A stretch of 64,000 nucleotides of DNA from the NCBI GenBank assembly GCA_022641835.1, contig CP048718.1:248001-312000 (forward strand), written 5' to 3'. Positions 1-64,000 of the stretch are shown here, in pieces. This DNA comes from Petasospora fabianii (Eukaryota; Ascomycota; Saccharomycetes; Phaffomycetales; Wickerhamomycetaceae). The notes below the pieces were generated by a model. That model saw nothing but the letters and a program-made list of their open reading frames with translations. It was not told the origin of the DNA and did no database searches. The translations under genes and the position numbers were made by a program. Position 1 is the first letter of the stretch; each line of letters begins with the position of its first letter.

Positions 1-1974
1 CAGTAGTAGTGAAGACATCTGTTCAGCACGAAGCATCATGTACTTATCAAACTGATTCAAACATTTGTTCACCTCCTGTGTCCAAAAGTTCGACTTGGAG
101 TAATCGGCATTGATAATGGATCCAGCAGTCAACTCAATCACCTCTTGGAAACCTAAGACGACAATGTTTGGCTTAAACTTATCACCAATTGGGTATAGCC
201 ATTCAGATAGATCTTCAACTCTATTAACACCGTTAACGTTATAAGTACCAGTAAAGACATTAATGGCATCATTTGTAGTGAATTGACTCTTCATTTGGGC
301 GATCTGTTCTGTAACATAATCAGTGATTGGATCATATAACAACACGGGGGATTGACCAGCGAGTCTTCCAAGTAAGAGATCAATCACGTTCTGTTTCCCC
401 TTATCCATGAAGTTGTTAATGTACATTCTTGAAACGGATTTAGTAGCATCAGATAATGCACCAGCAAAACTCATCTTACCACTTCTAGAGAATGAAGATT
501 TGAGAGCATTTGTACCAGTGTAGATTTGTGAGATTTGATCACCATTATCGGCCCAAAGTGTGTTATGTTTACTAAAGAAGTCACTTTCTTGAGCAATTCT
601 TTCATCATGATCCTTAAGGAAGATTGTGAGGGCAAAATTGGAGATGAATTGTTGAACTAAGTTAGTTCTATCAAGACAGTCAAGACAGTTTGTTCTAAAG
701 ACACCTGATTGTTCAGATGTTGTCTTATGAAGTTCCACATCATAACTGAAATAACCAAACTCGAAGAGTGACTCTTTGATCTTACCAAAGATCTTATTAG
801 CCCCTGAAAACCCCTTATCAGAAGTTTCTCTATGGAAATCGAAATCTGTCATGTAAAGATCAGGTGTTCCCTGGTTAACCAATCTTTCAAAATGACTTCT
901 GTATCTCTTAGACAATGGCAACTCTGATGTCTTAGTACTTAACAGATTGACAATGTTTATAGCACCATAGTTATTGGAAAGTTTTTCGAAATGCTTATCA
1001 AAGATTGGTTGTGATGCCTCTTCAGATCTTGTGATTTGAACTTTTGGATTGATGAGTGCAGTGTCTTGTTCCCAAAACACAGGGACACTACCTCTGATCT
1101 GTGTATATGCATAACACATCTTTTGACAGTAAAGAATAGTTTCAGTTTCAACGAAATTAGCGACATTAGCTTCATCATCAATACCTCTTGAGTTGAACCT
1201 TGTACCGGCACGTTTCCAACTCTGTCTCGAAATGACAGTCATAGCAACTTTTTCTCTTCCCATGAAAGTCTGAAATGTCTCTGCAAACCCTCTAATGACA
1301 ACTGTAAGGAATCCTTCATCATCTAGTTTCTCTTTCATTTGGTCTTCGAGCTTATCTCTAAAGTCCACCATCTCTTGAAGCATGAACAAGTTCCACATGT
1401 ACTCATCATTGTAGTTATCAAAACTGAGTGAATGACTACCAACTCCTCTGGATTGGAGGGTCCTAGTGAGATCAAAATCCGAAGAGTAGTAGAATCCACC
1501 ATTGTTCAAAAGTTTCTTCAAGTCATGACATGGATGCTTAGCGTATGATTGTGTGTTGGTACCAACTGATGAAGTCTCCTGATAATCCCCCGGTGTAGAA
1601 GTCTCAGAGTCGGGCATTATAGGGTATCCATTACTGTCTAACTCGACAAAATCCCAAGTAGATCTCGTTAAAGAGTAAAAATCAACTCCCATGATCTTAT
1701 TAACAGATTCGTTGGGCACTGGAGCAGCAACTTTCCTAGCAGCAGTGATACAACAGATGAACATATCACCTTCAACACCAATAAGTCCAACAAACCCATG
1801 TATCTCACAATCATTGAGTACTTTATAAGACTTTAGATCAACATCTTCTCGTGGGAGGAATTCAATAGCACACCGATGTGAACCTGGTCTATTACCAATG
1901 GCCCTAAACAGAAGAACAAATGACTTGGACACCAGCGCAAGCGTGCGCGGGTTCTCATGGACAAGTAGTTTCAT
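1..1974 (-). CDS. Synaptojanin-like inositol polyphosphate phosphatase, partial (C-terminus off left edge)
   Basis: The reading frame begins at ATG 1974 and stays open to base 1, giving the first 658 residues. The N-terminus (MKLLVHENPRTLALVS) and the following 500 residues read as a Sac1 phosphoinositide phosphatase domain. The Cx5R(T/S) catalytic motif CLDCLDRT is intact near residues 430-437. From about residue 574 an inositol 5-phosphatase domain starts (TGTYNVNG, GFQEVIEL) and runs off the window. Sac1 followed by 5-phosphatase is the Inp51/52/53 architecture. Known family: Inp52/53 have a working Sac domain, whereas Inp51 does not, so an INP52/INP53-type enzyme is inferred. It would hydrolyse PI(4,5)P2 and other phosphoinositides at endocytic and Golgi/endosomal membranes. 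In-frame stop TAA lies upstream of the ATG with no other ATG between. It is divergent from YAF9 with a 421 bp shared promoter. Confidence 0.93.
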   Translation of the reverse strand, partial: MKLLVHENPRTLALVSKSFVLLFRAIGNRPGSHRCAIEFLPREDVDLKSYKVLNDCEIHGFVGLIGVEGDMFICCITAARKVAAPVPNESVNKIMGVDFYSLTRSTWDFVELDSNGYPIMPDSETSTPGDYQETSSVGTNTQSYAKHPCHDLKKLLNNGGFYYSSDFDLTRTLQSRGVGSHSLSFDNYNDEYMWNLFMLQEMVDFRDKLEDQMKEKLDDEGFLTVVIRGFAETFQTFMGREKVAMTVISRQSWKRAGTRFNSRGIDDEANVANFVETETILYCQKMCYAYTQIRGSVPVFWEQDTALINPKVQITRSEEASQPIFDKHFEKLSNNYGAINIVNLLSTKTSELPLSKRYRSHFERLVNQGTPDLYMTDFDFHRETSDKGFSGANKIFGKIKESLFEFGYFSYDVELHKTTSEQSGVFRTNCLDCLDRTNLVQQFISNFALTIFLKDHDERIAQESDFFSKHNTLWADNGDQISQIYTGTNALKSSFSRSGKMSFAGALSDATKSVSRMYINNFMDKGKQNVIDLLLGRLAGQSPVLLYDPITDYVTEQIAQMKSQFTTNDAINVFTGTYNVNGVNRVEDLSEWLYPIGDKFKPNIVVLGFQEVIELTAGSIINADYSKSNFWTQEVNKCLNQFDKYMMLRAEQMSSLLL

Positions 1975-2395
1975 CCTTGTAGCCTCAACTGATAAGTCAA
2001 TGTACTTGTCGTATGACTCCAATAGCTTAGAGAGTTAAAGGTTTAAACCAACGGCTCTATCGGTGATGTTTTGACGTTAGAGTTTAACTTGGGAGTTCTC
2101 TGGGCAGAAACACCTGGACACCATCACCCATATAGTCGTTTATACTAATATGATGGTAAATATAGAGATATTTATCATATGAATTGATATAAAGGTATAT
2201 TACTCCTTATTGAAGTATTCTAATGCTTATAGACCCATATAATACAATATACATAAGTGTTTATATGGATAATATATACATCATATCATCTCCAAACCTC
2301 GCGATCTCGAAAAGACATAATAGACTTGGACTTGAACCTCTTCATCAAAACATCAGTCCAAAGACACTAGAACAAACAGACTAAGACAGAGACTA
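1975..2395. promoter_or_regulatory. Divergent promoter, synaptojanin / YAF9
   Basis: No gene is seen in this 421 bp. It holds a Rap1-like element ACACCTGGACACC at 2110-2122 and a strongly AT-rich stretch (2145-2285) with several TATA-like runs. The same AACACCTGGACACC string recurs, on the other strand, in the RPS7/RKI1 promoter at 33056-33069. Assignment of the factor is inference from consensus only. Confidence 0.5.
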
Positions 2396-3081
2396 ATGGC
2401 AGTAGGAGCAACTAACAGACGTGTGAAAGTGAGTAGTAACATGGTCTCTTGACCTACAAGACCCACAACTAACACTAGCAGACATTATCCATCTCTCGTC
2501 CCATCATTTGGGGTAATACAGCCAAACCATTTGGTGAAGTACGCCCCGCTGGGGCACCAGATGAGCATACACATACATGGACGGTGTTTGTGCGTGGTCC
2601 TAATGGAGAAGATCTATCATATTTCATCAAGAAGGTTGTGTTTAAGTTACATGAGACGTATCCGAACTCAACACGTTCTATTGAGACTCCACCATTTGAA
2701 GTGACAGAGACAGGTTGGGGTGAATTTGAGATTGGTATTAAGATCTTTTTCATTCCAGAATCGACTGATAAGAACATCTCGATGTATCATCATTTGAGAT
2801 TACATCCTTATGGACATCCACAGGGCACGGAAATCACAGAAGAGATGAGGAACGTTGAGAGCATTCAATATGATGAGATCGTTTTCAATGAACCAACGGA
2901 GGAACTATTACAAATTATGACTAAGAAGCCAGGTAATATCATTGCAAAGACTAAAAAGGAGTCAAAATTCTCTAAAGAGACTGAAAATGAAGAACTTGCG
3001 AGATTGGATCATGGATTGAAGAAAGTCAATCTAGAGATTGAAAAACTTAAGAAGAAGGTTCAATCTGCAACGTCGGCTTAA
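2396..3081 (+). CDS. YAF9: YEATS-domain protein Yaf9 (SWR1/NuA4 subunit), one intron
   Basis: Exon 1 is 2396-2428 (MAVGATNRRVK) and exon 2 is 2482-3081, giving 210 residues. The 53 nt intron (2429-2481) has GTGAGT, AACTAAC and CAG. Joining the exons restores the family start RRVKTLSISRPIIWGNTA, which matches S. cerevisiae Yaf9 RIKTLSVSRPIIYGNTA. The YEATS fold follows (HTHTWTVFVRGP, FKLHETYPNS, GWGEFEI), and the C-terminus is a coiled coil (residues about 175-208). Yaf9 reads acetylated/crotonylated histone H3 and is shared by SWR1 (H2A.Z deposition) and NuA4. The acceptor region reads TAGCAG, so splicing at either AG is in frame and would add or drop one Gln. It is convergent with the next gene, with 111 bp between stops. 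Confidence 0.94.
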
Positions 3082-3192
3082 TATGATAACTGAATGTGTG
3101 TTTAGCTACGGTTTGTGTGTAATCAGTGGGTGGTCGTGAATAAAGTCGTTAATATAAATAAAACAAGAAGAAGAGGATGATAAGCAAAGTGC

Positions 3193-3798
3193 TCAATGAA
3201 CCATCTGTTCACCAGCAGCCATCTCTTCTAATACATCTTTGATCAGTTCGGTAACTGGTCTATCAATTAGTGATCTGCCATTATACCGTAGTAGCACCTC
3301 GTGTCTTTTATTACCATGCTTGTCAAAGAACACCAACATGTCTCTTGGATAAACACCTCCACCAATTGGATCTCTTGCATTAAATTTCTTAGTAACAAGT
3401 GTACCGTTAATCAATGGGAACAGATATTCGTTATTCGTTAAGTTTGTAGAGGCACCAATGATCTCAGCATTGAAAGCTCTAGTTATAGTGCAATGATGAT
3501 CATTGATCTGTTCAAGATGATCCCTCATCACACCAAAGAAAACAAGTACAAGTGGTCTACCTTGTGATCTGTACTTCTTTCTCTCAATACCACGCGGTGT
3601 AACGAATTCAAGCACAGAGTCTTCAATTGCAACGTTCAAATCGTGTGTTTGATGTGGTAACCTAAGTTTCTTTGTAGGTGACTGTGGAGGGACCTCCATC
3701 TCCAACTCGGACTCGGAATATTGAGGAGACGGTAATGAAATGTTGGCAAAGTCATAACTCTCATCGTCAAAGTCGACGTATTCATTTGTTCTTTTCAT
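3193..3798 (-). CDS. Small protein with thioredoxin/peroxiredoxin-like C-terminal half, function unknown
   Basis: The first ATG in the frame is at 3798, giving 201 residues. The frame is open further upstream to 3978 but has no ATG, and that stretch contains a TATACATATAA element. Residues 1-75 are acidic, Ser/Pro-rich and probably disordered. Residues 80-195 resemble an AhpC/TSA (thioredoxin-like) layout: PLVLVFFG strand, AEIIGAST strand, FPLINGTLVTKKFNA, MLVFFDKHGNKRHEVLLRYN, then a terminal helix. The usual peroxidatic motif (PxxxTxxC) is not visible; the only cysteine in this half is in HHCTITRAF. I do not recognise a named orthologue. A non-catalytic thioredoxin-fold protein is an inference from strand order and would need structure prediction. 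Confidence 0.6.
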   Translation of the reverse strand: MKRTNEYVDFDDESYDFANISLPSPQYSESELEMEVPPQSPTKKLRLPHQTHDLNVAIEDSVLEFVTPRGIERKKYRSQGRPLVLVFFGVMRDHLEQINDHHCTITRAFNAEIIGASTNLTNNEYLFPLINGTLVTKKFNARDPIGGGVYPRDMLVFFDKHGNKRHEVLLRYNGRSLIDRPVTELIKDVLEEMAAGEQMVH

Positions 3799-4052
3799 TT
3801 TGGTGTATACAACTGGATATGACGCGTCTGTGACCTCTTCTCCTCTTATTGCTCTCCAACGTTGGTACTTATATGTATAACGCAATGGAGACTTCAAACA
3901 ACACCAACCACAAGTATTATCCCCCAAGGATGAATCAGCTAGTGCTGTGTAATTGTAAAGTCGATCAGGTAATAGCACTTAAAAGTGAATTTATGATCTT
4001 TCCATCTGTTAAAGATCAGTTAAACATTTAGTGCCCGGAGACGTCTCAAGAC

Positions 4053-4110
4053 TGGCGCAAAAGGTTGTTTGGCGCAAACTTTTGGCGTAGTTTGGCGCAA
4101 TTTGGCATAA
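4053..4110. repeat. TTTGGCGCAA decamer array
   Basis: Three abutting 10 bp units occupy 4081-4110 (TTTGGCGTAG, TTTGGCGCAA, TTTGGCATAA). They are preceded by TTTGGCGCAA at 4068-4077 and TGGCGCAA at 4053-4060. The core TTTGGCGC equals the E2F-type consensus TTTSGCGC. What binds it in this yeast is unknown. Confidence 0.75.
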
Positions 4111-4494
4111 AATTTTGTTGACAAATTCCCCAATCAGGCAACAATTTCGCACTTCATTTCCTAAATTGGAAATTGCGCTTTCTCGAGGTTGCGACAGATC
4201 ACGAGAAGTTTGTTCAAGAGGCACGACAATTTGTGCTTAAATGGTTCGATTGCCGAAGCAAATGGTTAGACTGTATAGATAATGAGAGTTGAACATGTAA
4301 AAGGTTGGATTTGGAAGTTGTATTACTGTAGAGGGACGGCTTTGGTATGTTATCATCATAGTAGTATTAGTGTCTCATACAGAGGGGTTATTGGTATAGT
4401 TCCTGTACAACCCCTACATACTCCCAGAACCATACACCATACACCTTACACACTAACATTTGACTAGGAGTATAATCACTTAGACTGATGTGTC

Positions 4495-4527
4495 AATCAT
4501 AACAATAAATCATAACAATAAATCATA
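4495..4527. repeat. 13 bp tandem repeat, 2.5 copies
   Basis: AATCATAACAATA is repeated exactly at 4495-4507 and 4508-4520, followed by AATCATA at 4521-4527. It lies upstream of TFC7. It looks like a simple minisatellite. Confidence 0.85.
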
Positions 4528-4645
4528 GTATCAGTGACTGATAATAGTGGTGTACGGATGTCTTGTACACATAAACAAATCTTCTACAAAGATTTGATTA
4601 ATCCTCATTATGTTAACACCTTGATTATGAAGTAAAGACTCACAA

Positions 4646-5749
4646 ATGACGCTCAAGACGATATACATTGCTAGAGTATGTACCAGATTTGAACACTCTT
4701 CCATTACAGTTAACTAACATGGTTCTTTTTAGCACGGGTATCGCTCAAATTGGCTTCCACCACCACATCCGGAATCACCCACAGGGATCGATTCTGATCC
4801 ACCTTTAGCTGCCCATGGTGAAGACCAAGCGAAAGAACTTGCCCATTACATGTTATCGATTCAACCACAACCTGATTTGATCCTCAGTTCGCCCTTTTAT
4901 CGTTGTTTACAAACCGCTACACCCATCGCTGATCTTCTCGAGTGTGATATTGTACTTGAAAATGGTATAGGTGAATGGTATAAACCAGATAGACCAGTTA
5001 TTCCCAAACCAGCAGGGTTTGAATTGTTATCTCAGTTTTTCCCCAGATTAAGAGATACTTGGAAACCAACATCGGTACGCCCATCGGATAAAGGTGAAAC
5101 TGAGATTGATATCTTTGATAGATGTAAAAGATTCATTGAGGAATTCATACCAAAGTTTGAGAAAGAACACCCTGAAGCGGAGACTGTACTGTTAGTAACA
5201 CACGCTGCTGCAAAGATTGCCCTCGGTATGGCACTCATGGGGTTCTCTTCGGTTCGTGATACGTTGGATGATGAAGATACTCGTCTCCGTGCCGGTGCCT
5301 GTTCCTTGGATCAATACGTTCGTACTATCGATCCAAAGGGTGAGAAGGCCGATCAGTGGATCATTAAGATGAATGGAAGTACAGAGTTCCTTACAGATGG
5401 TGAAGAGATGCATTGGGATTTCTTAAATGGATTCGAAGCTGGAAGTGATGCTGATATTAAGGCTAGACAAGCAAAGGCTCAACAAATGGATGATAATGAA
5501 GAGTATCAGGACGTGTATGTCACTTTGGACATACCAGCTAATAACTTCAACACTAAGACGATCCCACCAACGGCAAAACTTCAAGTTAGTGGTCTTCATA
5601 CAGAGAAACCATTGTTTAAAGTTGATAATGAGGTTTACCAGGGCAGTTGGAAGAAACTTGTCGGAACAGAAGTCGCCTTCACAGATGACCTAGAGGAACG
5701 CTACAAGGCCACTGACCGTGTTCAGCTTGAAGATGTTACACCAAGCTGA
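4646..5749 (+). CDS. TFC7: TFIIIC tau55 subunit Tfc7, one intron
   Basis: Exon 1 is 4646-4675 (MTLKTIYIAR) and exon 2 is 4733-5749, giving 348 residues. The 57 nt intron (4676-4732) has GTATGT, AACTAAC and TTTTTAG. The join creates IARHGYRSNWLP, matching S. cerevisiae Tfc7, so the intron sits inside the RHG signature of the histidine-phosphatase fold. The N-terminal domain continues with SSPFYRCLQTA, GIGEWYKP, GETEIDIFDR and LLVTHAAAKIALG. The C-terminal part (residues about 215-348) matches the Tfc7 beta-barrel that pairs with tau95, with SGLHTEKPLFKVDNEVYQGSWKKLVGTEVAF. Tfc7 belongs to the tauA module that binds the A box of tRNA genes. It is shorter than S. cerevisiae Tfc7 (435 residues) because the acidic tail is missing. 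A CTG codon at 5189-5191 encodes a conserved Leu. Confidence 0.95.
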
Positions 5750-5947
5750 TTTATAGTATACTGTTAATGGCTATAAAGTTCATGTTATGTATTAATCCGT
5801 CTTTTAAGCTCAAGATATAACAGTATGTGGCCCATACCGTATTAAAACACCCGAACACCCACACACCGATAAGGTCCGAGACTTTTTTTTACCCAAAGTT
5901 GACTTTCATTCTCTTTTGACTGTATTTAGGACAATTTGAGAGTGTTA

Positions 5948-7750
5948 ATGATGGAAACACGTACACTTAAGGACATTCTTGATGGAGACATTGATGCTGA
6001 TGGTGACAATCGCGAGTTGAATGAAGTATCACACCTGGACGCCACGGAGGAGGACCAACAAGAGCATGACGAGACGCTATGTTCGGAGTGTCAAGATATG
6101 CGTATTGAAGTGGAGTGTTACGATTGTGAGGAGTCATTCTGTGGTGGATGTTATGCCCTTGTGCATCATGGTGGTAAGAGGAAAGCACATAACTCAAAGC
6201 AATTGTATGAAACAAAGAAGAGTGAATCTGGTAAGACTTCGGTGGCGAACGGTGAAGATACTGGAACTGATGAAGATATCAAGATCGATGAGAAGGATAT
6301 TCAGGTCGAGTCCAATTCTGTTACACAAAAGATCTTGGGAGAGATAAAGAGACAGGCAAACTATATTCCTATGCGTCTAACTTATGAGGAGCGTCATTTG
6401 TTACGTTTGCTTGAAGCTGCTTTGAACGTATCGGAGTACACTGATAAAGTTGATATTCTCTCGTATACATCCAAATCCAAACGCATTGTTGCCCAGTTGA
6501 AAGAGATGTGCTCAGTTCTTGCAGGTCTTGTTGTTGCATCTAATATGAAGATCGGTAAGGAACTCATTGAGAATAAGAACTTTGAAGATAATGCTGAGTG
6601 GTATCAAAACATCTTTGAGATTGGAAGACGTTACAAGATTATGAATCCGGAGAGAATGAGAGATTCTTATGGTAGATTGTGTTACATGGTGATGGATTCA
6701 ACTTTACCTGAGATCCAATCACATATGGAATTCAACCTTTATAAGCCAATCAAGACTGTTGTTTCGTTCCTCAGATCTAGACCAGACGATAACGGTAAGG
6801 CTCTTTCCATGTTGGATGATGAACTCATCTTGAATGCTACAGCTTTCATCTCACCGGTTGGGAAATCCAGAATGCAAATTAATAGGGAGATCAAGATCAA
6901 AGAGAGCTCCATTGAGAGACTTTGCTCAAAGTATTCCTCACCTGTGAAAGGTTTCGACAAAGAGGAACTCCGTCAGGTTCTATACTCTATTGGTGATTTC
7001 AACGCGTACACAAACGCCAACAGAAAGCCAATCATCCGTTTCCTTGAACGTTTAGAACAATTCCAAGATCCAGTGATCAAATCTCAATACAGCATTGGTA
7101 TCCAGTATGGAAGATCCGGTGCCAGATTGACACACGACCATGACAGACAATATGAATATGTCAAACAGTCTCTGATGCTATGGTCCTTGATTCAACGTGA
7201 GATGGTACACTTGTGGTACATCGCTGATGAGGATCTCTACAACGGTGTCCCATACAAGCTTGTGTCGACTGGACAAGGTCTTAATAGAGTCAAGGCTTGT
7301 CCTGCCGTGTACAAGGAGATGTACCGTATTGTGGGTGAGTGTAAGCAACGTTGTAAGTCATGGATTGGAAGCTCTGTGATTCATCTTGGTGACGATGCTG
7401 TTCCTAATGCACTTTTCTTCCTAAACAAGTACATCCAAGTACCAAGTATCTTGATCCCTATCGACCAATGCTTATTAAAGATTGATGATTTGGCCAAGGA
7501 TCCTCACTCGAGGAAATACATTGAGGACCAATTCGGTAGTCCTCGTGACCTAAAGCTAAGCATCTTACAAGACGCATTCGCTCATATGTTTGATGGATCA
7601 GGTGCTGATAACTTTTACATGTCTGGCTCATGTATCGATGGCCGTTTGACGAGTGCCTGGAACCACACTAATCAGATCGCCAAAAAACCATACTATAACT
7701 TCTTCCTTCTCTCAGGATTCATTGGATTCAATGGAGCAGAGGGTTTCTAG
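5948..7750 (+). CDS. UPF0652 family protein: B-box-like zinc finger plus DUF2009
   Basis: The first ATG is at 5948 (MMETRTLKDILDG), giving 600 residues. An acidic leader is followed by a zinc-binding cluster at about residues 43-80 (CSECQDMRIEVECYDC, FCGGCYALVHHGGKRKAH), which resembles a B-box. After an acidic linker, residues from about 120 to the end form the long conserved DUF2009 region. Clear landmarks are LTYEERHLLRLLEAALNVSEYTDKVDI, FEIGRRYKIMNP, GRLCYMVMDS and GSCIDGRLTSAWNH (each shown here in part). This family is known from fission yeast, filamentous fungi and plants. I know of no S. cerevisiae member. Its molecular function is not established. It lies in tandem with TFC7 (198 bp) and CEX1 (208 bp), all on the plus strand. 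Confidence 0.85.
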   Translation: MMETRTLKDILDGDIDADGDNRELNEVSHLDATEEDQQEHDETLCSECQDMRIEVECYDCEESFCGGCYALVHHGGKRKAHNSKQLYETKKSESGKTSVANGEDTGTDEDIKIDEKDIQVESNSVTQKILGEIKRQANYIPMRLTYEERHLLRLLEAALNVSEYTDKVDILSYTSKSKRIVAQLKEMCSVLAGLVVASNMKIGKELIENKNFEDNAEWYQNIFEIGRRYKIMNPERMRDSYGRLCYMVMDSTLPEIQSHMEFNLYKPIKTVVSFLRSRPDDNGKALSMLDDELILNATAFISPVGKSRMQINREIKIKESSIERLCSKYSSPVKGFDKEELRQVLYSIGDFNAYTNANRKPIIRFLERLEQFQDPVIKSQYSIGIQYGRSGARLTHDHDRQYEYVKQSLMLWSLIQREMVHLWYIADEDLYNGVPYKLVSTGQGLNRVKACPAVYKEMYRIVGECKQRCKSWIGSSVIHLGDDAVPNALFFLNKYIQVPSILIPIDQCLLKIDDLAKDPHSRKYIEDQFGSPRDLKLSILQDAFAHMFDGSGADNFYMSGSCIDGRLTSAWNHTNQIAKKPYYNFFLLSGFIGFNGAEGF

Positions 7751-7958
7751 AACATAAAATACAAATAGATGAGTTGTTAACTAAGAAACATGTATTAAGT
7801 GTAAATACCCCCCACATAGATCTGCCAATCCTTGACGGGTTTTTTGTCTTGCCGAAATCAACTCTTCTCTTACTCTTAAGTCCTAAGTCTTCTCTTACTA
7901 TTCTCTTTACTCTTCTCTTTCTCTCAAGTCTTGACTCTTTAGTGGACCATCTGACAGC

Positions 7959-10181
7959 ATGAACTTCCTTTCAAAGACACTCAGCTCCTTCACGGGATCC
8001 TCGATTCCTTATACGCTTGGTGACGAGCATCTGACAGACGCGTCGCTTCCACAGTCCGTCTGGCGAATGTTTGATGGTGTCAAGAAGGACGATTCGACAC
8101 CTTGCACTGTGTTTCAGAGAGATAGAGACGGTTCAGAACTCGATGCCTTGGCATTGAACTCGCTTAGAAAGATCAGAAGCTTGCGATTGCCTGGTGTGCT
8201 CAAGGTGCTGGACACTTTTGAGACAGACTCAACTCTACACATTATCACAGAGAGGGCAATGCCATTGATCGATGTGATACGCACCGTGGAGACTACTGAT
8301 TCCATGCTACAACTTATTGTGTTCTCTGTCACGAAGGCAGTCAAGTTTGTCAATGTCGAGGGAAGCTCGGTGCTTGGTCATTTGAACTTGGGCTCAGTGT
8401 TCATCACACAAGGTGGAGAGATCAAACTTGGTGGGTTTGAAGTTTGTACTCATTTACAATCTGATCCAAACCAACCACTTTATAGATCATCAAGAGCATT
8501 ACCAGGCTTCTCAGATAATGTCCCACCTGAGGTTGAGACCTCGGGTGTTGATGTCTACAGAGGCAACTCTGCATACAAGCTCGATTCATGGAGACTTGGT
8601 GCCTTCATCTACAGCCTGTTCAACGATTGTACATTGAATTTCTCCAAAGATGAGATGATTAAGGGTAAAGGGATTCCAAAGAACATGATTCCAGCTTATA
8701 AGAAGATTACAAGCACTTCCATAACTGCCAGAGCCACCGTTGAGCAGTTCCTCAAGAATGGACAGAACACATACCTGAACAATGAGATCATTGACATTTA
8801 CCAAGAGCTTGAGGAGTTTGGTCTTAAAACTGAAGATGAAAAGATTCGCCTCTTTGAGTCGTTGGAATCTGTCAAAGATGATGCCCCACCAGGTTTCCTC
8901 GAGTACAGAATTGTCCCAGAACTCGTCTCTTTCTTTACACAGTCACCACAACAAGGTGCATTTGCCCTCAAACTTATCCTCTCATATGGTGAAAACCTCA
9001 ATAAGGAGGCTTTCTCCAAACTTATAAAACCAATCATTATTAAGGCATTCACACTCCCAGACAGACAGATTCGAATGCTCTTGCTTGGATTCCTTCCAAA
9101 ATACATTGATCACCTTGACAAGTCAGATGTCAGTGACAGGATCTTTACCCAATACACCACCGGTTTCTCAGACTCTAATGCAGCCATCAGAGAGGAATCT
9201 GTCAAGGCTGTCTTGTACATGGCACCAAAACTCTCAGAGAGACAATTGAACAACGACTTGCTCAGATTCCTCGCCAGGACCCAAGCTGATGAGAAACAAG
9301 AGATTAGATGCAACACTACAATATGTATTGGCAAGATTGCTGAGACACTCAACAAGTCATCGAGACCAACGGTTCTCGCCACTGCATTCTCCAAGGCTCT
9401 TAAAGACCCATTCATTCATTCTCGTCTTGCTGCACTGATGGCACTCACTTCAAGCATTGAATACTTCACACCAGAGATCATTTCTAATAAGATTCTTACC
9501 GTGATTGCACCTTCACTTCTTGATAAATCCTCTAAGGTTCGTGATGAGGCACAGAAGGCATTTGATCTGTTCTTTCAAAAGATCAAACAAGAAGCTGCAA
9601 AGCTTCCAATTGATCAAGACACAACAGATGATACAGTAGATGAAGTCTCTGCAAACATGCAAAACTTTGGCATATCATTTACAAACACATTCAGCAAGAT
9701 CACATCCAATCTTGGGGGATCATTGAACCCACAAACATCGCTATCACCATCCCCCCAGGATTCAAGAGCTGGTACACCCCAAGTTGTCGATTCCTTCAAG
9801 AGAGAGATTCCTCCTGCTGGCATGAAGACCACCACTGTCAAACCAAAGATAGATCACTCGTCTTGGGCTGATGAAATAGAAAATGACGATGACGATGATG
9901 TTGATGGATGGGGACAAGACGAGGATGAGATTGAGGCCGATGACGGATGGGGCTTTGGTGCTACTGAAGCTAAGTCTGTTGCTAAGCCAAAGACTGTACC
10001 TGTTTCAAAGAGTATGGCTCCAAAGGTGACTAGATTAGCCACAGAGACTAAACCAAAATTGGGCAAAACTACTACATCTTCTGGTGCAGCTAAGAAGGGA
10101 TTGCAGTTGAAGGCTAAGAGTAAGCTTAATATTAAGATGGAGGTTGATGATGATGAAGATGGATGGGGTGATGGCTGGTAA
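7959..10181 (+). CDS. CEX1: SCYL1-like pseudokinase/HEAT protein Cex1 (tRNA export)
   Basis: The ATG at 7959 opens a 740-residue protein. Residues about 1-270 have a protein-kinase layout, but the active-site motifs are lost: HRDxxxxN is replaced by HLNLGSVF and DFG by GGFE. Residues about 290-560 are HEAT repeats (PIIIKAFTLPDRQIRMLLLGFLP, then repeats of similar spacing). The C-terminal tail is disordered and acidic with tryptophan motifs (DGWGQDEDE, DDGWGFGA, DEDGWGDGW). The architecture and length (S. cerevisiae Cex1 is 761 residues) support Cex1. Family knowledge: it collects aminoacyl-tRNA at the cytoplasmic face of the nuclear pore and has links to COPI. The Trp-acidic tail could bind trafficking adaptors, which is inference. 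It is convergent with the exchanger gene, with 60 bp between the two stops. Confidence 0.9.
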   Translation: MNFLSKTLSSFTGSSIPYTLGDEHLTDASLPQSVWRMFDGVKKDDSTPCTVFQRDRDGSELDALALNSLRKIRSLRLPGVLKVLDTFETDSTLHIITERAMPLIDVIRTVETTDSMLQLIVFSVTKAVKFVNVEGSSVLGHLNLGSVFITQGGEIKLGGFEVCTHLQSDPNQPLYRSSRALPGFSDNVPPEVETSGVDVYRGNSAYKLDSWRLGAFIYSLFNDCTLNFSKDEMIKGKGIPKNMIPAYKKITSTSITARATVEQFLKNGQNTYLNNEIIDIYQELEEFGLKTEDEKIRLFESLESVKDDAPPGFLEYRIVPELVSFFTQSPQQGAFALKLILSYGENLNKEAFSKLIKPIIIKAFTLPDRQIRMLLLGFLPKYIDHLDKSDVSDRIFTQYTTGFSDSNAAIREESVKAVLYMAPKLSERQLNNDLLRFLARTQADEKQEIRCNTTICIGKIAETLNKSSRPTVLATAFSKALKDPFIHSRLAALMALTSSIEYFTPEIISNKILTVIAPSLLDKSSKVRDEAQKAFDLFFQKIKQEAAKLPIDQDTTDDTVDEVSANMQNFGISFTNTFSKITSNLGGSLNPQTSLSPSPQDSRAGTPQVVDSFKREIPPAGMKTTTVKPKIDHSSWADEIENDDDDDVDGWGQDEDEIEADDGWGFGATEAKSVAKPKTVPVSKSMAPKVTRLATETKPKLGKTTTSSGAAKKGLQLKAKSKLNIKMEVDDDEDGWGDGW

Positions 10182-10241
10182 TAGTCGATAACTCTTTCAA
10201 TCGTAAAGTTCATTATAGTGCATCTAAAAAGTGTAATACAA

Positions 10242-12191
10242 TCACATAGAAACCCAAACGTTAACAGTAGTAACAAGACACCACCAAAAGATAGCAGCAG
10301 CACCAATGGTGCGGTCAATCATCCATCCTCTCCATGGAACAGCGATAGCATAAAAGGCAAGCATGAAGATTAAACCAACGCTACTAATCTTGAAATTGAT
10401 ATCCATATCCAATTCCATCCACTGACGACCCTTCATCATGTTGATAACGAGTCCATTGACACCGATTCCGAAAAGTATGTAGAGTAATGGGGCACCAAGA
10501 CAAGCATGAAGCCCAACAATGCCCATATCGAGACCAGCAAGGGTTAAGTTAGAGACCAAGTCACCTGTGGAATTACCCAAAGCAAGGATTGTGAGGCCAA
10601 GGAGTGATTCTGGCATCCGGAGAATGACTCCAAGGTTTTTGAGGAGTAGGATGAGATGAGAGGAGGACAGGATGATCACGAGGATTGATGAGACGAAACC
10701 AAAGACTGGGATCGTTATTGTGTGGGGAGTTATGTAGTTTAGCAGAAGTAGGATCATAGTTATGGCAAGTATTTGAATTGGGGATGGTTTAGTGACGAGT
10801 GTGCATATGAATAACGTTGGAAGGGTCAAGATTTGGAATAGAAAGAGACAGTGTTTAAACCTGAGTTCCTTAGCGTGCACATCCTGGTTCTTATAGAGAT
10901 GAATGGGTAACACGGGGCATAGAAAGTTAAGACACACAATGATTGGTGATGTGAGGTATGTTAAAAGAGTCTTGGGTTCGTTGTCAGTTAATGGTGAGAG
11001 TAGATACCTCCACCATGGTCCATCTTTCGTGATGACACTCTGTTCTGTAGTGGTATCAGTCGGTTCAGAAGATTCTTCATCGATTATGGAGTCAATGACT
11101 ATCTGAGGCAGGGGTAAAGGTGGAATGTGAGTGATGTTGTTGATCTGATCACTGGATTTTGACTTGAAATGTTCATGATCATTTCTATCTTGCCTCAATT
11201 GAACATGTTCTGTGCTGTTGTACGCACGATCAAGCGATGGTCTAGTCAGCAATGACCCCCCCTCGTCGTTTTCAACTTCTTTAGATCTCCAGATTCTTTG
11301 AGCTTCCAATATACTAACAGGTTGAATGCCCTTCAGTTGGTTCTGATCCAGTGAATTGATGGATCTGGAGTCACTGTGTTCCTCAGCATGCAACAAACCT
11401 TCCTCCATAACAGAGCGAGTACCATCCTCATCAATCCCCACAACAACGTCATTCTTGTACATAATCTGGTATCCGACGTATCCCACATACCCGGATATCA
11501 TCAATAAACATTCCATATTCCATAACTTCCCATCACTGATGAAGATAAATGCAGTACCAACGAGTGCTGTGAAAGTTATCAGATCCCATACAAATCTCAT
11601 ATTGTCAGCTTCAAAGGGCCTTACGAGACCCATACCACCAACAACGACACAAATGACAAAATTTGCAGCACCTACAAGCTCACCGAGTGCCAATGAGGCA
11701 GAATGATGCGACATGGCGGAGTAAGTGCTGAATATGTCTGGTGTGGCGTTGCCGAGAGCAAGTAGTGTAAGACCAGCAATCTTGGGAGATATGTGAAGAT
11801 GGTGAGCCAGAAGGGATAAGTTAGGGTATAAGAAATGTTGTGTGACGAGTGCAGATAAGAGGAAGTAAAAGAGTAAGAGAAGAAGTGAAAGGAGTAAGAT
11901 TGTGAAGCGTCTTTCGGTTGATATGGAACAATAGTAGTGTTGAGCAAGAGAGAATGTTGTTGTGGAGCAATTTTGGGAGATAAAATCGCAAGTGGTCGGG
12001 TAGTCTTTATGGGATAGTATAGAGATGTCACAAGAGTCCTCAGATGTATCACCCGGACCAAGTAGATGCGTTTGAGGTTGTTGAAATGCAGATGCAGTAA
12101 GTGAGACTGTGGGGAGGACGAGTAGTAGCAACATGAGGAGCCCTTGCGGAGAAGCATCGATCCTGGTGAATATTCGTTGTCGTACAAGCAT
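10242..12191 (-). CDS. Cation/Ca2+ exchanger family membrane protein, YDL206W-like
   Basis: The first ATG is at 12191 (MLVRQRIF), giving 649 residues. There are two blocks of about five membrane segments separated by a hydrophilic loop (residues about 255-390). Each block has one alpha-repeat signature of the Na+/Ca2+ exchanger superfamily: LLALGNATPDIFST in the first and LTILALGNSTGDLVSN in the second. These GN(A/S)TxD motifs form the ion-binding site. An N-terminal hydrophobic segment could be a signal anchor. S. cerevisiae YDL206W is the closest recalled relative; it is uncharacterised. Transport of Ca2+ or another cation across an internal membrane is inferred from the family, and the ion is not determinable here. 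Confidence 0.87.
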   Translation of the reverse strand: MLVRQRIFTRIDASPQGLLMLLLLVLPTVSLTASAFQQPQTHLLGPGDTSEDSCDISILSHKDYPTTCDFISQNCSTTTFSLAQHYYCSISTERRFTILLLSLLLLLFYFLLSALVTQHFLYPNLSLLAHHLHISPKIAGLTLLALGNATPDIFSTYSAMSHHSASLALGELVGAANFVICVVVGGMGLVRPFEADNMRFVWDLITFTALVGTAFIFISDGKLWNMECLLMISGYVGYVGYQIMYKNDVVVGIDEDGTRSVMEEGLLHAEEHSDSRSINSLDQNQLKGIQPVSILEAQRIWRSKEVENDEGGSLLTRPSLDRAYNSTEHVQLRQDRNDHEHFKSKSSDQINNITHIPPLPLPQIVIDSIIDEESSEPTDTTTEQSVITKDGPWWRYLLSPLTDNEPKTLLTYLTSPIIVCLNFLCPVLPIHLYKNQDVHAKELRFKHCLFLFQILTLPTLFICTLVTKPSPIQILAITMILLLLNYITPHTITIPVFGFVSSILVIILSSSHLILLLKNLGVILRMPESLLGLTILALGNSTGDLVSNLTLAGLDMGIVGLHACLGAPLLYILFGIGVNGLVINMMKGRQWMELDMDINFKISSVGLIFMLAFYAIAVPWRGWMIDRTIGAAAIFWWCLVTTVNVWVSM

Positions 12192-12673
12192 CACCGAACA
12201 ATAGATGGAAATATATATATGGGAGACGACCTTAGAGAGCCAAGACTAGCTGTATTCGTATATATATGTAGACCAAGACTTTGTATAATGGGTACTAAAA
12301 GGTTCCGTCGCGGGGGAGCGTAGTGCCCCATATCAAAATCTGATAAGAGTGTGGCTTTGAGCGTCTATGTGTTATAGAAGATGAGATATGTCTACTGAGA
12401 GGGTATAATGTAATGAAGAGAGTACTAGTCGACTTCTGTTTTATCAATAGTCGCCAAAAAGGGCTTTCGATCTACACAACCAGTAGCTGTTAAACTTTCA
12501 TTAAGACTAGTGTACAAGGTATTCTTTTTCAAATGAAGACAGAAAGGGGGTCATGAAGTGTGGATATCAAATCATCATTGTGCAAAGATGTGCATGTGTA
12601 ATGCTGAAGTGGTTTAAGGAGAGGATAAATGTGTGTGGGGTTGTATGCCGGTTGGCCAGGACTGAACGGGTGC
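12192..12673. other. Intergenic region, exchanger promoter and NHP2 3' flank
   Basis: 482 bp between two minus-strand genes. TATA-like runs lie at 12211-12220 and 12258-12268, just upstream of the exchanger start. A short G/C inverted run (GGGG/CCCC) is visible at 12313-12329. I see no tRNA, snoRNA or coding frame that I could support. Confidence 0.4.
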
Positions 12674-13135
12674 TTACTCAAGAGCTGGGATCTCCTTGAC
12701 AACCTCATCAAAAGTCTCACGGTACTCCTCAGCCTTCTCAGCGTTCTTCTTGTTCTTACCACCGCCTGGGACAATCATAACAACAGAAGTTGGTCTCTTA
12801 GTGGCACCGGCAGAACCGAGATCCTCCTTTGATGGAACAAAGAGGAATGGCACAGCGGAGTCCTCACAGAGAACTGGAATGTGGGAAATAACATCTGGTG
12901 GAGAGATATCACCGGCAATGACAACAAGACCCTTCTCACCTTTTCTGAGAGCCTTGACAACTTCCTTAACACCTCTCTTGACGTGCTTAGCCTTGGAAGC
13001 CTTCTTAACAGTCTTGAGCACCTTCTTGTTAAGCTTCTTTGGAGCGAGTGGCTTAGCGAACGGAAGAACCGCTGGCATTCTCTTCTCGTAGTTGTCCTCA
13101 CCTTCCTCTTTCACAGACTTGTCCTTCTTAGCCAT
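12674..13135 (-). CDS. NHP2: H/ACA snoRNP protein Nhp2
   Basis: The ATG at 13135 gives 153 residues, close to the 156 of S. cerevisiae Nhp2. A lysine-rich N-terminus is followed by the L7Ae/L30e RNA-binding fold: KHVKRGVKEVVKALRKGEKG, LVVIAGDISPPDVISHIPVLCED and VPFLFVPSKEDLG. This is the L7Ae family arrangement, and the N-terminal sequence PAVLPFAKPLAPKKLNKK places it in Nhp2 rather than Snu13. Nhp2 is a core protein of H/ACA RNPs that pseudouridylate rRNA, acting with Cbf5, Nop10 and Gar1 in the nucleolus. It shares a 237 bp divergent promoter with MRPL7, which has a CACGTG at 13248-13253 and a T tract at 13206-13214. Confidence 0.96.
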   Translation of the reverse strand: MAKKDKSVKEEGEDNYEKRMPAVLPFAKPLAPKKLNKKVLKTVKKASKAKHVKRGVKEVVKALRKGEKGLVVIAGDISPPDVISHIPVLCEDSAVPFLFVPSKEDLGSAGATKRPTSVVMIVPGGGKNKKNAEKAEEYRETFDEVVKEIPALE

Positions 13136-13247
13136 CTTTAATGTGCTTTCTTACGTTATTGGTGGAAAAGCACACCAAAAAGAGAAAGTGCTCTTCGCCT
13201 GGAAATTTTTTTTTGGGAGGTTTAAAGTGACCGGATATCTACCATGT

Positions 13248-13253
13248 CACGTG
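13248..13253. promoter_or_regulatory. CACGTG E-box in NHP2/MRPL7 promoter
   Basis: TCACGTGG sits midway between the divergent starts of NHP2 and MRPL7. Cbf1 binds RTCACRTG; in many non-Saccharomyces yeasts it is associated with ribosomal and mitochondrial ribosomal protein genes. Binding is inferred only. Confidence 0.45.
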
Positions 13254-13372
13254 GAAAAATTATTCACCCTCGGAATTCTGATCTCTCAAAAAGTCCTTCG
13301 ACGAACAAAACGACATATGAACATATTTAACACTTTTTATACAACGTTTCAGTTAGCAACAGGACCTATCTA

Positions 13373-14305
13373 ATGATTTCTCAAAGACTAGCTGTGTTTC
13401 CACAGTCGGCCACGATAGGCGCACGCTTTTTCTCGGCGTCTGCAGCCGTTGGTGGAAAGCCTGGGTGCAATATCGTTAAGCCAGTCCATCACAGAGTCAA
13501 GATTGACAAGAGTAAACTGTCTCCACGTTTTGAGGGGCTCAAATATAATAAGAATGACATCAGATCACCAGGTTATAAGCCTGTTGCGACGCATCAGGAC
13601 CGTGTTGCAGAGTACTACGAAAACACCATCAAATCTGATCTCCTTTTGATCAATGCACAGAACACTGAGATGACACAACTCGGTAATAAACGCAGACAAT
13701 GGGATGGTTCATCGCCCTTCCACATTAACAGATCATTGAGAAAACCAAGTGGATCTGCAGCTGAGACCCCAAATGTCAAACCACACACCGTTGAGAATAT
13801 TCCACAGATTGAAGCTGTACATATCAACTGTTATGTTGAACAGGCTAAGGACAATGCTAATCATGCCATTAGTGCCCTAGTTCAACTTCAACAGATCACA
13901 GGAGTTAAGGCTGCGCCAATCTACTCCAAGACTAACGTCTTGCATTGGAGAGTACGTGCTGGATACCAGATGGGTGCCCGTGTGACGCTCAAAGGTCGTC
14001 CAATGCATCAATTCCTCACAACTCTTACAGAAGTTGTTCTACCAAGAATCAGAGAGTACAAGGGTATCTCTAACAGATCAGGTGACAATACCGGTAACAT
14101 CCAGTTTGGTCTCAGACCTGAAGATGTGAAATTCTTCCCAGAGATTGATGCTAACCAAGATTTGTGGCCAAGAACTTATGGTTTCCACGTTAACGTTGTC
14201 ACTTCTGCCCAGACAGATTCCGAGGCAAGAACTCTTTTGAGTGCATTTGGACTTCCATTCCACGGTTCCGAAAGAGGTGTTAAGCCAGAGAACATCGAGT
14301 ACTGA
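13373..14305 (+). CDS. MRPL7: Mitochondrial large-subunit ribosomal protein uL5m (Mrpl7)
   Basis: The ATG at 13373 opens a 310-residue protein; S. cerevisiae Mrpl7 is 292. The first 25 residues (MISQRLAVFPQSATIGARFFSASAA) are basic, Ser/Ala-rich and lack acidic residues, as expected of a mitochondrial targeting signal. The uL5 core is in the C-terminal half: TGVKAAPIYSKTNVLHWRVR, GARVTLKGRPMHQFL, LPRIREYKGI and FGLRPEDVKFFPEID. It acts in the central protuberance of the mitoribosome. It is convergent with BRE4, with 157 bp between stops. Confidence 0.95.
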   Translation: MISQRLAVFPQSATIGARFFSASAAVGGKPGCNIVKPVHHRVKIDKSKLSPRFEGLKYNKNDIRSPGYKPVATHQDRVAEYYENTIKSDLLLINAQNTEMTQLGNKRRQWDGSSPFHINRSLRKPSGSAAETPNVKPHTVENIPQIEAVHINCYVEQAKDNANHAISALVQLQQITGVKAAPIYSKTNVLHWRVRAGYQMGARVTLKGRPMHQFLTTLTEVVLPRIREYKGISNRSGDNTGNIQFGLRPEDVKFFPEIDANQDLWPRTYGFHVNVVTSAQTDSEARTLLSAFGLPFHGSERGVKPENIEY

Positions 14306-14462
14306 GTGCTTATGACCTGTGCCCCCATATAGCAAAATAACTTTAACGAGATCTGTACATATGCATCGCAAATGAGTTATCTTACACACGTAGTGAACTA
14401 CAGAAACTTCTATCTTTTGAACTTCCTGTATCAACTCTATATGTTCAAAAGTAAACCGCTCA

Positions 14463-17400
14463 TCAATCGTCATATCTGTCAACAATGCTCTTTCTACTCA
14501 CAACTCTCATCAGCGAGAGTGGGATATCACCTTCATCACCTTCATCACCGTATTCACCAAATGACCTGGTACTTGCTCCATCATCACCACGGAACCATGA
14601 TCCTAGAGAGAATACCCTTTTCCTGAATCCATTAGATAACCCGGTTCTTCTTGAATCAGTAGAGGCGTCATCTCCATGAATAGCAACAGGATCGTTTTCA
14701 CTGTTATAGGATTCCTCTTCACTACTATCACCATCTCCTTCGACAAACTCTGAGTGAACATCTCCTCCACCAACAGCAGGCGTAGTCGTCGTCTGAGCAT
14801 TAGAACCCTCCACAACCTGCTTATAACCTCTAGCAGCCTGTGCTGCGTAGTCAGAATAAAGTGAGCGACTGAGGAACCCATACTTAAACTCATTAACACC
14901 AACAAGAACTTTAGTAAGCTCAGTTAATTCTTCAATGTACTGTATAACTTCTTCAATAGCAGCACTGGAGGCATTCCAACTCAAGAACTTACCTTTCAAG
15001 ATTCTGTCAACTGCACCAGATCTTCTGTGACTGAAACTCATCACAATCTCAGAATCACTTTCACTATCAGATGTTGCCGGGCTTAGCCTTGCTGATCTAT
15101 GATATTTCCCCTTGACAAGTTCATTGACTTTCAACAGGAGTCTATCATGAGCAATCTTGGAACTTGGAAGATACTGCGGTAATGGTGACTTGTTTTGAAG
15201 GGCAAATCCAACAGCTTTCACAGTATTACTCATTGAGGCAATGGTTTGTCTTCGATATGGATGTGCCTCCTTGTTGAACTCTTCAATGATGGCTGAGCCA
15301 TATGCTCTTCTCAACTGAACAATGTTGTCTAATCTGTCCAGGATCTCTCTCAAGATGAAGATGATTTCGTTAAAGACCTTTTCAATATCTCTATAGTTGC
15401 CTTTCAAGCGAGGTTCATTCTTGGCGTCTTCTCTGTAGACGTCTGCCCTGGTTAATGACGATTTAGTTGCAGCAGATAACTTCTTAAAAGTATCATATCT
15501 TTTCTGAGAGATACTCATTTGAAGATTCTCACCATCGAGACCAGCTGAGAAGATAAGTAACAATTTGGAGATGTTCCCAGCCGATTCAACAACCTCCTTG
15601 ATGAGTTCATCCCTGGCCTTTATTGGGAAAGTGATCTGACACAAGAGAGCAACAGCACCACCATAGATCATAGCAAGACAACGTTTACCAAAGTTCTGAA
15701 GAATGGTACCACCAACCTCTGATGGAATAACAGCAGATAACAACACAATGTAAATGGAGATGATCCCGATAATAGCAGCCTTGACATATGGAGTACCCAA
15801 GAAGTAGTAATACCCTGGAATGGCACCAATGACAGTGACAACAACCTCAAGATATGGATTTGTCTGATGAATAGCAGACACATAGGACAGATATCCCCAT
15901 GCGGCACCACTAATGACACCTACACCTCTGAGGAAGAATACAAAGAAAGTGGAACCAAGCTCAGGTTCAAGAACAAGGATACAAACAAACCCGATCCATG
16001 TGCCCCTGATATCGACAAACCAGTGACGAGCCTCAGGTACAAACATTGGGAAAGTAGCCAATGTTAAACCAACGGCAATCTGCATACCGAAACGGATGTG
16101 TGGGATATGTGACTTATAAAACCGTACTATGTTAGACAGGAACTTATTCTTGGTTGACACCGTCGACTTAGACTCGATAGTCTTGTCATTGTCACCCAGA
16201 AAGATTCTAGAAGATGCATCACCATTCAATGTTGCACTATCGTTAAGTACGTCTGGTCTGTTGGCTGCATACCACCCTTTCATGGCACCTTTAGAGAACA
16301 AGAAAGAGACCCAAACACGTCTTCCAAAGAATCCCCTTTTTTCTCTCTCTACTCTGTATCGATAAATCCTCTCAGACTGCTTAAGCATGTTGCAGACGTT
16401 GTTGGCAGTCTCCTTGAAGTTCATATGGAACGAAGACATCAGAAACATCTCATCATTTGGGGTAATGAGATCATCTGCATCCGTTTCCAAGTTCTTAAAC
16501 TCTTCCTTTAGCTGTATGTCAAGTTGGGCAATGCCTCTAGCCAAGGAGTCCAGTTGCTCTTCAAAGTTCACAGCTTGGAGATCAATATCTTTGTGACCAT
16601 CCTTAACATCGTATGCGTAGGCAATCACCGTATTGATGATACTCATAGCCTTGCTAATCTCATCTCTCAAAGTTGTGAGTGCAGTTTCAGAGAGGTTAAC
16701 CGACTTGTGAAGATTCTCATTGGTAGTGAGTTGTAACTGACAAGCATTGATCAATGCATTAGTGTATGATAACTGTTCCCTGATGATGTCAATAGTGGGC
16801 TTAAGTTGAGCAGGGGACAGGTATGAGTATGAGATCTCGTAGGTGCATTCCTGAAGGACAGCTTGGGTCGAATTAAGCTTGGATCTTAGGGTTTTCTTCT
16901 TCTTGACAATTGGTGCCAGGTTAGACTTGCTTGGAGTAATGAAGAAGTTAACTGCTGATTCAATGGTGTCTTGTAGTTCAGTAGTGGTTTGGACAATGGA
17001 AGTACCTAAGTACGATGATCCAAACTCTGGGAAGATTAGCAGATTGCAAGCCAATGAAATGGCAATCCCAAGGAAGAATGGCACCGTAAAGTTTTTAGCT
17101 ATAGTTCCTGCATCAGTGGATATGTTGTCGGTGAAAGTGAAGTGAACAACAAGAAACAAAGGGAAAACAACAAAGAAGAACTTATGTGTGATGCATCTCA
17201 TCCACCCATGGAAGAACAACATCAGAACGTGTAGCACGGCCAGCCATGCTAAAGCAGCTCGATAGTTGTGGTAGTTTGTATGGAGCTGATCAACGTCACT
17301 GAGATCGGATTGACATATCTTTTGTGCAATAAACCTTCCAAAGAGGGCATATGCGTTTCCAAGTAGAAGACCCGTTGAGTTCAATAAGGCAGACTCCAAC

Positions 17401-17630
17401 ATGGTTCCGAACCGTCTCCCCGGGTGAACCATCACGGCAATGAGGGGCAACATCGCTGGTTCTCCACCGAGCTTACTCAACGTGTGTGGATTGAGACACA
17501 GAATCAACGCAATGGTGGAGTTGACCGTACTCTTAAACATTCGTCTTGAAAGGGTCTTGTTAGGCATCTTGGACCACAAGCGACGACCATAGGCCATCGC
17601 TAAAGCCCTGACACCATCCGATGAGCCCAT
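14463..17630 (-). CDS. BRE4: FUSC/aromatic-acid-exporter-type membrane protein Bre4
   Basis: The ATG at 17630 gives 1055 residues; S. cerevisiae Bre4 (YDL231C) is 1125. Two clusters of membrane helices are seen. One spans residues about 35-190 (TVNSTIALILCLN, LLGNAYALFGRF, HKFFFVVFPLFLVV). The other spans about 510-670 (GMQIAVGLTLATFPMF, TWIGFVCILVLEPELGSTF, AAIIGIISIYIVLLSA). They are separated by a long cytosolic helical region, and the C-terminal 350 residues are cytosolic with an acidic Ser-rich tail. This matches the ArAE_2_N/FUSC_2/ArAE_2 arrangement known for fungal Bre4-type proteins. In S. cerevisiae loss gives brefeldin A sensitivity, implying a role in endomembrane traffic. The substrate is unknown. 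The 273 bp upstream holds a Reb1-type palindrome and TCACGTGA. Confidence 0.9.
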   Translation of the reverse strand: MGSSDGVRALAMAYGRRLWSKMPNKTLSRRMFKSTVNSTIALILCLNPHTLSKLGGEPAMLPLIAVMVHPGRRFGTMLESALLNSTGLLLGNAYALFGRFIAQKICQSDLSDVDQLHTNYHNYRAALAWLAVLHVLMLFFHGWMRCITHKFFFVVFPLFLVVHFTFTDNISTDAGTIAKNFTVPFFLGIAISLACNLLIFPEFGSSYLGTSIVQTTTELQDTIESAVNFFITPSKSNLAPIVKKKKTLRSKLNSTQAVLQECTYEISYSYLSPAQLKPTIDIIREQLSYTNALINACQLQLTTNENLHKSVNLSETALTTLRDEISKAMSIINTVIAYAYDVKDGHKDIDLQAVNFEEQLDSLARGIAQLDIQLKEEFKNLETDADDLITPNDEMFLMSSFHMNFKETANNVCNMLKQSERIYRYRVEREKRGFFGRRVWVSFLFSKGAMKGWYAANRPDVLNDSATLNGDASSRIFLGDNDKTIESKSTVSTKNKFLSNIVRFYKSHIPHIRFGMQIAVGLTLATFPMFVPEARHWFVDIRGTWIGFVCILVLEPELGSTFFVFFLRGVGVISGAAWGYLSYVSAIHQTNPYLEVVVTVIGAIPGYYYFLGTPYVKAAIIGIISIYIVLLSAVIPSEVGGTILQNFGKRCLAMIYGGAVALLCQITFPIKARDELIKEVVESAGNISKLLLIFSAGLDGENLQMSISQKRYDTFKKLSAATKSSLTRADVYREDAKNEPRLKGNYRDIEKVFNEIIFILREILDRLDNIVQLRRAYGSAIIEEFNKEAHPYRRQTIASMSNTVKAVGFALQNKSPLPQYLPSSKIAHDRLLLKVNELVKGKYHRSARLSPATSDSESDSEIVMSFSHRRSGAVDRILKGKFLSWNASSAAIEEVIQYIEELTELTKVLVGVNEFKYGFLSRSLYSDYAAQAARGYKQVVEGSNAQTTTTPAVGGGDVHSEFVEGDGDSSEEESYNSENDPVAIHGDDASTDSRRTGLSNGFRKRVFSLGSWFRGDDGASTRSFGEYGDEGDEGDIPLSLMRVVSRKSIVDRYDD

Positions 17631-17751
17631 TTAGTCAGCTAGTCGTCTACCAGCTTGACTTGGTGATAAAGCAATCAAGTCTCTTAATACACAGAGAACA
17701 AACAATTGTAAAGGATTAAAGAAACTGCATGATCCGGGACTTTTGTTTAGA

Positions 17752-17808
17752 TCACGTGAGCGCATAATTCTTCCTATCGCCGGGTAGTTACCCGGCTGGC
17801 TCCGGGTG
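17752..17808. promoter_or_regulatory. BRE4 promoter: TCACGTGA plus Reb1-type palindrome
   Basis: A palindromic TCACGTGA (Cbf1-type) is at 17752-17759. A perfect inverted repeat follows at 17780-17797: GCCGGGTA, two spacer bases, TACCCGGC. It contains TTACCCG (17789-17795), the Reb1 consensus. A third half-copy CCGGGT is at 17803-17808. The region separates the BRE4 start from the SEC26 stop. Reb1 sites in yeast both clear nucleosomes and block transcription from upstream genes, which would suit this tandem junction. Confidence 0.5.
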
Positions 17809-17903
17809 AGCGGTGATATAAAATCATAAATAAGTCCGACTACGTATCATCAGTCTTGTCTCCTTGAATCATAAGGTTCCTCTATTTTACAAAAGTGGCA
17901 TAT

Positions 17904-20732
17904 TTAAACAAATGCAAGCTTGGCCTTGTTGGTCTTGCGAGCAATAGCAGCAACTCTATCACCAAGGGAAAGAGCCAATCCCTGGCCCTTGGAACGGATT
18001 CTGACATGACCAATGATTGGTCCATCTGACTGCTTCTCGATACATAAGTTGGCCAGGGCGTCCTCTCCGAAAGAGGATCTCGAGTAGAGGTTGGCAGACA
18101 GGAACTGGCACTCCTCACCAATGACAGCACCGGGCGTCAAGCAAGCCATGTTAGTACCAGCAAGCAACTCGTCAAAGTAGTCCTTAAGTGTTGGCAAGTT
18201 GGACTTGATGACAATCTTGTTCTCCCACTCAAACTCATTCCACATAGTACGGAACTTGTTCTCAGAGCACTTAGCTGGCTTAATGTAGTCCATGATATCA
18301 ACGTGCACGTCGTTCAAGATGACAATCTTGTTCTCGGAACCGTGACCACCATCGTAGACAATGTTACCGAAGATGACACCAGTGTCAGCAGAGGTCACCT
18401 TTACCGTGGTCTGAACCTTGAAGAATCCATGGGCTGGAACGTTTTGGGTGATTGGCTTGTCAATAACCTTCAGATCACCCAAGGTGGCAAACTCAACATG
18501 CAAGTTACGCAAAGTCTCGGTGGTCTGGTTGACGAGCATAACGTCCAAGACAACATCAAACTGGTGCACCTTGACGTAGGCTTCAGCATAGACAGGATCA
18601 GAGAAACCGGAAAGCTGAACAATTTTGCTCAATCTTGAAGACAAGTCCTCTTCGACCTTGATACCAGTAGCAGCGGTCAAGTCCTCTTCCATCTCATCAG
18701 AGGTCTCAGCTCTACCAAACTGTCTGAATTGGATAACCTCATCAACTTGCTGAATGTTCTTCTGCAACTCATCAGCATCTTTCTTAGCTCTCTTCTTATC
18801 CTCAGAAGCCAGCTGAACCTTATATGCATCCTTTGTAGCTTCCAAGAAGGCAAGCTCCAACAACTTTTGGTTAGCCTTGCCCTCGGCAATGTATGTGATG
18901 GCAGTAAGGATTCTCTCAGCGGAATCCTCATCAATTTTTTTAGCGACATAGGAAGAGTCACCAACTCTCAAGATACTGACCAAGATCAACATAGCCTCAG
19001 CCTTCATGGCATTGAAGACATCAGCCTTTGATGTGACTTCCTCCATTCTCAACATGAGCTTAACAAAAGTGGAAGCCAAGACGGCAGATGTGTAGAAGTC
19101 ACCATCAAGGATGAACTGACGAAGTGGTGGTTTTGTACCAGACTTCTTGGTCTGTTTCTCAGAAGTGAAGGCAGACTCAGTAGCATAGGTACCATCAGCC
19201 AACACAATTGGCTTTGAGGAACCGTTGGTCTTTTCCTCCTCGGCCGTTTCATCATCATCATCATCACCATGGTGCTTTCTCTCGGCTTGCAAGATTGGGA
19301 CCTCACCGATACAGGCACGGAACTGTCTCCAAGCAGCCTCGATATCAGCACTATCAATGGCATACTCACCAATGATCCAAAGAGCACCACGGAACACCTT
19401 ACCGCTTCTGATGCTTTCCAATGATTGGACAAGACGCTTGATGATAGAGCTTCTGAGGTCAGAGTACTTCTCAATGACTTCCTTGATGAACGTCAAGATC
19501 TCAGTAGCTGCACCTGTTGAGAGATCTGGAAGGAATTCGAGCAGTAAGTCAACGACGCTAGCAGCCACCTGGGCGAACTTGATAGCGGTCTGGTGAATAG
19601 CAGAGATGAGGATTTGACGGTACTCAGCAGACTTGTCAGCGTCCGAGTTGACTGTCTTTTGCAATTCTTTCTTGAAGAGCTTAAGGACATCATCAACATT
19701 ACGACTAGTGACGAGCTCCAAGGAGATCTCAATGGCTCTTTTTCTGATGTCAACATCTGGCGAGGACAAGATTCTCAATATGTCCAAAGTGACATCCTCC
19801 AAGATACCTGGGTTCTTCTTATGGATATCATGAACTCTCTCTAGGACAATGAGCTTGACATTATTGTCGGATTCCTTGATGGCAAACTCAATGAACTTGT
19901 TGGCGGCAAGGGACACAAAGGATGGGTTGGAGGTCAACATCACCAAGGATGAAGCAGCCTCATAAACGACAGAGTTCGATTCAGACTCAAGTAACTCAGT
20001 GAGCAGGTTAATGTACCTCGATCTAAGCTCAGAAGCCTTGTCCTTTCTGATGAACTCGATGATGGCGAGTTGTAACAATGGGTCCATAGTACTCAAGGAG
20101 GCAACATTCTCTTGGATGTAACGCAAAGCGGCGTTTCTGTTCAAATTGCTCAAACTGATGAAGGCATTACGCTTACATGTTGGGTCCGTCTCATTGATCA
20201 AGAACTCTTCGATGAGTTCTGGAGCGTCTGGGATCAAATGCTCAGAGACCAAGTAAATGGAGTAGATGGCAAAGATTGCATATTTTCTAACGTAGGCAAT
20301 GCGGTGCTCGAGACATTGACGAGCATTTGGAACGAGCTGCTCGAGCAGCTCTGGTTCGTGTAGCTTGGTTAAGAATCTCAAAGTGTGACCACGAACGTAT
20401 TCGTTTGGATGCAACAGATCTCTCTGGATGGCATTACACACAAGAATCATCTCCTGCTTCAACTTTCCATCAGGGTTCACCTTTGGCACAATCTCCCAGT
20501 AAAAGTACAGAAGCTTTTTGAGCTCTTTACTCTTGGATGGCATAACGTAACGGATCACATGCATCAGAAGGTCTGGCATTGGGTTACCATCCAACATGGC
20601 AACGAGGATCTGCTTCATGGCATCGATTTTGGACTCATCCCTGCCCTTCTCCAAGAGGGTCTTGTACTCATTGACAGACACCTTAGAGGCCGGACTTGGA
20701 TCATAGACCAATGTGTATGCTGAATCAGACAT
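17904..20732 (-). CDS. SEC26: Coatomer beta subunit Sec26
   Basis: The ATG at 20732 opens a 942-residue protein; S. cerevisiae Sec26 is 973. Residues about 15-540 are the adaptin-type HEAT solenoid (LLMHVIRYVMPSKSKELKKLLYFYWE, NEYVRGHTLRFLTKLHEPELLEQL). A disordered acidic loop (HHGDDDDDETAEEE) splits the trunk near residue 490. The C-terminal part is the beta-COP appendage-type domain (LHVEFATLGDLKVIDKP, GNIVYDGG, FRTMWNEFEWENK). Sec26 is part of the COPI F-subcomplex in Golgi-to-ER retrieval. Codon choice is biased toward C-ending codons, as in highly expressed genes. The promoter contains one of the three CCGTATTAGGAAG elements. Confidence 0.97.
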   Translation of the reverse strand: MSDSAYTLVYDPSPASKVSVNEYKTLLEKGRDESKIDAMKQILVAMLDGNPMPDLLMHVIRYVMPSKSKELKKLLYFYWEIVPKVNPDGKLKQEMILVCNAIQRDLLHPNEYVRGHTLRFLTKLHEPELLEQLVPNARQCLEHRIAYVRKYAIFAIYSIYLVSEHLIPDAPELIEEFLINETDPTCKRNAFISLSNLNRNAALRYIQENVASLSTMDPLLQLAIIEFIRKDKASELRSRYINLLTELLESESNSVVYEAASSLVMLTSNPSFVSLAANKFIEFAIKESDNNVKLIVLERVHDIHKKNPGILEDVTLDILRILSSPDVDIRKRAIEISLELVTSRNVDDVLKLFKKELQKTVNSDADKSAEYRQILISAIHQTAIKFAQVAASVVDLLLEFLPDLSTGAATEILTFIKEVIEKYSDLRSSIIKRLVQSLESIRSGKVFRGALWIIGEYAIDSADIEAAWRQFRACIGEVPILQAERKHHGDDDDDETAEEEKTNGSSKPIVLADGTYATESAFTSEKQTKKSGTKPPLRQFILDGDFYTSAVLASTFVKLMLRMEEVTSKADVFNAMKAEAMLILVSILRVGDSSYVAKKIDEDSAERILTAITYIAEGKANQKLLELAFLEATKDAYKVQLASEDKKRAKKDADELQKNIQQVDEVIQFRQFGRAETSDEMEEDLTAATGIKVEEDLSSRLSKIVQLSGFSDPVYAEAYVKVHQFDVVLDVMLVNQTTETLRNLHVEFATLGDLKVIDKPITQNVPAHGFFKVQTTVKVTSADTGVIFGNIVYDGGHGSENKIVILNDVHVDIMDYIKPAKCSENKFRTMWNEFEWENKIVIKSNLPTLKDYFDELLAGTNMACLTPGAVIGEECQFLSANLYSRSSFGEDALANLCIEKQSDGPIIGHVRIRSKGQGLALSLGDRVAAIARKTNKAKLAFV

Positions 20733-21252
20733 GTTTTCTGTAGCACAGAGCGAGTTAGTTTCGGGTGTTGTCTAAATCAAAGTGTATCTGGAGCCACGTA
20801 CTCTTTTCTGGAACGCGTGCTCTTTGTCGATAGGGAGGCGGGACTGCGGGCAATTGCGGGGCGCTGAGACGATCCTAAGCTCTGGAAAAAAGCTGAGTGA
20901 GTGTTTCTTGCGCAGCAGAAGCCTTTGTGCGTTGAAGGTCGACGGATGCTGTTGTTCACGGCGGCTGTTGTGAGCGTCCTGCTGTGTGTTGACAGTTGTT
21001 CATTCGATTGGCCTTCGCGGAAATGGCGCGTGCGGCGGACCTTGACTTCCTAATACGGAAATGCTGGATATTACCGTGGTATTGTTGAGGGGGGAGTTGG
21101 GACAAAGGTTGGAGGATCTCCTTCTGGATGTTTAGATTCATGACTACATCTATCAGAAGATGGAATAATTCATCAGGTTTCATTAAAGCTAAATAGCAAA
21201 TGCAAAAAATATAGTTAGTAGCAGAGATCATGTGCAATAGCTCTCGTTGGGC
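20733..21252. promoter_or_regulatory. SEC26 promoter region
   Basis: 520 bp without a supportable gene. The minus strand reads TTTCCGTATTAGGAAGT across 21045-21061, which fits the Mcm1/ECB-type consensus. A G/C-rich segment (20828-20865 and 21018-21040) is otherwise featureless. The frames at 20777-20959 and 20956-21237 have no recognisable protein character. Confidence 0.5.
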
Positions 21253-22470
21253 TTAATCACCTCTTTTCTTCATGATCTGATCTCTCGTAGCACCCACAAA
21301 CTTCTTATACCTTTCCTTCTCCTCCTCATTTAAGGCAGCACCATCAACAAAGTTGTTATAGTTCTCTCTTTTGCCCTCCTCTCTTAATGCCCCACTCATG
21401 AATCGATCATAACCATCTCTGTGATCCTCTTCCAATGCGGCATCCAATTTGGCCCTTTCCATAAATTGTTGGTGCTCAGTCATACTGATGAGCATCTGAG
21501 CATCTGAGAAATTAGAACCACGTCTTGAGTTTGGACCCAAGACAGGCTCAGTGCCTCGACGTGGCAATGATCTGCGACGATTTTGCTTTGTAGGTGAGGC
21601 AGAACGTGTTGTATTGGCAGATGACTTCACTGAGTATTCCAATTCAGTATATCTGTGCTCAAGAGGTGGTTGTGGACGTGGCTCTCTTGTGTTAGTGTTT
21701 GATTTTGGATTCATAACGTAGCTTAGGAAAACACCTGCTATGATCCATATGATGAGATGACGGAAGATAGTTATAAACAGACCAAGCCATTGTCCAATAT
21801 AGACTTGAAGGTAGGGATACATCAATGCAAGAACCATGCATACTCCAATACCAGCACCAAAACTTTGAAGATGAAGTTGTCCTGTGTTTGCTGTAGAGAC
21901 GTACTGGGAACTTAAGATCCAGCTTGTGCATGTGTTGATGATAGACTTGATGGTTCCTGCTGCTGCCGGTAGATTTAGTCTTGCGAGAATGTCATCTATC
22001 AACCCAAGATCAACTGTCATGGTTGTGTCTCTAGGCGGTGCATGGTGAGCCGTTTGTCCTGGATATGACACTGGATACTCTTTTGATGCCATTTGGGAAT
22101 AAGTGGCCTTCTTTGTTTCTGGAGTGTAAATGTGGTGATCCTTTGGAAGAGACTTGATTGATTTGCTGCTTTTAGATGAAGAGTTCCTTGTAATGAGTGG
22201 ATACCCAGAGTTTTCTTTGAGCTTTGCGACGTGTACGTATATTTCCTCGTCCTCTTTGGAACGTGGCAAGGGTGACGATTCCTTTGGTTTCTTGTCACTC
22301 TTCTTTCCTGAAGAGGAACACTGAGCAGGCAGTCCTGTTTCTTGTTTCTTTTTGGAAGTTTCCTTCTCAGTAGAGTTATTACTCAATGATCCTTCGAGTT
22401 TGAGACCTCGTTTGATGATCGCTTGCTTAAAGCCTGTCATAACGTTAGTATATGTTGTTTTGGTACTCAT
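21253..22470 (-). CDS. Unrecognised membrane protein with C-terminal short repeats
   Basis: The ATG at 22470 gives 405 residues. Residues 1-150 are Ser/Lys-rich and likely disordered. Two membrane segments follow at about 205-230 (GAGIGVCMVLALMYPYLQVYI) and 235-258 (LFITIFRHLIIWIIAGVFLS). The region 262-330 is basic (RRRSLPRRGTEP). The last 80 residues contain a degenerate 17-19 residue repeat: GYDRFMSGAL, NYNNFVDGAA and RYKKFVGATR, each followed by an acidic/basic spacer. I do not recognise a family. The topology suggests a membrane-anchored protein with a helical cytosolic tail. It is divergent from APP1 over 1.2 kb. Confidence 0.8.
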   Translation of the reverse strand: MSTKTTYTNVMTGFKQAIIKRGLKLEGSLSNNSTEKETSKKKQETGLPAQCSSSGKKSDKKPKESSPLPRSKEDEEIYVHVAKLKENSGYPLITRNSSSKSSKSIKSLPKDHHIYTPETKKATYSQMASKEYPVSYPGQTAHHAPPRDTTMTVDLGLIDDILARLNLPAAAGTIKSIINTCTSWILSSQYVSTANTGQLHLQSFGAGIGVCMVLALMYPYLQVYIGQWLGLFITIFRHLIIWIIAGVFLSYVMNPKSNTNTREPRPQPPLEHRYTELEYSVKSSANTTRSASPTKQNRRRSLPRRGTEPVLGPNSRRGSNFSDAQMLISMTEHQQFMERAKLDAALEEDHRDGYDRFMSGALREEGKRENYNNFVDGAALNEEEKERYKKFVGATRDQIMKKRGD

Positions 22471-23662
22471 ATCGGACCACTGCTATATTGGTCAGAGGTC
22501 CGGTGTATACAATCCAGGTCTATGCCAAACCATATAAGATGTGAAATACACACGACCAGATCCGCGGGGGAACTCATGAACATACCGTTGAAATGGCGAT
22601 CCTGCGGGAATGAGAGATATGACCAATCCTGGGTGTGTAGATCTATAACCTAGATCTGATTTCGGTTCTGGTATGACAACCGTGTAGTGTAGTTGTGTTG
22701 GTTATCAAGCAATCAGTTGCAAGCTATGGCCAAGATTGCTTAGGGTCTCACGAGTTCTGTCTGTTTTGAAAGGGAAATTCCAATCATCGTAGAAGCGTCA
22801 AGCAGCCTGTTCCTGATTTCTGCGGGAGGACGTTATTGTTTACGGATTACCGTATTAGGAAGGGGTTACGTAGCCCGGCTCTAGTATGTGGGGGAATTTA
22901 TGTTTTCTGTTCTTTCTCTTTCTCTAGGCTCTAGAAGTAAAGCAATAGTATTATACTTCCTGGTTATTACTGTATAAGATTGTATGTATAGCTATGCCAG
23001 ATCAGGGTTGTTTTACACCTTCAATAGACACCCCCTGAACTTGATTATCTACTTAACGTCGTCCCTAAAGAAGTCAGATCTTGAGAGTTTTTCAACTTAG
23101 TCTCGGCCAATGGTTCTAGTAAAGACCTCTTTCTTCTATGTTTGGTGTAAATAGAGGTATAAGAAATTCAAAGAGACCCATAAATCTCACAACATTGGGA
23201 CAGAATAAAGATCATTAATGTATTGACAGGAAGACCTGGTACGCCCACGTTTAGCCGCGAAGATAAATAAAGACAAACTAACACCATCTTCATCAACTGG
23301 GCGGCTAACTTCAAGAACAAAACCCATTGGGCGCTAACGAGACTCACGTGTGTTTGCTTTCAAGACAATAACTGAAGTTCATAAGAGCAGGAATTACGAC
23401 AACGTAAAGCAAAAAGCTCATTCAAATCCGTCAAGGTTATTTCTTGCCGCCCATCTGTCGCTCCTTTATCGCCAAGTTGCTGCGACTCGCTCTCCACTCA
23501 CGGGCACGCGCCACTGGCCATACGCCCTTGCATAGAGAACTCTTCCCCAAAGACGTTCTTGCTAATCGTCCATATAGTTACTGGTCCCAAGCCCGCAAGC
23601 TCAAGCGTCGTGCCAAAGCTGCTAAGAAGAAAACCAAGCTCATTGCCAACGAGATACGCATA
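22471..23662. promoter_or_regulatory. Long divergent intergenic region upstream of APP1
   Basis: 1192 bp between divergent starts. CCGTATTAGGAAGG (Mcm1/CArG-like) is at 22850-22863. CACGTG is at 23345-23350. TTAGGGT (Tbf1-like) is at 22740-22746. The interval 23409-23662 is open in the APP1 frame but has no ATG. I see no tRNA or snoRNA with recognisable boxes. Confidence 0.45.
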
Positions 23663-25606
23663 ATGGCTGATCAAGGATCAGGTAGATCTAAGCGCCAACG
23701 TCTCTATGAGCTGATGAAGACAACAAAGGACGTGTACATCCCCACGATATCCAATACGATCACTCAACTTGCTTCTGAAGCCACTACAAAGGCACTCAAC
23801 TATGCAGATGGAGACTCTCAGAGAGAAACAGATATCAATTATGACGTTAAAGGTGCACAAATCCTGCTGTATCCACACTTTACAAGACACAGTGAGCATG
23901 ACGAACGATATTATACACAAGTACATGGATGGGTTTACTCCACTGAGGGATCGAACAGAAAGAAGCGGATTATTCTCTCCCTCGCTAGACAATTGACTAA
24001 GTCTAACAACAATGCAGTTTCAGATATGACTGCTGGTCAATTGGATGAGCAATTGAACAACATGCAAAACGTAGATGAAGATGCTTCTTCGGTTTACTCT
24101 GGATCTTCTGCTCCAAGTGTAAACACAAGGTCTTTGAGACGTACAGGAACGGCATCAAGTGCACAAAGTGAAGCCACTACATCATCTTCAATTCAATCAG
24201 AAACAGATGAAGTACTCAAAGAGCGAATTGCAAACTTCGTGAACAAATCATTGGGTAATACAGAGCTAATCATTGCCGTTGGAGGTGCAAACAGAGAGGA
24301 AATCAAGACTGTTGAGCTGCTTACCGATGCTAATGGTAACTTCAACATTGATGTTGATACCAGCTTCAAACCAACATATGTCCAAGTTGCCATTGCCAAT
24401 GATGAAAAGATCTTTGTACTGCATGATACCATTTTCCCAGGTGACTCGCAATATGGAGTCATTAGTGATATTGATGATACCATCAAACACACAGGTGTTC
24501 TCAGTGATAAGAGGACCGTCTTTAGAAACGTGTTTTCTGATGACATGGAGACATGGGAGATTCCAGGTGCTGCTGATACCTACCGCTTCTTATCTCAAAA
24601 GTTCAATGTGTCATTCTTTTATGTCTCAAACAGTCCTTATCAACTCTACTCTAATTTGGTTAAGTTCTTTGAAATGTTTGAATTTCCAAAAGGTTCGATG
24701 TACTTAAAGAAATACAGTGGCAACATCTTAAACACTTTCTTTGAGGCATCTCACACAAGAAAGAAGGCCCCCTTGGAAAGAGTCATTGAGCATTTCCCAG
24801 ATAAGAAATTCTTTCTCATTGGTGATTCCGGTGAACAAGATTTGGAGGCCTATACAGATTTTGCTAGAGCACACCCAGGAAAAGTTGCAGGGATCTACAT
24901 CCGTCTTGCTGAGAACTCAATGAGTACTGAAACTTACAAGATGCTGGTCGATATGTTAAACAAGAGAAGCGAACCTGTGGTTGAAACTCCAGATGATGTT
25001 GAACAGAAATTTGAGCAACTTAAGACCAGTGAAGAGAATTTGATTGACTTGGAAGATGAACCAACACCGGGTATCTCTAAAGAAAAGATGTCACAGCTCG
25101 TTCATGAATCCAAGGTCAAATCTGAGATGAATGACTTGGAGAAAGGTGCAACTGAAGGTTTCTTTGCCAATTCAGATCAATTGGTGGAGAAGACCTCATC
25201 TGGAGGCCCAAGGGTCAAATCACCACCACCAGCGGTTCCATCGAAACCAAGAGCTCTTCAGTCCACTGCAGTTCCGAAATCACCACGACCATCAACTTCA
25301 TCCACCATTGATTCGTCTTTAGAAGAATCTCCAGTCTCACCACCAACACTCCCACGTCGTCCAGTTCCCGTACTACCACCACGCACAGAGGTACATCGTA
25401 CTCGCAAGGAACCAGCACCAACTTTCAACTCCAACTCATTTGCCGATGATGAGACTGAGGAATGGATCACACGTATTTTGACATCGTTGTTGATCCTCAG
25501 AAAAGCTGGTGATGCAAGTTTGAAGTTGTTTATTGATTATTCAGAGGTTCAGGAGGATATTGTCAAATACTTGAAGGCCAAGCAGCACGCTAATGGATCA
25601 AAGTGA
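23663..25606 (+). CDS. APP1: Phosphatidate phosphatase App1 (actin-patch protein)
   Basis: The first ATG in frame is 23663 (MADQGSGRSKRQRLYEL), giving 647 residues; S. cerevisiae App1 is 587. The N-terminal TTKDVYIPTISN matches App1 (TTKDVYIPNLTS). The catalytic domain has the HAD-type DxDxT motif DIDDT at residues 269-273 in GVISDIDDTIKHTG, and the conserved FFYVSNSPYQLY, LKKYSGN and FFLIGDSGEQDLEAY. The C-terminal region is Pro-rich (SPPPAVPSKP, LPRRPVPVLPPR), which suits binding to SH3 proteins. App1 makes diacylglycerol from phosphatidate at cortical actin patches. Bzz1, encoded in this window, has SH3 domains; a contact is only a guess. The frame continues 85 codons upstream without a stop and without an ATG. 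Confidence 0.92.
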   Translation: MADQGSGRSKRQRLYELMKTTKDVYIPTISNTITQLASEATTKALNYADGDSQRETDINYDVKGAQILLYPHFTRHSEHDERYYTQVHGWVYSTEGSNRKKRIILSLARQLTKSNNNAVSDMTAGQLDEQLNNMQNVDEDASSVYSGSSAPSVNTRSLRRTGTASSAQSEATTSSSIQSETDEVLKERIANFVNKSLGNTELIIAVGGANREEIKTVELLTDANGNFNIDVDTSFKPTYVQVAIANDEKIFVLHDTIFPGDSQYGVISDIDDTIKHTGVLSDKRTVFRNVFSDDMETWEIPGAADTYRFLSQKFNVSFFYVSNSPYQLYSNLVKFFEMFEFPKGSMYLKKYSGNILNTFFEASHTRKKAPLERVIEHFPDKKFFLIGDSGEQDLEAYTDFARAHPGKVAGIYIRLAENSMSTETYKMLVDMLNKRSEPVVETPDDVEQKFEQLKTSEENLIDLEDEPTPGISKEKMSQLVHESKVKSEMNDLEKGATEGFFANSDQLVEKTSSGGPRVKSPPPAVPSKPRALQSTAVPKSPRPSTSSTIDSSLEESPVSPPTLPRRPVPVLPPRTEVHRTRKEPAPTFNSNSFADDETEEWITRILTSLLILRKAGDASLKLFIDYSEVQEDIVKYLKAKQHANGSK

Positions 25607-25858
25607 CAAAACAAAAGAGTTCTGCACCAATCAACTAATGAAATAACGAAGACTTACTTCTACGCGTAGATCTCAAAAGAACAATCATGGGACAAAGACG
25701 TTATACTGCTGGCCCAACAATTATTGGATGGAGGGTAGGAAAAGGTATACAAAGAAGGTCGTCACAATGTATTGGGGGTGGCAAAGGGATGCGTGGGTTG
25801 CAGATGCAAAATGCTGATGTTGTGGTAAATACTTTTATGGAGTTGAAGGTTGTAAGTG
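25607..25858. other. Convergent 3' flank of APP1 and TMA46
   Basis: 252 bp between two stop codons. No feature beyond presumed terminators. A short frame at 25687-25938 overlaps the TMA46 3' end in antisense and is not supported. Confidence 0.4.
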
Positions 25859-27052
25859 TTAAGCAGAAGCCTCAACAGACTCTGCTGTCTTCTCCTCAGT
25901 TTGGGTTGGTGTTGCTTCAGCAGGCTCAGCAACGGTAGAAGTCTCATTCTTGGTCTCACTCTTGGTCTCATCATTGTGTTTTTTCTCCTGTGGGATGTCA
26001 AATGTCACATTCTTACCATCACCGTAGTCCTTAATGTTCTCATCACCTTCCTCAAGAGCCTTTCTGAATTGAGACATATCAAAGGCAATCTCTGTGTCAT
26101 CACCACCTTCTTCAACGTAAACCTTGTTAAGATACTTCTCTTCAAAGATCTGTCTTCCTGTACGCTTTGCCTTTTCCTTGTTCTTCTTCTCATCATTGAG
26201 TCTTTTGATCTCATTTTGTTGTTTCCATTTGGCAAATGATTCCATTGTGATTGGCGTAAGGTTTGTCTTTGGCAACTTGTCTCTCTCTGTCTCGATGAAC
26301 TCTTCGAGGGAGATCTTTGGTCTGGCATCTGCATCCATCTTCTCCAATCTCTTTTGTTCTTTCGTCTTCAACACGAATCCTTCTGGTAAGGAATGCTTGT
26401 ACATACATTGATCACCATTGTTTGGACACACCCAGAACCAACCGTATTTACCATCTTCAACGGCTTCAATGAAGAACTTACAAACTTTGTCTGTTGTAGT
26501 TCTGGCGTTTCCATGCTTAGATTTGATAACGTCTCTAAGCTTACTCTCATCCCAGTTATCCATCGTATCTGCCTCCTTTTGCTTTCTGTCATCGGTGTAC
26601 AAATCCTTCTTAGTAGCTCTTTTACCAATGTTCAAGTCGTGTGAGAATTTACACTTGGCACCTCTTGTACAGTGACCATCTCTAAAGTTGATACATAGAA
26701 CGGACTTTGGATCAACACCAAATGGAACTTTTTGCTCTGCTCGTTGAGCTAGAAGTAAAGCAGCTTCTTTCTTAGCTTGTTCAGCAGCCTTCTTCTCTTC
26801 AGCACGACGTTTGGCCATGGCAAGCTCCTTCTTGGCCTGTGCACTACTCATTGTAGTAGACTCAATCTCACGAACGAGCTTTTGGACCTTTGTAGATTTG
26901 TTTTTCTATAATCAATTTGTTAGTTTGATTCTAAGTTAGTTCAGCTCATCAATACATACGTTCTTCATACCAAAGGTCTTGTCCTCCACCTTTTTCTTCA
27001 CATCGGCCTTAGCCTTTGGCTTCTGATTCTTCTGATTCTTCTTTGGCGGCAT
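25859..27052 (-). CDS. TMA46: CCCH zinc-finger translation-machinery protein Tma46, one intron
   Basis: Exon 1 is 27052-26960 (MPPKKNQKNQKPKAK to GMKN) and exon 2 is 26905-25859, giving 379 residues. The 54 nt intron (26906-26959) has GTATGT, AACTAAC and TATAG. The join gives KTFGMKNKNKSTKVQK, matching S. cerevisiae Tma46 KTFGMKNKNRSTKVQK. Two CCCH fingers are seen: CINFRDGHCTRGAKCKFSH and CKFFIEAVEDGKYGWFWVC with CMYKH. The DFRP-type signature DYGDG is near the C-terminus. Tma46 binds the GTPase Rbg1 (DRG1 homologue) and associates with ribosomes. The tail (residues about 335-379) is a Glu/Thr/Ala-rich extension. A 19 A run at 27173-27191 upstream acts as a dT tract on the coding strand. Confidence 0.96.
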
Positions 27053-27285
27053 ATTGGTTTATATCTCTGTGTATATGGATTATAGAAACGAGTCACACGA
27101 GACTGATCTTCTCTAAGAACTCCGATTTATTGATACTTTTCACTTTAAATTCGTCTCGTCGATGCGACGAATAAAAAAAAAAAAAAAAAAAGACACCGTT
27201 CGGTAAGCGCAACATATTCCGCGAACATGTTGTAGATCCATGGATCTTGAATATATATATATATATATACATATATATAACTGTT
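27053..27285. promoter_or_regulatory. TMA46 promoter: hairpin, A19 tract, AT run
   Basis: Contains a perfect 6 bp inverted repeat TCGTCG/CGACGA with a 3 base centre at 27156-27170. A run of 19 A follows at 27173-27191, then an AT dinucleotide tract at 27251-27279. Homopolymer tracts of this kind exclude nucleosomes in yeast promoters. Confidence 0.6.
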
Positions 27286-29088
27286 TTATATAGTCTTTAT
27301 GGTCTTAGTTAGCTTAAGAGCCATGCTTGGACTCACCTTTGAGACCAAATCTATATAGCATCGTTGTCTTTTTTTCACAGAACGCTCTAATGAGTGGCCT
27401 AGCATTATCACTAGATCTCCATCTTGAAACACTGAAGCACTCTTAATGTCTCTTCTTAGTATAAAATCCATATTGTTATCAAGCGAAGGTTGAACTGGAA
27501 TGATTGAGATCTTGATATTACCTGTATCTGCATCAATTTCTCTCTTTATCACTCCAAGTGCAGATTGACACCCTTGAATAAGACACTCTTCTATCGACTC
27601 ATCATCTGCCTGTTTAGTTGATTGTGGTAGACGAGACATCAATTCTCTTGAGGCGAGTAAGACCCTCTTCTGTGTTGCAATTGAGACTGGAGATCTTCTG
27701 GTATGTGGGTTTTTTGATCTCTTGAATCCTTCAACAACGTTTAACAGAGATAAGATGTCGGATGTAGGTACAACTTGATCCTTATCAAACATTTGATCTT
27801 TAAGATATGATGAAAGAGTATGGGATCCAACTTGATGTATTAGTGAGATTAAGTCACACATTTGTTCGATGCAATTGCTGGATTCAATGGCAATGGTAAG
27901 AGATGTGTATAACATGAAAAACAGTGGATCGTATGGGAAATCGAAAGATCCAAGGATACGTGCAAGATTGGTGAATTCATAACTCTGTTTATCTGTAATC
28001 TTGATAAGCTTTAGATATAGAAGATTATCAATTGCAAGCTCCATTGTATCTGAAGAAGGTGGTTTCAAGAATAAGAGATCTTCGAATCTGATCTGGAATT
28101 TGATACATTGGACGATAAAGGGAATGATATAGTTGTTAGTGTCAAATCCCATATATCCAAAATCATCAAGGTCCTTAAGAGGTGACATGACAAAGTATTT
28201 TGATCCCTTTGATTGCATTATACTCATATTCTGATTGATACGATTGTTATTTGTAGGAACAACATCAAGTCTTTGGAAACCGTGTGGATCAAATCTCGTA
28301 ATCTCAATGAGACCAGAGTCAATGATATGTTTCACTTTATGAACAATGGGAACCAATGGAGTCGAGGATGTTGATATTAGAACCCTTTTCTGCCTCGTTG
28401 AGCCACGATTGGTGTATGAATCAAGATCAGTGATGATGGAGAAGTCCCTCATTGTCAAATGGTTTAGGATAGCTTGGTTAAGGGCCATCACATCATCTTT
28501 AGAAGCCATGAGTAAGAGAACGTCATATGGTTCATTGGTGTTATCGGTACTCCATAATCTTTGTAATGTATCGATCATACCACTTATGAGTTTGGTTGAT
28601 GATGTATTTGTCGTATGATAGATCTCAATCTCTGGTGAGGGTATAATGTCCACAATAGTCGTGTTCTCAAATGAATTAGCAAGATAATCTCTGTAAAACT
28701 CCATTTTGAAGTGTGACTTGAGTGGGATTATGATCTTAGACTTGGGTTTGATTGATATTGTACTGCTCTTTTGCAAAATTGAAAGACATAGATCTGAAGG
28801 TGTTGATCTATCATCAACACCATCTAAGATGATGAACTCAAACTGTTTGAAATCATTCGATTGTGACAAAGCATGGATAAAGGAATGATACTTCAATGAG
28901 AGTGATTGTTGATCTTCATCAAGTGTCAATTCATCACTTACAAGAACAAGCCTCGTCTCTTGTACTCGTTTGAGGAAATCTACAATGATGGCTGTAGAGA
29001 ACCCAGGTAGTATAACAACATCGTTTGTTGCAATTGCCTCAAGCACAAGTTCATGATTCTCCTCGAGCTGCTGTGCCCTTGTCAGCAT
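27286..29088 (-). CDS. DEAH-box helicase-like protein without catalytic motifs (pseudo-helicase)
   Basis: The first ATG is 29088 (MLTRAQQLEENHELVL), giving 600 residues. The whole length can be laid onto a DEAH/RHA helicase such as Prp43. Motif I GETGSGKT is shortened to LPGFSTA. Motif II DEAHER(S/T) is DGVDDRST. Motif III SAT is missing (IIIPLKSHF). Motif V TNIAETS is ISTSSTPLV. The QRAGRAGR of motif VI is NQNMSIMQ. In contrast, structural parts persist: VKHIIDSGLIEITRFDPHG, the winged-helix segment DLLFLKPPSSDTMELAIDNLLYL, the ratchet-type TNLARILGSFDFPYDPLFFML, DILSLLNVVEGFK, and an OB-like C-terminus. ATP binding and hydrolysis are therefore unlikely (inference). I know of no S. cerevisiae counterpart. 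No internal stop or frameshift is present, so it appears to be an expressed, selected gene and not a pseudogene. Confidence 0.8.
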   Translation of the reverse strand: MLTRAQQLEENHELVLEAIATNDVVILPGFSTAIIVDFLKRVQETRLVLVSDELTLDEDQQSLSLKYHSFIHALSQSNDFKQFEFIILDGVDDRSTPSDLCLSILQKSSTISIKPKSKIIIPLKSHFKMEFYRDYLANSFENTTIVDIIPSPEIEIYHTTNTSSTKLISGMIDTLQRLWSTDNTNEPYDVLLLMASKDDVMALNQAILNHLTMRDFSIITDLDSYTNRGSTRQKRVLISTSSTPLVPIVHKVKHIIDSGLIEITRFDPHGFQRLDVVPTNNNRINQNMSIMQSKGSKYFVMSPLKDLDDFGYMGFDTNNYIIPFIVQCIKFQIRFEDLLFLKPPSSDTMELAIDNLLYLKLIKITDKQSYEFTNLARILGSFDFPYDPLFFMLYTSLTIAIESSNCIEQMCDLISLIHQVGSHTLSSYLKDQMFDKDQVVPTSDILSLLNVVEGFKRSKNPHTRRSPVSIATQKRVLLASRELMSRLPQSTKQADDESIEECLIQGCQSALGVIKREIDADTGNIKISIIPVQPSLDNNMDFILRRDIKSASVFQDGDLVIMLGHSLERSVKKRQRCYIDLVSKVSPSMALKLTKTIKTI

Positions 29089-29633
29089 CGCATATCCTGC
29101 AGATGGAACCACAATGACGTATAATGTGTCAATAAACAGCTCCGGTCCGGTCCATAAACTTGATCATTGATCATTGATCATTGAGCATTATGTTAAGAGA
29201 GGGTAAATTTTCGGTAGGTCCACGCTAGAGAAAGGATCAATCATAGTTAAGTGTTACTTGGGAAACAACAACAAACAAGCATGAAGTAAGCTTTAACTGA
29301 GTGTGCCATACTATGATATGATATATCCATTAAACTATAAGAAACATAATAACTAAGAAGAATAGATATATGACTGCTGGGTAATCAAAAGTCTCTGATT
29401 GGTTCGCGAAACGCTAACGCCGGTCCGGCCCGGTTTCGGCGGCCGGTGACTTCATCACAGTCATCGCCGTCTAAATTGGAAAAGATTGAAATACTTGGAG
29501 ATTCTTTGTCTGTTACACTTATACTTTACACGGTACACTTCATACTTTACACAGTTGATCTTTCTGTTGAGTGTTACTCTTTCATATCGGTTATTGTGAT
29601 ACACAAGAAAACTATCATACAGAAGAGCCCATC
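29089..29633. promoter_or_regulatory. Divergent promoter, pseudo-helicase / LYS4
   Basis: 545 bp. CCGGTCCGG occurs at 29142-29150 and again at 29420-29428, the second within a CGG/CCG-dense stretch to 29447. CGCGAAA is at 29405-29411. A 7 bp repeat TGATCAT is present three times at 29161-29181. CGG/CCG pairs are the usual half-sites of Zn2Cys6 factors; Lys14 controls LYS genes in S. cerevisiae, but its TCCRNYGGA consensus is not clearly present. Confidence 0.45.
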
Positions 29634-31664
29634 ATGAGCCTACGTCGAGGATTCTCCACATCGACACGCTGCCTTGCAGGCCAAAACTTGACGGAGAAGA
29701 TTGTTCAGAAGTATGCAGTCGGTTTACCACAGGGTAAAGTTGTTCAATCTGGTGATTATGTCTCCATTAAACCGGCACACTGTATGTCACATGACAACTC
29801 ATGGCCCGTTGCCCTTAAGTTTATGGGTCTTGGTGCAAAGGCAGTTAAGGATAACAGACAAGTTGTTATGACACTTGATCATGATGTTCAGAACAAGAGT
29901 GAAAAGAATTTGGAGAAATATCGTAACATTGAAAAATTTGCAGGTGAACAAGGCGTTGATTTCTATCCTGCTGGTCGTGGTATCGGTCATCAAATCATGA
30001 TTGAAGAAGGTTATGCATTCCCACTTAACCTTACCGTTGCATCCGATTCCCATTCAAACACATATGGTGGTATTGGTTCCCTCGGTACTCCAATCGTTAG
30101 AACAGATGCTGCTTCTATTTGGGCTACGGGTCAAACATGGTGGCAGATCCCACCAGTTGCTAAAGTTGAATTGAAAGGTCGTCTTCCAAAAGGTGTTACC
30201 GGTAAAGATGTGATTGTTGCCCTCTGTGGTGCTTTTAACAACGATGAAGTTCTCAATCATGCTATTGAATTTGTCGGTGATCACATCGATGAGCTCCCAG
30301 TTGATTACAGATTGACAATCGCCAACATGACTACTGAATGGGGTGCCCTCTCAGGTCTTTTCCCAGTTGATGAGACATTGATCAATTGGTACAAGAATAG
30401 ACTCGAAGTGTTACCACAACCACATCCTCGTGTTAACGAACAAACGGTTCAGAACTTGATTGATAATGCTATGGGTCCAGATAAAGATGCTTACTATGCT
30501 AAGCATTTGACACTTGATCTTGAATCGCTTTCCCCATACATCTCCGGTCCAAACTCTGTTAAGATCTCTAATTCTCTAGCTGATCTTTCTGCAAAGAACA
30601 TGAAAGTTAACAAGGCTTACCTTGTCTCTTGTACCAACTCTCGTCTCTCAGATATTAAGGCCGCTGCTGATGTTGTTAAGGGACATAAGGTTGCTGAAGG
30701 TGTTGAATTCTACATTGCTGCTGCTTCTTCTAACGTTCAAAAGGATGCTGAGGATATTGGTGCCTGGAATACTCTCTTAGAGGCCGGTGCTATCCCATTA
30801 CCAGCTGGTTGTGGTCCATGTATCGGTCTCGGTACTGGTCTCTTAAAGGAAGGTGAAATTGGAATCTCGGCAACCAACAGAAACTTTAAAGGTAGAATGG
30901 GTTCAAAGGATGCTCTTGCCTACTTGGCTTCACCAGAAGTTGTTGCTGCATCAGCTGTCTTGGGTAAGATTGGTGGTCCAGAAGAGATTGATGGTTCACC
31001 TGCTCATGGTGCTCAAGGTATTAAGAAAAGTATTACTATCCCACCAAAGCCAACTTCGACCGGTAATGATGCTGCATCTTCAGGTGTTGAAGTTCTTGAA
31101 GGATTCCCAAAATCCATTGAAGGTGAATTGATCCTTTGTGATGCTGATAACATCAATACGGATGGTATCTATCCAGGTAAGTACACTTATCAAGATGATG
31201 TTCCAAGAGAGAAAATGGCCGAGGTTTGTATGGAGAACTATGATGCAGAGTTTGGTCAAAAGACAGGTCCTGGTGACATTATCATCTCTGGTTTCAATTT
31301 TGGTACCGGTTCATCTAGAGAACAAGCTGCTACTGCCATCTTGGCTCGTGATATGAAACTTGTTGTTGCTGGTTCATTTGGTAACATCTTTTCAAGAAAT
31401 TCGATCAATAATGCTTTATTGACATTGGAGATTCCAGATCTTATTAACATGTTGAGAGATAAGTATAAAGATGCCCCTGAAGAGTTGACGAGACGTACTG
31501 GTTGGTTCTTAAGATGGGATGTTGATTCCGCTACAGTTACCGTTAGAGATGGTAAAGATGGTGAGATTGTTCTTCAACAAAAAGTTGGTGAACTTGGTAC
31601 AAACTTGCAAGATATCATTATTAAAGGTGGTCTTGAAGGTTGGGTTAGATCTGAGTTGGCTTAG
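29634..31664 (+). CDS. LYS4: Homoaconitase, mitochondrial
   Basis: The ATG at 29634 ([22 protein letters not shown]) gives 676 residues; S. cerevisiae Lys4 is 693. The first 15 residues are a typical mitochondrial presequence. The aconitase-superfamily core follows, with [4Fe-4S] ligand cysteines in [10 protein letters not shown] and GCGPCIGLG. Substrate-site sequences include [11 protein letters not shown] and the swivel-domain loop GSSREQAA. The sequence [26 protein letters not shown] starts the swivel domain and is a Lys4-type feature, not an Aco1-type one. It converts homocitrate to homoisocitrate in the alpha-aminoadipate pathway of lysine synthesis. Many codons end in T (GGT, GTT, GCT), indicating strong expression. 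It is convergent with RPS7 (256 bp). Confidence 0.96.
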
Positions 31665-31920
31665 ACTTCTTTAGCTTCATTTGCATTGTGGATAGACAAA
31701 GGTTGTCCACTTATTTATTAATAAATTAGAATCATTTAGCTATGCTTTATACTGTAATTGCATATACTACACCAGAAGAACCTAATTACATAATTTGTGT
31801 AGTTTATTTGTTAATAAACAACGAAGACGGAGATCATACTCCTAGTGATACACTCTCCTAACTCTTTCTCTCTCCTTTTCGAACATAAAAAACAGAATTA
31901 CATTAACATGCTAAAACCTT

Positions 31921-32829
31921 TTAAAAGTTCTCACCTGGGATCTCGAAAACAACCTGCTTACCAGTCAACTTGTTGTAGATAGACTGGAAGGACTCCAACT
32001 TGTAGTCAACAGCCTGAGCATCCTTAGAGTCCAAAAGGACCTTCTGGATCTTGTTACCACCAACGAGGTATCTAACTCTCTTACCAACAATCTCAGTTGG
32101 GAAGACGAGGTCCTCAAGGATCTTGTCGTGAACGGCAGTCAAAGTACGAGATCTTGGTCTCTTTTGCTGCTGTCTAGAACGACGACCTGGCTTTGGCAAG
32201 ATTCTACGCTCAGCAAGGAAGACAACGTGTCTGTCTGGGAACTTCTTCTCAAGCTCACGGGTCAACTTGGTCTGAACCTTGTGGTAAGCAGAGAGAGCTG
32301 GGACTGGGACAAAAACGGCAATAGCCTTCTTACCACCGGCAACGTCAATCTGTGAACAACTTGTTAGTATACTGGGGATGGGGATTGGGGGGAGATTTTA
32401 TGGCAAGTGGGTGCACGTAGAAAGAGAACAGAAGTTCTGGTTTGAATCACATTCAAAAAGAAATGTAGATTCTGTGTCCAATCATGCCTTTAGGTGTGTG
32501 TTCATGTGTCTGTACATGTGTCTGAATAGTATATCCTATTGGATGGAATCTGCGTATCACCTTGTGGATGGGATAGAAGATATATGCATCAACGCTCTTG
32601 ATGGCGATTATTTGGTGTAAGCCTTTGTACTATAGGGTATCTTTCTTTATCTCTTTCTTTGTGGGCCCCTGCCTTAATGTAGACATACCTCTCTGATGGA
32701 CTTGAACTGAAGAGTTCTGAGGTCAGCCTTCAAGTCTGGGGAGGAGGACTCGAGGTCAGCAAAGGCCTGGGCGACCTGCAACTCCAACTCGGATGGCTTC
32801 TCGTTCAAGATCTTAGCGGCAGCAGACAT
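31921..32829 (-). CDS. RPS7: Ribosomal protein eS7 (Rps7), one intron
   Basis: Exon 1 is 32829-32689 ([18 protein letters not shown] to FKSIRE) and exon 2 is 32349-31921 (IDVAGGKK to EIPGENF), giving 189 residues; S. cerevisiae Rps7A is 190. The 339 nt intron (32350-32688) has GTATGT, TACTAAC at 32363-32369 and CACAG. It is phase 0 and interrupts [14 protein letters not shown], which is continuous in S. cerevisiae Rps7A ([16 protein letters not shown]). The rest is highly conserved ([39 protein letters not shown]). It is the longest intron in the window; the others are 49-71 nt. No snoRNA boxes were recognised inside it. It is divergent from RKI1. Confidence 0.97.
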
Positions 32830-33221
32830 CTTTTAAATTGCTTGAGGGTTGATATCTAAACGCTTAATCCTTTGTTAAGTGTTGATGGAAAGTTTTTGAG
32901 AGCGTCATTTTTCACGCGCTCTGCTCGCGGTGCCGCTTTCCAACTGGAGGGGGAAATTTGTTTGTTTTGGACATGGGGACACACAGATTTTCGCGGGTGT
33001 TTTTGGTGGTGGTGGTGGTTTGTGGTGGTTGGGACACGTTAATGCCCTCTTCTATGGTGTCCAGGTGTTTTAATACTCATGTAGCCCTAAGGCTTATGCA
33101 CGTGACATGTGTTTAAAATGCATCATAGGGCTCAGACAAATGACTCTCTCTATGACTAACAATAACATTAACACGGATTTATCAGGTAGATATCTATCGG
33201 GTTATCGAATATGCTGCTCTT

Positions 33222-33259
<38 letters not shown>

Positions 33260-33645
33260 CTAGAACATAAATGAATGAGCTTCAATTGACATAAATGAAT
33301 GACATGAATGATTGGTATTAATGCTCAGGGTGTACACCTGTGAGTACTACGTATACGTATACTATAGGTATTTGTCGCAAAGTAGCCAGAAAATCGCATG
33401 TAAATAGAATACAGTACAAACCAGATCATATACACCCTATAGTCTTATCCCTTGTTAAAACACATATATAAAGAACTAAGTATCCATTATAAGCGAGCTA
33501 AGGTGGTACGCGCAACAGTTTTATTTCTGTCTGCATCGCCTCCTCCCACATAATGATGATTCAATTTGCCCCGGACTGCAGTGCTCCTCCACGTTTAAAA
33601 AGCGATAAAGATCACCACCAGCACTGAAGGATATCACATAAGTGT
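32830..33645. promoter_or_regulatory. Divergent promoter, RPS7 / RKI1
   Basis: 816 bp. A cluster upstream of RPS7 holds a Rap1-like GGTGTCCAGGTGTT (33056-33069), a Tbf1-type AGCCCTAA (33083-33090) and a Cbf1-type GCACGTGAC (33098-33106), all within 51 bp. A GGT triplet run lies at 33004-33030. An AT dinucleotide tract of 35 nt is at 33224-33258. ACATAAATGAATGA is repeated at 33265-33278 and 33289-33302. No gene is seen. Confidence 0.55.
33224..33258. repeat. AT dinucleotide microsatellite
   Basis: A perfect run of alternating A and T, 35 nt, in the RPS7/RKI1 intergenic region. Length is likely polymorphic between strains. Confidence 0.95.
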
Positions 33646-34461
33646 ATGCTACGTTTGTGTCGCGCACGTCATCTTCATACATTTCATCATTTAAGAAGAA
33701 TGCCACTCACTGATTACTCTAACCTCAAACCACTTGGTGATCTCACTGAAGAATCTAAACGTCTTGCTGCTTATAAGGCAGTTGATGATAACTTCCCACC
33801 AAGTGCTAAAGTTATCGGAATCGGTTCAGGTTCTACAGTTGTTTATGTTGCTGAACGTATTGGTCAAAGAGATGATAAGTTGAACTATGTCTGTATCCCA
33901 ACTGGATTCCAAAGTAAAGGTTTGATCTTGGATAATGGTCTTCAATTAGGTTCAATTGAACAATACCCAAATATTGATATCGCATTTGATGGTGCAGATG
34001 AAGTTGATACTCAAGTTAATGCCATTAAAGGTGGTGGTGCTTGTTTATTCCAAGAGAAACTTGTTGCCTATTCTGCTAAGAAGTTCATCTTAGTTGCTGA
34101 TTTCAGAAAGAAATCTAAGGATTACCTTGGTGTTAATTGGACAAAAGGTGTTCCAATTGAAGTGGTACCAAGTTCATACATCTATGTTCAAAACCAATTG
34201 AAACAACTCGGGGCTGAGAAGATCACTCTAAGACAAGGTGGTTCTGCAAAAGCTGGACCTGTTATCACTGATAACAACAATTTCCTCATTGATGCTCATT
34301 TTGGATCTATAAAAGATCCAAAGGGTCTTCATGAGAAGCTCATCAACATTGTTGGTGTTGTCGAGACAGGTTTGTTCCTTGATCATCCTGATAAGGCTTA
34401 CATTGGTGAACAAGATGGTTCTGTTACTGTTAGAAGTAAAGAAGGTGATGTTGCTTTGTAA
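33646..34461 (+). CDS. RKI1: Ribose-5-phosphate isomerase
   Basis: Two in-frame ATGs exist: 33646 (271 residues) and 33700 (253 residues, [15 protein letters not shown]). S. cerevisiae Rki1 is 258 residues, so either is possible. The RpiA fold is clear: [47 protein letters not shown] and [16 protein letters not shown]. It interconverts ribulose-5-phosphate and ribose-5-phosphate in the pentose phosphate pathway. The first 18 residues from the upstream ATG ([18 protein letters not shown]) are strongly basic with no acid, like a mitochondrial targeting signal. It is convergent with ARF3, with only 36 bp between stops. Confidence 0.95.
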
Positions 34462-34497
34462 TTGGCTTATAATTGATTCATTTGTTAAGTGTATATA

Positions 34498-35293
34498 TCA
34501 ACTCGATTCTTGAGATGTTTGTTTATGTGTGATTGAAAGCCAACTTAGACCTTCAACTAACCCTTGTCCCGTCAGTGCATTAGATCCAATAACTGCATAG
34601 TATTCAGAATCCATCAAACTTTTCAATTCTAACATCTCTGCTAATTCCTTTGCAGTCTTTGCACCTGGAAGATCTTGCTTATTGGCAAACACAAGTAATA
34701 GAACACCCTTTGCTGATGATGTTGTCTTTAACTCTTGAATAACTTTATAAAGATGTTTTTTACTCTCTTCAAACCTTTCTGTATCTGATGAATCAATCAC
34801 ATAGACAAGAGCATTAGTCTTGGGGTAATAATGACGCCAAAGTGGACGTAAACGATCTTGTCCACCAACATCCCACATGTTAAATTTGACATTCTTATAC
34901 TGGAATGTTTCAACATTAAACCCAACAGTTGGACCTGTTGTTTTGCTGAATCTGTTAGTCATAGTACTCTTTGAATCAAACACAAGTTAAACTCACATCT
35001 TGTTCAGTTTCAGTTTGTAAAGGATAGCTAATGTCGTTAGTAAATGTACCCAGCATGTTGGTGATGATGATATACTCACTCGTCTTACCGGCACTATCGA
35101 GACCAAGCATTAAAATCCTTTGAATGTTAGTATGGATGAGACATAAGAACAACTTGTATAACTCACTTCATCTCTCTTGTACCAAAGAGTTTCCCCTATC
35201 AACGAATCTGTTAGTAATTTGTACTCGTCATAAGTGGTCTTATAAGTCTCGGGAATGTATACATACCATAACCTTAGAAACTGAGCCACCCAT
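34498..35293 (-). CDS. ARF3: ARF6-type small GTPase Arf3, five exons
   Basis: Exons are 35293-35267, 35195-35167, 35117-35080, 35027-34997 and 34945-34498; introns are 71, 49, 52 and 51 nt. The spliced frame gives 190 residues starting MGGSVSKVMGKLFGTREMK, then ILMLGLDSAGKTTILYKLKLNKI. All GTPase motifs are present: GLDSAGKT (P-loop), PTVGFNVE (switch I), WDVGGQDRLRPLW (switch II), NKQD and SNA. Gly2 allows N-myristoylation. LNKIKTTGPTVGFNVETF is closest to S. cerevisiae Arf3 (LNKIKTSTPTVGFNVETV) rather than to Arf1/2. Arf3 marks the plasma membrane and acts in polarity, PI(4,5)P2 levels and endocytosis. Intron 1 uses GTATGT; introns 2-4 use GTGAGT with only 8 nt after CTAAC. CTG codons at 35013-35011 and 35007-35005 encode conserved leucines. 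Confidence 0.95.
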
Positions 35294-35964
35294 CTTTATT
35301 AGTTGTCTTTAGTTATGTTTCTGATGGAGTTGATGATGATGATGAATACAACAGGGAATATCTTCAACTGCAAGTTTCAATGTCAAGGGTTAGTTAAACT
35401 AGTGATCTGCGATTAATTGCAGGTTTCGCGTCTATTGGTTAAGTTTCGCGTCTGTTACGCGTAGGTTCTATTGATATTGTCTTATATTGTCTTATATTTA
35501 GGTGTTTTGGTGAGTAGTTTGTTATCCTTAGTGAACTACAAGATCCTAGTGTTTACTAGTGACCTTAATTAATCGTTATGTCATATAATGAGCCTTGGAT
35601 GTACAGGGTTATGTCATCATCCGACTATCTTGATGGTATCTTTACCATTAGATTGATCATAAGACATATCCCTGTAATTATAGAAACCTCTATAGTATAC
35701 CACTATCCAAATGACTAAATATATAGAAAATGTCCTAAAGAAACAGACAAGAACTACGAGTATACAATAGTATTCAGTAATCATCCTGATACTTCTTCAT
35801 TAGAAGAAATATCACGTGACTACAAAGTAATATCACGTGACTGACGTCACGTGACTCCTTTCCCCGCGAAAAGGCGATAATCGAATGGGACACATTTATA
35901 TAAACACTTACTTCACCTTGGATCTGTCTTTAGAGATAGATATATTGAATAAGAAAGTCACACA
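35294..35964. promoter_or_regulatory. Divergent promoter, ARF3 / BZZ1
   Basis: 671 bp. Near ARF3, GTTTCGCGTCT occurs twice (35423-35433, 35443-35453), followed by ACGCGT (35457-35462): two SCB-type cores and one MCB. Near BZZ1, TCACGTGACT occurs three times (E-box cores 35813-35818, 35834-35839, 35848-35853), with TGACGTCA at 35842-35849 and CGCGAAA at 35865-35871. These fit SBF/MBF, Cbf1 or Pho4, and a CRE-binding bZIP. No gene is seen. Confidence 0.6.
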
Positions 35965-37830
35965 ATGGACGTTAGTATCGGTAACGAGCTTAAGGACGCT
36001 TTCAAGGAGACCGATAACTGGGTGGGTAACAACTTGGTGTTTCTATCTGACGTGGAACAGTTCTATCGACAACGTTCACAAATTGAAAAGGAGTATGCTA
36101 CAAAGTTACAAGCTCTCAGTTCTGAATATTTAAAGAAGAAAGCTACAAGAACCACCAACGTCTCCGTTGGTGATAACCCCAAATTCACTCCTGGATCATT
36201 AGAGAGTGCTACGCTCGTTGCATGGACTGAAATCCTCTCTCAAACTGAGACAATTGCCAAGAATCATCAAAACTTTTCAAATGAATTGAGTATCAAATCC
36301 GCTGACCAAGTGTTAGCATTACAGAGAACTTGTGAGGCATTGAAGATTCGAATTGAGAATATTCATCAAGAGACTCTCTTGAAGAAGAAAGATGAAGTTT
36401 TCGATCAGGTCACCCGTGCAAAGAAAGAGTATGATGAGACATGTTCTAGTATGGAATCTACGAGATCCAAAGCTGAGAAATCTGGGAACAAAGAGAAATA
36501 TCAGAGAAAGCTTACTGAAAAAGAGACAGATATGAACGTTGCCAAGAACAATTACCTTATCAAGATCAGTATCGCTAATCGTATCAAGGATAAGTTTTAC
36601 TATCAAGACTTACCAGAGGTTCTTGATATCCTCCAAGATGTCTCTGAATTTAAGACCAAGCATCTCAACAGATTGTGGAAGAATGCAGCAACACTTGAGA
36701 TGAATAAAAACACTCGTGATACCAAATGTCTTGAACGTATGACTACAGTTATCAATGAAAACTTGCCACATCTCGATACTGCCATGTTCATCAAGCATAA
36801 CCAATCCCAATGGAGTGAACCACAGGATTTCTACTATATCCCATCTTCGATCTGGCATGATGATGATACATTCGTGACTAAACCTGCTGAGCTTAGTGCA
36901 TTGAAAAAGACATTGATGATTGCACACAAGACTGTTGACAAATATGAAGAGGCATTGGAGTCCGAGAGAGAAAGACTCAACTCTCTTCAACAAAAGAGAC
37001 AAGAGTATAAGGCTAAACCTGATGAAGAATTTGAATTCAAGGCCTCAATTGATTCTCTCCAGGGTTATTTGAATACACTGGGTCATTTTGTTGTTGATGA
37101 AACACTTAAAGTCTCTGCACAAGTTGAAATTGAAACTATCGAGAATAATGCAGGTGAACAGGATTTATCATTGGATAACTTACAAATCACTACTAAAAAG
37201 AGAGGATTCTTATCACGTCTTAAAGGTGGATCATCGAAAAAGGATGTTGTCCAGGATTTATCTGCCAGTGGTAACGGCAGTGGTGGTGCAGACGTCTTTG
37301 GTGATGGTGAATCTATCAAGTCGGGGAAATCACATCATTCATCTTCACACTTCAGAATTGGTTCATTGATGAGACATCGTGGTACTTCGATATCATCATC
37401 TGCAACGGCTGCTACGTCCGCAACTACATCACTTCAAGGGACGGCATTATACGCATACCAAGCTGGTGGAGATGATGAAGTTTCAATCTCAGCAAATGAA
37501 TCATTTGCAGTTGTAGCTGCAGATGATGGATCAGGTTGGACTGAGATTCATAAGGATGATGGATCTCAAGGCTTAGTACCAACATCATATATCCAAGTGT
37601 CTACAGTGGAAAAGAAAAGGGAACCACCAGCGGTGACTCCACGTAAGGGTGCTCGTAAGATCTCATATTGTGTCGCTAAGTACGATTATACTGCAACTGA
37701 GGATAATGAGTTGACGATAAGAGCTGGTGATCGTATTGAAGTTGTGAAAGGTGATGATGGTGGATGGACCGAAGGTGAGTTGAATGGTACTACTGGTTTG
37801 TTCCCTACAGCTTACGTGGAGTTTGAGTGA
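35965..37830 (+). CDS. BZZ1: F-BAR and double-SH3 protein Bzz1
   Basis: The ATG at 35965 gives 621 residues; S. cerevisiae Bzz1 is 633. Residues 1 to about 270 are the F-BAR domain (IGNELKDAFKETDNWV, QRSQIEKEYATKL), continuing as coiled coil to about 390. A Ser/Gly-rich linker leads to two SH3 domains at about 491-545 (ALYAYQAGGDDEVS, GLVPTSYIQV) and 566-621 (AKYDYTATEDNELT, GLFPTAYVEFE). The protein ends right after the second SH3. Bzz1 works with Las17 and type I myosins to drive actin assembly and membrane scission at endocytic sites. It shares a promoter rich in cell-cycle-type elements with ARF3. Confidence 0.96.
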   Translation: MDVSIGNELKDAFKETDNWVGNNLVFLSDVEQFYRQRSQIEKEYATKLQALSSEYLKKKATRTTNVSVGDNPKFTPGSLESATLVAWTEILSQTETIAKNHQNFSNELSIKSADQVLALQRTCEALKIRIENIHQETLLKKKDEVFDQVTRAKKEYDETCSSMESTRSKAEKSGNKEKYQRKLTEKETDMNVAKNNYLIKISIANRIKDKFYYQDLPEVLDILQDVSEFKTKHLNRLWKNAATLEMNKNTRDTKCLERMTTVINENLPHLDTAMFIKHNQSQWSEPQDFYYIPSSIWHDDDTFVTKPAELSALKKTLMIAHKTVDKYEEALESERERLNSLQQKRQEYKAKPDEEFEFKASIDSLQGYLNTLGHFVVDETLKVSAQVEIETIENNAGEQDLSLDNLQITTKKRGFLSRLKGGSSKKDVVQDLSASGNGSGGADVFGDGESIKSGKSHHSSSHFRIGSLMRHRGTSISSSATAATSATTSLQGTALYAYQAGGDDEVSISANESFAVVAADDGSGWTEIHKDDGSQGLVPTSYIQVSTVEKKREPPAVTPRKGARKISYCVAKYDYTATEDNELTIRAGDRIEVVKGDDGGWTEGELNGTTGLFPTAYVEFE

Positions 37831-38256
37831 GTCTGATTCTATTGTGTTGTTAATATAAAAGTTAACTGACTTGTTCCTAGATGTAGTGCTTGTAGTCATG
37901 TCATCTAGAGAGTAAACCACTCTCCAGTATATGACGCAGCTACCTCCTTAACTATGCCCCGCGTACTCTTGTTTCCCTCATATACGTATCTTAGGATACC
38001 ATATATAAAACTGCACTAACCATTGACTATATCAATCAAGACAATAGAAATAGACAACAGATAAATCATTCTAATCAATCCTTCCTCATCGATGACGTAA
38101 TCCTGATAGGCACCGGAATAACAAAAAAACATCCAAACACCACCCCCATCCTAAAGATACAACAACTACGCAGGGTAACAGGTTCTAAAGTAAACAATTA
38201 GAGAGCTGGCGGTAACTCTCTCCATACGAACCGCCATAAAACAGCGCCCTGATACA
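37831..38256. other. Intergenic region between BZZ1 and the next gene
   Basis: 426 bp between tandem plus-strand genes. A TATA-like CATATATAAAA lies at 38000-38011, about 250 bp before the next start. Nothing else is supportable. Confidence 0.4.
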
Positions 38257-41200
38257 ATGGTAGGGGAGAAGCGTCGTTCAATGCTGTTCCCCTTCTTCTC
38301 AGAGAAGAAGCCGGAAGCCAAGTTCGAGGTGGTGAACCGTAAGCGCTCGCCACTTGCCAACTCAGCCGCCGCATCGACAGCATCAGCCGCCTCCACATCC
38401 AATGCCAAAACGTCAGATACACAACAGAAGAAGGTCATTAAGCCTACACCCTTTGATGATGTGGCTCATAGAGTAACTTCTGCCCATTCGTCTCAAGTGT
38501 CAACTTCAACAGCCAAGACTGGCCCAAAGACCACTCAAAAGGCTACAGCGGTAACGAACAAGCCAACGACAAAGACTCAAATCAAGTCACAGAATACGAT
38601 ACGATATGCAGATGCTCCTCAAGCTAACTTGAACTTTAATGACATACCACCTGTGCCGGATTACAATACCAGATCATTTGCTCCTCCAGTGACGATCCAG
38701 GGAAGAGCAGTCTCCATCGCTAAGACAAATGCCCCACCGAGACGTAAACCACCAACATGGGATCAGTCTAGGACCGTCGATAATCCTGAAAGAGTTGAAT
38801 CACCAGCAGCTGAAGAAAGCACATTCTCTATATCAATATCACCAGTTGGAAGCCATACGACCGGCGTTCCAACGATCCATGTTCAAGACTTGGATAACTT
38901 GCAGGATCAAATCAAAGAAGCACGGCCAATAGTCTTCAAACAAGAGTCAAAGCAAACGATACCACGCTCACCACGTCTCACATTCACACAAGACAATAAT
39001 TCATCTTCATCAATTTCATTTGGTCAACTGCCTGGTGCTTTCCCGCTCTCTCGTGCACAGACTCCAGATACTACTGCGCCCGATTCAGTATCAAAGACAC
39101 CATTCTACAGTCCTGGATCCAACCCTGGATCCATTGAGCAGCCACCACTAGCGCCAGCATTGGCAGAGTCCAACAGAAATAGCAAGATCTCATACGACTC
39201 TCAGTTAGAGTTCTTTGACGCTAGTGACAATATCCAAAAGAGCACACCAACGCTGGATACACAGGGCTCATTAGAAAAATTGCATCAACAGCCAGAGATT
39301 GGAATCCCATCAGACACTTTTAATCAGGCTCAAGAGGAACAACATCCCCACCTTCCTCATAGTTACAGCTACGAGGACTCAATAGGTGACAGTGATATCG
39401 AGCTTAACACATCTACTGAAGATTCTACACATGTTAGACAGCCATCACCAGTGAAAGAACAACCACCTGGATTTCAGGATAACCCTATCTACCAGAGCTA
39501 CAGTGTCGAATCATTTGCCCCAAGTGTCGAGTCCACTGCTGATAGTAAAGTTGAATCTGTTGCTGAGAGTGAAGTCAGTTTTGTCAAACCGCTGAACTTC
39601 CATAAGAAAACAATAAGTTCCGTCTCCAACAACACAATCATCGCTGGCGATGTTCAGGGACACAAGAAGAAGCTGTCATTGTCCGATGAAATAATGAGAG
39701 ACATTGAGAACTACAGACCTGGAGGCTTGCACAGTGATGGACTTGTGAGTGAAGACGATAGTGAATACTCGCCAGTGACACCGCTACAAATTGGTGGAGC
39801 TGATGATGATGATGATGATGAAGGCTCCAATTCGCGTGACGTTTGGACACTACCACAGCGCCAGAGTAGTCTATCTCAGGAGGTTGACACTCATTTTGAT
39901 GATACAATTCGTGGTGGTGATGATGATATGTCTCCAAGACTTGACCCTACTGTTGATGAAACTTTCGATGATGTTACGACACCGCAATTGGCTGTGATAA
40001 ACGGTGAAGGCGACTATGTAAAAGACGACGGTTCTCTGTTCCAAGATTCGTCAGAAGAAGACTTGAAAAATGCTCGTGACCCAGTGAGTGAAATGATTCC
40101 TCTGCAGGCTCCTCATTCAATGGCTCAATTTGGGGCAGATAGCATCTCTCGAAAAACTTCTTTGGAACCAGAAATTGACTTTGTTCAGTCTCCGGCTAAC
40201 CAATATGGTGGTCCTCCAGAGACACCACACTCAAGAGACATAAATGATACAAGCTTTTATGACCAATCCAACTCAGTGGTGCCACAGACCACTTCTTTGG
40301 AGGAGCTACATCGTCGATATACTGACTCTGACCAACCATCTGTTGAAACTCATGGACAGATGTCTGTCGCTCCAAGTGAAACATATAACAGAGGCCTTGC
40401 TCCTTCTACACCATCATCATCTGTAAGAGATGACCGATCATCTTACAGCTACCAACATTCCCCAGAACGTCGCACATTCCGCGTTATGAACGAATCTCCA
40501 AGTGTCAATGCTGATAGGATGAGCACTTCCGAGTCATCTCGTTATAGAGATGACATTTCTAATGGCTCACCTGTCGATGCACCAAGAACATTCCATGTTG
40601 TTAATAATGGTGGTTACAGTCACAGTGATGAAGACTCATTTGGTGCAGATGGATCAGACTCCATTGGACAAGAATACAGTGTTGTTCGTCAAAATGACTT
40701 GACTATGATCCCACCACCGATCCATGATGACAGTTCGGGTGATGGTCTCAGCTTCACTGCCAGATCCCCAAGAGAAAGTGAATTCAGTATTGGCTCACCA
40801 CCAAAGATGGAATATACTGGATCATCCATGGATTTCCACGACACAGATCTTGGTCCTCCGATGACACCACCACAGAGTAGTAGTCGTATTTCGGATTTGT
40901 CTATCCCAATGCATTCGAACCATACTGGTTCCTCCCCACCAACCACTTCTCATCTTCCTCAACAACAACAACCGGTCTATGACACACGCATTGAAGAGAA
41001 AGCAGCCCCCGTGCAGAACCTCGGCTTATTCCAAGGGAAATCTAGACGTCCACCACCGGGTGGTGCTCTTGCTGTCCCAACACGTGTTGGACGTTCCTCT
41101 TCCATAACTGGGCCCTCGAACAATTATAACACGCTCAAGGAGGATGTTGAATCGCCACCACCACAACATCACATACCTGAGAAATCTGACTATGTTGATA

Positions 41201-41706
41201 TGTTGCGATTTGGTGCAGGTACTACCAATACTAAAGCTAGCGCGTCGTCATGGGGGCTCCCTATTGGTATTGCTGAGATTGATCATTCGAGGTTTGTATC
41301 ATCTTCATCAAAGGTGATGTATAAGAGATCTACACGTTTGCATAAGAATGATTTAAAGCATGGTAAAGTGAGGCAACGTCAGCTTGCCCTTGAGGTTGGT
41401 GATGATGACGAGGATGAAGTTTCCACACATGGTGTTGATAGTAAGAGAGGATCTGCGGAGTTGAAAAGATATGAGACTGGAACTTCTAATCTTTCAGTTG
41501 GAAGCTCAGCACACTCAATGACGAGTTTATCTCCAAGAAAGGATATTTCAGTTAAGGATAGCACGTCATTGAACAGAAGTGGAACGCTATTGGTTGATAA
41601 GCTCCCCCAAGTTTCTGTTGGTGTTGGAAGAAGTGGTACTGTGAGGGATGCATCCAAGGCACAGATGACATTGTTCATCGCTAACCCAGATGCTGATAGT
41701 GATTAA
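38257..41706 (+). CDS. Large Ser/Pro-rich disordered protein, family not identified
   Basis: The ATG at 38257 opens a continuous 1149-residue frame. Composition is rich in Ser, Pro, Asp, Gln and Thr over about 1000 residues, with many S/T-P sites and a Ca-rich-like acidic run (DDDDDDEGS near residue 515). A basic N-terminus (VGEKRRSMLFPFFSEKK) and a motif NFNDIPPVPDYNTRSF near residue 130 look conserved. The last 150 residues are more ordered: GLPIGIAEIDHSRFVSSSSKVMYKR, then RLHKNDLKHGKVRQRQLALEV, ending MTLFIANPDADSD. No catalytic domain is seen. The profile suits a cortical or signalling scaffold regulated by phosphorylation; this is inference. A relation to Fyv8-type yeast proteins crossed my mind but I cannot support it. 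Confidence 0.75.
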   Translation: MVGEKRRSMLFPFFSEKKPEAKFEVVNRKRSPLANSAAASTASAASTSNAKTSDTQQKKVIKPTPFDDVAHRVTSAHSSQVSTSTAKTGPKTTQKATAVTNKPTTKTQIKSQNTIRYADAPQANLNFNDIPPVPDYNTRSFAPPVTIQGRAVSIAKTNAPPRRKPPTWDQSRTVDNPERVESPAAEESTFSISISPVGSHTTGVPTIHVQDLDNLQDQIKEARPIVFKQESKQTIPRSPRLTFTQDNNSSSSISFGQLPGAFPLSRAQTPDTTAPDSVSKTPFYSPGSNPGSIEQPPLAPALAESNRNSKISYDSQLEFFDASDNIQKSTPTLDTQGSLEKLHQQPEIGIPSDTFNQAQEEQHPHLPHSYSYEDSIGDSDIELNTSTEDSTHVRQPSPVKEQPPGFQDNPIYQSYSVESFAPSVESTADSKVESVAESEVSFVKPLNFHKKTISSVSNNTIIAGDVQGHKKKLSLSDEIMRDIENYRPGGLHSDGLVSEDDSEYSPVTPLQIGGADDDDDDEGSNSRDVWTLPQRQSSLSQEVDTHFDDTIRGGDDDMSPRLDPTVDETFDDVTTPQLAVINGEGDYVKDDGSLFQDSSEEDLKNARDPVSEMIPLQAPHSMAQFGADSISRKTSLEPEIDFVQSPANQYGGPPETPHSRDINDTSFYDQSNSVVPQTTSLEELHRRYTDSDQPSVETHGQMSVAPSETYNRGLAPSTPSSSVRDDRSSYSYQHSPERRTFRVMNESPSVNADRMSTSESSRYRDDISNGSPVDAPRTFHVVNNGGYSHSDEDSFGADGSDSIGQEYSVVRQNDLTMIPPPIHDDSSGDGLSFTARSPRESEFSIGSPPKMEYTGSSMDFHDTDLGPPMTPPQSSSRISDLSIPMHSNHTGSSPPTTSHLPQQQQPVYDTRIEEKAAPVQNLGLFQGKSRRPPPGGALAVPTRVGRSSSITGPSNNYNTLKEDVESPPPQHHIPEKSDYVDMLRFGAGTTNTKASASSWGLPIGIAEIDHSRFVSSSSKVMYKRSTRLHKNDLKHGKVRQRQLALEVGDDDEDEVSTHGVDSKRGSAELKRYETGTSNLSVGSSAHSMTSLSPRKDISVKDSTSLNRSGTLLVDKLPQVSVGVGRSGTVRDASKAQMTLFIANPDADSD

Positions 41707-41816
41707 TAATATCCATTGTGAATAATATCTGCATTATATCTGTCCATAGAAGTAGCTGACGAGCCATTTTGTTGATTAACATATAAATAATAGTAACATG
41801 CTGACGTGTGTATATA

Positions 41817-43703
41817 TCAGAACGTAAACTCCTCAAGAACAATATTCACCTCATGCTTCTCCATACTCTTCACCCCGAATCTCCTCAACTCACACATGAG
41901 CGAGTGTGGACCACACCCAATGACGTGTAACTTGTTAAACGGAGCATCAATGGTATCAAACAGTAATTGTTGTATATCTGGTCTTCCCTGCTTTGCTGTA
42001 CACCACACTATGACTTTTTCGTTGCTGGCAAACTTCACAGTTTGAAGGAGATTCTCATGACGACTGATCCAGATGAATGAAACGTTGTACCCAGAGTTGT
42101 GATAGTATTGAAGAAGTGGAAGGGTGAGAGCAGCACCTACACCACCAGCACACAGGATGATTTTTTCATCTTCAGATGAAGTTGTGGTAGAGGTGTTAGA
42201 GATAGCAGGTATTATTGTGGATAGTGACATTGATGATTGTCCTGGTAGGAGATTGCATGCCTTATCATCATCGAGTTGAGTGGATTCAGTGTTTTTATAC
42301 TCGTTCGAAGTGTATTGGATCTCGCTGTCTGTACCATTACTGATGCTTCTGATCCGTGTTGTATCAGACATGGTAAAGACCTCTGGATCCTCAATGAGTT
42401 CATAGGCTCTTGAGCTTGGTGTTGATGTAATTATTCTTTTGGATAATGCATCAACTTCTGGGAGATGGGCATGAGATAAACCGTAAGGACCATGGATAAA
42501 ACATGTGAAGTAGGAGTGTTTGGATCCGGTGTCCTTTATATGGTTATACAGCTTTTCTGTGAATCCATGATAGACTTTGATCATAAGCACGGCTCTTCCG
42601 TCTTCTTCTATAGATGCAATAGTAAAGGGATGAGCCTCGAGCCATTTGATAGCTGGGATCTGAATGAAGAGATGATTTGAAGGTGACCATTTGAACTGAC
42701 GGTTATTGAACTTGAAGAGACACCATGAGAAAAGCTTTTGGGAAGTTGAGAGTGATGAGACTTTTGGGTTAATGGAAATGATCAAGTAGTTGTTGTCGTC
42801 TCCACCAGTGACGATGGAGACTTTACACTCAAGACACCAGAGATACCAGATCCATCTAACGAGTCGATCGTAGAGTAGGGCGTACACTGTGAGTAGAGTG
42901 AATGGCTTACAGTTGTGATGATGCTTGGAGAAGACTGGAAGGAAAGCCAAAGCAGAGATGATGTGAACGTAATAGAATAACTCGTACAACTTAGTCCTTA
43001 CAAATGCAAAAGATGTAACAGTGATGGCGAGATAAGTGGAGATGATAAACCCACCAGTGAGGGTAAAGTGGTTTGTGAAGCAGTATTCCCATGCAAGAGC
43101 ATAGATAAAGGAGACTGTATGAAGAAGAGAGAAGAAGATGACAAGTATTCCTATCCATTTGTGGTAGATGATCATGTTTTCGTATGAAACATTGAGGAAG
43201 TGAAGAAGTGGACCCGATTTCAAAGGAACGAGATATAAGAGTGGAACATTTGATCCGGCAATGAGACCCGTACGTAGGGCAAAGTTGAAAGAGTCATCAA
43301 TCTGGAAGTGTACAAACAGCACTGTGAGGTTAATTGCCCAGAATATAGAGACAAGGATCAGATTTGTCCATGTGTTGAACCATGTCTTGATCAAAGGGAT
43401 AGGTGGTTCCGATGCGAGGAACTGATGGATCTTGATCACTTGTCTCCTTACAAATCCGTACTCAGAATGTGTTCTTGATGGCTTATTCTTCAAAACTTTA
43501 CCAGTATAGAAGCTGTAGATAACACGGAATGCCCGTGTAACAAGATTCAGAGTGACAAGAAGACATACAACTCCGACAAGAAAGTACTGATAGTGCCATA
43601 TGTTGGACTTTGTCTCGTAGATGTGACGGTAGACGAGCGCATGCTTCGTCCGGAACGGATCCTCATACCGAAATGGGTAACTGGGAGGATGCCAGATGTT
43701 CAT
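41817..43703 (-). CDS. Ferric reductase-like transmembrane protein (FRE family)
   Basis: The ATG at 43703 gives 628 residues. About seven membrane segments span residues 45-280. Two bis-histidine haem pairs are seen: HKWIGILVIFFSLLH (Hx13H) and HIISALAFLPVFSKH (Hx13H). The cytosolic half has the FAD motif HPFTIAS, the NADPH-binding CAGGVGAALTLPLL and the C-terminal CGPHSLMCELRRFGV. This is the complete Fre layout, moving electrons from NADPH through FAD and two haems to Fe3+ or Cu2+. No secretory signal peptide is evident, unlike Fre1/Fre2; this resembles Fre8-like or other internal members, but the exact subtype is not assigned. A disordered loop (residues about 425-510) interrupts the NADPH domain. 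It is convergent with the upstream-lying disordered-protein gene (110 bp). Confidence 0.9.
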   Translation of the reverse strand: MNIWHPPSYPFRYEDPFRTKHALVYRHIYETKSNIWHYQYFLVGVVCLLVTLNLVTRAFRVIYSFYTGKVLKNKPSRTHSEYGFVRRQVIKIHQFLASEPPIPLIKTWFNTWTNLILVSIFWAINLTVLFVHFQIDDSFNFALRTGLIAGSNVPLLYLVPLKSGPLLHFLNVSYENMIIYHKWIGILVIFFSLLHTVSFIYALAWEYCFTNHFTLTGGFIISTYLAITVTSFAFVRTKLYELFYYVHIISALAFLPVFSKHHHNCKPFTLLTVYALLYDRLVRWIWYLWCLECKVSIVTGGDDNNYLIISINPKVSSLSTSQKLFSWCLFKFNNRQFKWSPSNHLFIQIPAIKWLEAHPFTIASIEEDGRAVLMIKVYHGFTEKLYNHIKDTGSKHSYFTCFIHGPYGLSHAHLPEVDALSKRIITSTPSSRAYELIEDPEVFTMSDTTRIRSISNGTDSEIQYTSNEYKNTESTQLDDDKACNLLPGQSSMSLSTIIPAISNTSTTTSSEDEKIILCAGGVGAALTLPLLQYYHNSGYNVSFIWISRHENLLQTVKFASNEKVIVWCTAKQGRPDIQQLLFDTIDAPFNKLHVIGCGPHSLMCELRRFGVKSMEKHEVNIVLEEFTF

Positions 43704-44721
43704 CTTGTGTAATGAGATGGTCTATAATGAATGGATATGGTGTAGGAAGACTAGAAAGAGAGAAGAGAGATATAGATATAGAGATCAAAGAGATAAAACA
43801 GATCGCGAAACCGGGTGTTTAAAGACACCAGGGGACATTAGAGGCTTTTGGAGGCTTTGAGATTCTGTGTGTGATGTCCTTTGTCTTTTCTTTTGTCTAA
43901 TGTCAGTTGCTTATAGCGTTAGCAAATAAGAGATACTAAACAAGAGATATCTCCGTACAGCTTTCCGGGTGTTTCCCTCTTGCTGACAACTCCGCGTGCC
44001 TTTGTTGGCTTAATACGGTATCTCAAGCAGCACAGATCAAAGAAGCTTCTGTGCCGGAAATGTGTATTTATCCTGTATCATTGTCTAACGAAGAAGTATA
44101 TAATTTTGATAAAGAATATGTTCAATTGCCAATTTAAGTCCAATCTATGTCCAGTCGAGTCCAGAGCCCTTTATTGGGTGGAAAAGTTGTACTGTTGACC
44201 TCTTGGCCCGGGCTTATTCCGGAATTAGTCGGTCCTATCGGAGGTTATTTCATTTAGCCGGGACGGCCCTTTCAATGAACTCATTTTATCTTTACTAACT
44301 TAGCCATGATGAGGTAGGGAGGAAGTGGATCTATATCTGGTGTAGTACTATAGTATGGGAAGAGCCACATCTAAAAGGATTTCTTCTTTTATAAGCTGGG
44401 ATCATACGAGTTCATAGGAACTAGGGAACCGAACATTAACCCTACCGAAGATAAGCAAGGCAAATGAATGACACTCTTAAGATGTCATGACCACGAGAAG
44501 GCGCAGTATTTAGATAGAGATGACCTCAAGTATACTAAAGTCGAGATGACTCATAAAAATGCATGTAATTAGTAAAGATTTAAGGTAATCATACAGTGAG
44601 GAGCGAACAAGCAACTAAACGTCATTGTGCTTATCTATCAACAGCTCGTACTTCTAACTACATCACAATATTTTTAATCAAACTCGTAAAAGACATAAAC
44701 TCATAAACAGTCATGCAAACA
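43704..44721. promoter_or_regulatory. Intergenic region upstream of the FRE-like gene
   Basis: 1018 bp without a supportable gene. CGCGAAA is at 43804-43810, adjacent to CCGGGTGTTT (43811-43820). A second CCGGGTGTTT starts at 43965. TACCGTATTAA is on the minus strand at 44010-44020. A 7 bp stem with an 11 nt loop is at 44030-44054 but is within chance expectation. The frame 43980-44198 looks random. Confidence 0.4.
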
Positions 44722-45756
44722 TTATTCCTGATAAGGAGGTAGGTCATCGCCCCCCTCGTACCTCTTATACACTGGTGGAGGCTCATTAACACTTGTCCGA
44801 GGTTGTACATGCAAAGCAACAGTTCTTTCTAAAACTATCTGTTCCACGACTGGATTTTCCTCTTCTGACGGAATTGATACTCTGGTGGGGGTAACATTTG
44901 CTCTTGAGTTGGAATTGGATCTTGGAGTCTCTGTTTTGCAAATCCTGCTGATGTATTTAAGGTCATACCAAAGGCATAGAATGACATCAACCACTTCACA
45001 ACAGATAACAACTATCAATAGCCTTGTCATTGTGGATCCCTTTTCCGGATAGATCTTGTAGATGCTGTAGCGATCGTCAAAAGCATTGTAGATTCTGCTG
45101 ATGAATCTGTTGGAATTCTTGACTGTGATGCATGATATGGTCAGTGCAAGTATACTGAAGAGTGTAAGGAGTGTCGCTAGTAGTATGATCTTGGATGATC
45201 TGAGTTTCCTTGGAGAACATATGAAACAGAACACAATGATGAATAAGATAGTATTGAGAGCAACACTGGCACCAATAAGGGTGAAGATCTTCTTTGAAGT
45301 TGCTTTAAGTTCCGATTCTGATGGGAGAGCTGAAGGAAGAGTGATGTCATATTTATTCTTCAAATGAATAGTATCACCAATCACTGGACTCTCACTGAAC
45401 ATCATATCATCAATGGAAAAATTCCATTGCGGGAACTTGTGGAACTTACGATCTTCACCCCATCTAGACCCTGTGTAACCCCAAAGTCCCAATTCATAAG
45501 TTCTCTGAAGATCTGTGTCGTAAAGGTTAAAATGCGGCACTTTACCTTCTGGATATTCTCTTCTGATGGCCCTGAGATAGACAAAAGATGCATTCATAAA
45601 GGCAAAATTGATTGTAGCAACATTAGTTACGCCCTGGATTGGAGTGCAAAGGACAACAGAGAGGGCAAGAGCACATAGTGTTGGTATAAGCATGGCACAT
45701 CCACAGTGGGAAATGTCCACTTTCTTCGATAGCTTAGTTTCCGTATTCGTTTCCAT
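44722..45756 (-). CDS. SUR7/PalI-type four-span membrane protein
   Basis: The ATG at 45756 gives 344 residues. There are four membrane segments: about residues 20-42, 160-182 (LIGASVALNTILFIIVFCFIC), 190-210 (IILLATLLTLFSILALTISCI) and 245-265. A long first extracellular loop carries GLWGYTGSRWG, which corresponds to the family's GLWGYC signature with Thr in place of Cys. The cytosolic tail has an Rsp5-type PPxY motif (PPVY) and ends DDLPPYQE. Fungal SUR7/PalI proteins act in eisosomes or in Rim-pathway pH sensing. Which role applies here is not determinable. The tail motif suggests ubiquitin-dependent sorting (inference). Confidence 0.75.
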   Translation of the reverse strand: METNTETKLSKKVDISHCGCAMLIPTLCALALSVVLCTPIQGVTNVATINFAFMNASFVYLRAIRREYPEGKVPHFNLYDTDLQRTYELGLWGYTGSRWGEDRKFHKFPQWNFSIDDMMFSESPVIGDTIHLKNKYDITLPSALPSESELKATSKKIFTLIGASVALNTILFIIVFCFICSPRKLRSSKIILLATLLTLFSILALTISCITVKNSNRFISRIYNAFDDRYSIYKIYPEKGSTMTRLLIVVICCEVVDVILCLWYDLKYISRICKTETPRSNSNSRANVTPTRVSIPSEEENPVVEQIVLERTVALHVQPRTSVNEPPPVYKRYEGGDDLPPYQE

Positions 45757-46266
45757 AAATTACTCGGAGTGATTGGGTGATAAGCAAGTCAAGGTAAAGG
45801 TAAGAGGTGGAAAGGGTCCACCAGACTCTATATGTATATATATACATAGCCCCTGGGGAACTGAGTGACTACAACAGTGTCCACGTGCTTGTCTGTGTAA
45901 TGACATACTGATGTTGAAAGCAAATGATCAGGGACCAACGCCGGCGGCTCTATCTCTTTCTTACGATAAGGTCACGCGAAGCACTGTTATTATATTCATA
46001 AAGTATTGATTGTGCCTGAGATGACACTTTGCTTAATCAATCGAGGCCGCTTATGACCGGCCCCGAACACGCCGGCAGCAACCGCAGCCGAGCCGTTGGT
46101 AGCCGCCGGTGCCTAAAACGGAAGTATTCCCGGAACCCCTTCTTATTGGGTGTCCGGGTGTGTGGCTTACATTTTTGGTTAGTCAGCCTATTGACAGATC
46201 AGAGACAAGCGTTGTGCTTCACTTTCTACTCGGCTTATATCTCTATTAAGACGCCATTCATATCAA
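45757..46266. promoter_or_regulatory. Divergent promoter, SUR7-like / FMN1
   Basis: 510 bp. A TATA-rich run is at 45830-45848. CACGTG is at 45882-45887. A CCGG/CGG-rich block covers 45938-45948 and 46053-46140, including GCCGGCAG and GCCGCCGGTG. A Rap1-like element on the minus strand (GGGTGTCCGGGTGTGTGG) is at 46148-46165. No gene is seen. Confidence 0.5.
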
Positions 46267-46830
46267 ATGAGCAGACCAGACGCACCTATTCCTACTTCTC
46301 CACAGTCGCCATACCCAATCACTGAAAGGAACGTACACATTGTGGCGGGTTTTGGTCGTGGTTCAGCAGAGTTAGGCATCCCAACTGCTAATGCTGATAT
46401 TAAAGAGTGTACACATATAAGTCAATTGGACCCAGGTGTATACTTTGGTTGGGTGAAAGTGGTGGCTGATGAGTCCAAACTAGAGAGTGAGACTAAGACC
46501 CGTGAGAATGGCGTTGAAGTTGAGTATGGTTATGGGTTAGGATTAACAAAGGGCGTTGATACAGAAGTTGTACTACCGACAGTTTTAAGTATAGGATGGA
46601 ATCCATTCTATGGCAACAAGGAAAAAGCCGTTGAGCTTCATATAATGCATTCTTATCCAAAGAACTTCTACGGTGCACTTGTGAATTTCACAGTGCTTGG
46701 ATATATTCGTCCAGAATTGAACTACACTACTAAGGAAGCCCTTATCAAGGATATCCAAACTGACATTGATATTGGTCTCAAAACTTTGAACACCCCTGAA
46801 TACGAGAAGTACAAAGCTGAGATAGCCTAG
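46267..46830 (+). CDS. FMN1: Riboflavin kinase
   Basis: The ATG at 46267 gives 187 residues; S. cerevisiae Fmn1 is 218. The flavokinase barrel is complete: VAGFGRGSAELGIPTANAD contains the PTAN motif that binds Mg-ATP, then GVYFGWVKV, VLPTVLSIGWNPFYGNKEKAVELHIMHSY with the catalytic Glu, and the FYGALVNFTVLGYIRPE segment. It phosphorylates riboflavin to FMN. It lacks the longer N-terminal membrane region of S. cerevisiae Fmn1; there is no in-frame upstream ATG that would add one. An inserted loop (residues about 68-85, KLESETKTRENG) is species-specific. It is convergent with the TLC gene (145 bp). Confidence 0.95.
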   Translation: MSRPDAPIPTSPQSPYPITERNVHIVAGFGRGSAELGIPTANADIKECTHISQLDPGVYFGWVKVVADESKLESETKTRENGVEVEYGYGLGLTKGVDTEVVLPTVLSIGWNPFYGNKEKAVELHIMHSYPKNFYGALVNFTVLGYIRPELNYTTKEALIKDIQTDIDIGLKTLNTPEYEKYKAEIA

Positions 46831-46975
46831 ACATAGATGAATAAATCAATAATATGGCATTTTATCATTTAATCTACTAAAATCAACAAATTTGTAATAG
46901 TGTAGTTACGCACTCCTGCCCATAAAATGTATGCAAATGATCTTTATAATTGTATTGTAAACGAACGTTTGAGCC

Positions 46976-47848
46976 TCAAATGTCCTTCTTGGCATCATCG
47001 TGAATATTCTTCCCAGTGAACATGTCTGCAAGAATAGCATATGCAACTTTAACCATTCGGTAAAACCAGTACAAGTTCAAGATATCCAATACGACATTAC
47101 CTGTAAAGATGATAATTGCACCCGTGGTGTGGAAACGTTCATCTTGGTAATTCACATAAAAGTCTGAGAATAGGTTAAAAGCCTGATAGAATCCATAACA
47201 AATTCTCACAAAGAAGAAGATGAGGATCAAGACTGCATTGTTGATCAATTGGAATGTTTCAGAGAACAAACCTGGAACTTTCAATCCAAACCATCTCAAA
47301 TTCAAGAAAGGTGTTGACAATTCAAATAAGATGAATACAGCAGCATAATATGAGATGAATGGACTCAACCCAATGGCAAACACAGCAGATGAGACGATTC
47401 CATGTACAAGGAATCCAATACCAAAGTATTGAACATACCAGATCGACATAACACTATCCCAAAGGAAGTAACCCAAAGCCATAGTCGTCACAAACCCAGA
47501 GTATGGAGTGTATCCAAACACTCTATCCTCTGCCAAATCAAGGTCGTAAAAGCATGGAATGATCAAAATTAAGATTAACACACTTTGTACAAGTGAGACA
47601 ACATGGATGTGGAAATCGATACGCGTCTTGTAAGAAAGAGTCTTGAACATTGCCGGCCGAATACGTGGTGACAAGAAATACGAAAGCAAATAGAGTGCAT
47701 GATACGCAAGAAACACGGCAACAAGCTCATGAATATGCTTGTCGAGAGTAGTGTGTGTGTATAGGGGAACAATGTATTCCTCCACGAGGGGAACTCGTAG
47801 CCAGTCCAATGGGTCTTGTTTGTGCGGCGTTGTGAGGATTTCAAGCAT
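46976..47848 (-). CDS. TLC-domain membrane protein, YPR114W-like
   Basis: The ATG at 47848 gives 290 residues. Seven or so hydrophobic segments are present, from LVAVFLAYHALYLLSYF (about 44) to IIIFTGNVVLDILNLYWFY (about 250). The pattern of TLC/TMEM56 proteins is clear: KTRIDFHIHVVSLVQSVL, TMALGYFLWDSVMSIWYV, HGIVSSAVFAIG and ELSTPFLNLRWF. The conserved His and Glu of the TLC fold are retained. S. cerevisiae YPR114W (315 residues) is the closest recalled relative and has no assigned biochemistry. Relation to ceramide synthases is only at fold level; the Lag1 catalytic HH pair is not present. It is likely an ER protein. Confidence 0.88.
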   Translation of the reverse strand: MLEILTTPHKQDPLDWLRVPLVEEYIVPLYTHTTLDKHIHELVAVFLAYHALYLLSYFLSPRIRPAMFKTLSYKTRIDFHIHVVSLVQSVLILILIIPCFYDLDLAEDRVFGYTPYSGFVTTMALGYFLWDSVMSIWYVQYFGIGFLVHGIVSSAVFAIGLSPFISYYAAVFILFELSTPFLNLRWFGLKVPGLFSETFQLINNAVLILIFFFVRICYGFYQAFNLFSDFYVNYQDERFHTTGAIIIFTGNVVLDILNLYWFYRMVKVAYAILADMFTGKNIHDDAKKDI

Positions 47849-48296
47849 TCTAGAGTGACAATGAGGTAGATAGACACCACAGTTATGTCGATGATCAGGT
47901 TATTTCTATCTGCCTCAATCTTACAAACCTTCAATGGCCCATATTCGTCCTCGGTCCGTGATACGCGTACAAACTGTTGGAATATGTGTGGTGTTTGGGT
48001 TTATCGCGGGTTTCCATATCAAGTATATTTCCCATTTGGGACATTGATTGGGTTCGCTAAGTAGTTAGACGAGATGGACTATGTCTCTAGTGTCTATTAT
48101 ATCGCATCTCTTATACTATACACAAAAGAGATAAATACACTCCTGGGATACCTCTAGCAGACACCAAAGAGACACAACTAAGACCAATATATCAGCTGTC
48201 GCGCACAAACTCTCTTCTTTAGGTCTCATTCATTCTTCTCATTCAAGACTCAACTGAGTATCCACACTTCATTCACTCGTTGAAAAAATCCTGAAA
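47849..48296. other. Divergent promoter, YPR114W-like / SDR gene
   Basis: 448 bp. AT-rich stretches at 48096-48125 could serve as TATA elements. No repeated motif from elsewhere in the window was found here. Confidence 0.4.
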
Positions 48297-49319
48297 ATGG
48301 TCTCCCTTAGCTTGGATACTCTACTACATCCACTCGTTTGCGGACTTGCTCTCATTTATTCCCTGTGAGTTTCCATCCCATCTCTTTCTCATCATGGAGA
48401 CGAGCTACTAACAGATGTTCCTCATAGATATGCGTCTCCAGTGTGGTTAGCGACGCGTATAGCACTATTGACATATCTTGTTGGTGGAATATACCTTCTT
48501 AACAAGAAGTACAAGACACGAGGTGTCTGGGAAGGGATTGGTGAGAAAGATATTGCAGTTATCACGGGAGGTTCAAATGGTCTTGGGTTGGAGCTTGTTA
48601 AACTGCTAACACAACGTCAAGTTCGTTGTGTCGTTGTGGACAGAGAAGATATCTCTGATGAAGATATTTCAAGAAATGTCGTATTTCACAAGTGTGACCT
48701 CAGTGATGAGAAACTTGTTCTTAATACCATCAACCAAATTAAGTCCCAATTGGGCCAACCAACCATCCTTATAAACAACGCCGCCATGCGTCATTTTGAA
48801 ACTCTTCAAGAGCTCACATACGATCAGATAAAGACAGTAATGACAGTTAATACCCTAACACCGGTCATGTTCATGAAGGAACTCCTTACATCCTCATCAA
48901 GGCTCTATACAGTGAACATCTCATCCATCCTCGGTCTTGCCAGTCCTGCAAACCTCACACTATACTCCGCTACAAAAGCGTCGTTAATCTCCCTACATGA
49001 TTCCGTATCCCATGAGATGTCACATGATAACTCCAAAAGATTCCTGCTAGTGACACCTGGACAACTCGACACAAGGATGTTTAAAGATGTCAAACCTCCT
49101 AAACAGTTCCTGGCACCTGTGGTGAATGCTAAGACGCTTGCAGAACAAATTGTGAGATGTATTGAACAAGGAGAGAGGGGAACACTTCATGGACCGATGT
49201 ATACCTATTTCATTCCGATCTTGAAACTGCTGCCATATAGCGTTTGTGAGTTTTGCAGATGGTTTAGTGAAATGGATAACAGCGTTTCTGAGGGTAAGGT
49301 TTTGGGTAAAGATGAGTAA
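48297..49319 (+). CDS. Short-chain dehydrogenase/reductase, YDL114W-like, one intron
   Basis: Exon 1 is 48297-48364 and exon 2 is 48428-49319, giving 319 residues. The 63 nt intron (48365-48427) has GTGAGT, TACTAAC and CATAG, and splits a Leu codon. The join yields a membrane-anchored N-terminus (MVSLSLDTLLHPLVCGLALI, then VWLATRIALLTYLVGGIYLL). The SDR core follows: AVITGGSNGLGLELV (TGxxxGxG cofactor site), DLSDE, LINNAAMRHF, and the catalytic Ser-Tyr-Lys in NISSILG and LYSATKA. The hydrophobic N-terminus suggests ER or lipid-droplet location. S. cerevisiae YDL114W is the nearest recalled relative; the substrate is unknown. Convergent with SPC2. Confidence 0.88.
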
Positions 49320-49512
49320 TTGATTTATATTAATGGACATTTGTGTTAGTCAGTGGTATGGACATTCTTTGTTATGACATGATGTAAGGATAGAACACGT
49401 CCAGATCTGGTATAGTAGTACTGCAACTCTACAGCAAGTTTCAAGCGATATATTGCGTTAATCATTACGGTTATCATGGCCCATAGATCTTTTTTGATAT
49501 GCCTTCACATGC

Positions 49513-50037
49513 TCACTTTTGCTTATCAGCATCATCAAGTTGGGCTTTGAACCAAGATGCAAGTTCGCTCTCATGGAGGTTTCCAAACTTGTCAAAGATG
49601 TCTTTGAACTCGAGCGTCACTTTCTTAGTCACAGGTGTGGCACCTTTAGCACCACTACTGATTGTAAGATTGTACTCTGGGATGTATTTGTCCACTGTAC
49701 CACTGATTGTAACTTCTTTCTTCTTATCCTTTGTGTATCCCTTAAATACAATGTCCCTTTCAACAAACTTAGTGTGGAACCACGACACGACACATACGAC
49801 CCAGTATGCGCCCACAAGCAATTTTGTGTATGGAAGAGCATCGGTCCAAGTCATCTTCTTCTCAAGATAGAATGTGATTCCGGCAATGACAGCGATAGTG
49901 TAGCCAATGATGATATTAACGTCGCCAATACGATGGTCTTGGATGTATCCAAGGGTGGCCATTGCCAATGGGAGACGCTCGTTGGTCACGGTCTTAAGGT
50001 CCACAACGGAATGTGGCTTCGCTGTCTTGAATAACAT
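49513..50037 (-). CDS. SPC2: Signal peptidase complex subunit Spc2
   Basis: The ATG at 50037 (MLFKTAKPHSVVDLK) gives 174 residues; S. cerevisiae Spc2 is 178. The SPC25 family pattern is visible: LGYIQDHRIGDVNIIIGYTIAVIAG with membrane segment one, a short loop, segment two (LLVGAYWVVCVVSWF), then a cytosolic domain (VERDIVFKGYTKDKKKEVTISGTV, DKYIPEYNLTI). Spc2 is a non-catalytic subunit of ER signal peptidase that links it to the translocon (Sbh1). It is divergent from SPT7 with 286 bp between starts; that gap contains a Rap1-like site at 50169-50183. Confidence 0.93.
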   Translation of the reverse strand: MLFKTAKPHSVVDLKTVTNERLPLAMATLGYIQDHRIGDVNIIIGYTIAVIAGITFYLEKKMTWTDALPYTKLLVGAYWVVCVVSWFHTKFVERDIVFKGYTKDKKKEVTISGTVDKYIPEYNLTISSGAKGATPVTKKVTLEFKDIFDKFGNLHESELASWFKAQLDDADKQK

Positions 50038-50323
50038 TTTCACACAATTCTGTTCTGCTGATGGTGATAGCTTCAGCTCTTATAACCAAGTTCTTGTTAC
50101 TCAATAAACTACTTAACTACGTGTCGGTACTGGGGTCGTGGCCCCATCCAATTCTCTATAGTGGTGGTGATGTCCGGGTGTTTATTTGTTCTCAACTTAG
50201 TTCTCGCTTCTAATAAAACACAACTCAACTACAACCAACTACCAACTACGTCTTATCTTAAGCACAATAGCTACCGCTGTGACACTTTCGAGTGGACTGA
50301 TAGATAGGTGTTACCGGTTCCCG

Positions 50324-53300
50324 ATGGCCACGCAGAAGGACACGAAGGATACGCTCGGGATCTTCCGAACCAACGACGTGGATCGTCTCTTCACCGTTGC
50401 GCAGCGGCTATGGACTCGAAGAGTGTTTGACTATTATCTCACGGCACAGCAGTTGCTTGTACTCGAGAGGATCTTTGACGGTGCCGGCTCGCTATCCAAG
50501 TCCAAGAACGAGTTTGTGCGATTCCTGCAAGGTGAGGTTTCTCTCAAGTTTGTCGAGCAGAAGGCTCCAGCTGGAGACGTGGAGACCAACAAAGACGAAC
50601 AGCTACAGGCCAATGAGGGACAACAAACTCCATCACAACCACAGTCTCAGTCACAGACACAGTCACAAAGTGTACCGCCACAGGGTAAGCCGCAGGAGAA
50701 GGAGGAAGAACCTATTGTTGAAGTAACAATACCAAACGGTGTCGAGTCAGCGAGATCACTGGCGTTGAAAGTACGTTACATCCTCTGGGATAAGGCCATT
50801 GACTGTTACTACGATGAAGATGATACCACCGAGTACGAGATCTTTGAACCAGAGGAAGATACTGATGCAGCTATAACAAATGCCCCAGTAACGGTATCGG
50901 ACCCGGTGAGAAAAGTTGACGAGGATGATGACTATGATGATGATGACGATGATGACCAGGATGATGACTCTAGTTCCAAGATGAACACTGATTCTAAGGC
51001 CGAGAATTCTTCAGCCAGCACGTCAACAACCACTGATGACTCCTTTGACTCTAATGGTAACCTTATTTTAGAGGTACCCATTGCCGTATCAGAACCGGCG
51101 CATATTGATACTCGACTAGTCATTGAAAACTTCAACAAGATCTATCACAACTTTGAGAATGATAAGGAGACGTTGATTAAAAGAAGAAAACTCGAAGAAA
51201 ATGATAAACTGCTGGAGACTGATAACTCTGGAAGTACATCTGATCTCATATCCATGAACTTGGGTGCTGCCAATTTATCATTGAAGCATTTGCTCCGTTC
51301 TATCGATGACAATAAGGAAAAATTGAACCTTGGTGATACAGAGTTACGACAATTGATCATGGATGTCAGAAAGAATCGTTCCAAGTGGGCCTCAGATGAT
51401 AAGATTGGTCAAGAGGAACTTTATGAAGCTTGTGAAAAAGTTGTTATGGAATTGCGTGGATACGCTGAACATTCAACGCCCTTCTTAAACAGAGTTCCAA
51501 AGAGAGATGCACCAAACTATTACCAAATCATCAAGAAGCCAATGGATCTGAACACTATTCTCAAGAAATTGAAAACTTTCCAGTATAAGTCCAAAACGGA
51601 GTTTGTTGATGATGTCATGCTCATCTGGAAGAACTGTTTCACATACAACACCGATCCACGTCATTTCCTTCGAGCCCATGCCCTTGCAATGCAAAAGAAA
51701 TCTCAGCAACTCATTCCCTTAATTCCAGAAATCACAGTTAGAGAACGTGCAGAGGTTGAGGCTGAACTTGAAGCTGAGGCCGAAGCTGAAGCTGGGGCAG
51801 AAGATGCGTCAACACCAGCACCTTCCGGGAAAACCTCATCTAAGAAGGGCATGAAAAGAGCAAGAAACGGTGAGATTAAGCAGGAAAATGCATCACCATC
51901 AATAGCTACTAATGCCCCACCGTCGGCATCGGCATCGGCACCACCAAGGGACACTCCGACACCAGCTGTTCAAGATGTTTCAAGTACTGCGCCACCTCCA
52001 TCTGCTAATGGCACTGCTCCTCCACCAAGTGGCACCGCTACACCTGCTCTGGAAAATACGACACTAGGTGCCGGTGATAATACTGAAATGGATGAAGATG
52101 ATGAGAACAACAATGCTGAGACTAATGATTATTTGAACAATGAGGACAATGATAAAGATGATTTAGAGACTCAGATGTGGAAAAATTTGACCTCAAAGGC
52201 TCGGTCTGACTTTTGCATCAAACGTTCTGATCTATTCAAGGAGAATAATGAATTGAATGGTGATAGTGAAGCTATCTTGAGAGATCCAAAGAAGATGAAG
52301 ACATTTGTGTCGTTTTTGAAGAATTATTCTGAGACGAAGAAGCACATCTTTAGTGTTTCTAACAAACAAACCGAGGAGGATCCATACCTAATTGAGTATG
52401 ACATTACTGGTGGTCTTCCATCAATTGCATATCGTGGTATGAGTGATGAGCAGCTTGATGCTGAGGAGTCTAAACTTGTTGAACAAGTGTTGAGTGAAGG
52501 TTTGAAACCGTCTGAATTTGTTCCGGCCCCTGGTGGGTTGAATAAAGTGATCAATTCCAACATTGAAGAGATGCAGGAAATCCGTCGTATCTGTTTCAAG
52601 ATTTCGTTGATTCGTCAAATGCAACAGCAACAATTTGTTCATCACTCACAGATGAGGGCTCCAGAGATTGAAAAAATTGATGATTCGATTGACATTGACC
52701 CAGTGTCTAGGCTCAAGAACCATGAAAAGATGAATAAGGAGCTGATTTACTGTGTCATGAGAAAACGTGTCTCTAAAGTTGCAATGTTGAGTGGGTTTGA
52801 GTCTACTGAGATGGGTGCCATTGATACACTGACGCAGATTGCTGGTGATTACATGGACAATCTAGTGAGAACAATCAAGACGCATCTCGAGACTCCATCT
52901 GTGAACAAGAAGCACAAGGAGAAGAACGTGTTGACACTGTCCTTATTACAGAATGGTATTAGCAAGCCAGATGAACTGCACACGTACGTCAGAGAGAATG
53001 TCATATCACAGCACACGAAGCTACGGGACCTCAAGAACAAGTTGGTAAACTTCCTAAAGGCACTCTTGAGACCAGCTATAGAGATGACTGATAAGAATTT
53101 CTCTGACAACTCTGAACAATTCATTTCTGGTGATTTCTCCAATGAAATCGGTGAGGATTTCTTTGGATTCAAAGAACTTGGTCTCGATAAGGAGTTTGGT
53201 ATGCTTGGTGGAACTTTGCCATTGCACCTTCTTCATTCCAAGTTGAATGAGGCTAATTTCGAAGAAGTTGGTCAGACTGCCCATCGTGAAGAGTTTGAGA

Positions 53301-53728
53301 AGGCACCATTCCCACATGTTAAGGATGTCGATATCGGTAAACAGATTGGTCTGTTCCAGCCATTCCTCCTTTCGTGTTTGGAGAAGACAAAGCAATTCCA
53401 ATCGAAACAGTTGCATTTGAAGACTAAGAAGGAGATTCAAGACTATATGAACTCTGCAAAGAACCTTGACATTATGGAAGACATTGACGTCCCAGCGAAG
53501 AAGCCAAAATCCAAACTGCCTCCAAACGGTAAGATCCCACACACAAAACGCAAGATCACCCCTTTGACTTTCTTCCTACCCGAGAACGATGCTGATATTG
53601 GTGCTCCGGCAGTACACGACTCCACCATGTCAACGTTGACTACGATGCATACGTCAATGCTGGATAACAGTTCGCCCAGCTCAGCCCACGACTCTCAATT
53701 GAAAACGGAGAGTGTGAACGGATTCTGA
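50324..53728 (+). CDS. SPT7: SAGA subunit Spt7 (bromodomain)
   Basis: The first ATG is 50324 (MATQKDTKDTLGIFRTND), giving 1134 residues; S. cerevisiae Spt7 is 1332. The N-terminal region includes VRYILWDKAIDCYYDEDD and an acidic DDDDDDQDDD run. The bromodomain is at about residues 365-465 (PFLNRVPKRDAPNYYQIIKKPMDL, WKNCFTYNTDP), with the acetyl-lysine Asn in NCFTYNT. After an Ala/Pro linker comes Spt7-specific sequence (TGGLPSIAYRG), then the histone-fold partner domain (KVAMLSGFESTEMGAIDTLTQIAG). The C-terminal part has FFGFKELGLDKEFGMLGGTLPLHLL, used in Spt8 association in S. cerevisiae. Spt7 is the scaffold of the SAGA core, pairing with Ada1. Confidence 0.95.
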   Translation: MATQKDTKDTLGIFRTNDVDRLFTVAQRLWTRRVFDYYLTAQQLLVLERIFDGAGSLSKSKNEFVRFLQGEVSLKFVEQKAPAGDVETNKDEQLQANEGQQTPSQPQSQSQTQSQSVPPQGKPQEKEEEPIVEVTIPNGVESARSLALKVRYILWDKAIDCYYDEDDTTEYEIFEPEEDTDAAITNAPVTVSDPVRKVDEDDDYDDDDDDDQDDDSSSKMNTDSKAENSSASTSTTTDDSFDSNGNLILEVPIAVSEPAHIDTRLVIENFNKIYHNFENDKETLIKRRKLEENDKLLETDNSGSTSDLISMNLGAANLSLKHLLRSIDDNKEKLNLGDTELRQLIMDVRKNRSKWASDDKIGQEELYEACEKVVMELRGYAEHSTPFLNRVPKRDAPNYYQIIKKPMDLNTILKKLKTFQYKSKTEFVDDVMLIWKNCFTYNTDPRHFLRAHALAMQKKSQQLIPLIPEITVRERAEVEAELEAEAEAEAGAEDASTPAPSGKTSSKKGMKRARNGEIKQENASPSIATNAPPSASASAPPRDTPTPAVQDVSSTAPPPSANGTAPPPSGTATPALENTTLGAGDNTEMDEDDENNNAETNDYLNNEDNDKDDLETQMWKNLTSKARSDFCIKRSDLFKENNELNGDSEAILRDPKKMKTFVSFLKNYSETKKHIFSVSNKQTEEDPYLIEYDITGGLPSIAYRGMSDEQLDAEESKLVEQVLSEGLKPSEFVPAPGGLNKVINSNIEEMQEIRRICFKISLIRQMQQQQFVHHSQMRAPEIEKIDDSIDIDPVSRLKNHEKMNKELIYCVMRKRVSKVAMLSGFESTEMGAIDTLTQIAGDYMDNLVRTIKTHLETPSVNKKHKEKNVLTLSLLQNGISKPDELHTYVRENVISQHTKLRDLKNKLVNFLKALLRPAIEMTDKNFSDNSEQFISGDFSNEIGEDFFGFKELGLDKEFGMLGGTLPLHLLHSKLNEANFEEVGQTAHREEFEKAPFPHVKDVDIGKQIGLFQPFLLSCLEKTKQFQSKQLHLKTKKEIQDYMNSAKNLDIMEDIDVPAKKPKSKLPPNGKIPHTKRKITPLTFFLPENDADIGAPAVHDSTMSTLTTMHTSMLDNSSPSSAHDSQLKTESVNGF

Positions 53729-53948
53729 TGATTATAATTCAACAAAAGAAAAGATAATGAATTGTACTTTATTGGCTCATGTTGTAGTGTAATTAAAGAG
53801 TATGTATATATAAGTATAAAGCACTTTCGCGAATTTCTCTCTAACCTCTTTCGGTTCGGGCCCATAATTGTAACGTCTCTCTCACCCTAAAGTATTCTCT
53901 CTGATTGAATCAACACCTTAAACTAACCTAATTCCTCGGTATAAAACG

Positions 53949-55259
53949 ATGAATAACACCGATACTGGTCAGGCTAGGAATACGACGCATCTCCAACGAG
54001 AGTTTCTTATGCGAATGCAACAAAGTCAGGGCGCACAGCGAGGCCCTGTTAAGAAGGCAACGCCGTCATTTCCCTCACGACCGGCACTCATGGCTGGATC
54101 ATCTGTATTCACATTGGCCCCTTACAGAACAAGGAAGGACGCTATCAGACGAACTGTGTTGCAGAAATATGACGTTGTGGGATACATAGCCTCCGGGACT
54201 TATGGGCGAGTGTATAAGGCCAAGGGAAAGACGAAGGCTTCCAATCTCTTTGCCATCAAGAAGTTTAAAGCTGATAAGGAAGGTGAAGTGGTTTATTACA
54301 CGGGTATCTCTCAGAGTGCCTCTAGAGAGATGGCTCTGTGTCGTGAGCTTAACCATAAGAACGTTATCAAATTGCATGAAACCATTTTGGAGAACAAGTG
54401 CATCTACATGGTGTTTGAGTATGCCGAGCATGATCTTCTCCAGATCATTCATTTCCATTCGCATCCAGAGACAAAACCAATACCGGAAACAACAGTGAAA
54501 AGCATCATGTGGCAGGTCCTCAATGGTGTAAGTTATCTCCATCAGAATTGGGTCTTGCATCGTGATCTTAAGCCAGCAAATATCATGGTAACAAGTAATG
54601 GTGTTGTAAAGATTGGTGATCTTGGTCTTGCCCGTCGTTTCAACAATCCACTCCAATCACTTTATAATGGTGATAAAGTGGTTGTCACAATCTGGTATAG
54701 AGCACCAGAACTTTTGCTCGGTGGTCGTCATTATACACCGGCTATCGATCTATGGGCTGCAGGATGTATCTTTGCCGAATTACTTGCCCTAAGACCAATA
54801 TTTAAAGGTGAAGAAGCCAAGATGGATAATAAGAAGAACGTTCCATTTCAGAGGAATCAGATGCAGAAGATTGTGGAGATCTTAGGACCACCAACGGTAC
54901 AGGATTGGCCCTCGTTATCGAGATATCCAGAATATCAATCATTACAACAATTTAAGCAATTCCCATCAAATTTACAAGCATGGTATCATTCCATTGGTGC
55001 TTCAAACAAACTTGGACTTGATCTGCTTTCGAATTTATTGATATATGACCCGGGCAAGAGACTTACTGCTTTTGATTCCCTAGCTCATACATATTTCCTC
55101 GAGGGGACCAAAGTCACTGAGAACATCTTTGAAGGACAAACTTTCAAATATCCATCCAGACGTATTCAGACTGATGATTCTGATATCACGAGTTCCCAAA
55201 GTGGTCAAAAGAGAGTATTTGTTGATAATTCATTGCAACAGAGAAAGAAGCAAAAATGA
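53949..55259 (+). CDS. SSN3: Mediator cyclin-dependent kinase Ssn3 (Cdk8)
   Basis: The ATG at 53949 gives 436 residues. The kinase domain covers about 77-380: [16 protein letters not shown] (Gly loop), FAIKKF (Lys), [14 protein letters not shown] (the SMSACRE-type cyclin C-binding helix), [10 protein letters not shown] (catalytic loop) and GDLGLARRF (DLG in place of DFG, normal for this family in yeasts), [32 protein letters not shown] is a Cdk8 hallmark. The N-terminal 75 residues are Gln/Arg-rich. Ssn3 with cyclin Ssn8 forms the Mediator kinase module, phosphorylating the RNA polymerase II CTD and transcription factors. It follows SPT7 in tandem with a 220 bp gap that contains TTTCGCG at 53825-53831. 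Confidence 0.96.
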
Positions 55260-55418
55260 TAGAGTTTTGCATGATGATGACGATTTTATATGATGATCAA
55301 CGATGAACACTAGCTGTTTAATGTATGATCTGTAGACTACCACAAGACGGTCCAAGTATAAACATATCAACCATAAAAAAAGGGCTGTAAATCTCATTCT
55401 CTATAAAAACACACTACT

Positions 55419-57110
55419 TCACTTCTTGATACTAGAAGTGGAGTACTGTCTTGCGAGTTTCTGAATTGTTGAATCATTAGAAACCTCCTTATCAATCTGT
55501 TCTCTTAAATCTCGAGCTCTAGCATCATCCTGCTTATGCACATCTTCTCGTAGTGGAGGCATAGCTTCGTTCTTAAGATCAGCTCGTCTAGCCTCTTCAA
55601 AAGTGGAGATTGAACGACGAATCTCTTCAGAACCACCAAGCAATGCACCACGAGGAAGAACACCACCTGAATAGTTTCTAAGCTTTTCAACATTCTCAGC
55701 CTCGTCTCTCAACACAGAGAACATACGTGACACACGACCAATAGCCAAGATCTTATTACGAAGAGCTTTTCTCATAGCTGCGGTATCCTCAGACTCTAAC
55801 GAATCATTGTCCTTCATAACGATATCAGTTTCCGGAACAGATGCATTGGTTGACATGTTCTCCACTGTATCAGCATCGAATGGTTTCTCTTCATCCAATT
55901 CCTCCTCGGTGCAAATGTTAAGCACTGCAACCAATATATCTGTGACTTTCTCCCCGACAAATGGCAATGACCAGGAGAAGACATCCATAAAGTTCGGTAG
56001 CCAGTAAGGATGTGGTGTGTAGTTGAACTGACGAATGTTCATCACGTTATCCCCATATTTCAAGACAGCAGCCTTGTTCTTATACGTATCCAAGTAGTTT
56101 GGTGCTGAGAACATTGTGAGCAACGTTGGGAACCCAGTCTCCTTAGAACGACGATACATTCTGTATCCGGCATCCTGAGCTTCATGAGCACGAATCACTG
56201 AGAGCAAGTTGTTACGTTGAAGAAACTGGGTTACTGCCTTATATGTGAAGGCGTATGAGCATCCTCTAACTGTATTTGGAATGAAAGTTGCCTCATCATC
56301 TGCCTCATCATAGTCCTCAACTGGGTCTGACCAAAGGATATCACACATGAGTCCACGAGTCGGTGGCTCTCTAAAACGATCAAACCTGTTAACGTCGTCT
56401 GGAGTGCGTAACTCTGGAGAGATACCACCATGACAACAAAAGTACTGGTTGTTCATAAGGGCAGCAAGTGGTAAAGTGTTGAAAGACTCACAAGCAGCAG
56501 TATACACAGCGGAGGAATACTTATGAAGACACTCCATTTTGAATGTGAAGTACTCTGTGAGGTGTTTACACTCATGATTTCCACGGAGAAGGAAGAAAGT
56601 GGATGGGTAATGACACTTGAGTGCCCACAAGTACAAAACGCACTCAATGGAGAATGAACCTCTATCGACATAATCACCGAGGAAAAGGTAAGAAGTAGTA
56701 GCTGGATCACCTCCAACTTCAAAGAGCTTAACAAGATCATGGTATTGACCATGGATATCACCGCAAACCGTTACTGGAGCCGGAACATGAAGAAGGTTAG
56801 GTTCCTTGCGCATTACGGCAGCTCCTTGTGATAAGATGCGAAGCACCTGATGCTCATGAAGACGACCTTCACGGAGAAGATGCTCACGAAGGAATTCTAA
56901 CACTGGGAGACCATCTGGACCAAACAGTTCATCATCATCTGGTTTTTTACTAGCGATTGGCGTCACATTGGAGTTAATACGCTCACGAGTCGACACAGTC
57001 TTGCCTCCTTCAACTCTAACGGAAAAATCCTGTACAGCGGGCGACGTGTTTGGATTATTCATGGCTCGCAGTGCGGCCCCAATCTTCTCAGAGTTCTCCT
57101 GAATAGACAT
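55419..57110 (-). CDS. CNA1: Calcineurin catalytic subunit A
   Basis: The ATG at 57110 gives 563 residues; S. cerevisiae Cna1 and Cmp2 are 553 and 604. The PPP phosphatase motifs are intact: [32 protein letters not shown], and SAPNYLDTY. The calcineurin-B-binding helix follows ([24 protein letters not shown]), then the calmodulin-binding segment [21 protein letters not shown]. The C-terminus (about residues 465-563) contains the autoinhibitory region and a charged tail. It is the Ca2+/calmodulin-activated Ser/Thr phosphatase acting on Crz1. The symbol CNA1 is used for the single copy seen here; orthology to CNA1 versus CMP2 cannot be settled. It is divergent from TSR2 with 259 bp between starts, containing CCGTATTAGGAAGG. 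Confidence 0.96.
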
Positions 57111-57369
57111 GATTCAATTGATATGGATTAAGTAGAGATTAGAGAGAAAGAGGGAAGATAAAGAGAACTCAAAGCCTCTAAATGTTACCGTTTGATGATA
57201 TTCGTGAGAAAAGTAGGGGGAAACTTCCCGATTTGGAAGTTCTCCGTATTAGGAAGGGACATCACTTTTTTTTTTTCTTTGCTCATTAACTATATATATT
57301 TACTACTTGTATGGAGAATCGAAGAGTCTCTTAGGTTCAAACACCTCACATCATAAGTATTAGTCTAAT
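57111..57369. promoter_or_regulatory. Divergent promoter, calcineurin A / TSR2
   Basis: CCGTATTAGGAAGG (Mcm1/CArG-like) is at 57244-57257, followed by a run of 11 T at 57266-57276. The T tract is a likely nucleosome-free element for TSR2. Confidence 0.5.
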
Positions 57370-58008
57370 ATGTCAGTTGTCATCGACTCCACCGACTTTG
57401 TTGAGGCCCCAGAAGGCTCAAACTCCCTTAGATTCACCGACGACAAGCAACAGGCTAACTTTGAGCTTGGTGTCTCTATGGTTGTTCACTCATGGAATGC
57501 ACTTGAGATTGCTGTTGCTAACCAATGGGGTGGTGCTCAATCCGAGGAGAAGCGTGATTGGATCACTGCTATCGTGGTGGACTTGTTTAACGGTAAAGCT
57601 GTTGATATTGAACTCATTGAGGAGACGATACTCAATGCTATGGCTGATGAGTTTGATGTCCATGTCGAAGATGACTCGTCTCTGCCGATCGCTGACAAGG
57701 TGATTAAAGTGTACAGACAGTGTGCTGAACAAGATTATACCACTGTTCGTCAGATGTTTGATGCTTGGCAGCAAAAGCAGAATGATAGGGCTCAGAGAGC
57801 TCAGCAGTTTGCTGTTAACATCCAGGCTGATCCAAACAATCCAGATTCTTCTGATGATGAAGATGAAGATGATGAAGATGAACATCATGAGCATGTTCCA
57901 CAGCTTCAGGATGATGATGTCGAGATGGGTGATGCCGAATCACAGGGACCAATCATTGATGATGATGGTTTTGAACTAGTACAAAAGAAAGGCAAAAGAA
58001 GAAACTAA
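57370..58008 (+). CDS. TSR2: Pre-rRNA processing protein Tsr2 (Rps26 escortin)
   Basis: The ATG at 57370 gives 212 residues; S. cerevisiae Tsr2 is 205. The helical core is recognisable (FELGVSMVVHSWNALEIAVANQWGG, TVRQMFDAWQQ) with the Tsr2 WGG motif. The C-terminal half is very acidic (DSSDDEDEDDEDEHHEH), and a final segment (FELVQKKGKRRN) is basic. The acidic tail captures Rps26 and releases it from its importin for delivery to pre-40S. The start and end both match the family. It is convergent with GLE1, with 90 bp between stops. Confidence 0.95.
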   Translation: MSVVIDSTDFVEAPEGSNSLRFTDDKQQANFELGVSMVVHSWNALEIAVANQWGGAQSEEKRDWITAIVVDLFNGKAVDIELIEETILNAMADEFDVHVEDDSSLPIADKVIKVYRQCAEQDYTTVRQMFDAWQQKQNDRAQRAQQFAVNIQADPNNPDSSDDEDEDDEDEHHEHVPQLQDDDVEMGDAESQGPIIDDDGFELVQKKGKRRN

Positions 58009-58098
58009 TGATAATCTCTCTCTCTCCACTCTAATGACCATTAACTGATAAAGTAATCTACGAATATGTAGTAAATGCAATTGGGTTTTTGTAGTGAT

Positions 58099-59862
58099 TT
58101 ATGGCTCCAACTCACCAAACGACTTAATCTCACCGTCTTTACTCCAATCTTCACCAACAGTCATCAACGTCTTTGCACCAGTGAACTTCTTCTCTTCCAC
58201 TGTTGCTGGCCAAGTAGTCCACATAATCTGCATCAATTTCTTACCTTGTACACCATAACACATCAAGAATTCCTTAGCAGAAGCATCCCACCATGAAGCT
58301 GCCACTGTGAAATGTGTGTTGATTAACAACTCCGACTTGATATTCATCCATCTGGCAAGCATCTTCCAATTCTCTGACATTGGTAATGGGTGTGGCATAG
58401 TGTTGAAATGTTGTTGATCTAGTGGTAATCTCGTTATGACAGAGTAAAGAGTCATCATACCAGCCATACGTTCATCGTATGATACTTGATCCTCCCATTT
58501 AGAATCTTCATGACGTTTCCAACCCATACGAAGACGACCTTCCTCAGTGTCAACGGCACATGTGTATCCAATGACATATGGACACTTCTTGACAAATCTA
58601 GCCATAAGGAATTCTTTTAACTCGGCAAATTCACAAAGTAGGAACAAGGTGAGCTTGGCCAGTGGGACAGAAGATGATGGCTTTGCACGAACTTCTGTCT
58701 CAGCTTGTGAAACAATAGCCTTAGCGACAAAGTTCAAGATCCAATGGTATGCAATCTCTTGTGGTCTTGTTTCATTGATCATTGATGAAACCTCGGTAGA
58801 AATACGTCTCAATTGAGACATGGAGTTGGTTAACTGACCGAATTTTGGATTGATCTTTCTCTTATGCTTCAAGATGGCATTCTTGGTTGGGAGATCAGCT
58901 TTCACTTTTAAGACGATATCATTCTTAATATCCACAATCTTTTGTTTATATTGTAAGAATTGAGTTTCAACTTCTTTGAAATTAGTAACACCTTTACCCT
59001 TCTTAGCAGCTTCTTCAGCTTCCTCTTGAGCTTTCTTTTCAGCTTGTTCCTTGGCCTTCTTAGCATCTTCTTCTTGCTTCTTCTTCAACGCTTCAGCTTC
59101 AGCCAAAGCCTTCTTTTCAGCTTCGGCTTTAGCCTTTGCTTCAGCTTCTTTTCTCTTCTTTTCTTCCTGTTCACGTTTTATACGTTCTTCTTCAAGTCTC
59201 TTCTTTTCAGCTTCTTGTTTACGTCTCTCTTCTTCCTCACGACGTTTTCTCTCCTCTTCAATACGTTTTTTCTCCTCCTCAATGGCCCTTATCTTAATAT
59301 CAATAGCATTAGATCTCTTAGCGAGTCTCTCTTCAAGACGTGATACAACCTCATCCTGGATTTTGCCCATGTCATTGTCATCATTATGCTGCTCAATGAA
59401 AGAGTTATCAGCTGTCTGCAGAGGTGTAGAATTGAACGACGGTCTTCTTGTATGCACACGAGTCGAGTTAGTTGAACTAGTTCGTGAATGAGGTCTTGAT
59501 GTATGTGATCTATGAGGTGCTTGTTCCTTGACTAACAAATAACGTTCTTTAAACTTAAGATCCTGGAGAAGCTCACCAAGGACATCAACAGCATCTTGTT
59601 GTTGTTCGTGTAACTTTCTCATTCTTGCCGTGGCAAACGGGGATGACGTTTTGCTCAAAGGTGATGATTGAAACAGATGAGAATCACGATCACGTCTCTT
59701 AATCCTATAACTAGGAGTTCTTGTTGGTGTCTCATCAAGAGCTTTCAATGGAGATGATTTGATGTTGTAAAAAGACGGTGAAGAAGCATCATAATCATAG
59801 GCAAATTGCGTAGAGTCGCCGTGTCCAGGACTCACATCAAAAGACGAGTTCAATGTATCCAT
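58099..59862 (-). CDS. GLE1: Nuclear pore mRNA export factor Gle1
   Basis: The first ATG is 59862 (MDTLNSSFDVSPG), giving 587 residues; S. cerevisiae Gle1 is 538. Residues 1-150 are Ser/Arg-rich and disordered. Residues about 165-290 form a long Glu/Lys/Ala-rich coiled coil (KKRIEEERKRREEEER). The C-terminal CTD begins near 300: FLQYKQKIVDIKNDIVL, NPKFGQLTNSMSQLRRIS, FVKKCPYVIGY, and LARWMNIKSELLINTHFTVAASWWD. This HEAT-like domain binds IP6 and the helicase Dbp5, activating it at the cytoplasmic face of the pore. The coil drives oligomerisation in the human protein. Confidence 0.95.
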   Translation of the reverse strand: MDTLNSSFDVSPGHGDSTQFAYDYDASSPSFYNIKSSPLKALDETPTRTPSYRIKRRDRDSHLFQSSPLSKTSSPFATARMRKLHEQQQDAVDVLGELLQDLKFKERYLLVKEQAPHRSHTSRPHSRTSSTNSTRVHTRRPSFNSTPLQTADNSFIEQHNDDNDMGKIQDEVVSRLEERLAKRSNAIDIKIRAIEEEKKRIEEERKRREEEERRKQEAEKKRLEEERIKREQEEKKRKEAEAKAKAEAEKKALAEAEALKKKQEEDAKKAKEQAEKKAQEEAEEAAKKGKGVTNFKEVETQFLQYKQKIVDIKNDIVLKVKADLPTKNAILKHKRKINPKFGQLTNSMSQLRRISTEVSSMINETRPQEIAYHWILNFVAKAIVSQAETEVRAKPSSSVPLAKLTLFLLCEFAELKEFLMARFVKKCPYVIGYTCAVDTEEGRLRMGWKRHEDSKWEDQVSYDERMAGMMTLYSVITRLPLDQQHFNTMPHPLPMSENWKMLARWMNIKSELLINTHFTVAASWWDASAKEFLMCYGVQGKKLMQIMWTTWPATVEEKKFTGAKTLMTVGEDWSKDGEIKSFGELEP

Positions 59863-60093
59863 AACTGTCACCTATCTGCTCACTCCACCACAATAAAGAC
59901 CATATAATGAACAATATAAACAAGTATAAAACGTTGGGGATTCTCTTTTCATTATGGAGATGTGCGCTTACCAATATCTTCGCGAACTCGTTTTATTTCG
60001 CACACTTCCAAAAGAAGAACATTTATTTATACTCATTGATATACTTATCTCTTTAGTTAGGCTTTAGACCTATATTAAACGACACAGAGACAG

Positions 60094-61251
60094 ATGCCAC
60101 CCAGACGTACGAGAAGATCATCTACGAGTGGTGACCATAGTCCCGTCAAGCGAACCAAAAGAGGTGAGCAGGCGTCAGTATCAGTTCCACAAAAGGTATC
60201 CACCGACACGTACACTCCACCAGACAAGACATCTCAAAAGATACGAGAATTTATTGCTAAACTGACATCTACCAAGTCTAAACAAGCTCAGCGAACGTGT
60301 CAATTGCAGATAAGTGTATCAAATACCGAGGCTGCTATCATTAAGGCCGAGCATGGTACAATCCAGGAGCAGACTGGGTCCATCATCATCATCTCAGATC
60401 CCATGGAGGGAAGCATTGATAGAGATATCACTATAACGGGGACTCAGGGACAAGTGACACATTCCATTGCATTAATATCACTGACTCTTAAGGAGTCAAT
60501 CTCAAAGTCTTCATCCATTGATACTATCACGTTAAATACCACCATCTTGCTCCCATCATCCATTGTGCCGTCTCTAACATGGCTCGAAGAGAGCCATGGC
60601 AGTTCTACAATCGATCTCTCTGACGAGTATATCCCATTCTCCAACTTCAAATCTCTTTACATATCCGATACGACTCACAATTTCATCAAAATTGTCTCAA
60701 GACTGCTTAACGACATCTCATCTTCCACATATAACAACCATCATGATGATGATGATACCCAATCATTCATCGATATCAAACCAGAAGTCAAAATGCCAGT
60801 CATTGGAACAAATGTCAACATCGGTCCACGTCCTGCTATCAATCAAAAGCAGCTCGACAAGAGTAAAGAGGCATTCTTGAAGTATCTAAACAACGAAGAA
60901 TCAGAACCACAAGCTGATCAAGTGATAGAGTCAACAGAGGTGAAGTCCATTGCACCAACAGATCCAATGGAACTATGCAAATATCAGATTCAACAATCTC
61001 TTCAAGTTGCACAGAGTAAAAGAAACCTCAAATCTCCAATCAAATCCACTGTTGATGTGCCAGTGAATCTCGTTGCTGGTGTCATTGGTAAAGGTGGTTC
61101 CAAGATTAACGAGATGAGATCAAGATCTGGATGTAATATCTCTGTTGATGATCTTGTTAAACACGGAGTCTCAAGAACAGTAACTATTGTTGGTGGTCCT
61201 GAGGGACAAATCACTGCATTACAGATCTTAGCTACGCTTGTTGATGTATAA
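60094..61251 (+). CDS. Triple-KH-type RNA-binding protein with only the last KH intact
   Basis: The ATG at 60094 gives 385 residues. The C-terminal KH domain (about residues 318-385) is canonical: VNLVAGVIGKGGSKINEMRSRSGCNISV has the GKGG loop, followed by RTVTIVGGPEGQITALQILATL. Two earlier segments have KH-like spacing but no GxxG loop. The first, about 68-135, reads QLQISVSNTEAAIIKAEHGTI then DRDITITGTQGQVTHSIALI. The second, about 148-215, reads TTILLPSSIVPSL then FKSLYISDTTHNFIKIVSRLL. Three KH domains in about 385 residues is the Hek2/Pbp2 (poly-C-binding) layout. Orthology to either is not established. RNA binding would rest on the last domain (inference). Basic N-terminus may be a nuclear signal. 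Confidence 0.82.
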   Translation: MPPRRTRRSSTSGDHSPVKRTKRGEQASVSVPQKVSTDTYTPPDKTSQKIREFIAKLTSTKSKQAQRTCQLQISVSNTEAAIIKAEHGTIQEQTGSIIIISDPMEGSIDRDITITGTQGQVTHSIALISLTLKESISKSSSIDTITLNTTILLPSSIVPSLTWLEESHGSSTIDLSDEYIPFSNFKSLYISDTTHNFIKIVSRLLNDISSSTYNNHHDDDDTQSFIDIKPEVKMPVIGTNVNIGPRPAINQKQLDKSKEAFLKYLNNEESEPQADQVIESTEVKSIAPTDPMELCKYQIQQSLQVAQSKRNLKSPIKSTVDVPVNLVAGVIGKGGSKINEMRSRSGCNISVDDLVKHGVSRTVTIVGGPEGQITALQILATLVDV

Positions 61252-61332
61252 ACATGTTGATTCATGAACTCGTGTAATATGCAAATATATATGTAGAAGA
61301 GAGAGATGAAAAGGAACAGAGAATGTACACCA

Positions 61333-63321
61333 TCATTTGTAGTTACGAGTGTTTCCCGTGGTGGATAACACCAACAGTTTCTTACGACCTTTCTTCTTCT
61401 TCTTACCACCATTCTGGTCTTGATCTGTTGATAGGGCAAACTTTAGCAACTCTTCGGTGTTGAATGGATCATCATCAAACTCATCATGATTATCACCTGG
61501 TGTCGATTTGGGAATCTTGGTACCCCATACAGTCGTTGTATAGTCTGGCTTAGCATCAGCCTTCTCCTTTGCTGTTTCTCCTTCAACTTCCCCCTCTTCT
61601 TCTTCTCCATCTTGGCCTCTGATTTCATCATCACCAAGAGGATGTAACTGATCTGGAAGAGCACTCTCACTCCATGATCCAAAGTTCTCCTGAGATGATA
61701 AAAAGTCATATGAACCCCAACCTTGATTCTCCTGCATGTAAAACTCCCTAGCTTTCTTTTCAATCTCCGTCTCATATGTCTTCTTATCACGATCTTCCCT
61801 TTTCAATCTTGATAACAACTTACGTCTCCGATCTGAAAGTTCCTTAGAGAACAGCTTATAGATCTCTGGTGGAAGCATGTTCTTCCAGTTGACATCAATG
61901 AATGCAAATTCGGCACCACATGGTAAGTGGCCCATATACTTATATCTCTTTAATAACTGCTCAGTGACCATGTAACCATAGTTTACATTGTCAACTTTAA
62001 CGAGTAGAGTTGTAGGGAAGTTAGCATATGATCCATATGTCCTTAGCAAAACTTTCACATCCAATGGTGAAAGGAAGAATCGTGTTGTTGAATTGAATGA
62101 AGTCTGATAAAAGAAGAAACAATTTGAATCATCTAATCCTGAGTCGTTTTTAGAGATTGAGAGGTTCTCCATGGAGTTCACAAGTGTATTTGGTTCGTTA
62201 TAGTTATCACCAAAGCTTGACTTCATCAACTTTAATTGTTCATCAATCTCAGAGAGGGCCTTATTCACATACTTCCCATCATCATTGTACAACAATTTGT
62301 CCTCTTCGTACTGTTTTATAATGGCAACTTTCTCAGATTCGTATTGATCCACAACAAACTTGAGTCCACCTTTCAAGATACGTGCGTATTGATACAGTTC
62401 AGTATCCGAGTACCATGGTGAGTTGCCAATCTTCGTATGGTTCAAATTCAAAGAATGTGGGATGGGCAAGATGTTATCCATTGGTCGAGCCATCAATTTG
62501 AGTACGACATCTTGTCCAATCTGTGGGATCTCAAATCTTTCATCAACATCGTTCACCAAGACTGGGACAACTTCCGCAGGTCTGACGTATTCAGAGCAAA
62601 GTGGACACTCTTTAAGCTTCTTTGGGTGATAATATTGACCTTCTTTCTTCTTCTCCAACGGTTCAGAGTCTAAGAAGCTCAATAGACAAGAATGACAAAA
62701 GATGTGTCCACATGAAATCATTCTTGGAGCGATTACGTCTTCAGTGAGACAGATTGGACAATGATGACCCTTCGGGACGATGACTCTCAAGATATGATTA
62801 TGATCCAGGAGTACATTTGGATCCAATATCTGAGCCTTATAGTCAAACCTGTAATCCACAATGAACTTGTAGTTTGCATTGACAAACTGTTGACCAACGA
62901 GATGAATCCTATGACGATCCTTATTACTTGATCTGCGTCTTCTCCTCACTGGTGGTGCTTGTCCTTGTAGTTGGTCCTCACGAGATGGAAGTGAAAAATC
63001 CAATAGATGATTTATTGAGACTTGACCCCTTCTAGCTCTTGGGAAGCTTCCGAGGGCAAGCATCTCATCTTCGAGATCGATCGAAAAGTCATCCTGTGTG
63101 ATGACTCCACGTCTCTGATTGTTGTTGTTATGACTCTCACGTGGCTTCTGGTTCTTTGGACCTTTCTTGCCATTAGCTCCAGATCTAGACTTTGGATTAG
63201 CAGCGGGAGGTGCCGAGTGTGAAGACATGTTCTGCTGTGAGGTCTGTGAGGACGAGGACGAAAGGGATGTGGGGACGAAAGTGGCACTGTTGTTCGGGTT
63301 GAATTTCGCCTGTTTAGACAT
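61333..63321 (-). CDS. MAG2: RNF10-type RING protein Mag2
   Basis: The first ATG is 63321 (MSKQAKFNPNNSATF), giving 662 residues; S. cerevisiae Mag2 is 670. The N-terminal 130 residues are Ser/Asn/Arg-rich. The stretch NHLLDFSLPSRED and VNANYKFIVDYRFDYKAQILDPN matches the RNF10 family. The RING finger starts near residue 188: CPICLTEDVIAPRMISCGHIFCHSC, then CPLCSEYV. After it, conserved segments include RFFLSPLDVKVLLRTYGSY and CGAEFAFIDVNWKNMLPP. The C-terminus is acidic then lysine-rich. Mag2/RNF10 ubiquitinates 40S ribosomal proteins (uS3) in ribosome quality control of the small subunit. It is convergent with the KH gene (81 bp). Confidence 0.94.
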   Translation of the reverse strand: MSKQAKFNPNNSATFVPTSLSSSSSQTSQQNMSSHSAPPAANPKSRSGANGKKGPKNQKPRESHNNNNQRRGVITQDDFSIDLEDEMLALGSFPRARRGQVSINHLLDFSLPSREDQLQGQAPPVRRRRRSSNKDRHRIHLVGQQFVNANYKFIVDYRFDYKAQILDPNVLLDHNHILRVIVPKGHHCPICLTEDVIAPRMISCGHIFCHSCLLSFLDSEPLEKKKEGQYYHPKKLKECPLCSEYVRPAEVVPVLVNDVDERFEIPQIGQDVVLKLMARPMDNILPIPHSLNLNHTKIGNSPWYSDTELYQYARILKGGLKFVVDQYESEKVAIIKQYEEDKLLYNDDGKYVNKALSEIDEQLKLMKSSFGDNYNEPNTLVNSMENLSISKNDSGLDDSNCFFFYQTSFNSTTRFFLSPLDVKVLLRTYGSYANFPTTLLVKVDNVNYGYMVTEQLLKRYKYMGHLPCGAEFAFIDVNWKNMLPPEIYKLFSKELSDRRRKLLSRLKREDRDKKTYETEIEKKAREFYMQENQGWGSYDFLSSQENFGSWSESALPDQLHPLGDDEIRGQDGEEEEGEVEGETAKEKADAKPDYTTTVWGTKIPKSTPGDNHDEFDDDPFNTEELLKFALSTDQDQNGGKKKKKGRKKLLVLSTTGNTRNYK

Positions 63322-64000
63322 GGCTGGTATGAGACTGGTTGTCTGTATGTCACTCACTGATGGCAACTCAGTAGGTTCCTATTGCCCGTTGCCTGTTGTG
63401 GGGGAGTAATAAGGTGGACAGTGGCAACTGCGAGAGTACGTGTTTTGAAGCCCAGAAAAGTGGGACAAAGACGTGTAAATGGATTCCCCAGTGCTGGATC
63501 CTCTATGGAACCAAAAAGGAGACCTCCGTGGGTGGATATTGTAACCTTAAGCTACACAGTCTGGAACAGTTTAGCGTAATATTGCGGACTTGAGTAGTAT
63601 TAAGATATATGTATATAAACGATCAGCGCACCATGTGTACACCCGGACACCAAACAAATAGTTAATCCCTTTTTACCACCCGAACACCATCTAGTGTCAT
63701 ATATACAATAAACTATAATATACAATTAATTACTATTAGTAGTGTTATTTTATCTTATAGAACATTTTAAGGGGGTATTTTGGAGGTGGGTTTTCTTCAG
63801 AGGCTGTTTATGATATAAAAAATAGCTAGTTTTGTAGAATTTCTCTCATAACAGTAGATATAACCCTCCTTGAAACCATTAACTAAAACTACTTAATACT
63901 CTCTATACTCACTATTCAAATTGTATCTATAAATGGTGTTGGTTTAGGTTCCACCACTCATCAGTATTCCTATTTCTTACTCTTTACCATCATTTCTGGA
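63322..64000. promoter_or_regulatory. MAG2 upstream region and right edge
   Basis: 679 bp without a supportable gene. Two Rap1-like elements lie 25 bp apart: ACACCCGGACACC at 63639-63651 and CACCCGAACACC at 63677-63688. A TATATGTATATAAA run is at 63606-63619. The rest to the window edge is AT-rich with no repeat or coding signal that I can support. Confidence 0.45.

Follow-up and report, generated by a model that had tools for sequence, protein, structure and literature searches.

A Petasospora fabianii relative of DEAH helicases without catalytic motifs: a probable pseudohelicase with a possible scaffold or competitor role

INTRODUCTION

PMC9539457 describes Utp25 of the SSU processome as "the first fully validated pseudohelicase." Like Utp25/Def as presented there, the protein of Petasospora fabianii described below is helicase-derived, has ATPase motifs that do not work, and has been retained in a yeast; unlike it, Utp25 is DEAD-box-like and has two RecA domains (PMC9539457). 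In the open-access full texts searched here, the word pseudohelicase was applied in a title to the DEAD-box-like Utp25 and to Deinococcus PriA. Among the matches listed in these open-access searches, no title or abstract concerned a DEAH-type pseudohelicase of yeast.

Human DQX1 and DHX32 are DEAH relatives with altered motifs, in which the changes are point-like. Unlike these two proteins, the P. fabianii protein has whole motif stretches deleted. With Prp43/DHX15 and Prp22/DHX8, it shares significant sequence similarity and, as predicted, the domain order RecA1-RecA2-winged helix-ratchet-OB. Unlike them, it has no intact motifs, is at most 22% identical, and begins at the helicase core, with no N-terminal extension. 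PMC11958768 places DHX35 among five helicases of higher eukaryotes beyond the eight conserved splicing helicases. Like DHX35/Gih35 (with GPATCH1/Gpl1), the P. fabianii protein is a DEAH core outside the usual seven yeast DEAH proteins; unlike it, DHX35 has intact motifs, and neither HMMER nor the AU test supports a subfamily link. The bacterial HrpA and HrpB also differ from it in being active-type helicases, and their closeness is partly built in because the fold model used HrpA-type rows. A full-length motorless DEAH core would reveal helicase surfaces that are important apart from ATP. For studies of how cofactors and RNPs dock, it would also offer a naturally motorless control.

RESULTS AND DISCUSSION

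An intact reading frame in a single-copy gene

The gene lies within the window, that is, the 64-kb stretch of DNA that was analyzed, in a genome of 12,335,623 bases and 16 contigs. It is read from the minus strand (27286..29088), which corrects the earlier note; the ORF opens with the ATG at 29088, closes with the TAA at 27288-27286, and encodes 600 aa. None of the 600 codons is an internal stop, in agreement with the intact frame of that length described before. Upstream of the putative start, the frame stays open for 25 more codons, with a GTG at 29112 and no ATG among them. The gene is single copy, as a search of its own genome with the protein returned one match, the protein itself, from two scored candidates. 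No match was obtained when viral contigs were scanned with the same protein. CTG is read as Leu in this genome: in DEAH columns, the residues opposite CTG were Leu (108), Ile (39), Val (34), Met (24), Ser (10), Ala (10), and others.

A divergently read neighbor (29571-31664, plus strand) is presumably aconitase-like. The downstream neighbor on the same minus strand starts about 233 bp from the gene, and we take it to be TMA46-like; this neighbor (26851-27052, minus strand) has an apparent short 5' intron, with GTATGT at 26959 and a first exon from near 27052. PAC and RRPE were absent in the 500 bp upstream of the pseudohelicase gene, which is uninformative because 0 of 24 other genes carry the 8-base PAC or RRPE.

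The stop-triplet frequency was taken from the unlisted ("intergenic") DNA of the window, meaning everything outside the 25 listed ORFs. At this frequency (0.0579), a run of 600 codons should contain 35 stops, and an entirely open one has a probability of 3e-16; these and the coding figures are approximate because the unlisted DNA, which also contains small exons, includes two ORFs of over 200 aa (3193-3978 and 4850-5749). Among the 3001 codons of the other five frames, 216 were stops. The in-frame coding score of 0.039 per codon exceeded those of the other five frames and of 11 unlisted stretches over 500 bp. For a gene it is low, with only 4 of the 24 neighbors, which had themselves served as the training set, falling below it, and it may fit weak expression. 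Its synonymous component, at 0.013, was close to zero and lower than that of one antisense frame (0.033).

A pseudogene, or a gene late in decay, has to be weighed. The near-nil synonymous score would suit such a state, as would the loss of the catalytic motifs, the shortened RecA1 domain, and a terminal branch with roughly 10 changes per column in the tree described below. Against this stand 600 open codons where about 35 stops were expected and the retained hydrophobic pattern, so we regard decay as highly improbable. Since divergence from the relatives is saturated, most of it probably arose under constraint on the frame.

Descent from DEAH helicases

Homology to DEAH helicases above chance was confirmed. 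The protein matched a 13-member DEAH profile (7 sequences from this genome and 6 from PDB alignments) with 36.4 bits and an E value of 5.3e-10. For comparison, no E value was better than 1.5 for 24 other window proteins, drawn from the 26 other window ORFs of at least 200 aa, or better than 24 for 500 shuffles. A 7-protein profile gave 6.4e-8 (best of 200 shuffles, 1.5). The 13-protein profile aligned residues 75-236, which are part of RecA1/RecA2, and residues 339-460 of the winged-helix/ratchet region, its strongest segment. When PDB chains were searched by phmmer with a 608-aa version starting at the GTG, two distinct sequences were found at E values up to 10, both of them C. thermophilum Prp22 (2.4e-6 and 4.3e-6), with the match spanning residues 76-459 as numbered from the ATG; no Prp43, DHX15, or DHX35 chain was among the matches in that range. 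BLASTP against the paralogues of the same genome gave 1.4e-5 for Prp22 and 1.7e-5 for Prp43, and the others listed were at 0.11 or above.

The earlier note had called the protein a DEAH relative, and the profile and PDB searches uphold this. An HMM search against DEAH families, which it had proposed as a check, came out positive with the custom 13-protein profile and negative with Pfam, where no family matched at E values up to 10. The pseudohelicase gene was not among the matches when its own genome was searched for OB_NTP_bind and HA2_N. By sequence similarity, the protein is a member of the DEAH/RHA family by descent, though Pfam is silent.

Predicted architecture

Alignment to 13 DEAH proteins, together with a structure model, places a RecA1-like domain at residues 1-152 (28633..29088, minus strand, as are all features below) and a RecA2-like domain with the beta-hairpin at residues 153-313 (28150..28632). 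The winged-helix domain was assigned by profile and pairwise alignment to residues 314-387 (27928..28149), the ratchet (helix-bundle) domain by alignment and model to residues 388-491 (27616..27927), and the OB-fold region by alignment and a low-confidence model to residues 492-600 (27289..27615). Thus, the predicted architecture is RecA1-RecA2-winged helix-ratchet-OB.

The best identity among the 13 DEAH proteins was 22%, to Saccharomyces cerevisiae Prp43 over 529 columns. Relative to that protein, the winged helix was the best conserved domain (20/68 identical), with 31/174 in RecA1, 31/185 in RecA2, 17/113 in the ratchet, and 14/81 in the OB part. RecA1 is about 39 residues short between motifs I and II (residues 29-89 versus 119-218 in C. 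thermophilum Prp43). Columns that are always hydrophobic in DEAH proteins were hydrophobic in 80 of 98 cases and mostly polar columns in 26 of 201, although these counts, like those for the motifs, depend on an alignment biased towards matches.

It had been stated that the winged-helix, ratchet, and OB segments still align with Prp43-type proteins. The profile match over 339-460 bears this out for the first two, and the OB segment was recovered only by pairwise alignment and the low-confidence model. The structure model reproduced the DEAH domain order, but its input held 45 bacterial HrpA-type alignment rows, which tilt the prediction towards a helicase fold. In the OB part, block pLDDT was 28-52 over residues 511-580. 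Prediction from the single sequence, with no alignment, failed (pLDDT, 34.8; pTM, 0.20), with a secondary structure in 73.5% agreement with the alignment-based model.

Loss of catalytic motifs and ligand contacts

None of motifs I, Ia, Ib, II, III, V, and VI is intact. As described in the earlier note, motifs I, II, V, and VI are replaced. The motif I (Walker A) position reads LPGFSTA (residues 27-33; 28990..29010), with GFS----TAI aligned to GETGSGKTTQ, so that the GSGK of the P loop, and with it GxGK(S/T), is missing. At motif II, DGVDDRST (residues 89-96; 28801..28824) takes the place of DEAHERT; DGVD stands for DEAH, and the catalytic Glu (Glu219 in C. thermophilum Prp43) is Gly. Motif V reads ISTSSTPLV (residues 238-246; 28351..28377) in place of the STNIAETSL type, its columns being STSSTPLVPIV, and motif VI reads NQNMSIMQ (residues 285-292; 28213..28236) in place of the QRAGRAGR type. 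The columns of the latter are QNMSIM-Q, which is not a QRxGRxGR pattern, and Gln occupies the arginine-finger position Arg435. KSHF (residues 124-127; 28708..28719) lies at motif III in place of SATL, and the motif IV columns read LLLMASKDDV. Nothing of motif Ia is left, and S---FIHA stands at Ib.

PMC9860317 defines nine nucleotide contacts in C. thermophilum Prp43. Two were kept, Thr126 and the adenine-stacking Arg162, which is what an enzyme still binding nucleotide through an unusual site could draw on. Such an enzyme is nonetheless extremely improbable: four contacts are deleted (the P-loop residues Gly122, Gly124, and Lys125, and Phe360), the other three are changed (Thr127 to Ala, Asp391 to His, and Arg435 to Gln), and Glu219 is Gly.

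RNA contacts were taken from PMC5262380, in which the Arg-Phe of the RecA1 hook turn is required for translocation. This pair (Arg180/Phe181), expected of an active DEAH-box helicase, is deleted, as is Arg153. Changes affect Thr195, Arg201, Asn382, Lys403, Ser555, and Arg562 as well as Glu316 and Gly349, several of these being main-chain contacts. Together with the lost nucleotide contacts, these changes rule out an ATP-driven translocase to the extent that sequence allows. A folded DEAH relic with some other role, for example, a motorless RNA-binding protein, would gain from the kept motif V Thr381 and hook-loop Tyr348 positions and from the beta-hairpin region, which aligns with 4 of 21 residues identical and 10 similar. 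Set against the three deleted contacts and the first six of the changes listed above, these remnants make such a role unlikely.

The loss appears to be only partly selective for the motifs. Of the columns that do not vary among the 13 active-type proteins, 6/39 were kept within motifs and 17/45 outside (Fisher P = 0.028), and among columns alike in at least 11 of the 13, 6/55 were kept within motifs and 32/109 outside (P = 0.010). The view that the protein had decayed only at its catalytic sites was therefore too strong, given the low identity in every domain, the shortened RecA1, and the mere 17 of 45 non-motif invariants that survive.

Paralogues and the parent subfamily

Genome searches with OB_NTP_bind and HA2_N returned the same seven DEAH genes, with longest ORFs of 734, 791, 833, 893, 1108, 1270, and 1419 aa. 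Motifs I, II, III, and VI are visible in the alignment of all seven, one of which has DEVH. The names Prp43 and Prp22 were backed by the sequence analysis here; we take the other five to be Prp16, Prp2, Dhr1, Dhr2, and YLR419W from their length and sequence. The set presumably matches the seven of S. cerevisiae, which makes the pseudohelicase gene an addition. The Prp43 of this genome (734 aa; 890-3091, minus strand, of its C2 excerpt) ends directly after the last OB strand (RTVHSVKGDELKKYSFFSDYKF). It is without the W-xx-E-xAP type C terminus of the paralogue Prp22, and no obvious downstream frame continues it.

Placement methods disagreed on the parent, which may have been Prp43, Prp22, or DHX35-like. 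With two-sequence profiles, HMMER scored Prp43 at 27.6, Prp22 at 16.3, and DHX35 at 12.5 bits. With two-sequence sets lacking own-genome rows, hhalign ranked DHX35 first (P = 1.4e-4), ahead of Prp43 (1.2e-3) and Prp22 (0.041); with own-genome rows, Prp43 (4.8e-5) and Prp22 (5.9e-5) both moved ahead of DHX35. BLAST among nine proteins gave 46.6 bits for C. thermophilum DHX35, 46.2 for own Prp22, and 45.8 for own Prp43. The best tree put the pseudohelicase beside Prp43, with support of 39/0 and on the long terminal branch noted above. The AU test disfavored a clade with DHX35 (P = 0.0115) or Dhr2 (0.0196) and was compatible with Prp22 (0.163), Prp16 (0.52), Prp2 (0.175), and Dhr1 plus YLR419W (0.083).

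A decayed DHX35/Gih35 orthologue retained as an inactive spliceosome subunit would account for the top BLAST score, for the first rank in hhalign before own-genome rows were added, and for the lack of a DHX35-like gene among the seven. We consider it rather unlikely, since HMMER and the fuller hhalign comparison favor Prp43, the PDB matches at E values up to 10 are confined to C. thermophilum Prp22, and the AU test speaks against a shared clade, albeit on so long a branch. DUF1604, presumably the GPATCH1 domain, was also without a match, for which there was no positive control: genome searches for DUF1604, GCFC, and TIP_N found nothing, and control genomes were equally silent, so absence was not demonstrated.

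Possible G-patch partners

Docking sites for G-patch proteins on S. cerevisiae Prp43 were taken from PMC11584650. The stretch matched by alignment to such a site lies within the winged-helix coordinates (28042..28077). At the brace-helix site of the winged helix, 6/15 residues were identical and 9/15 similar to S. cerevisiae Prp43; at the brace-loop site on RecA2, which is mostly deleted, 1/9 was identical. The inhibitory-patch strand kept 4/13 residues and its second cluster 2/11. Binding of a G-patch through the winged-helix side is therefore possible and a full G-patch brace unlikely. The retained PPxxxT-type stretch is common to Prp22 and other paralogues, so the site comparison cannot part function from structure.

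Five G-patch genes were found in this genome, four by the G-patch model and one more by G-patch_2. We take the former to be Sqs1-, Pxr1-, Cmg1-, and Tma23-like and the latter to be Spp2-like. Ntr1/Spp382 was not recognized genome-wide, as the Spp382 G-patch query matched the Sqs1-like gene only; introns, divergence, or gaps could explain this.

The earlier note had suggested a decoy for G-patch partners. Such a pseudohelicase would bind G-patch activators and withhold them from Prp43 or Prp2. The brace-helix equivalent and the five G-patch genes lend this some credit, and the 1/9 at the brace loop detracts from it, as does a retained stretch that may be only structural. In our estimation, a decoy of this kind is rather unlikely. 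We instead favor a general noncatalytic scaffold or competitor that would dock by its C-terminal half.

Proposed role

The protein is very probably a folded, selected, and catalytically dead DEAH relative. With its motifs destroyed, its frame intact, and its fold pattern kept, a structural role, as suggested before, is likely. We propose that a DEAH helicase core with a Prp43-, Prp22-, or DHX35-like parent was duplicated and that the duplicate lost the ability to bind and hydrolyze ATP and to grip RNA. Selection would then have kept it as a folded protein, functioning at the protein level. Its fold, chiefly the winged-helix/ratchet half, may dock on a protein or RNP partner of one of the seven active DEAH helicases in splicing or ribosome assembly. 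We assign a probability of about 0.5 to this explanation as a whole, a DEAH pseudohelicase from a duplicated core that acts as a noncatalytic scaffold or competitor; for the mechanism exactly as stated, we would put the odds slightly below even.

In a further-reaching version, a complete DEAH core would have turned into a spliceosome or pre-ribosome subunit that works without ATP and could take over some of the machinery for Prp43 recruitment or discard. The unrecognized Ntr1/Spp382 and the C-terminally short Prp43 of this genome would accord with it, yet we hold it to be very unlikely.

Identity of the pseudohelicase with Utp25 was considered and rejected, since the protein matched no Pfam family at E values up to 10 and Utp25_C is borne by another gene. 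This separate Utp25 gene was found at C1:2898751-2899320 (Utp25_C; E = 3.3e-75). As a minor observation, a 287-kb viral contig from IMG/VR encoded a Prp43 relative with 34% identity in the best segment (query residues 102-558).
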